DNA of 26,293 bases from a virus. This document shows positions 1 to 26,293 of this stretch, piece by piece; the stretch's first letter is position 1, and each line of letters opens with the position of its first letter. Position numbers and translations under genes: made by a program. The stretch is taken from positions 1-26,293 of IMG/VR virus record IMGVR_UViG_3300031629_000061, one strand, 5' to 3'. The notes under the pieces were generated by a model, which searched no databases, was not told where the DNA came from, and worked only from the letters and a program-made list of their open reading frames with translations.

Positions 1-126
1 GTGCCAGCAGACGCTACTCTCTTGCTAGATAAACCTATCAACCTAGAAGCTGGTGACATACTAGCGTTAACAGCCTCAGTTGCTGGTGACCTTGAAGTGT
101 TCGCTAGTGTTCTTGAGATTGCATAA
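1..126 (+). CDS. 3' end of a virion protein gene (partial)
   Basis: The frame is open from base 1 and ends at TAA 124-126, giving the last 41 residues of a protein that starts outside the window. The visible part contains LEAGDILAL and ends VFASVLEIA, a short beta-rich C-terminus of the kind seen in small phage neck or appendage proteins. It is followed after 14 bases by the fibre gene at 141 and belongs to the same rightward late operon. GTG at base 1 happens to be in frame but there is no reason to call it the start. Function cannot be assigned from this fragment. Confidence 0.6.
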   Translation: MPADATLLLDKPINLEAGDILALTASVAGDLEVFASVLEIA

Positions 127-140
127 CAAGGGAGAGTCAT

Positions 141-470
141 ATGTCGTATATAGGACAAGTAAGTGCCTTTGACTCAGTAGGTACTCTACAGTTAGAAGAT
201 GCAGCAGTATCCACAGTTAAGATAGCTGATGATGCAGTGACTACAGCTAAGGTAGTGGATGGTGCAATAACTGCAGCAAAGATTAACTCAGCAGTAGCAT
301 TAGGTGGCCCTAGCTTAGGCACAGCCTCTGTCATACGAACTAACGCCAAAGTCATTGCAGAAGACATCACCTTCTTAGGTAGTGAGAATGGCATGAGTGT
401 AGGCCCAATAACAGTTAACTCAGGCTACACAGTAACAGTGGCCTCTGGCAGCACATGGGTGGTCTTATGA
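141..470 (+). CDS. Small appendage/tail fibre protein, N-terminal attachment type
   Basis: This 109-residue protein begins MSYIGQ, close to the MSYLGR start of the large fibre at 2214, which suggests a shared attachment end. The middle is a run of short Ala/Val/Asp/Thr repeats (VKIADDAVTTAKV, DGAITAAKI), a pattern common in phage fibre shafts and predicted to form a trimeric helical or beta stalk. The C-terminal third (SGYTVTVASGSTWVVL) is the short beta cap frequently seen at the end of marine phage fibre subunits. A good ribosome site (GGGAGAG) lies just upstream. Its stop overlaps the next ATG (ATGA at 467-470). The structural role is inferred from pattern and neighbourhood; receptor specificity is unknown. 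Confidence 0.7.
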   Translation: MSYIGQVSAFDSVGTLQLEDAAVSTVKIADDAVTTAKVVDGAITAAKINSAVALGGPSLGTASVIRTNAKVIAEDITFLGSENGMSVGPITVNSGYTVTVASGSTWVVL

Positions 471-868
471 GTTTAATTAAAGCAAATGATTTACAGACGA
501 CTACAGGTGGCATACCTACGGTTAAAGGTCAGAAGTTAATACCTACAGCTTGGGTTAACTTTAACGGCACAGGTACGGTAGCTATTAGGGACTCTGAGAA
601 TGTGAGTAGTATTACTGATAATGGGGCTGGAGAGTACACAATTAACTTCAGCACAACAATGGCTAACGCTAACTACACTCCCATCACTGGCACTTGGTAT
701 GGTTCTGATACGAGTAATCCGCTTCTAGCTGTATCGGGTATACGTAGGGGCCATACCCCTACCACTACTACGCTGAGAATACAAATAAGCAATGCGGTCT
801 GGGACAGTGGTAGTTCTGGTACGGATATAAATGGTATTTATGTAATAGTTATGGGAGGCCAAGCATAA
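467..868 (+). CDS. Small fibre/appendage protein, first copy of a duplicated pair
   Basis: The protein has 133 residues starting MSLIKAND. An in-frame ATG at 455 would add four residues, but the start at 467 overlaps the previous stop as ATGA and matches the MSTIKAN start of the next gene. Residues 28-51 (AWVNFNGTGTVAIRDS followed by NVSSITD) are almost the same as in the next gene, with one difference in 24. This block is recurrent in phage appendage proteins and is followed by a beta-rich head (YTINFSTTMANANY). Downstream of the shared block the two proteins diverge, as expected for receptor-facing parts. It ends in a TAATG overlap with its paralogue. The virion role is inferred from family resemblance. 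Confidence 0.75.
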   Translation: MSLIKANDLQTTTGGIPTVKGQKLIPTAWVNFNGTGTVAIRDSENVSSITDNGAGEYTINFSTTMANANYTPITGTWYGSDTSNPLLAVSGIRRGHTPTTTTLRIQISNAVWDSGSSGTDINGIYVIVMGGQA

Positions 869-1032
869 TGTCTACAATCAAAGCAAACACGCTCCTCCAC
901 AGTGACGGCACAACCACTACCCAGCCAAGCATCCCAGCGTTAGACCAGCGTATGGCTAAGGCTTGGGTTAACTTTAATGGTACGGGTACTGTGGCTATAA
1001 GAGATAGTTATAATGTGAGCAGTATTACTGAT
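548..1032 (+). repeat. 72-bp direct repeat inside two adjacent fibre genes
   Basis: Bases 548-619 and 961-1032 align without gaps at an offset of 413, with 13 mismatches by my count (59/72). Most protein-level identity is kept (23 of 24 residues), so selection has held the protein while silent sites drifted. It marks a tandem gene duplication. Confidence 0.8.
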
Positions 1033-1233
1033 ATTGGTACAGGTAATTATAGGATTGATTTAACGTCATCATTAGATAATAATAATTATTCAGTTGTTTC
1101 ATCAATTGGTGGTAATATTGGATTTGCAAGGGTACATAATTTATCCACAACTACGGTACAATTACTAACCTATTTAGTCAGTCAAGCCCTTACTGATGTA
1201 GATACAGTATGCGCCACAATCTTCGGAGATTAA
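868..1233 (+). CDS. Small fibre/appendage protein, second copy of a duplicated pair
   Basis: This 121-residue paralogue of the preceding gene begins at the ATG that overlaps the previous stop (TAATG at 866-870), with GGGAGG nine bases upstream. The N-terminus MSTIKAN and the block AKAWVNFNGTGTVAIRDS/NVSSITD are shared with its neighbour, while the C-terminal half (Asn/Ser/Thr-rich, then TTVQLLTYLV) is unrelated. The pattern of a conserved base and a variable end fits paired receptor-binding or decoration subunits. Base composition drops to AT-rich in the divergent half (about 1040-1150), unlike the shared block, which may indicate a separately acquired tip. Confidence 0.75.
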   Translation: MSTIKANTLLHSDGTTTTQPSIPALDQRMAKAWVNFNGTGTVAIRDSYNVSSITDIGTGNYRIDLTSSLDNNNYSVVSSIGGNIGFARVHNLSTTTVQLLTYLVSQALTDVDTVCATIFGD

Positions 1234-1268
1234 TCTATCATGCTCTTAATTATAGGAAGAACAAACAA

Positions 1269-1478
1269 ATGAAAATAGTATACGCAACAACAGACGGCCT
1301 AGCCGTAATAACACCAGCAGCTAACTGTCCTTTAACCTTAGATCAAGTAGCCGCTAAAGACGTACCAACAGGTTCAGCCTACAAGATTGTAGAAGATAGC
1401 TTTGTGCCGTCTGACCGCACCTTCCGTAACGCATGGGCCATTGACTCAGCAATCCTAACGGATGGGGTAGGTGCTTAA
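1269..1478 (+). CDS. Small conserved phage protein of the fibre cluster
   Basis: This is a 69-residue protein starting MKIVYATTDG. The start at 1269 follows AGGAAG at 1255-1260; a longer frame opens at 1209 but overlaps the previous gene and lacks a ribosome site. The body contains DVPTGSAYKIVEDSFVPSD followed by TFRNAWAID, a signature I recognise from small proteins that sit beside fibre genes in many marine and enterobacterial phages. Its biochemical role is not known to me; a chaperone or minor fibre component is possible. It ends in a TAATG overlap with the next gene. Confidence 0.75.
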   Translation: MKIVYATTDGLAVITPAANCPLTLDQVAAKDVPTGSAYKIVEDSFVPSDRTFRNAWAIDSAILTDGVGA

Positions 1479-1975
1479 TGGCTACAGTTATACGAGGTGA
1501 TGATAACTTTGACACTGCTTACGCTAAGTCTGTGGCTATCATTGCTGATGTTAAGGCTCAAGGTGTAGATGGAGGAACCAACTTAGCTACCACATGGAGT
1601 ACACGCTCCTTGAATACTGAGATTGACGACCCACAGAATATTGTGAGTATTACTTCTAACCAGTTTACCTTGCAAGCAGGGACGTACTTAATAGAATGGA
1701 CTTGCCCAGCGTACAAAGTTAACCATAACAATTCTAGGTTATATAACGCCACTACCTCTACTGTTGCGGAAATGGGGACGGCAGCCTACGCTGAGAGTGT
1801 TGAGGGTGTTAGTAATACTACTACTGGAGCATCCATACAAACTATATCCTCAGCAGCAGCTTTTGAGATACAGCATTATTTCGCTTCAGCAAGAGCGAAT
1901 AATGGCTTAGGTGTCTCTTCCCAATCAGGTAACTCAGTATACACATTAGTCAAAATCCACAAGATAGGAGCTTAA
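1478..1975 (+). CDS. Fibre tip protein with C1q/TNF-like jelly-roll pattern
   Basis: The protein has 165 residues. From about residue 45 it shows the alternating pattern NIVSITSNQFTLQAGTYLIEW, then RLYNATTSTVAEMGT, AFEIQHYFASARANNGLGV and finally VYTLVKIHKI. This arrangement matches a compact beta-sandwich head that is widespread at the ends of phage fibres and resembles C1q/TNF-like folds, which usually trimerise. The first 40 residues would be the connection to the particle. It starts at the ATG overlapping the previous stop (TAATG). The fold assignment is by eye; binding to a host surface sugar is inference. Confidence 0.7.
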   Translation: MATVIRGDDNFDTAYAKSVAIIADVKAQGVDGGTNLATTWSTRSLNTEIDDPQNIVSITSNQFTLQAGTYLIEWTCPAYKVNHNNSRLYNATTSTVAEMGTAAYAESVEGVSNTTTGASIQTISSAAAFEIQHYFASARANNGLGVSSQSGNSVYTLVKIHKIGA

Positions 1976-1976
1976 C

Positions 1977-2210
1977 ATGAGCATTACAATCAACATGACC
2001 AAAGCAAAAGTAATTGCACATGAGTCCAGACGGACGGTACGCAACGCTGCCTTTGCACCACTAGACATTAAGGCAACCATCCCAGCAGAAGCTACACAAG
2101 CCGAAGCTGATCGTGCTGCTATCCGTGTATCCGATGCTGCCTTACAAGTTAGCATGGACGCTGCTGTAGATGCTGATGCGCTAAAGGCTTTGATTCCAGT
2201 AGGAGAATAA
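1977..2210 (+). CDS. Small conserved phage protein of the fibre cluster
   Basis: The gene encodes 77 residues beginning MSITINMTKAKVIAH and continuing RTVRNAAFAPLDIKATIP. Small proteins of this type, with an N-terminal TINM.KA motif and an Ala/Glu/Asp-rich helical second half (QAEADRAAIRVSDAAL), occur next to tail fibre genes in many phages. The composition is compatible with a helical assembly factor or a short stalk subunit. AGGAG lies upstream of ATG 1977. The start is separated from the previous stop by one base. Confidence 0.7.
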   Translation: MSITINMTKAKVIAHESRRTVRNAAFAPLDIKATIPAEATQAEADRAAIRVSDAALQVSMDAAVDADALKALIPVGE

Positions 2211-2213
2211 ACA

Positions 2214-3401
2214 ATGAGCTACTTAGGCAGAAGTGCAAAGCTAAGTCGTAAGGCACAAGAGAAGACATCCTTCCTAGCGACATCAGGGCAGACGGTAGCC
2301 ACTGGTTTGTCTTACGTTGCCACCTTCGTAGAAGTATACGTTAATGGTATCTTGCTTACGGACACCAGTGATTACACAGCTACCAATGGCAACAGCATCA
2401 CCTTCACAGTGGCTCTAGGGTTGAATGATGAAGTCACTGTTGTAGCATTGAAGACCTTTGCGTTGGCTGATCATTATAATAAAAGTAGTACCTATACTAA
2501 GACTGAGGCTGATGCTGGGTTTGAGCCTATAATCCCTTCCTCTACAACAGCACCTTCTAGCCCTGCAGTTGGTGATATGTGGTTTGATAGTACTACTCAT
2601 ATTAAATCCATGAAAGTATGGTCAGGGACTGAGTGGGATCAACTGAGTAATAAACTCACCGCTACTGGAGGTACGATTACAATATCAGGCGCATACACGA
2701 TTCACACTTTTACATCTAGCGGTACATTCACCCCTAGTACAATTGGTGTAGTTGATTATCTAGTAGTTGCAGGAGGAGGTGGCGGTGGCGGTGCTGCTAG
2801 TGGAAATGCAAATGCTGGTGGTGGTGCAGGTGCTGGTGGCTTTAGAACTGCAACAGGTTTTTCTGTCGCACCAACTGGACTCACTGTGACTATAGGTGCT
2901 GGTGGAGCTGGTGGAGCACAAGCAGATGGGTCTTCAGGGAATGGATCAAAAGGAGGTAATTCAGTATTCTCATCTATAACAGCCACAGGTGGAGGCTATG
3001 GAGGAGGTGTTAGCTCAGTTGGTGGTAATGGAGGCTCAGGTGGTGGCGGCGGTTGGTATTCTGCTGCTGCAAGAAGTGCTTCTGGAACAGGTAATGAAGG
3101 AGGGTTCTCCCCAGTAGAGGGTTATGCAGGTAGTAATACAACTCCTGCCTATTACTGGACAGCGGGCGGAGGAGGAGGTGCTGGAGCTATTGGTGGCTCA
3201 CCTGCTTATTATTTGAATCACAATGGTGGAGTAGGTATTTCTAATTCTTTTAGTGGTTCGGCTGTTACTTATGCTGCAGGTGGATCTGGTTCTGGAATTG
3301 CTGGAGGAAGTGCTAATACAGGTAATGGTGCTTCTGGCGGTACAGCTACAGGCGGAGGCGTAGGCGGCTCAGGTATCGTAATCATTCGCTACTTAACATA
3401 G
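2214..3401 (+). CDS. Large tail fibre with glycine-rich receptor-binding end
   Basis: This 395-residue protein has three visible parts. Residues 1-100 form an attachment domain (MSYLGRSAKL; FVEVYVNGILL; YTKTEADAGF) typical of marine phage fibre N-termini. Residues 105-150 form a short beta module (SSPAVGDMWFDS, VWSGTEWDQL). Residues 160-395 are a glycine-rich domain opening HTFTSSGTFTPS and VDYLVVAGGGGG and closing GGSGIVIIRYLT. Such glycine-rich tips are known from phage adhesins, where stacked polyglycine helices display variable loops for receptor binding. The variable segments here (for example GGGWYSAAARSASG, the TTPAYYWTAGG region) would be specificity loops. AGGAG lies before ATG 2214. 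Receptor identity cannot be read from sequence. Confidence 0.85.
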   Translation: MSYLGRSAKLSRKAQEKTSFLATSGQTVATGLSYVATFVEVYVNGILLTDTSDYTATNGNSITFTVALGLNDEVTVVALKTFALADHYNKSSTYTKTEADAGFEPIIPSSTTAPSSPAVGDMWFDSTTHIKSMKVWSGTEWDQLSNKLTATGGTITISGAYTIHTFTSSGTFTPSTIGVVDYLVVAGGGGGGGAASGNANAGGGAGAGGFRTATGFSVAPTGLTVTIGAGGAGGAQADGSSGNGSKGGNSVFSSITATGGGYGGGVSSVGGNGGSGGGGGWYSAAARSASGTGNEGGFSPVEGYAGSNTTPAYYWTAGGGGGAGAIGGSPAYYLNHNGGVGISNSFSGSAVTYAAGGSGSGIAGGSANTGNGASGGTATGGGVGGSGIVIIRYLT

Positions 3402-3410
3402 GAGAACAAC

Positions 3411-3800
3411 ATGGCACACTTTGCTAAATTAAATAACAACACTGTCACTGAAGTTCTCGTAGCAGAGCAAGACTTCATTAACTCTGGACAGGTAGGTGAC
3501 TCGTTCCTATGGGTACAGACATCTTACAATAGTAGCTTCCGTAAGAACTATGCTAGCATTGGTTCAACCTATGACAAGGTTCGTGATGCTTTTATTCTAG
3601 TTAAACCATACCCTTCTTGGCAGCTATCCGAGGCTACTTGCCAATGGGAAGCACCCGTGACTAAGCCAGATGACGGTAAAACATATTCTTGGGACGAGTC
3701 ACTAGGTATTTGGGTGGAGGTAGTTCCTTATCCAGATGATGGGACTATTGATAAAATGTACTCATGGAATGAAGAAACACAAGCTTGGGAGGCAGTGTAA
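3411..3800 (+). CDS. Tail fibre-associated protein with repeated Trp/Tyr motifs
   Basis: The protein has 129 residues starting MAHFAKLNNNTV, a start I recognise from a family common in cyanophages, marine myoviruses and podoviruses, generally annotated as a hypothetical or fibre-related protein. The first half contains FLWVQTSYNSSFRKNYASIG, the family hallmark. The second half repeats one idea three times: SEATCQWEAP, then PDDGKTYSWDESLGIWVEV, then YSWNEETQAWEAV, each a strand, turn and Trp-ending strand. This looks like small repeat units that could bind carbohydrate or the neighbouring fibre. AGGAG precedes ATG 3411 and the stop overlaps the next start (TAATG). Confidence 0.75.
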   Translation: MAHFAKLNNNTVTEVLVAEQDFINSGQVGDSFLWVQTSYNSSFRKNYASIGSTYDKVRDAFILVKPYPSWQLSEATCQWEAPVTKPDDGKTYSWDESLGIWVEVVPYPDDGTIDKMYSWNEETQAWEAV

Positions 3801-4657
3801 TGTCTAACGCAAGAAACATATCTACCCTCAGCACAGTTGAGGTAGGCGCTACAGCAGACCAGACTAAGGCTGACCTTAACGCTATCGGTGTCAGTGGTGG
3901 TAGGAAGAACCTTATTATTAATGGACGACTAGGCACTAACACAATGGTCAACCAACGTGGGTTTGCTTCTGGGACATTAAGTGATGGTGTTTATGGATTC
4001 GACCGTTGGGTTTCTGCTAGTGGGTCAAGTGTTTTAGCACTGAACGCTGATGATGTGACTCTCACCTCTGGTAAGTTGCTACAGTTCATTGAAGACCCAC
4101 ACATCTCTGGTAAGCAAATCACTGTCTCAGCTAAGGTTAACAGTGGCACACTTACTGGGCGTGTTGGTACAGGAGCTATAGCATTCCAAACATTACCTTT
4201 TACCATCACTGCTCCTAGTGGAAACCTAAGACTTGAGCTAGTAGGTAACGGCGCACAGTTCACAGATGTTCAGGTTGAACTAGGCTACGTAGCCACTGAC
4301 TTTGAACACCGAAGCTATGGTGAAGAGTTGGCGTTGTGTCAGCGGTACTTGGAGGTTTTTACAAGCAGTGGAGTTGCATATCACTCTATGTCACAAGGCT
4401 CTTGTCACAGCTCACAAGGAAATGCACTTATACAATTTGCAACTACAAAAAGGTCAAACACTTATAGCATAACCTACTCAGGTATAAATTATTCAGACAC
4501 AGTTGCTATGACTAGTACAGCAGGAATTAACTCGTCAACTAAGCAAAAAGGTAGTGCACTAGTGGTGGATACATCACAATCATTTGTGAGCGGTCGACCA
4601 TATATTTTATATGGTACCTCTTCATCTGCGACTATTACAATAGAGGACGAGCTGTAA
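3800..4657 (+). CDS. Tail fibre protein with carbohydrate-binding-like domain
   Basis: The protein has 285 residues starting MSNARNIST; the ATG at 3800 overlaps the previous stop and has GGGAGG upstream, so the longer frame from 3785 is not preferred. Residues 36-70 hold KNLIINGR, NQRGFASG and YGFDRW, and residues 158-183 hold QVELG, TDFEHRSYGEELALCQRY. These landmarks are strongly conserved in a large group of phage fibres, where a beta-sandwich head ends with the FEHRSYGEEL helix. The last 100 residues (from about 185) are Ser/Thr-rich and unlike the rest, likely the variable receptor-facing part. Function as an adhesin is inferred. Confidence 0.8.
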   Translation: MSNARNISTLSTVEVGATADQTKADLNAIGVSGGRKNLIINGRLGTNTMVNQRGFASGTLSDGVYGFDRWVSASGSSVLALNADDVTLTSGKLLQFIEDPHISGKQITVSAKVNSGTLTGRVGTGAIAFQTLPFTITAPSGNLRLELVGNGAQFTDVQVELGYVATDFEHRSYGEELALCQRYLEVFTSSGVAYHSMSQGSCHSSQGNALIQFATTKRSNTYSITYSGINYSDTVAMTSTAGINSSTKQKGSALVVDTSQSFVSGRPYILYGTSSSATITIEDEL

Positions 4658-4953
4658 TGTATAAATTAAACGCAGTAGGCGACAACGTAACCAAAATATC
4701 TAATGGCGCAAGTATCTCAATTTATAGTAGTGAGTATCAGGAATGGATAGCAGAAGGTAACACTCCTGCTCCTGAGTTCACTGATGCTGAGATAGCAGCT
4801 AATGCTCAAGCAGTAATCAATGGTGACTCACTAGCCTACCTAGCCTCAACAGATTGGTACGTCACACGCTTTACCGAATCAGGTGTAGCAGTGCCAGCCG
4901 ATGTAACTCAAGCCCGTACTGATGCACGATTAGCAATTGTAACTACACCATAA
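4657..4953 (+). CDS. Small fibre-cluster protein (possible fibre assembly factor)
   Basis: This 98-residue protein starts at the ATG overlapping the previous stop. It has a short beta beginning (MYKLNAVGDNVTKI) and ends with the pattern STDWYVTRFTESGVAVPADVTQAR, which is widespread at the C-terminus of small proteins located directly after phage fibre genes, several of which are annotated as fibre assembly proteins. The gene immediately follows the fibre it may assist. The assignment is from position and the C-terminal motif only. Confidence 0.7.
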   Translation: MYKLNAVGDNVTKISNGASISIYSSEYQEWIAEGNTPAPEFTDAEIAANAQAVINGDSLAYLASTDWYVTRFTESGVAVPADVTQARTDARLAIVTTP

Positions 4954-4969
4954 GCAAGGAATGAATAAC

Positions 4970-5242
4970 ATGGATGCTGACTTACGCTTTGATAGACTAG
5001 AAGCCAAGCTAGATAAACTAGCAGATGCTATGGTTAAGCTAGTTGCTATAGACACTAAGATTGAAGGTCTACTGGCACACAACAACACACAAGACAGTAG
5101 GCTGAATAAGCACAGTGAAGAGATAGATGATCACGCCATCAAGTTAGCCTTAGCTGCTAAGACCAGTGGTGCTAATGAATGGTTTGTACGATTACTAATA
5201 GCTGCTCTGGTGACAGGTGCAGCCTTTATGATGAGAGGTTAA
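4970..5242 (+). CDS. Small coiled-coil protein with C-terminal membrane segment
   Basis: The preferred start is ATG 4970 because AAGGA at 4956-4960 is nine bases away, whereas the ATG at 4961 touches it. The product has 90 residues. Residues 3-60 carry heptad-like spacing (LRFDRLEAKLDKLADAMVKL and later LNKHSEEID), suggesting a coiled coil. Residues about 70-88 (WFVRLLIAALVTGAAFMM) form one membrane helix near the C-terminus. The gene lies two bases before a clear holin gene, so a lysis accessory, antiholin or inner-membrane component is plausible. No lipobox, spanin pair or enzymatic motif is visible. A virion role cannot be excluded. Confidence 0.65.
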   Translation: MDADLRFDRLEAKLDKLADAMVKLVAIDTKIEGLLAHNNTQDSRLNKHSEEIDDHAIKLALAAKTSGANEWFVRLLIAALVTGAAFMMRG

Positions 5243-5243
5243 C

Positions 5244-5654
5244 ATGAGTGTCTTTAACGTATTGAGTTTAGTCACAGACATCTTTAAGCCAGCCGCAGAC
5301 CTTATAGACAACCTGCACACATCTGAAGAGGAGAAGTTAGAACAGAAGTTTAACCTCTTGCACCTTCAGGCTGCTGCGGTGGATAGTGCTACTCAGTACA
5401 ATCAGAAGTTGTTTGAAGGACAAGCTAAGATTATTAACTCAGAGGCTTCAAGTGAACACTGGCTGGCTGCTAACTGGAGACCAATCACTATGCTTACCTT
5501 TGTAGGTATTGTGGTAGCTAAGTTCTTAGGCTTCTCCTCACCTAACATGACTCCTGAAGATTACACACACTTGTGGACATTGATTGAGATTGGACTAGGT
5601 GGTTATGTCGTAGGGCGTAGCGTAGAGAAAGCAGTGAAGACTTGGAAAAACTAA
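5244..5654 (+). CDS. Holin of the 3-TM (GTA-type) family
   Basis: The protein has 136 residues. It begins with an amphipathic region and a charged coiled segment (TSEEEKLEQKFNLL), followed by HWLAANWRPITM, the hallmark of the holin family first described in gene transfer agents and marine phages. Membrane-type segments follow at about 75-95 (TMLTFVGIVVAKFLGF) and 108-124 (LWTLIEIGLGGYVVG), with a basic C-terminal tail (EKAVKTWKN). Holins of this type assemble in the inner membrane and let the endolysin reach the wall. The matching endolysin is at 19751-20182 on the other strand. GAGAGG lies five bases before ATG. Confidence 0.85.
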   Translation: MSVFNVLSLVTDIFKPAADLIDNLHTSEEEKLEQKFNLLHLQAAAVDSATQYNQKLFEGQAKIINSEASSEHWLAANWRPITMLTFVGIVVAKFLGFSSPNMTPEDYTHLWTLIEIGLGGYVVGRSVEKAVKTWKN

Positions 5655-5668
5655 TAGAGTAACTATAG

Positions 5669-6319
5669 ATGAAAACATATAAACAATTAGTAAACAATCT
5701 ACTCATACGCCTACGTGAGCGTGAAGTGGATTCCATCAGTGAGAATAGCTACTCTAAGCTCATGGGTATCTTTGTACGTGATGCTATAGAGATGGTTGAG
5801 TCAGCTTGGAACTGGTCTAACCTACGTGAGACTATGACAGTGGATACTCAGGCTGATGTATTCAACTATGTACTCACGGACTTTGGTGATAAGTCTTCAG
5901 TGCTTGATGTAATCAATAACACTGGTAATCACTTTATGTCCTACAAGACACCTAGCTGGTTCAACAATGTATTCCTCAACAATGATCCAGCACAAGGGTC
6001 ACCTAATTACTATGTCTTCAATGGACTTAGTGTGGCTGGTGATACCCAAGTAGACCTGTATCCAATACCTAATGGTGTTTATCAGTTATACTTTAATGTA
6101 ATCAAGAGATCACCAGACATCCTTAATGATGATGATACAGTTAAGGTTCCATTCTTACCTGTGCAAGCCCTAGCTTATGCTATGGCCCTTGAGGAGCGTG
6201 GTGAGGATGGTGGTATGTCAGCAGTGTCCGCTAAGGCACTTGCGTCTAACTACTTGTCGGATGCTATAGCAATTGATGCAAGCAAGCACCCTGAGGAACT
6301 AATCTGGGAGGCACCATAG
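5669..6319 (+). CDS. Head-to-tail adaptor (tail tubular protein A-like)
   Basis: This protein has 216 residues, close to the 196 of T7 gp11, and is followed directly by the nozzle gene as in T7-like and P22-like tails. It is helical at the N-terminus (KQLVNNLLIRLRERE, MGIFVRDAIEMVESAWNW), has a beta-rich centre (QVDLYPIPNGVYQLYFNVIKRS) and a C-terminal VPFLPVQALAYAMALEERGED segment that I recognise from adaptor-like structural proteins of podoviruses. In the virion it would form the ring joining portal and tail nozzle. No catalytic motif is present. The assignment rests on gene order, size and the C-terminal pattern. Confidence 0.7.
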   Translation: MKTYKQLVNNLLIRLREREVDSISENSYSKLMGIFVRDAIEMVESAWNWSNLRETMTVDTQADVFNYVLTDFGDKSSVLDVINNTGNHFMSYKTPSWFNNVFLNNDPAQGSPNYYVFNGLSVAGDTQVDLYPIPNGVYQLYFNVIKRSPDILNDDDTVKVPFLPVQALAYAMALEERGEDGGMSAVSAKALASNYLSDAIAIDASKHPEELIWEAP

Positions 6320-6320
6320 G

Positions 6321-7880
6321 ATGGCTAAGCAATTACTAGCAGCCTCTATCGCAGCACCAGCATTCTTTGGTTTAAACACTCAAGAGTCTGGTGTAACACT
6401 GCAGGAAGGCTTTGCTTTACACGCGGACAACTGCGTTATAGATAAGTATGGTCGCTTAGGTGCACGTAAGGGCTGGGTTACGCGTAGTGCGTCAGTGGAC
6501 ACTGTAGCTGATGATAACGTAGGCATAGCTCTGACTGGCCTGAGTAACTTCAAGGACATCACTGGTACAGACATCCTTATGTCATGGTCAGCAGATACAT
6601 TCTACCGTGATATACCTGATCTTACTACTCTAGTCCCCACGACTACAGATACTATCACTGAGGGTAACTGGCAGACAGCTACACTTAATGATCATCATTA
6701 CTTTTACCAACGTGGCTATGAGCCTCTAATCTATACTAATGAGACAACTGCTAATGAGTTTGTAGCCTACGCTTCACATTCACACGCAACAGCTGGTTGG
6801 CAAAAGGCTAACACAGTCTTAGCTGGCTATGGTCGTCTGTGGACTGCAGACACTGCAACTAACAAAACTACAGTATGGTTCTCTGATGTACTAGATGGTG
6901 CTAAGTTCTCTACAGGCACTGCAGGCTCTATAGACATCTCAAGTGTACTCACGCAGGGTATGGATGAGATAGTTGCCCTAGGTGCACACAACGGTTACTT
7001 GATTATCTTTTGTAAGGATAACATTATCATATACAGTGATGGTGATAACTTTCAATTAGGTATGACTACTTCCAGCCTTACGCTAGTTGAGGTCATCCAA
7101 GGTGTAGGTTGTATCTCTAGAGACTCAGTACAGAACACTGGTGAGGACATATTGTTCTTAAGTAACACTGGTGTAAGGTCATTGAATCGTACAGTACAAG
7201 AGAAGTCTCAGCCAATGAGGGACATCTCTAAGAATATACGTGATGATATTATTCAAGCACTCAACTCAGAGGTATCCTTAGCTAATGTTAAGTCAGTATA
7301 CTCTCCAACTAATGCCTTTTACTTAATTACTTTCCCAGCTACTGAACAGACCTTTTGTTTTGATACTCGCCAAACTCTAGAGGATGGTAGCTTTAGGGTA
7401 ACAGTATGGCCTTCACTCACACCAGCTGGTCTACTATCACTTGAGTCTAAACTCTACTTAGCACAGCCTGATGGCATTGCTGAGTACTTTGGTTATCAAG
7501 ATGATGGTGTTAAGTATGAGATGGCTTACTACAGCAACTACTTCGACTTAGATATGCCTAACGTGAATAAGATAGTTAAGAAGCTATCAGCCACTACAGT
7601 AGGTGCCACTGGTCAAACATTTGCACTTAAGGTTGGCTATGAGTATTCACCAGTTTACTTCTCACAGACATTTACTATTGACACTGGTACAGTCTATGAG
7701 TATGGAGTAGCTGAGTATGGCATAGGTGAGTACTCAGGTGCAATCTTAATAGATAATCAACAAGCACCTACTCAGGGAGCAGGTAACATTATACAGATAG
7801 GTTTTACCACTGAAATCAATGGTGCACCTATGTCACTACAGAAACTATCAATATACGCCAAACAAGGTAAGGTACTCTAA
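6321..7880 (+). CDS. Tail nozzle / tail tubular protein B-like protein
   Basis: The protein has 519 residues. The N-terminal region contains FFGLNTQESGVTLQEGFALH followed by DNCVIDKYGRLGARKGW, a block typical of podovirus nozzle or stabilisation proteins (functional equivalents of T7 gp12 and P22 gp10). The centre holds repeated beta-propeller-like units (IVALGAHNGYLIIFCKDNIIIYSD; DILFLSNTGVRSLNR). The C-terminus is also beta-rich. It is shorter than T7 gp12 (about 790 residues). GGGAGG lies nine bases before the ATG. Gene order, adaptor then nozzle then fibre, supports the call. Confidence 0.75.
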   Translation: MAKQLLAASIAAPAFFGLNTQESGVTLQEGFALHADNCVIDKYGRLGARKGWVTRSASVDTVADDNVGIALTGLSNFKDITGTDILMSWSADTFYRDIPDLTTLVPTTTDTITEGNWQTATLNDHHYFYQRGYEPLIYTNETTANEFVAYASHSHATAGWQKANTVLAGYGRLWTADTATNKTTVWFSDVLDGAKFSTGTAGSIDISSVLTQGMDEIVALGAHNGYLIIFCKDNIIIYSDGDNFQLGMTTSSLTLVEVIQGVGCISRDSVQNTGEDILFLSNTGVRSLNRTVQEKSQPMRDISKNIRDDIIQALNSEVSLANVKSVYSPTNAFYLITFPATEQTFCFDTRQTLEDGSFRVTVWPSLTPAGLLSLESKLYLAQPDGIAEYFGYQDDGVKYEMAYYSNYFDLDMPNVNKIVKKLSATTVGATGQTFALKVGYEYSPVYFSQTFTIDTGTVYEYGVAEYGIGEYSGAILIDNQQAPTQGAGNIIQIGFTTEINGAPMSLQKLSIYAKQGKVL

Positions 7881-8680
7881 TGTCCAATTATATCAAAGCA
7901 ACTAACTTTGCAACTAAAGATGCCCTAACCACTGGCAACCCTTTAAAGACCCTAAGTGGTACTGAGATAGATGATGAATACACAGCTATTGCTACTGCAG
8001 TGGCTACTAAAGCTAACACTAGCTCACCTACGCTCACAGGAGTCCCCGCAGCACCTACAGCAGCTACCGCTACTACTAGCACTCAGATAGCTACTACGGC
8101 CTTCACACAGGCTGCTATAGTGGCTGGTGTGGCTGCAGTAACAGCTAGTGATGCTCTTAAGGCTCCTCTAGCTTCACCTACGCTCACAGGTGTCCCTGCG
8201 GCCCCTACAGCCACTGCTGGTACTAACACTACGCAACTAGCTACTACAGCCTTTACTACAGCAGCTATAACCGCTATCACAGCAGCAACTGTTAATGCTC
8301 TAGTGTATCCAGTGGGTGCTATCTATACTTCAGTAGTATCAACGAATCCAAACACTACTCTAGGTATGGGTACTTGGACAGCCTTTGGTTCTGGTAAGAC
8401 TTTAGTAGGTCTTAACTCTGGAGATACTGAGTTTGATACTGTAGAGGAAACTGGAGGTGCTAAGACGCATACATTAACAACTAATGAGATGCCTTCACAC
8501 ACTCATACAGGTACGCAGCTTAATGGTATATATAAGACAGACAATGGCAGTACTACATCAAGTACTACTTATGGTACAGTTAACAACACAGTAAGTACCA
8601 CAGGATCTACAGGTGGAGGAGCATCACATAACAACCTACAGCCCTACATCGTAGTGTACTTTTGGAAACGCACAGCTTAG
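7880..8680 (+). CDS. Tail fibre with two 50-residue repeats and gp53-like receptor-binding end
   Basis: The protein has 266 residues and starts in a TAATG overlap with the nozzle gene. The shaft contains two units 50 residues apart: SPTLTGVPAAPTA at 49-61 and 99-111, each followed by an ATTAFT.AAI segment at 71-80 and 121-130. The C-terminal domain runs from YPVGAIYTSVV through LGMGTWTAFGSGKTLVGL, EETGGAKTHTLT, MPSHTHTG and ends SHNNLQPYIVVYFWKRTA. That end is the knob found in many long tail fibres, where the HxH residues (here H207 and H209) help bind metal in known relatives. Its position next to the nozzle suggests it is the main fibre attached to the tail. Confidence 0.85.
   Translation: MSNYIKATNFATKDALTTGNPLKTLSGTEIDDEYTAIATAVATKANTSSPTLTGVPAAPTAATATTSTQIATTAFTQAAIVAGVAAVTASDALKAPLASPTLTGVPAAPTATAGTNTTQLATTAFTTAAITAITAATVNALVYPVGAIYTSVVSTNPNTTLGMGTWTAFGSGKTLVGLNSGDTEFDTVEETGGAKTHTLTTNEMPSHTHTGTQLNGIYKTDNGSTTSSTTYGTVNNTVSTTGSTGGGASHNNLQPYIVVYFWKRTA
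8024..8270 (+). repeat. 150-bp tandem repeat in the fibre shaft
   Basis: The unit starting at 8024 recurs at 8174, in frame, with the best-conserved part being the TCACCTACGCTCACAGG core and the later ACTACGGCCTT/ACTACAGCCTT segment. This produces the two 50-residue shaft units described for the enclosing gene. Confidence 0.75.
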
Positions 8681-8732
8681 GTAATATAGATATGTTAAAC
8701 ATTAAAGTAACAATAGACGAGAGGACAGCCTA

Positions 8733-10169
8733 ATGCCTAGAGTAGATGATGGATTTGGTAATGCAGCTACTACTAATAACAGACAAGCCGCTAGGAATGC
8801 TGGTGCAGGTAATGGTAATCAAAACAATAACAACAATAGAGTACCTGTACGAGATATATCCACACAGGCTGACCCTAGACAACTAGCGCAGCAACAGGCT
8901 CTTACACGTGCTCAGGCTGCTGTGGCTGGACAGAACTTTAGTCCACAAGGGCCATCTACAGGTAGAGGTTGGTTAGCTAGCTTCCTAAATCCTGTAGGCT
9001 CAGCAGCTAAAAGCATAGGACAATCCTTTGTAGATCAAACTAGATATGGTATGAATGATAGAGCTCAAGCTAATTATGATGCATCAGCAGCCTTGCCAGA
9101 TGCACAACGGGCAGCATGGGATAAACTATCACCAGCACAGAAAGTACAAATGGCTCGTCAGCCTCAAATGAATGAGCAGTTGCCCGCAGCAATGAATGAT
9201 CAACAACTAACAGCACATAACGCACAAAGAGCATCACAGGGCTTACCTCCAGTATCTAATGGTAACACAGGTGGCAATGGCTCATTATTTGCACATAACG
9301 CAGGAGGAGTAGGCACTATGGCTACAGGCACAGGGGCAGCTATCCCAACAGGTAACGCAGGTACAGGCACATTCAAGCCTATCACCTTTAGATCAGGCTC
9401 AGGCACTTCAGTACTAGACGAGAGTGGCTTATCCACATCACTTGGTGAAGACTTTGCAGGACTCTCAGGACTCGTAGGTGATGGTACTGGACTCTTAGGA
9501 CAAGCTGGTGTACAAGCACAGCAGGCTCCTGACCAGTTCAATGCTAACTTTGATCCTTCTGGTAGAGCACAAAGCTTGTTTGATGAGCGTTCAGCTTTAC
9601 TAGAGCCTGCCTTTGCACAGCAACGTGCTCAAGGTAACGAAGCTATGTTTGGCTCAGGTCGCTTAGGTCTTAGGTTAGCTGGAGAAGGTGTAGGCGCTGG
9701 GTCTGGTATGGTACAACCAGATGCCTTTGGTATGAACCAAGCACAGTCTCAAGCACTAGCTCAGTTATCAGCACAGTCCACTAATGATGCCTTTGGTCAA
9801 GAGTTGCAACGTGCTGGCTTAGATATGTCACAGTTTGGACTCAACCAAGGTGCACAGCAGCAACAGTTTGCTAACCTAATGGGCAGTGGACAAGGCATGT
9901 TAAATGCTGGCTTCGGTGGTGCTAATCTAGAACAGCAGTTAGCTGGCGTACCTATGTCTCTAGCGGGTATAGGACAACAGCAGCAAGCTCTAAACCAGAA
10001 CTATGAGTTGGGTCGATTCCAGAATGATACATCACGTATGCTTTCACAGGCACAGGCTAATGAAGCTAACTACCAACCTAACCCTTGGTTATCTGGGCTT
10101 ACTTCATTAGGATCTTCATTCTTAGGTACTGAAGGTGGTGGTGACTGGTTATCAGGTTTGTTCGATTAA
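8733..10169 (+). CDS. Internal virion (ejection) protein, Gln/Asn/Gly-rich
   Basis: This 478-residue protein is low in charge and rich in Gln, Asn, Ala and Gly. Residues 12-36 are an Asn-rich linker, residues about 78-100 a hydrophobic-amphipathic patch (WLASFLNPVGSAAKSIGQSF), residues 190-250 glycine-rich, and residues 290-440 long Gln/Ala-rich helices (SALLEPAFAQQRAQGNEAMF). The order after the tail genes and before three more large proteins corresponds to internal core proteins gp14-gp16 of T7, which leave the capsid to form a trans-envelope DNA channel. AGAGGA lies seven bases before ATG. The assignment is by position and composition; no enzymatic motif was recognised. Confidence 0.7.
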   Translation: MPRVDDGFGNAATTNNRQAARNAGAGNGNQNNNNNRVPVRDISTQADPRQLAQQQALTRAQAAVAGQNFSPQGPSTGRGWLASFLNPVGSAAKSIGQSFVDQTRYGMNDRAQANYDASAALPDAQRAAWDKLSPAQKVQMARQPQMNEQLPAAMNDQQLTAHNAQRASQGLPPVSNGNTGGNGSLFAHNAGGVGTMATGTGAAIPTGNAGTGTFKPITFRSGSGTSVLDESGLSTSLGEDFAGLSGLVGDGTGLLGQAGVQAQQAPDQFNANFDPSGRAQSLFDERSALLEPAFAQQRAQGNEAMFGSGRLGLRLAGEGVGAGSGMVQPDAFGMNQAQSQALAQLSAQSTNDAFGQELQRAGLDMSQFGLNQGAQQQQFANLMGSGQGMLNAGFGGANLEQQLAGVPMSLAGIGQQQQALNQNYELGRFQNDTSRMLSQAQANEANYQPNPWLSGLTSLGSSFLGTEGGGDWLSGLFD

Positions 10170-10194
10170 GGCTAACATAGAGAGATATAAGACA

Positions 10195-11514
10195 ATGGCA
10201 ACACAAACAGGTTTATTTACACAAGGCCCATCAGTAGAGGATATACTTGCTAAGCGTAACAAACGCTCTGGTGATCTACAGGCACAACTAATGACACAGG
10301 CAGCCCAAGGTGCTCGTGATCCAGCTAAAGCTAGGGCAATTAGCTTCTTAGGTTCCTCCTTAGGTCGTGCCTTAGGTGGCTCTATGGGCGATGGTAATGG
10401 TCGCGAGGATTTAGAAGCTAAGGAAGCTGAACGGCAAGCACAACGTGCAAGCTTCATGGGTGCTGTACAGAGTAATGACTCAGCAGCTCAGTTTGAAATG
10501 TCTAAGGGCTTACAAGAGACTTATCCAGCAGCAGCTTTACAGATGCTTCAGATAGGACAAGCTTCTGAAGTTAGAGAGAAGCAGCAAGCTAAAGACACTG
10601 CAGATAGTGCAGCACTCCAAAGCAGAGCAGCTACTATTGGTGACGACTTATCAGAGTTCAACCCTGAGCTAGCCTTTCGATTGAAGTCAAACAATGCTAC
10701 AGCGGAAGAGTACAGTGAAGGTCTTACACAAGTTAGCGCTATGAACAAGAAAGCTAATGGTGGTGATGGATCTAAAGAAGGTTGGTCATTTGCTAGTGGT
10801 GGTGCTTATGTAGATAAGAATGGTAATCGTTATGTGTTGACTGAGAGCCGTAATAAGTTCACTGGTGGCACTACAAACACTTATACTCCTATTGGTGATG
10901 CTCCTGCATACGATGATCAAAACTTACAACCAACAGATTCATCAGGCATGACAGTAGAGATGCGTATTAAAGAGAATCAGGCTATATTTGAGGGTGAGCA
11001 GCAATCTAAGAAGTTTTATGCACACCAAGCAGACGCAGCTAGAAGTATAGGCAAGACCACAACAAACCTCAAAGACGCTAGACGTATGGGTGAGTTGCTT
11101 AAGCAGGTAGACACTGGCGGTATTAAGGTAACTGCTGCTAAAGGTTTCACTGACTTCTTTGGTGCCACACCTACTAGTGTTTCTGAGTTAGATACTATCT
11201 CCAAGACAATGATGCTATCAAGCCTTAAAACGCTACTAGGCGGTCAGTTGTCAGATGGTGAACGTAAGGCAGCCCTAGAGGTTCAAGTAGCCTTAGACAA
11301 GGGTACAGGAGCTAACAGAGCTATTGTAGAGCGTTACATTGAAATCTTTGAGTCCCGCTTAGAACGTGAACAGTTCTTATTAGGCAGTAACTCTGACGGT
11401 TCTAGCTATCACAAGTTTGCATTAGATCAGTCTATCGAGCTTACAGCACAACCTGCTAATGGCACTACAGTCACACCCGCTGCAAAACCACAGACAATAC
11501 AATGGACTAAATAA
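10195..11514 (+). CDS. Internal virion protein
   Basis: The start is taken at ATG 10195 (MATQTGLFTQGPSVEDIL), just after the previous stop; the longer frame from 10135 overlaps the previous gene and lacks support. The product has 439 residues. The N-terminal region contains ARAISFLGSSLGRALGG, a small hydrophobic-glycine patch, then a long Gln/Ala/Glu-rich helical stretch to about residue 190. The second half includes KTTTNLKDARRMGELLKQV and SSLKTLLGGQLSDGERKAALEVQVALDKG, predicted helical. Similar proteins are found in ejection clusters of marine podoviruses. A structural role in the core is inferred from context; no domain with known activity is visible. Confidence 0.7.
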   Translation: MATQTGLFTQGPSVEDILAKRNKRSGDLQAQLMTQAAQGARDPAKARAISFLGSSLGRALGGSMGDGNGREDLEAKEAERQAQRASFMGAVQSNDSAAQFEMSKGLQETYPAAALQMLQIGQASEVREKQQAKDTADSAALQSRAATIGDDLSEFNPELAFRLKSNNATAEEYSEGLTQVSAMNKKANGGDGSKEGWSFASGGAYVDKNGNRYVLTESRNKFTGGTTNTYTPIGDAPAYDDQNLQPTDSSGMTVEMRIKENQAIFEGEQQSKKFYAHQADAARSIGKTTTNLKDARRMGELLKQVDTGGIKVTAAKGFTDFFGATPTSVSELDTISKTMMLSSLKTLLGGQLSDGERKAALEVQVALDKGTGANRAIVERYIEIFESRLEREQFLLGSNSDGSSYHKFALDQSIELTAQPANGTTVTPAAKPQTIQWTK

Positions 11515-11515
11515 T

Positions 11516-13495
11516 ATGGGTTATCAACAAGTATTACCTAATAGCAATGTAGTGGAGGGTGTACCCGATGATGCTACCCGTGATGAAATACGTGACTTAA
11601 CCATAGAAAGAGGCATAGCCACTAAAGAAGAGTGGAATGAGTGGGCCCCTGAGTTACAACCTTTCTCTGAGCAAGCATTAGATTGGATGTCTGAGAATGC
11701 TGAGATTCCAGCAGGTATAGCGGGCGCTGTCCTAGGTACAATAGCTGGTATTCCGGGAGGCCCTCCGGGTATGACTGCTGGTGGTATCTTTGGTGGCGCT
11801 TTGGGATCTAGTGGTGGCTCACTACTCTCTGATCATTTGAATGGTCAAGAGCTTGACTTTGCTGAGGCTGGTAAAGAAGCTGCTATCTCATTAGGCTTTG
11901 ACATAGCTACCTTAGGTGCTGGTAAGTACATCAAACCTTTTGCAACTTACATGAAGTCAAAGATGACCAAAGGCTTAACGCCACAACAAGCGGCTGATGC
12001 TTTCATACAAGATGCTGGGTTACAGGATGTAGTGTCCTCAGCAGGCTCACCTGAATCCATAGCAGCCTCACAGAAGTTGTTATCAGAGGGTAATGCAACC
12101 TTAACTCCTTTCCAGACAGGTAACGCTACAGGCTGGCAGATCTTCAAAGAGAAGCTAGCTAACATGGGTATGCTTTCCTCTATAACAATGGAAGGTAATG
12201 CTAAGAAGGTAAGCGTCGTTGTCAATGATTCTTTTGAACAGTTAATGTCTAACTCAGGTAAGATGGAAGGTCTTGCTGAGGAAGAGTTAGGTGCTTCTGT
12301 ACATGGCATTATACTAGCAGGTAAGCAAGCCCTAGGTGAATCTTTTGAAGCAGGGGAGAATCGTATCCTTGCTTCACTGGCTGGTCGTCAAGCGCCTTTA
12401 GTTCATGTACGTGGTGCCTTTGAAGGATTCATTAAGAAACATGGTGACCCAGTAAAGTCAACTATGAACCCTGAAGCTCGTAAGATAGTGGATGAGTTCT
12501 TAGGTGACTTGGATAACTTTGGTGGCCCTACAACTAGCTCTAAGTCAGTTATTAACTTAGCTAAGACATTCAGAGCTCGTCTACGTGCCATATCAGATCC
12601 ACAGTCTCCACAGTTCAACGATAGTGCTGCTCAGCAGTTAGGCGAGCTAAGTACTCTTGTAAATGATGCCGTAGCGCGAACATTAACTGGTGTAGACACA
12701 GTAGCAGCCAATGCTTACAAACAGTTAAACAAAGAGTATGCAACAGGACTACAGACTCTATTGCCTATCATTAATAAAAACATGATGATTACAGGCAACA
12801 AAGAATCCTTCACCTCCATTGGTTCTGTTCTTGTATCTGAAGGTGGCTTAGATTCTACTAGAGCTATGTTTAAGAGTATAGATGAAGCATTTAAGCTTAT
12901 AGGTGGAAGTACTGTACACTTTGGTAGTGCTGCAGAAGTTAAAGCAACAATCCGTAATGGCTACTTAAAGAAAGTCATGAAGGACATAGGTGAAGAAAGC
13001 TTTGATATAAATACTCATAAAGGACTGGCTGCTAAATACTTAAATGCTTCTAAGAATAATAAATTAGCTTTCATTATGGGCTCTGATTATAAGAGTGTTA
13101 AGCAGTTAATGAATACTATGATTGAAGCCACGGGTAAACCAAAGAGTAATATTGGTGAGCTAGCAATCAGAGGACGAGAGTTCTCTTCCATACTTCAGCT
13201 GGGTACTGGAGTAGGCGCTGTAGGTGGTCTTGTCACTGGAGGCGCTGTAGCTGAGTCACTCACTATGGGCGCCTTAGTGTTTGGTGTTCCTTCTTTCCTA
13301 GCAGCAGCAAGTACTAGCATGAAGCATGTTAATAAGATCATTGCTTTCCAGAAGAGAGACTTCAAGGGTAACAGTAAGGCTATGTTACTTGCAGTTACTA
13401 ACGTCATAGAAGATGTTATGGCTGATGCAACTGAAGAACAACGTGAGCAGATCTTAAATGATTTCAATGTGCAGATGTTTGGCACTGACAAGTAG
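11516..13495 (+). CDS. Internal virion protein with two membrane-like glycine segments
   Basis: The gene encodes 659 residues. The start is ATG 11516 (MGYQQVLPNSN), one base after the previous stop; the longer frame from 11459 overlaps the previous gene. Residues 12-35 (VVEGVPDDATRDEIRDL) form a short motif common near the start of ejection proteins. Residues 65-105 (IPAGIAGAVLGTIAGIPGG and GGIFGGALGSSGGSLL) and residues 562-600 (LGTGVGAVGGLVTGGAVAES and GALVFGVPSFLAAAS) are glycine-zipper-like hydrophobic stretches that could insert in the host membrane. The middle is helical. No lytic transglycosylase motif was found, unlike T7 gp16. The function as part of the ejection channel is inferred. 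Confidence 0.7.
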   Translation: MGYQQVLPNSNVVEGVPDDATRDEIRDLTIERGIATKEEWNEWAPELQPFSEQALDWMSENAEIPAGIAGAVLGTIAGIPGGPPGMTAGGIFGGALGSSGGSLLSDHLNGQELDFAEAGKEAAISLGFDIATLGAGKYIKPFATYMKSKMTKGLTPQQAADAFIQDAGLQDVVSSAGSPESIAASQKLLSEGNATLTPFQTGNATGWQIFKEKLANMGMLSSITMEGNAKKVSVVVNDSFEQLMSNSGKMEGLAEEELGASVHGIILAGKQALGESFEAGENRILASLAGRQAPLVHVRGAFEGFIKKHGDPVKSTMNPEARKIVDEFLGDLDNFGGPTTSSKSVINLAKTFRARLRAISDPQSPQFNDSAAQQLGELSTLVNDAVARTLTGVDTVAANAYKQLNKEYATGLQTLLPIINKNMMITGNKESFTSIGSVLVSEGGLDSTRAMFKSIDEAFKLIGGSTVHFGSAAEVKATIRNGYLKKVMKDIGEESFDINTHKGLAAKYLNASKNNKLAFIMGSDYKSVKQLMNTMIEATGKPKSNIGELAIRGREFSSILQLGTGVGAVGGLVTGGAVAESLTMGALVFGVPSFLAAASTSMKHVNKIIAFQKRDFKGNSKAMLLAVTNVIEDVMADATEEQREQILNDFNVQMFGTDK

Positions 13496-13504
13496 AGGCT
13501 AGCT

Positions 13505-15568
13505 ATGGGATTGTTTGACACAGAAGAGTGGAGCAAGACAGGTGAGGCCCTAACCCAAAGGGGTCTTGATCTTGATGAACTAAACAGGAAAGAGGGCGCA
13601 GGTGAGCTAGGTTTTGGTGAGGCAACATGGAGGCGCTTTGGCACCATGGGTGGTGCGCTCAATGATGTAGTGGGAGGTGCCTTTGACTTTGGTACACCTG
13701 ATGCTATCACAGAGCCAGTAGGGGAAGCCATAGGCTCAGGACTCACCACTGCCATGGATAAGACAGGTGCTGCTGAGTGGATGCAAAAGAATCCTGATTC
13801 CGCTGCAAACATTATGGCTGGTGTTGAGATGTTAGGTGTTGTTCCATACGCTGGTGCCTTAGGTAAGACAGCTAAGCTAGCAGCCAAAGCTAAAGGCCCT
13901 GAGAAGGGTAAGAGAGCTAAGGCTGCTGCAGGTGCTATACTCTCCAGCCCAAGTAACTACATACCTAACTTCTATGGTATTGATGATGCGTCTAAAGCTA
14001 ACACACTAGCTGAGAGTTTATTCAACCAAGCCATTACAGGTGTGAGCCTCTTAGCTGACGCTGGTACTACTACTGTCACTGGTCGTATTGCTAAAGGCGC
14101 ACATGACCTACTCACTAAGCCAAGAGGTAAAGGGCCTATAGCTAAGAAAGTAGCTAAGGTTACAGGAGCTGTACCTAATTTCCTAGATAAGATGGTTAAG
14201 AAATTACCAGCTGATGGTGAAGGAGCATTAGCTTTATCTCTCAAGATTACTAGTTTTGCTAAGTGGGGAGTACAGGAGTCTGCTAAAGCGTTAGCTACTT
14301 ACACTGTACCACAAGCTAGAGCACTTTGGCAGGAGCAAGGTGTTAACCAAGCAGGTCAGAAGTTAATAGCTAAACACTTAGATAATGCAGCCACTGAGAT
14401 GGCAGAAGCTAGAGCAGCTGGTAAGCCTACGTCACTAGAGCAGACTAGATCATTCCAAATGGCTACTGCACAAGCAATCTTCATGCGTTATACAGCTGAG
14501 CAAGCTGGTCGTCAAGGCCCTGTGTCACCAGACTATGATAGGATCTTTGAAGCATCTACCTTTGGTGGTATCATGCCAGTTGATAAGAGTCAATACTTAG
14601 CTGCCGTTAAGCATGTACAGAACGTAAGTTTTCGTAAGAAGACAGGTGCTCGTGACAAGGGGCCTGAGAGGGCCATAAACGTCCCTGACGAGGTTAATGA
14701 GCAAGCCTTTGATCATGTGATGGATGTATGGGGCATGAGCCCTGAGCAAGCTAATGGTGCGTTCTTGGTGGTTAAGAAGCCACAAGGCTCTGGTGGCGAC
14801 CATGCCTCTTCAGTCTACCGTAGCAAGCTTAATGAGCCATTACGTGATAGCCACGCAGCAGCTAAGAATCTTAAGAGGAAGAATGCTGTTGTGGCTGCTC
14901 AGCAGGAAGCTTATGATTCAGCTAGAGCTAGTGGTAGTACTATAGCTCAGGCCACTAAAGCGCGTAAGGCTGTCAAGACAGGAAAGTTAGGCAAAGAGCC
15001 ACTTACTGATGTTGATTTATATAATGAGTTGACTAGATTAAAGCCTAATGGTGATCGTGTCTACAATGTTAACATGCGAAGCAAGAGTGCAGCTGATGTG
15101 GAAGCCAATGGTCTTTGGTTTACTCAAAGTGGTTCTGGTCGCGCTATAGTGGAAGGTGGTATTAACCGTCTTACGAACATGAAAGCTAAGGGTGGTGTAA
15201 CGTCTTACATCTCAGATGAGCATAACTTCTTGGAGAATATGCCTATACTAGGTAAGATGCTTGATGATGCTTTACCTGTACGTGAGATTACTATGACACC
15301 TCCTATCTCTTTCAACATACTCAACCCAAGCAACACTACTAGAAGCTTTGGTAGTAGAGCCACTGGTAAGAGTAAAGGCAAACTAGATAACACGCTGGTT
15401 GCTAATGACCTAGAGAAGCTAAGGGATGCTAAGCCTACTCGCCAAGGTATTAATGCTGAACGTATACGTAATGCTAAAGCTGCAGGTAAAGGTAGCCTAT
15501 TTGCTGGCTATGGTACGGCATTGCAGAATGATGATGTAGATGTAGAAACTCTACTACCTGACATATAA
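13505..15568 (+). CDS. Large internal virion protein, basic and Ala/Lys-rich
   Basis: The protein has 687 residues and is the last gene of the rightward operon. The start MGLFDTEEW follows AGAGG with suitable spacing. The N-terminal 125 residues include glycine-rich patches (GGALNDVVGGAFDFG) and a hydrophobic stretch (VEMLGVVPYAGALGKTAKLAAK). Several Lys/Ala-rich segments follow (AKKVAKVTGAVPNFLDKMVKK; STIAQATKARKAVKTGK), which may contact DNA. The C-terminus ends acidic (DDVDVETLLPDI). In position it corresponds to the last and largest core protein of podoviruses. I could not recognise a catalytic domain. The bidirectional terminator follows after 13 bases. Confidence 0.65.
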   Translation: MGLFDTEEWSKTGEALTQRGLDLDELNRKEGAGELGFGEATWRRFGTMGGALNDVVGGAFDFGTPDAITEPVGEAIGSGLTTAMDKTGAAEWMQKNPDSAANIMAGVEMLGVVPYAGALGKTAKLAAKAKGPEKGKRAKAAAGAILSSPSNYIPNFYGIDDASKANTLAESLFNQAITGVSLLADAGTTTVTGRIAKGAHDLLTKPRGKGPIAKKVAKVTGAVPNFLDKMVKKLPADGEGALALSLKITSFAKWGVQESAKALATYTVPQARALWQEQGVNQAGQKLIAKHLDNAATEMAEARAAGKPTSLEQTRSFQMATAQAIFMRYTAEQAGRQGPVSPDYDRIFEASTFGGIMPVDKSQYLAAVKHVQNVSFRKKTGARDKGPERAINVPDEVNEQAFDHVMDVWGMSPEQANGAFLVVKKPQGSGGDHASSVYRSKLNEPLRDSHAAAKNLKRKNAVVAAQQEAYDSARASGSTIAQATKARKAVKTGKLGKEPLTDVDLYNELTRLKPNGDRVYNVNMRSKSAADVEANGLWFTQSGSGRAIVEGGINRLTNMKAKGGVTSYISDEHNFLENMPILGKMLDDALPVREITMTPPISFNILNPSNTTRSFGSRATGKSKGKLDNTLVANDLEKLRDAKPTRQGINAERIRNAKAAGKGSLFAGYGTALQNDDVDVETLLPDI

Positions 15569-15581
15569 ATCTTAGGCATAA

Positions 15582-15615
15582 AAAAGGCCCCTTGGTTAAC
15601 ACCTTGGGGCCTTTT
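15582..15615. terminator. Bidirectional intrinsic terminator between convergent operons
   Basis: AAAAGGCCCC at 15582-15591 pairs with GGGGCCTTTT at 15606-15615, giving a 10-bp GC-cored stem. The loop can add a further GGT/ACC pair (15594-15596 with 15601-15603). A-run on the left and T-run on the right make it work on both strands. It lies between the last late gene and the end of the ribonucleotide reductase gene. Confidence 0.9.
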
Positions 15616-15637
15616 GTCGTTTTACCTTATGTTATAC

Positions 15638-17368
15638 CTAAGAGCATTCCTTCTGTCCAGTCTCAAAGTCAATATAACATGCCTGTGCTGCCTCCTCAGG
15701 TGCTGCCTTATCCTCAGCCTTAAGCTCCTCCTCTGGTTTATCGTTGAGGATACCAAAGCGTTTGCCACCTGAGTTGAACGTGGTACACCCCTTGCAGCCT
15801 TGCTCCCAAGCCTTAACGTAGATTGACTTAAAGTCCTCCCACGGCATCTCAGGTGAGCAGTTGATAGTCTTGCTTACTGCAGAGTCTACGTATTGCGAGC
15901 TTAACGCTAGTACAGCTAGGTGTTCATCAGCAGTACAGTCATTAGCTTTCTTACCTCGGACACCCCAAGTACGATAAGCATAATCCATTACTTCTTCCAC
16001 AATAGGCCCATTCTCGGTCTGAATAGTTCTATCGTAGCCATAACTAAACACAGGCTCAACACCACCGCTAACATTGTCTGCCGTGAGACTAATAGTGCCC
16101 GTAGGAGCAAAGCTAAGCAAATGGCTATTACGTATTCCATACTTCCTGATTCCTGCTCTAACTGTCTTTGGTAATGTCTTAATGAAATTACCTTTCAAAT
16201 ACTTATCAATCTCTAATGCTGGAAATGCACCCTTCTCTTTAGCTAAGGCTACTGAGGTGCGATATGTTTCATCACGAATAACCTTAAAGATGTCCTCTGC
16301 TACTTCTAGAAACTTAGGGCTACCATAAGAGAAGCCTAGTGCCTCTATAGCATTAGCTAAACCTGTGACACCCAACCCCATCCTACGCTTGTCTCTGCTC
16401 TCCTCAGCCTGCTTCTCAAGCGGAAACACAGTGTTATCATGTATGTTATCCATTGCTCTAGTCACTACAGGGATGTCCTGCATTAGCTGTGCAAAGTTAA
16501 ATGATCTGGTTCCTTCATCATCAAAGTCAATGTACTTCACTAGATTGTAGCTACCAAGCAAGCAGGCGCCATTAGGAGGCAAAGGCTGCTCACCGCATGG
16601 GTTAGTTGCTTCAATAGTCTCACAGTAGTATAGGTTATTCATCTCGTTAATACGATCAATAAACAAAACCCCAGGTTCTGCCCAGTCCCATGTGCTACGC
16701 ATGATCATCTCCCACAATGCTGGAGCAAAGATCTGCTTGTATACCCTTCCCTCGAACACTAGATCAAACATCTTCTTATCAATGACACAACGCATGAACT
16801 CATCAGTGATGCCTAAGGAGATATTAAAGGCTGTAAGCTCAGTTGAGTTTTGCTTAGCATGTATGAACTCTTCAATGTCTGGATGGTCTACACGCAGGAC
16901 ACCCATCTGTGCGCCCCTACGATGCCCTGCGCTGCTTACAGTCTTACACAGGCTGTCAAAGATACGCATGAAGCTAATAGGGCCACTAGCCTGTGATCCT
17001 AAGCTTACAATCAGGCTGCCCTTAGGACGCAATCGTGAGAAGTCGTAGCCTATGCCTCCACCCTTACGCATTGTCTTACCAGCTTCCTTGGCGCCATCCA
17101 TGATTGAGTTAAAGTCATCTTCTATAGGTGAGCTAACGAAACAATTGAATGCTGTGGTAGCCGTAGGTGACCCAATGGCTAACTGTGTACGACCGCCACC
17201 CATGAACCTTTGCTCCAGTAATATGTCACGTAGCTTATAGAAGTGTTCCTCACCATCCGCTAAGGTACTAGCAAATCTATTCTGTGCTTCCTTAAATGAC
17301 TCACCCTGCATACGATACTTAGTTGCATGTACCTCTTGGCTAAGGCGTGTCTGTGGGCCAGCGCTCAT
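15638..17368 (-). CDS. nrdJ: Class II (adenosylcobalamin-dependent) ribonucleotide reductase
   Basis: This enzyme reduces ribonucleotides to deoxyribonucleotides with a thiyl radical made from adenosylcobalamin, without a separate radical subunit; none is encoded nearby. Numbering from ATG 17368 (576 residues), C76 in AFNCFVSS and C269 are the redox pair, N256-P-C258-G-E260 holds the radical cysteine and catalytic Glu, and APTGTIS at 421-427 is the phosphate-binding loop. The tail cysteines C564 and C575 would be reduced by glutaredoxin or thioredoxin. The start at 17368 overlaps the upstream stop as ATGA, with GGAG seven bases before it; ATG 17395 would add nine residues. An N-terminal ATP cone is absent. 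Being last in the leftward operon, it ends close to the shared terminator. Need for host B12 uptake or synthesis is inferred. Confidence 0.93.
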   Translation of the reverse strand: MSAGPQTRLSQEVHATKYRMQGESFKEAQNRFASTLADGEEHFYKLRDILLEQRFMGGGRTQLAIGSPTATTAFNCFVSSPIEDDFNSIMDGAKEAGKTMRKGGGIGYDFSRLRPKGSLIVSLGSQASGPISFMRIFDSLCKTVSSAGHRRGAQMGVLRVDHPDIEEFIHAKQNSTELTAFNISLGITDEFMRCVIDKKMFDLVFEGRVYKQIFAPALWEMIMRSTWDWAEPGVLFIDRINEMNNLYYCETIEATNPCGEQPLPPNGACLLGSYNLVKYIDFDDEGTRSFNFAQLMQDIPVVTRAMDNIHDNTVFPLEKQAEESRDKRRMGLGVTGLANAIEALGFSYGSPKFLEVAEDIFKVIRDETYRTSVALAKEKGAFPALEIDKYLKGNFIKTLPKTVRAGIRKYGIRNSHLLSFAPTGTISLTADNVSGGVEPVFSYGYDRTIQTENGPIVEEVMDYAYRTWGVRGKKANDCTADEHLAVLALSSQYVDSAVSKTINCSPEMPWEDFKSIYVKAWEQGCKGCTTFNSGGKRFGILNDKPEEELKAEDKAAPEEAAQACYIDFETGQKECS

Positions 17369-17598
17369 AGCTCTACTCCATTCTCTAGCTTCCATATAAA
17401 GTAAGCATCCTCAAACATTAAGTCTCGCATAATAACTTCAATGGCAATGATAGAGCGTGTAAGGTCTACCACCTCAGAGGCATCTAGATAAGGCTCCATA
17501 TCATTGGAGATAAGTTCTGACTTAAGCTCATGATGCAGTTGATCTAAGTGAGTTACTGTGATTTGTTCCATCTGGCAAGGCTTTAGATTCAGTTTCAT
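17365..17598 (-). CDS. Small acidic hypothetical protein before nrdJ
   Basis: The gene encodes 77 residues starting MKLNLKPCQMEQ. The sequence is acidic and helical (HLDQLHHELKSELI; DASEVVDLTRSIIAIEVIMRDLM), ending with aromatic residues (AYFIWKLENGVEL). GAGAGA lies upstream of ATG 17598. The ATG of nrdJ overlaps its stop, so the two are likely translated together. The first 71 bases overlap the 3' end of the gene at 17528-17743 in another frame. No known domain was recognised, and a link to nucleotide metabolism is suggested only by position. Confidence 0.7.
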   Translation of the reverse strand: MKLNLKPCQMEQITVTHLDQLHHELKSELISNDMEPYLDASEVVDLTRSIIAIEVIMRDLMFEDAYFIWKLENGVEL

Positions 17599-17743
17599 AT
17601 ATATTCTCTCTATCTTGTTTAATTAGTTTTTTGTTGTGCTTGTGCATCTTACTGCCTAAACAATAATCACAAGAGCCATTGTTACTACAGCTCCTATCCA
17701 CTGCTTTAGCGCCTGTCTTTGGTTTCCTCTTTGTTCTGCTCAT
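17528..17743 (-). CDS. Small basic protein with Cys cluster
   Basis: The start is ATG 17743, eight bases after a perfect AAGGAG (17752-17757); a GTG at 17752 would add three residues but sits inside that site. The product has 71 residues starting MSRTKRKPKTGAKAVDRSC. It has four cysteines in CSNNGSCDYC (residues 19, 25, 28 and nearby), a possible metal site, followed by a Lys/His-rich segment (KMHKHNKKLIKQ). Small proteins with a KTGAKAV..SC..GSC..C pattern are found in the early regions of several T7-like and Vibrio phages; their function is unknown to me. A nucleic-acid-binding or host-takeover role is speculation. Confidence 0.65.
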   Translation of the reverse strand: MSRTKRKPKTGAKAVDRSCSNNGSCDYCLGSKMHKHNKKLIKQDRENIYETESKALPDGTNHSNSLRSTAS

Positions 17744-17999
17744 CCATCCCACTCCTTAGTGCACCTATGACACCAAAGTGAAACAGTGCGTTAGCTTCTT
17801 CAGGTGACAAATATATCTCTATCGGTGATTTACTGAACTCATTGACTGATAGATGCACCAACCCATCGTTTATCCTCATCTGCTCAATCACATAATCTAA
17901 CCCAGACTTTATGAAAGACTTTACCTGCTTAGGTTCTACATCCATAGTCATTATGGCTGAACCATCTGTCTGATCTAGTATTTCTATTGCTTCACTCAT
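17706..17999 (-). CDS. Small hypothetical protein
   Basis: Start ATG 17999 (MSEAIEILDQTDG), 97 residues; the longer frame opens with TTG at 18020 and overlaps the previous gene further. GGAG and AGAGAG lie just upstream. The sequence is mixed alpha/beta with an acidic middle (DGLVHLSVNEFSKSPIEIYLSPEEANALFHF) and a charged C-terminus (DEQNKEETKDRR). No domain was recognised. It overlaps the genes on both sides by a few to some tens of bases, as is usual in this operon. Confidence 0.65.
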   Translation of the reverse strand: MSEAIEILDQTDGSAIMTMDVEPKQVKSFIKSGLDYVIEQMRINDGLVHLSVNEFSKSPIEIYLSPEEANALFHFGVIGALRSGMDEQNKEETKDRR

Positions 18000-18375
18000 G
18001 CTCTCTATACTCCAGCTCAATTTCCATTAGACTTCTAACCTGTGGATACATATTCTTCTGTGTATCCAGTACAGCCTCAAGATGTTCAGTCTCCATATCA
18101 GCAATAGCTATGTGAGACAGAGGTTGATCTCCTGCTTTACCATAGGTTCCCCAAGTTACAAACTCCCTTGCAATACTGTGTAAGACATCTTCAGTAAGGC
18201 TTAGGTCAGTAGCAGGTGCATTCTTATTGACAGTACGCCTAATATAATCCAACCCACCATCGACTACATACACCCAGCCATTAGCATCCTCATATTCCTT
18301 GTAGTCATGCCTATGCCGTGACTCTAATATGGTTCCGTCTGGTGTCTGTATGGCATTGCGTAATAGTCTACTCAT
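17992..18375 (-). CDS. Conserved hypothetical phage protein (RNAIQTPDGT type)
   Basis: The start is ATG 18375 (MSRLLRNAIQTPDGTILESR), with AGGAG seven bases upstream; ATG 18390 would give 132 residues but has no ribosome site. The 127-residue product contains LLRNAIQTPDGT.LESRHRHDY, VVDGGLDYIRR and WGTYGKAGDQPLSHIAIADM, landmarks that I recognise from a family found in early regions of lytic phages of Vibrio and related bacteria. The family's function is unknown to me. The alternating His/Arg and Gly-Asp motifs do not match a known catalytic pattern. It overlaps the upstream gene by eight bases. Confidence 0.75.
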   Translation of the reverse strand: MSRLLRNAIQTPDGTILESRHRHDYKEYEDANGWVYVVDGGLDYIRRTVNKNAPATDLSLTEDVLHSIAREFVTWGTYGKAGDQPLSHIAIADMETEHLEAVLDTQKNMYPQVRSLMEIELEYREHE

Positions 18376-18580
18376 CCTCAATCTCCTCATTAAGTTCAGC
18401 TAACTTGTTACCTAGCTCAAGTAACATCCAACTAGGCCATGCACAAAAACCTCCAGCATTGAAATAAATAACATACCCTGCATCAGTCTCACGTACTATC
18501 TCTGCTAATAGTGGGGTATTCTTTGCTGTTACAAAGAGGTCGGTTGTACCTTCTTGTGTTATGTATTGTAGTGAGTTCAT
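18368..18580 (-). CDS. Small hypothetical protein
   Basis: This 70-residue protein begins MNSLQYITQEGTTDLFV. Beta strands seem likely in the first half (TAKNTPLLAEIVRETDAGYVIYF), followed by an aromatic turn (GGFCAWPSWM) and an acidic helical tail (LLELGNKLAELNEEIEDE). The ribosome site is weak (GGGG in the previous gene's end). No family was recognised. The stop overlaps the start of the next gene. Confidence 0.6.
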   Translation of the reverse strand: MNSLQYITQEGTTDLFVTAKNTPLLAEIVRETDAGYVIYFNAGGFCAWPSWMLLELGNKLAELNEEIEDE

Positions 18581-18584
18581 CTTA

Positions 18585-18746
18585 CTAACCCCACGTTATG
18601 TATAGGTTTAACACTAGAGCAAGTGACATGATATTTAATAAGTTATGGATCATATTTGCCCTCTTTAGTATCTCAACATGCTTCTTTAATTCCATAACAT
18701 TACCATGTGTAATACGTAGGGCAGATTCTAGCTCATCGTTACTCAT
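18585..18746 (-). CDS. Small protein with one C-terminal membrane segment
   Basis: The start is ATG 18746 (MSNDELESALRITHGN), seven bases after AAGGAG; the longer frame from 18794 lies inside the previous gene. The product has 53 residues. Residues 1-33 are a charged helix (ELKKHVEILKRANM) and residues 34-53 are hydrophobic (LLNIMSLALVLNLYITW), consistent with a single membrane helix at the very end. Early small membrane proteins of lytic phages often act on host envelope or superinfection, but no such role can be read here. It overlaps the upstream gene by eight bases. Confidence 0.65.
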   Translation of the reverse strand: MSNDELESALRITHGNVMELKKHVEILKRANMIHNLLNIMSLALVLNLYITWG

Positions 18747-19023
18747 CTTCACTCTCCTTATGCCATTCCTCGTAAGGTACAAATCTAAAACCATCAGAAC
18801 AATTAATCATTACACATTTACCCATACCAAACAGAGCTTCCTGCATTAGGTTGAGTTCATCAGACATAGAAGCTGTTGCATCTTTCATTAGCATCTCTTG
18901 TGTATATGCCTCATCCTCTGTATACCTAGCTCGACTACATCCCATACCAAAGCCTTGCTCGTCCTTATGTACACCATTGACTACAGGGATACCACGTTGA
19001 CATCCGTCACATTGGTTATTCAT
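18739..19023 (-). CDS. Small protein with N-terminal CxxC motif
   Basis: This 94-residue protein is the first gene after the 19024-19238 control region. It starts MNNQCDGCQRGIPVVNGVH, where C5-x-x-C8 and the later C29 (GMGCSRARY) could form a metal site or be redox-active. Such C.GCQRG.PV..G starts occur in small early proteins of lytic phages. The remainder is helical and acidic (DEAYTQEMLMKDATASMSDELN), with a C-terminal FVPYEEWHKESEDE. GGAG lies eight bases upstream of ATG. Function unknown. Confidence 0.7.
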   Translation of the reverse strand: MNNQCDGCQRGIPVVNGVHKDEQGFGMGCSRARYTEDEAYTQEMLMKDATASMSDELNLMQEALFGMGKCVMINCSDGFRFVPYEEWHKESEDE

Positions 19024-19238
19024 TGTTCAATCTCCAGTGTACAAATTGCTTTACAGATGTTACTTAAACCGCTTTAGTGTAGCCTATAGTGTACAATGTA
19101 AACCTTGAGCTACACTTTAACGCGCTATTTAGTGTACAATGTACACATTTTTATGCACTTTAGTGATCTAGCTTTGACTATAATACTGTACAAATGAGCT
19201 GTTTAAGGCTGTTTTGACTAATATTATGAGCAAACATC
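19024..19238. promoter_or_regulatory. Non-coding control region with repeated GTGTACA palindromes
   Basis: This 215-base gap is the largest non-coding stretch inside the leftward operon and is AT-rich. AGTGTACAA occurs at 19036, 19088 and 19131. The third copy is a perfect palindrome, GTGTACAATGTACAC (19132-19146), and the second is the same with one mismatch (19089-19103), 43 bases apart. AGTGTAGC (19076-19083) pairs with GCTACACT (19109-19116) around the second copy. TTTGACTA is repeated at 19173 and 19213. It probably controls transcription of the small genes and nrdJ, but I could not find a convincing -35/-10 pair on the minus strand. Confidence 0.6.
19132..19146. repeat. Perfect 15-bp palindrome, operator-like
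   Basis: GTGTACA, a central A, then TGTACAC: seven-base arms with one central base. A one-mismatch copy starts 43 bases to the left (19089-19103), about four helical turns away, so a dimeric protein could bind both on the same DNA face. Confidence 0.7.
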
Positions 19239-19343
19239 TCAAGTATCTTCCCAAAATGTTCCACGCTTGTACAACTGCATTGCTGTATTCATGTCACAGT
19301 CAAAGCCGCTCATGATCTGCTCTAAGTGCTCTATGATTGCCAT
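19239..19343 (-). CDS. Very small protein translated with the glutaredoxin
   Basis: Start ATG 19343 lies inside the last codons of the glutaredoxin gene and stop TGA is at 19239-19241, giving 34 residues: MAIIEHLEQIMSGFDCDMN, then a TAMQLYKRGTFWEDT end. AGGAG lies 11 bases upstream, so reinitiation after glutaredoxin is likely. The sequence has normal amino acid content (helix then aromatic end) and fills the space up to the control region, which supports a real gene. No function is recognised. Confidence 0.5.
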   Translation of the reverse strand: MAIIEHLEQIMSGFDCDMNTAMQLYKRGTFWEDT

Positions 19344-19594
19344 GTGTTAAAGAACTCCTCTAGGTAAGCATCACTAGCCACATTGCCTACCATAGTATCC
19401 ATCATGACACCATTGTTATTATACGCAGCCAGCACTGGTATACTTCGCAACCCTAGAGCCTTAAGCTCCATAAGCATATCAGAGTCACCTACGTCACACT
19501 CCTCATAAGTGCTTAGCTCTAACTTAGCTAACCTACGCTTGAGTGAACTACATGCTGGACACGAGTCACCTGTGTATAGCTTAATGTTCATCAT
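19331..19594 (-). CDS. Glutaredoxin
   Basis: This 87-residue protein has the thioredoxin-fold layout of short phage glutaredoxins. It begins MMNIKLYTGDSCPACSSLK, with the redox pair C12-P-A-C15 after the first strand. IPVL near residue 53 carries the cis-proline, and VGNVASDAYLEEFF matches the final helix. Its length is close to that of other small viral glutaredoxins. It likely returns electrons to the class II ribonucleotide reductase at 15638-17368, whose tail has two cysteines. The start overlaps the stop of the small gene upstream (ATGA), and AGGAGA precedes it. Confidence 0.9.
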   Translation of the reverse strand: MMNIKLYTGDSCPACSSLKRRLAKLELSTYEECDVGDSDMLMELKALGLRSIPVLAAYNNNGVMMDTMVGNVASDAYLEEFFNTWQS

Positions 19595-19761
19595 GTCTTT
19601 AGTTCTCCTATTATCTTATTAAGTCTAGCTACCTCAGCCCTTAGCTCATATACTTCTTTGGGTGTCCAGTCCACGCCTACACAGGCACACTCATCAGCAT
19701 TCCAAGCACCATCAAGACACCCCATACCTTCCACATAATCCTCTAGTTCTTCAGGTGTCAT
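19591..19761 (-). CDS. Small acidic protein between endolysin and glutaredoxin
   Basis: This gene has 56 residues starting MTPEELEDYVEGMGC and ends at TGA 19591-19593, which overlaps the glutaredoxin ATG. Three consecutive ATG codons (19767, 19764, 19761) precede it; the third has GGGAG at eight bases and is preferred. Cysteines at about 15, 25 and 27 (GCLDGAW, DECACVGV) are followed by an amphipathic helix (TPKEVYELRAEVARLNKI). The reading frame is complete and coupled on both sides, which supports a real gene. Function unknown; the Cys-rich part might bind metal. Confidence 0.6.
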   Translation of the reverse strand: MTPEELEDYVEGMGCLDGAWNADECACVGVDWTPKEVYELRAEVARLNKIIGELKT

Positions 19762-20182
19762 CATCATAGCTCCCAGACCTTATCATCTCTGCTAACTCAA
19801 TGGCTCTATTGCCTACCTGATCAGCCCATCGTGAGTTAAGGAACTCATAGGCTGCAGTATCGTAGTCCTCAGCATCCATAGCCGCTAGAGCCTTCTTAAA
19901 CTTTAGAAGTCTAGGCAGACCTAAGTTGAAACATATATCAACCATAGCATCTCCCCTAGCTTCACCAAGATCATCAAACCAGTCAAAGGTGTTGTACAGT
20001 TCAAGCTCAACCCTGCTAATGTCATTACTAAGCAGATATTTAATTTCTGTATCAGACAGTCCCATGCCTCCATTAACGTCTATATTACGTCCCACACCTA
20101 TAGTAACCTTACCCACAGTGTCCACATACGCATGAGTCTCCACACCCTCATGTCGCCTTAGCATCTCGCTTAGCTTATTCAT
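19751..20182 (-). CDS. Endolysin, T4 lysozyme family (GH24)
   Basis: This enzyme cleaves the glycan strands of peptidoglycan at lysis. Taken from ATG 20182 (MNKLSEMLRRHEG), it has 143 residues. The catalytic triad is E12 (HEG), D21 (YVD) and T27 (VTIGVGRNID), almost the same spacing as E11, D20 and T26 of T4 lysozyme. A C-terminal FLNSRWADQVGNRA matches the family. No signal peptide or SAR anchor is seen, so it needs the holin at 5244-5654 on the other strand. ATG 20197 would add five residues, but no ribosome site supports either start strongly. The stop overlaps the next small gene. Confidence 0.92.
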   Translation of the reverse strand: MNKLSEMLRRHEGVETHAYVDTVGKVTIGVGRNIDVNGGMGLSDTEIKYLLSNDISRVELELYNTFDWFDDLGEARGDAMVDICFNLGLPRLLKFKKALAAMDAEDYDTAAYEFLNSRWADQVGNRAIELAEMIRSGSYDDDT

Positions 20183-20183
20183 A

Positions 20184-20498
20184 TCACTTATTCCCATCTA
20201 TTGGTTTCGTAGGGCTAAATGTTGGCTCTAAACGATCATTATATAGTTCTTCAGAAATAGCAGATCTATCATAAAACTCTAACTGCAACTGTAGGCAGTG
20301 TATAGCTTTCTCTAGGTCAACCCTATCCGTACCTTTGTCTCTAGTGAGATACTTATCTACCTTGGTATAGATGGAGTGCTTGACACCTTCGTAACCATAC
20401 TGTATATAAGTCTTCTCAAGAGGCTGCTGCTTCATGTTAGTATAGTGGTCTCCTGCTACTTGCGTCTTAAGTGCGCTGTGTGTGTCTGCATTAATCAT
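20184..20498 (-). CDS. DUF3310 protein, often annotated nucleotide kinase-like
   Basis: The protein has 104 residues. The segment VAGDHYTNMKQQPLEKTYIQYG and the following HSIYTKVDKYLTRDKG / DLEKAIHCLQLQLEF are the hallmarks of the DUF3310 family, which is frequent in lytic phages and includes the C-terminal part of T7 gp1.7, a nucleotide kinase. Whether this short version is catalytic is not certain, as no Walker motif is present. GGAGG lies nine bases before ATG 20498. It is translated in the early operon beside DNA-breakdown genes, which fits a role in nucleotide supply. Confidence 0.85.
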   Translation of the reverse strand: MINADTHSALKTQVAGDHYTNMKQQPLEKTYIQYGYEGVKHSIYTKVDKYLTRDKGTDRVDLEKAIHCLQLQLEFYDRSAISEELYNDRLEPTFSPTKPIDGNK

Positions 20499-20661
20499 CT
20501 TTGGTGTCCTCCTCTTCTTGGAATAGGTTGAGATTTTTCATGATCATGTCCTCATACCTATCCACTAGAGACTCACTGGTAATCCCGAGCAACTCACATA
20601 AGAAGTCCACATCATAGTTATTTAGTATTTGTTCTCTAATCTCTTCAAAGGTACTACTCAT
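20491..20661 (-). CDS. Small acidic protein between endonuclease I and DUF3310
   Basis: The gene encodes 56 residues from ATG 20661 to TAA 20491-20493, beginning MSSTFEEIREQILNNYDVDF and continuing LCELLGITSESLVDRYEDMI. AAGGAG is seven bases upstream, and both ends overlap the neighbouring genes by eight bases. The FEEIR...NNYDVD..CELLGI.SE.L pattern resembles small early proteins of vibriophages that I have seen annotated only as hypothetical. The helical form suggests a DNA- or protein-binding adaptor, but that is not shown. Confidence 0.65.
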   Translation of the reverse strand: MSSTFEEIREQILNNYDVDFLCELLGITSESLVDRYEDMIMKNLNLFQEEEDTKDD

Positions 20662-21055
20662 TAGCTCTCTCCTTGCCTAAGGCTGGTAATGTGGCTAGAT
20701 GCTCTAGCAGCTCAGGTATAGACTTCATAGTAAAGTGTGCTAGGTTCTCCTTCTCACACCACTGTGCCAGATTCATCTTAGATCCCTTACGTAGACGCTT
20801 ACGTGAATCAGTAAACACAAAGATAAGTGGCCTGTTGATCTCATCACGTATAGCCTTATACTTTTGTGTATCCCCAACTCTGAAGAATCCCTTTGTTTCA
20901 ATCATAGCTCCTGTACGTTGACATATGAAGTCTGGTACGTACTTCTTGCGTATTATGTAAGGAATCCTTGCAGGTTCATAAGCAAAGTCTTTGGTGCCTA
21001 CTGCTGCACTAAAGGCACTCTCTAGACCTGAGCGAAACTTAGGCTTGGGTGTCAT
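20654..21055 (-). CDS. Endonuclease I (T7 gp3-like Holliday junction resolvase)
   Basis: The protein has 133 residues (T7 gp3 has 149). The active site is visible: E12 in FRSGLE, D42 in YVPDF, and E53-x-K55 in MIETKGFF, equivalent to E20, D55, E65 and K67 of T7 endonuclease I. The motif RPLIFVFTDSRKRLRKGSKM and AQWCEKEN in the second half also match the family. It would cut branched DNA and help degrade host DNA and resolve replication concatemers. AGGAG lies seven bases before ATG 21055, and its start overlaps the end of the exonuclease gene. Confidence 0.92.
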   Translation of the reverse strand: MTPKPKFRSGLESAFSAAVGTKDFAYEPARIPYIIRKKYVPDFICQRTGAMIETKGFFRVGDTQKYKAIRDEINRPLIFVFTDSRKRLRKGSKMNLAQWCEKENLAHFTMKSIPELLEHLATLPALGKERANE

Positions 21056-21803
21056 TAAGTAACTCCTGCTCTATAGTCAACTGATGGAAACTATTCCAGT
21101 TGCGACGCATGTAGATCAAATTCCAACATACCTCAAGCTTAGACTCCCAATCCTCTGGATGATGCTCTTGCCACACCTCCTGCACCTTGGCTATCATATC
21201 AGCCTTAGGCACATCAGCAAGTAGCTTCTGTGCTGTCTTAGGGCCAATGCCACGTAAGCCTTGTATGTTGTCCGTAGAGTCCCCAGTGAGCATCTGTAGG
21301 CACATCTTGTACCACCCTTCATCAGCATCAATATAGTAAAGAGTTTCTTTGGTGAAGTTGTAATGCCAACCTTCTACCATGTCAATGTCTTTATCTATAT
21401 GTGCTATAACAAAGTTAACACCAGCATCCAAAGCTTCCTGTGCCCATATGGATACCACATCATCAGCCTCACAGTTGTCTGACTGGAAGTGACCAAGCCC
21501 ATAGGCATACTCGTTGAGGTCTTTACGTCTTTCGATGAGTGCCTCGTCCACTGGCTTAGCACTTCGGCTACCTTTGTAGTCCTCAGCAATATCATAGCGG
21601 AAGTTACCAACACCCTTGAGTGCTACCTTAACCTCTGTAGCTACTGTAGCCCACTCAATGTCCTCTATTGCTTTGTCGTAGTACTCAGTGGCTTTGGACA
21701 AGCTAATGTCAGTCTTAAGTGCTATACGATATATTAGGCTGTCAGCATCAACAAAGCATATGTCAAAGGGCCTGCCTTTGTTGTTCTTCTCTTGCTTACC
21801 CAT
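21039..21803 (-). CDS. 5'-3' exonuclease of the FEN family (T7 gp6-like role)
   Basis: The protein has 254 residues. Metal-binding acids are seen at D19 and D21 (FVDADSLIYR), E112, D114, D115 (DNCEADDVV), D137, D139, D141 (HIDKDIDM) and D175, D178 (LTGDSTDNIQGL). A helix-hairpin-helix follows (GLRGIGPKTAQKLL, about 182-195). This is the complete FEN nuclease core. It would degrade host DNA and remove RNA primers during replication. AGGAG is six bases before ATG 21803. It corresponds to T7 gp6 in gene order (after the polymerase), except that a GIY-YIG-like gene has come in between. Confidence 0.92.
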   Translation of the reverse strand: MGKQEKNNKGRPFDICFVDADSLIYRIALKTDISLSKATEYYDKAIEDIEWATVATEVKVALKGVGNFRYDIAEDYKGSRSAKPVDEALIERRKDLNEYAYGLGHFQSDNCEADDVVSIWAQEALDAGVNFVIAHIDKDIDMVEGWHYNFTKETLYYIDADEGWYKMCLQMLTGDSTDNIQGLRGIGPKTAQKLLADVPKADMIAKVQEVWQEHHPEDWESKLEVCWNLIYMRRNWNSFHQLTIEQELLNDTQA

Positions 21804-22269
21804 CTAAGTCTCCTAAACAGTCTATAGCTTTAGCCAAGTCAATCTTAAACCATTCATTCCTACGGTCATCACTGATTAGCTCAAGTACCTTGTGTGCCTT
21901 TACCTCAGAAGTGTGTCGGTTGTCTACACTAACACTATAACGCAAGGAATAAGCTCGATGTGGGTCACTTGTCTGATAACTCTTAAGGCGGTCAGCAGCG
22001 TCAACAGCTTTACCTACCTTAATCCACTCAGGCCATGCGTAATTGGTGATAATGTAAACATCACCTTCAGTTGATTGGCTATAATTAGTGAACGAGCTAA
22101 AGGCTGCGTCATTGAATGATCTGTACTTACCAGACTTCCACAATGGATGTTTTTTAGGTATGTACTTACCATCCACCCACATACGCTTACAGTTATTCCT
22201 TAGATTATTCCTCGGATTGTAGATAGCGTTTGAAATCTGTTTTGCTGTCAGTTGTTGTTCTGTATTCAT
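21796..22269 (-). CDS. GIY-YIG-like (T5orf172/MUG113-type) nuclease domain protein
   Basis: The protein has 157 residues. Residues 1-65 are a basic segment (RNNLRNNCKRMWVDGKYIPK and PLWKSGKYRSF) that could bind DNA. Residues 70-145 carry a GIY-YIG-type module: VYIITN (Y72), WIKVGKAVDA (K84, G86), DRLKSYQTSDPHR (R94), SEVKAHKVLE (E122) and NEWFKI. This is the pattern of the T5orf172/MUG113 branch of the superfamily. The gene stands between polymerase and exonuclease genes, which are adjacent in many T7-like phages, so a free-standing homing-type endonuclease is possible, but a normal phage nuclease is equally so. AGGAGA lies just upstream. Confidence 0.75.
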   Translation of the reverse strand: MNTEQQLTAKQISNAIYNPRNNLRNNCKRMWVDGKYIPKKHPLWKSGKYRSFNDAAFSSFTNYSQSTEGDVYIITNYAWPEWIKVGKAVDAADRLKSYQTSDPHRAYSLRYSVSVDNRHTSEVKAHKVLELISDDRRNEWFKIDLAKAIDCLGDLDG

Positions 22270-22277
22270 AACTTCTC

Positions 22278-24002
22278 CTAATGTGTCTCAGCCCAACTGT
22301 TGCCTACCTTATAGTCTCCAGCTAGTGGGCACCTAAGCTTGAAGTGAATCCCTGCGGCCTCTATACAGCTAGCCGCTAAAGAACCAAACCGCTCTGCTTG
22401 ACTCTCTAGCACCTCCACCTGAAATTCATCATGAACATTACCTACAAACTTATAGTCTAACCCATACATTGTAGCATATTTATCCAAAATAATCAAGGCT
22501 TGTTTCATAATTATAGCACCAGCTGACTGAAGCAATGAGTTGAGTGCAGCGTGTTCTGACCTGATGAACACCTTACGTCCATCTAAGCCTGTTACGTAGC
22601 CTTTACTCGCTGATTCAGCTACATTAGCCTTAAGATCCGCAAGTGCTGGTGTAGCCTTAAGGAAGCTAGCCTTAAGCCTCTTACCTGCTGCTCTGCCACC
22701 ACCCACAATAGAACCAATCTTCTCGTCACCTGCGCCATATAGGTAGGCGTACACGAAGGTCTTTGCTTCTGAACGTGTCTTAAGTCCTGCCGCTAGCATG
22801 TTAGCTGTATGAATATCACCACTAAGTATCTCATTTGTGTACTTAGGATCATTCATGTAGTGTGCTAACATTCGCAGCTCAAGTCCACTAGCGTCTATCC
22901 CAACAAGCTTATAGCCCTTAGCGACAACCCAGCAACCTCTGCACTCAGGCCCATATAAGCTACCTGAGCTGGGAACCTGTGCTAAATTAGGCTTACTGTG
23001 TGTCATACGGCCTGTCACTGCGCCATTAGTATTAACGTACCCATGCACACGTTCAGTAGCTTCATCAGCAGACTCCAGCCAACTACGCACCTGTGCTATG
23101 CGCTTGCCAACCAATAGATATGAAGCTATTAGCTCTGCCTCAGGTATGCCTTTGACATTCTTAAGAACATCCTCAGACACTATAGCGTGACCAGTTTCAG
23201 TGAATACCTTAGGCTTCCAGCCGAAGTGCTTAAGATAGCGACCTATCTGCTGACGGCTGCCAAGATTAAACACAGGCCAATCAATCCTACTAAATGGGCC
23301 ACCTACTTCTCCCCATCTTTCGCCGAGGAACTTGAGTCCGACGATGCTTGTCGAGCCGTCTTTCTTAAGCTTGGGAACAATCTCCTTAATGTACGTAGGT
23401 AGAGGAAGAAAAACTTGTTGGACAATTTCTTCAAGATCATATGATTTTTCCTTAAGTTGTGCTACTAAATCTCTAGCCTTTGGGACATCCAAGAGCCAGC
23501 CGTTTCTTATTTGCTTTTGTATGATACTTTGTACTGAATGCTCCAGAAGTATACTCTGATCTCCAAAGCTATCCAGCTCGGATAAGACTCTCCTGTATAC
23601 CTGTTCATTAACATTAACGTCTTGCTCACAGTAATCCCGCATTTCCACAGTATACCATGACCAATCTTCGTAACTACCTTTTGGATACCCAAGTTGTTCT
23701 CCCCACCACTTTAGTGAATGACCTTCCCGTTGTGGGTTAGCCAGCCTAGACATGACCAAGGTGTCTGTGATCTTACAGGTGCTGAAGTCAGTACCTAGTA
23801 GACGCTCACACACTGGAATGTCGTAGCCAATTATGTTATGTCCTATAACCTCGTCTGCAGCTTCTATTGCTTTATTGAACTTAGGCCACTCACCTTGCAC
23901 ATAGGTCTCTACAGCGCCACTGTCAATGTCTTTAGTGACAATACACCAGACTATGCTAGGGGTGAGGCCATTGGTTTCTATGTCGAATATTAGTCTTGAC
24001 AT
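22278..24002 (-). CDS. DNA polymerase, family A, T7 type
   Basis: This 574-residue replicative polymerase has a 3'-5' exonuclease domain (D7 and E9 in FDIETNGL; N56 and D61 in HNIIGYD; Y124 and D128 in YCEQDV). The polymerase domain shows GRMTHSKPNLAQVP (331-344), motif A with D370 (GIDASGLELRMLAHYM), motif B (RSEAKTFVYAYLYGAGDEKI, 410-429) and motif C (HDE, 524-526). Y418 occupies the position of T7 Y526 / E. coli F762. It is 130 residues shorter than T7 gp5; about 50 fewer residues lie between exonuclease motif III and the first polymerase motif, where T7 has the thioredoxin-binding loop. Loss or reduction of that loop is inferred. It follows the primase-helicase after 14 bases. Confidence 0.95.
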   Translation of the reverse strand: MSRLIFDIETNGLTPSIVWCIVTKDIDSGAVETYVQGEWPKFNKAIEAADEVIGHNIIGYDIPVCERLLGTDFSTCKITDTLVMSRLANPQREGHSLKWWGEQLGYPKGSYEDWSWYTVEMRDYCEQDVNVNEQVYRRVLSELDSFGDQSILLEHSVQSIIQKQIRNGWLLDVPKARDLVAQLKEKSYDLEEIVQQVFLPLPTYIKEIVPKLKKDGSTSIVGLKFLGERWGEVGGPFSRIDWPVFNLGSRQQIGRYLKHFGWKPKVFTETGHAIVSEDVLKNVKGIPEAELIASYLLVGKRIAQVRSWLESADEATERVHGYVNTNGAVTGRMTHSKPNLAQVPSSGSLYGPECRGCWVVAKGYKLVGIDASGLELRMLAHYMNDPKYTNEILSGDIHTANMLAAGLKTRSEAKTFVYAYLYGAGDEKIGSIVGGGRAAGKRLKASFLKATPALADLKANVAESASKGYVTGLDGRKVFIRSEHAALNSLLQSAGAIIMKQALIILDKYATMYGLDYKFVGNVHDEFQVEVLESQAERFGSLAASCIEAAGIHFKLRCPLAGDYKVGNSWAETH

Positions 24003-24016
24003 TGGTCACCCCTCGC

Positions 24017-25657
24017 TTAAAAGTCCTCATGTGAATTAGCTGCCTTAACTTCAGGTGCCTGAGTAGCCACTAGCCTTGAGGTGTTATTCTCATAGTACAA
24101 CCAACCAGCTACACCTGTACGTCCTGTACGTCTACACTTAACTAGCTGCACCTGAGTACAGTTACGTGCATAATCATCCTCCGTCATTTTATCTCTGCTC
24201 AATAGGATAGTATTGAAAGCTATCTGGTTAATACTGCCGCTGCCCTTAAGATCATACTCACCTACGTCATGAGCATTCTTAGCGTGAGGCTTACGCATGT
24301 GACTAACGACTATGATACTCACCCCAGTATTCTTAGCTAGCTTCAAGCATTTATCCATAAAGGCATCAATGACTCCATTCTCATTAGAGGTGACTGCTGC
24401 CTGTAGTGGGTCTAGGATGATAATGTCACAGTCTAAGCCCTTAACTAGATACTGCATCTTAGCAAACAACTCATCAGACTCTAAGGCACCTTGGTGATCC
24501 AAGATGTGTAGCTTGTCACTACTTGATAGCTCATCATACTTCTCATGATACAGGTTGTAATCACGGTCACCTGTAGCCACATCACTTATGTTGACTCCCA
24601 TATAGACTGATAATAGTTTCTCTACTGTCTCACCTACGTCTGCCTCTAGGAACACACAACCAATCTTCTTAGCTGATTCAGCATACATACCATGAACTAA
24701 GTTGTATACCATAGTACTCTTGCCTATGCTCGTTAAGGCTCCAATTACTGTGACTTCTCCAGCTGCTATACCACCATTCATCATGGCATTGAGGCTTCCA
24801 AAGCTAGCTGGTAGTGGCGTTACTTCTTCAGTGCCACGTTTTAGGAACTTATCCCACACCTCGGTATCACCTAGGCTTACTACTCCCTCTGGTTTGAATG
24901 CTTTAGAATCCCACCAGCATCGTGTGAACTCTCGTACCTTGTTAGCCTTGAGCATGTCACCAGCATCTTTCAATGGTAACGTACATACTTTGGCTTTACG
25001 TGGTGAGAATAGTGGCAGCACAGCTTGAGCAGCTTTGACACCAGCTTCATCTGAATCAAAACATATTACCACATTATCAAATGTCTCTAGGTATTCTAGG
25101 CTAGCCTTAATGTCTTTAACCGCTGATGCTGCACCAGAGCGTATGCTTACTGCAGGCCATTTACCATCAAACATTTCATTGACTGCCAGTGCATCCAGCT
25201 CACCTTCGGTAATCGTTATGTACTTCCCTCCTGCAGCGAATGCTTGCTGACCAAAGAGACCAGCCTGTGATAAGTCGCCAGTCGCATAGAACTGCTTATC
25301 TGCTACTGATCGCACCTTTGTGCCTACTACTTTGGAACCCTCCTGATTGTGATATGGGTAATGATGCTTGCTTATTGCTCCAGCTGCATCATGCTCTACT
25401 GTGACGCCATAGCGTTTAGCTACATCGGCACTAATCCTACGGTCTTGAATTGCTGTTATTGTGCCTGTCATTTCTAATGGCCTTGTCTTTGGTTTGCTTG
25501 TATAGGCTATAGTGCTATTGTCTCCATGGATGTAATGATTACAACCCATACAGTAGGCATGATTGTCACTATAGCGGCTTAGGTTGTCCTTGCTCCCACA
25601 TTCGGGACAAGGCTCATGACGGACAAAGTGACTCTCTTCTCTATCTGTGGGATACAT
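24017..25657 (-). CDS. Primase-helicase (T7 gp4-like)
   Basis: The protein has 546 residues (T7 gp4A has 566). A zinc-binding module at C17, C20, C36 and C39 (CPEC...CMGC) is followed by the TOPRIM primase core with E151 (ITEGELDALAV) and D201/D203 (CFDSDEAG). The helicase domain has Walker A G306-x5-G312-K313-S314, the catalytic Glu E339 (FLEAD), Walker B ending D416 (DIIILDPL), H453 (SHMRKP) and KGSGSI at 471-476. It unwinds the fork and makes primers for the polymerase encoded next. AGGAG is about ten bases before ATG 25657. A second ATG at codon 63 has its own AAGG site, as in T7 where codon 64 gives the short helicase-only form. Confidence 0.95.
   Translation of the reverse strand: MYPTDREESHFVRHEPCPECGSKDNLSRYSDNHAYCMGCNHYIHGDNSTIAYTSKPKTRPLEMTGTITAIQDRRISADVAKRYGVTVEHDAAGAISKHHYPYHNQEGSKVVGTKVRSVADKQFYATGDLSQAGLFGQQAFAAGGKYITITEGELDALAVNEMFDGKWPAVSIRSGAASAVKDIKASLEYLETFDNVVICFDSDEAGVKAAQAVLPLFSPRKAKVCTLPLKDAGDMLKANKVREFTRCWWDSKAFKPEGVVSLGDTEVWDKFLKRGTEEVTPLPASFGSLNAMMNGGIAAGEVTVIGALTSIGKSTMVYNLVHGMYAESAKKIGCVFLEADVGETVEKLLSVYMGVNISDVATGDRDYNLYHEKYDELSSSDKLHILDHQGALESDELFAKMQYLVKGLDCDIIILDPLQAAVTSNENGVIDAFMDKCLKLAKNTGVSIIVVSHMRKPHAKNAHDVGEYDLKGSGSINQIAFNTILLSRDKMTEDDYARNCTQVQLVKCRRTGRTGVAGWLYYENNTSRLVATQAPEVKAANSHEDF
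25469..25484 (-). promoter_or_regulatory. Candidate internal ribosome site and start for a helicase-only form
   Basis: Within the primase-helicase gene, AAGG (25481-25484 on the minus strand) is nine bases upstream of the in-frame ATG of codon 63 (25469-25471). This start lies between the zinc module and the TOPRIM domain, where T7 starts its short gp4B protein (codon 64). A product of 484 residues would lack primer-template recognition but keep the helicase. Confidence 0.45.
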
Positions 25658-25687
25658 GCTCTGTAAGCTCCTGTAAGCCTGTGTAAG
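25658..25687 (-). repeat. Three tandem 10-bp repeats in the primase-helicase leader
   Basis: On the minus strand the ten bases CTTACACAGG, CTTACAGGAG and CTTACAGAGC follow each other directly and end at the ATG. All share CTTACA and differ after it. The middle copy provides the Shine-Dalgarno AGGAG. This spacing equals one DNA turn; whether it is regulatory or a by-product of slippage is unknown. Confidence 0.65.
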
Positions 25688-25689
25688 GG

Positions 25690-25721
25690 CCCTAGCCTCT
25701 AAAGTAATAGTAGGGCTAGGG
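25690..25721 (-). promoter_or_regulatory. Stem-loop between ssb and primase-helicase genes
   Basis: CCCTAGCC (25690-25697) pairs with GGCTAGGG (25714-25721) to make an 8-bp stem with a 16-base loop. No T-run follows on either strand, so it is not a standard terminator; an RNA-processing or attenuation element between the two coding regions is possible. Confidence 0.5.
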
Positions 25722-25750
25722 GTTAACTTAAGCGTCCTTAGACAGCTTGG

Positions 25751-26113
25751 TTAGAAGTCGTCGTCATTTGAACTAGCAAGCTCTAGGACACGAATCTTAT
25801 CCAAGTAAGGGCTTACACCATGCACTGGGTGCTCTTGGCCTAGTGTGTACTGTACACGCACTAGTGAGCCTCGTGTGATACGTTCCTTACATGGCTCTCC
25901 ATCCATATCTACAATGTCGATAGGAAACTTACTGGCAAACTTTCGCTGTTGACTACCTTCATAGTCTCGCAGCTTAACGCCTGCATCGGTTAATAATGAT
26001 GCATTAGGCGCATCAAGCGTAAGCACTACGGAAAACTTACCTGTGCTCTGACCCTGATACATCTCATGCTCGTCTAAATTTGCAAATGCTACTGAACCTG
26101 TTAATACTGACAT
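25751..26113 (-). CDS. Single-stranded DNA-binding protein with acidic tail
   Basis: The protein has 120 residues. It has a beta-rich body (VLTGSVAFANLDEHEMYQG, KFSVVLTLDAP, RGSLVRVQYTLG, YLDKIRVLEL) compatible with an OB fold, and ends SSNDDDF. A C-terminal run of acids followed by Phe is the partner-contact signature of SSB proteins, including T7 gp2.5, which uses it to contact polymerase and helicase. It is shorter than gp2.5 (232 residues) and similarity outside the tail is not obvious. It is the first gene of the replication operon, directly before the primase-helicase. AAGGAAG precedes the ATG. The call rests on position and tail. Confidence 0.75.
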   Translation of the reverse strand: MSVLTGSVAFANLDEHEMYQGQSTGKFSVVLTLDAPNASLLTDAGVKLRDYEGSQQRKFASKFPIDIVDMDGEPCKERITRGSLVRVQYTLGQEHPVHGVSPYLDKIRVLELASSNDDDF

Positions 26114-26166
26114 AATTACTTCCTTGCTTAAGATTATCTATTATGACCCAAATAGGTCTTTACTAC

Positions 26167-26201
26167 AGTGTCTTAGGTATACTTAAGAGCCTTAAGACAC
26201 T
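26167..26201 (-). promoter_or_regulatory. Stem-loop in the ssb leader
   Basis: AGTGTCTTA (26167-26175) pairs with TAAGACACT (26193-26201), extended by one G-T and one G-C pair to 11 positions. The 13-base loop contains the palindrome CTTAAG. It lies between the candidate promoter and the ssb start codon and would be present in the mRNA. Confidence 0.55.
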
Positions 26202-26226
26202 TTACTATTTACTTTAAGTTATAAAC

Positions 26227-26272
26227 TAAAGAACTACTTAATGGTTCATAAGGACTATAAAGTAGTTCTTTA
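26227..26272. repeat. 13-bp perfect inverted repeat across the ssb promoter
   Basis: TAAAGAACTACTT (26227-26239) is the exact reverse complement of AAGTAGTTCTTTA (26260-26272), with 20 bases between them. One arm is in the promoter spacer, the other just after the expected transcription start, a layout typical of a repressor binding two half-sites or of a leader hairpin. Confidence 0.75.
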
Positions 26273-26283
26273 ATTATTATCAA
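26254..26283 (-). promoter_or_regulatory. Candidate sigma70-type promoter for the leftward replication operon
   Basis: On the minus strand TTGATA (26278-26283, five of six consensus bases) is followed by an 18-base spacer and TATAGT (26254-26259, five of six). Start of transcription would be near 26247. The spacer contains the arm AAGTAGTTCTTTA of an inverted repeat. It is the only good match found upstream of ssb; its strength is unknown. Confidence 0.45.
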
Positions 26284-26293
26284 AGTATATTCT

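Follow-up and report, generated by a model that had tools for sequence, protein, structure and literature searches.

A putative operator dyad of TGTACA hexamers, doubled in an intergenic gap of a podovirus-type contig, recurs in unrelated marine phages

The stretch of DNA analysed here (the window) is IMG/VR virus record IMGVR_UViG_3300031629_000061, positions 1-26,293, 26,293 bp in length. It comprises a rightward half and a leftward arm carrying replication genes and nrdJ, and a gap at 19024-19238 separates the two halves of that arm. A sequence-only reading had described this gap as rich in palindromes, and each element it listed was found in place: AGTGTACAA at 19036, 19088 and 19131; the 15-bp GTGTACAATGTACAC at 19132-19146, palindromic save for its central base; a single-mismatch copy of this palindrome at 19089-19103, offset by 43 bp; an 8-bp inverted repeat (AGTGTAGC/GCTACACT) flanking the second copy; and copies of TTTGACTA at 19173 and 19213. 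A fourth, imperfect half site, ACTGTACAA, begins at 19185. The TTTGACTA pair looks incidental, since a single copy is intact in the relative L003 (by eye). A conserved ORF of 34 codons that had been overlooked adjoins the gap, which is why the latter stops at 19238. This ORF (19239-19343, minus strand) encodes MAIIEHLEQIMSGFDCDMNTAMQLYKRGTFWEDT, and counterparts of 32-34 codons are present in L003, L004, L006, L013, L030, L033, L096 and L112.

The palindromic copies belong to two directly abutting 43-bp units (19075-19117 and 19118-19160), whose common core is TGTACA-N-TGTACA (Table 1). With up to three mismatches allowed, the palindrome has seven matches in the window, four of them being the two gap copies counted on both strands, against a shuffle mean of 1.39 and a maximum of 5; none of 100 shuffles reached seven, and the earlier observation is thereby confirmed. 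The half site GTGTACA by itself was not enriched in the window (8 occurrences against 6.31 expected, with 32 of 100 shuffles as high). The four-turn spacing of the repeats had been read as a sign of cooperative binding; it is compatible with binding on one face of the DNA but is no proof of it, and the arrangement is better described as two abutting units, other carriers checked having one perfect core each. The window is unusual in having a second near-perfect unit abutting the first.

Table 1. Features in and around the gap of the leftward arm (window coordinates)
Feature	Positions	Strand or reading	Remarks
43-bp unit 1	19118..19160	minus-strand reading AAGTG-N10-TGTACATTGTACA-N10-CGTTA	perfect core, outer box on left only, right arm unmatched
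15-bp GTGTACAATGTACAC core of unit 1	19132..19146
43-bp unit 2	19075..19117	minus-strand reading AAGTGTAGC..TTTACATTGTACA..GCTACACTA	dyad, outer arms match, core one mismatch
Core of unit 2, single-mismatch copy GTGTACAATGTAAAC	19089..19103
Lone half site AGTGTACAA	19036..19044		near start of 94-aa gene
Imperfect half site ACTGTACAA	19185..19193		within candidate promoter
Candidate sigma-70 promoter TAAACA-17-TATAGT	19177..19205	-	9/12 matches, also in L003
TTTGACTA copy	19173..19180	+	judged incidental
Second TTTGACTA copy	19213..19220	+	disrupted in L003; judged incidental
94-aa gene	18739..19023	-	first of nrdJ half, downstream of sites
34-codon ORF	19239..19343	-	conserved, upstream of gap, overlaps end of thioredoxin-like gene
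Thioredoxin/glutaredoxin-like gene	19331..19594	-	upstream half
Ribonucleotide reductase (nrdJ of the sequence-only reading)	15638..17395	-	last gene of half downstream of sites

Two other proteins of the arm have distinctive relatives. For the 94-aa protein (MNNQCDGCQRG..), just the first 42-51 residues match the four relatives found and the remainder is unmatched, a pattern that would fit an N-terminal module attached to variable tails. The gene for a 132-aa protein (17992-18390, minus strand) is common to very different phages, with close homologues in the T4-like carriers L082 and G002 (E-values of 1e-39 to 1e-42).

Window-type podoviruses were gathered by searches with the DNA polymerase and the 94-aa gene. 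The core is present in the corresponding interval of L004, L006/L008 and L033, and by pattern in L096/L112, while the 39-kb podovirus G004 carries it directly after thyX. In L003, three neighbouring genes of which are 82-91% identical to those of the window over the matched parts, the core of unit 1 is replaced and that of unit 2 has two mismatches. Ten further window-type loci (L013, L030, L010, L017, L019, L021, L024, L047, L034 and L023), some truncated at contig ends, had no core within one mismatch in the stretch examined. The site is patchy even inside the window's own clade, because it is degraded in L003 and these ten loci are without the core. The sequence-only reading had tied its proposal to conservation of the palindrome in close relatives, which was borne out in several of them but not in L003 or at the ten loci. 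Across the podoviruses L065, L111, L006, L033 and L004, thyX, the site and a gene for a small membrane protein (MPATLVAA..) occur in various combinations, which suggests a mobile cassette.

The element extends well beyond this clade. In scans of IMG/VR, AAGTG-N{6,14}-TGTACAWTGTACA was found in 70 stretches of viral contigs. Although gaps of 6-14 between AAGTG and the core were permitted, 63 of 80 matches had a gap of exactly 10, symmetric sites and near-identical contigs being counted more than once. The form AAGTG-N10-TGTACA-W-TGTACA is present in unrelated marine phages. The full symmetric pattern was retrieved in 20 stretches, against about one or fewer expected by our own rough estimate, and a relaxed dyad, TGYNNC-N6-TRTACA-N-TGTAYA-N6-GNNRCA (core written TRTACANTGTAYA), in at least 120. 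The outer arms by themselves are not distinctive: among newly fetched loci, AAGTGTTTC-N-GAAACA had a gap of 25 in 40 of 114 matches and of 23 in 35, and most cases with a gap of 25 were without the core. A variant dyad of four TGTACA-like hexamers, spaced 12-7-12, lies in a noncoding-looking stretch of L280 (~7520-8000).

The carriers comprise window-type podoviruses, several T4-like lineages and other phages. In T4-like phages, the site is located before the clamp loader gene gp44, before hsp20, inside a gene for a 97-aa protein or among tRNA genes (some gene names by eye); in other carriers, it lies beside packaging or holin genes. Sixteen records were searched for further copies. Each of the 13 chosen as carriers had one perfect core, with a further one-mismatch place in one of them, and the three chosen as non-carriers had none. 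A 149-kb T4-like record had one perfect core and two one-mismatch places. Taken by its sequence pattern, the site appears to represent a viral operator class common to unrelated marine phages. Among the open-licence full-text matches listed for the sequence and related themes, we found no description of it. With site queries of 55 and 51 bp, which could miss variants, no match to an isolate record covered more than 56% of the query length. The nearest isolates do not indicate a host either, since the relatives of terminase, DNA polymerase and clamp loader point to different phages.

Bacterial genomes were searched for a corresponding regulon. In a scan of one genome for each of 84,980 prokaryote species, the exact pattern was found in only six stretches, and none of the six has both outer boxes (by eye). 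Genomes were also drawn around G016, which carries one core. GTGTACAWTGTACAC was present in one of 398 genomes of its phylum, namely G016 itself; TGTACANTGTACA was present in 3 of 100 genomes of its order, the seed counted; and the relaxed dyad with two mismatches occurred in 2 of the 240 genomes drawn from its class, a reversed control giving 1, which is chance level. Nothing beyond chance that would indicate a bacterial regulon was found in the 84,980 species with the exact pattern or in the 398, 100 and 240 genomes around G016, and the host may lie outside these samples. One of the bacterial matches, in L120 (a bacterial MAG, 1636-1663), places GTGTACAATGTACAC directly before genes that resemble those for an antitoxin of the ribbon-helix-helix kind and a toxin of the ParE kind (by eye), an association that is not general among the genomes around G016.

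A TTGACA-like hexamer (at least five of six matches) stands exactly 17 bp before the TACAWT of the core in 26 of 52 distinct dyads, which are not independent, many being gp44 promoters of one T4-like clade; each of the other spacers from 8 to 31 bp accounts for at most two dyads. In half of the distinct dyads, the core thus reads as the -10 box of a sigma-70-type promoter, and the other half have no matching -35. The window's own units have no -35 at this register, where TCACTA is found instead. The nearest sigma-70-like candidate in the window, TAAACA-17-TATAGT (19205-19177), is kept in L003, and units 1 and 2 would lie just downstream of its start; the promoter scan of the window overall gave 19 promoters against 22.0 in shuffles, that is, no excess. 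These results do not favour the earlier suggestion of a non-sigma-70 or phage-modified polymerase, given the sigma-70 -10 box elsewhere and the sigma-70-like candidate just upstream of the units. A phage RNA polymerase promoter was likewise rejected as the main reading, on the grounds of the single perfect copy in carriers and of a core that coincides with a sigma-70 -10 box in half of the dyads. The idea of a palindrome-based control region, by comparison, gains support from the core in the corresponding interval of several relatives, from its recurrence in unrelated phages and from its superimposition on a sigma-70 promoter in half of the distinct dyads. The further proposal of a switch that times the two halves of the arm goes beyond what this evidence supports.

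In group B, the site lies inside a gene of 97 or 98 codons, with no promoter match there. The comparison of L079 with L084 indicates constraint at the nucleotide level inside this gene: none of the 15 codons within the site differ, against 29 of the 47 codons compared outside it, where 15 differences are synonymous and 14 non-synonymous. In L089, the site has one amino-acid change and no synonymous change. L262, the homologue of the group B gene in G008, a phage with the site at gp44, is without the site. A single promoter-based role does not fit all cases, because the group B site is in a coding region without a promoter match.

The outer words of the dyad vary between phages (TTTC, TTGC, CACC, TACC, TAGC and others) and tend to match across it. 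For outer positions 6-9 in 17 representatives, only 4 of 2000 re-pairings were as good as the observed pairing, and identical YNN words were present in 34 of 57 dyads, against a control mean of 26.2 and a control maximum of 34. Over all 15 arm positions, symmetry was not above control (933 of 2000 re-pairings as high for 40 sites, 246 of 2000 for 17 representatives).

The gp44 promoter of T4-like phages was compared between relatives. We kept 80 gp44 loci, inspected 55 upstream regions and scored 37 promoters. Near relatives keep the promoter and differ in the palindrome over it, the kinds being the TGTACA dyad, ATATCAC-N7-GTGATAT, ATTATATCA-N4-TGATATAAT, AACACATTATAATGTGTT, TTGTAC-N8-GTACAA and TATACAG-N4-CTGTATA. 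An inverted repeat matched by at most 2 of 100 shuffles was present at 10 of the 37 promoters, 8 of the 10 not being of the TGTACA kind; the scorer is crude, and several promoters with an interrupted TGTACA dyad scored like shuffles. For the TATACAG palindrome of L330, 8 of 100 shuffles were as good. In a gp44 tree of 76 rows, the TGTACA label (21 rows) requires six changes, at least five of them forced by well-supported branches, and the classes are interleaved. Different clamp-loader promoter palindromes in related T4-like phages can be seen, for example, in L301, L320, L330, L355 and L316, and L126 (phage C48C1, ~6934-7012) has GGGAGT..ACTCCC around the -10 of its gp44 promoter (by eye). 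L077 has nearly the same promoter and operator before hsp20, and its gp44 is without the site. Ten records from isolates or single cells (cyanophages, phages of Stenotrophomonas, Acidovorax and Sinorhizobium, and AG-345-E15) showed no TGTACA site upstream of gp44, and gp44 of HTVC008M was not located within the 45 kb examined.

In a rival reading, the palindromes would be operators of phage-encoded repressors, through which phages considered virulent achieve immunity or time themselves, and turnover at gp44 would mirror changes in repressor specificity. The different palindromes at the same promoter in close relatives, interleaved on the tree, speak for this reading, but we consider it doubtful. 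Palindromes checked in three large T4-like records proved to be present at full strength only once each, which leaves no autoregulated repressor gene in sight, and a comparison of podovirus with T4-like carriers revealed no evident common DNA-binding protein. The Pfam families listed for 64 small ORFs (window and G004) include no regulator, many ORFs being unassigned and the window a fragment. Temperate-phage immunity regions have dyads over early promoters, usually several operators together with a linked repressor gene. The viral site resembles them in that dyad specificity turns over between relatives at gp44, and differs from them in its one full-strength copy and in that no linked repressor was found in the carriers checked.

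Podovirus carriers share with T4-like and other carriers ThyX, PhoH-like, GIY-YIG, MazG, ribonucleotide reductase and terminase proteins and a few small proteins, with no evident DNA-binding regulator in common. The Pfam families listed (25 of 30, covering 64 of the 72 small ORFs in the window and G004) include no DNA-binding regulator. The putative binding protein is more likely host-made than phage-made: supply by a common host is suggested because unrelated phages share the operator, no common DNA-binding protein is recognisable and the perfect copy is a single one in every carrier checked. In the same survey of the window and G004 (A1 members), three small ORFs match the Pfam family of T7 gp5.9 RecBCD inhibitors and one matches the CbtB family.

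A single copy per genome could also be sufficient for a site that acts independently of its location, as a decoy titrating a host regulator or in a tethering or partition-like function. The one perfect copy per carrier record checked, at places as varied as gp44 and hsp20 promoters, the 97-aa gene, tRNA genes and packaging or holin genes, would suit such a site. We regard it as improbable: half of the dyads keep strictly to the 17-bp promoter register, which would not be expected of a decoy, and titration would favour several copies.

The palindrome might instead act once transcribed, as an RNA hairpin involved in processing, termination or protein binding. The group B site RNA folds better than all of 200 shuffles (z -4.61) and the window RNA better than nearly all (z -2.58, 1 of 200 as good); the changed core of L003 still resembles a shifted hairpin (by eye), and the window core, with ATTTTT directly after it on the plus strand, was listed as terminator-like. 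Set against this, L004 and L096 fold weakly (18 and 8 of 200 shuffles as good), terminator-like sites number 5 in the window against 5.4 in shuffles, no Rfam match in the window exceeds the gathering score, and the core, where it is a -10 box (26 of 52 dyads), would lie outside the RNA made from that promoter. To an RNA element we give little probability. An intrinsic terminator in particular was rejected, the T run being on the antisense strand only, absent in L006 and reduced to four T in L033 (by eye). An origin of the palindromes by chance, in a gap rich in AT, might be favoured by the unenriched half site and the degraded units of L003; it is very improbable and is contradicted by the exact spacing that recurs in unrelated phages, the group B constraint with zero synonymous change within the site and the 17-bp register, besides the palindrome count that 0 of 100 shuffles reach.

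Several known regulators use comparable sites. LexA boxes are short palindromes over promoters, present also in some phages; the enterobacterial form, CTGT-N8-ACAG, is of even length, whereas the viral core is of odd length and has outer boxes at 12 bp. We presume from their spacing or symmetry that LexA, TyrR, NrdR and a CRISPR-repeat mimic do not fit the site.

The site recalls the operators of the YefM-YoeB and Axe-Txe systems (Phd/YefM antitoxins), which, in an excerpt of PMC7730913, consist of paired TGTACA hexamers over the promoter with a centre spacing of 12 bp. The outer and inner boxes of the viral site are also 12 bp apart, and the bacterial exact match in L120 lies just before antitoxin-like and toxin-like genes (ribbon-helix-helix/ParE-like, by eye). 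However, the viral arrangement is 12-7-12, with inner hexamers 7 bp apart and outer boxes that are only TGYNNC. No toxin or antitoxin gene was seen at the viral sites examined, the neighbours being gp44, hsp20, glycosyltransferase, holin, structural and unassigned genes; the Pfam families listed for the 64 small ORFs (25 of 30; window and G004) do not include Phd/YefM; and the L120 genes look like ribbon-helix-helix rather than Phd/YefM proteins. We do not file the site under YefM/Axe operators because its inner 7-bp spacing, its outer boxes and its gene context differ. A marine precedent for a phage promoter borrowing the site of a host regulator is offered by the Pho boxes of cyanophages, an excerpt of PMC10976474 reporting binding of host PhoB to some S-PM2d promoters by mobility shift. 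Unlike Pho boxes, for which the regulator is known, the present site is a dyad, the same in unrelated phages, and its binder is putative.

Returning to the gap, the reading of it as a region of promoter and operator in which a viral operator of wide distribution stands in two abutting copies, recognised by a putative DNA-binding protein, has in our judgement about an even chance of being right. We infer that a dimeric (or tetrameric) protein would contact both inner TGTACA hexamers, whose centres are 7 bp apart, and that the same protein would contact the pair of outer TGYNNC boxes, each 12 bp farther from the middle. The dyad covers a sigma-70 promoter from the spacer to past the start in many phages, where binding would block RNA polymerase. 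In the window, the units would exert their effect immediately past a weaker promoter, and the operon under their control would be the one with nrdJ as its last gene.

More tentatively, it is possible that unrelated virulent marine phages share a regulatory code in which a single promoter in each (that of the clamp loader or hsp20 in T4-like phages and, by extension, that of the nrdJ operon) is placed under one putative host-made dimeric repressor. The operator would be switched with a change of host, making it a readable host tag, and would tie replication to a physiological signal of the host. If a host regulator gates the replication genes of unrelated phages through a shared operator, the growth of marine phages would be tied to the physiological state of the host. 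Operator sequences could then link hostless viral contigs to their hosts, and the turnover of operators at one promoter would constitute a natural series for how phages adapt their regulation.
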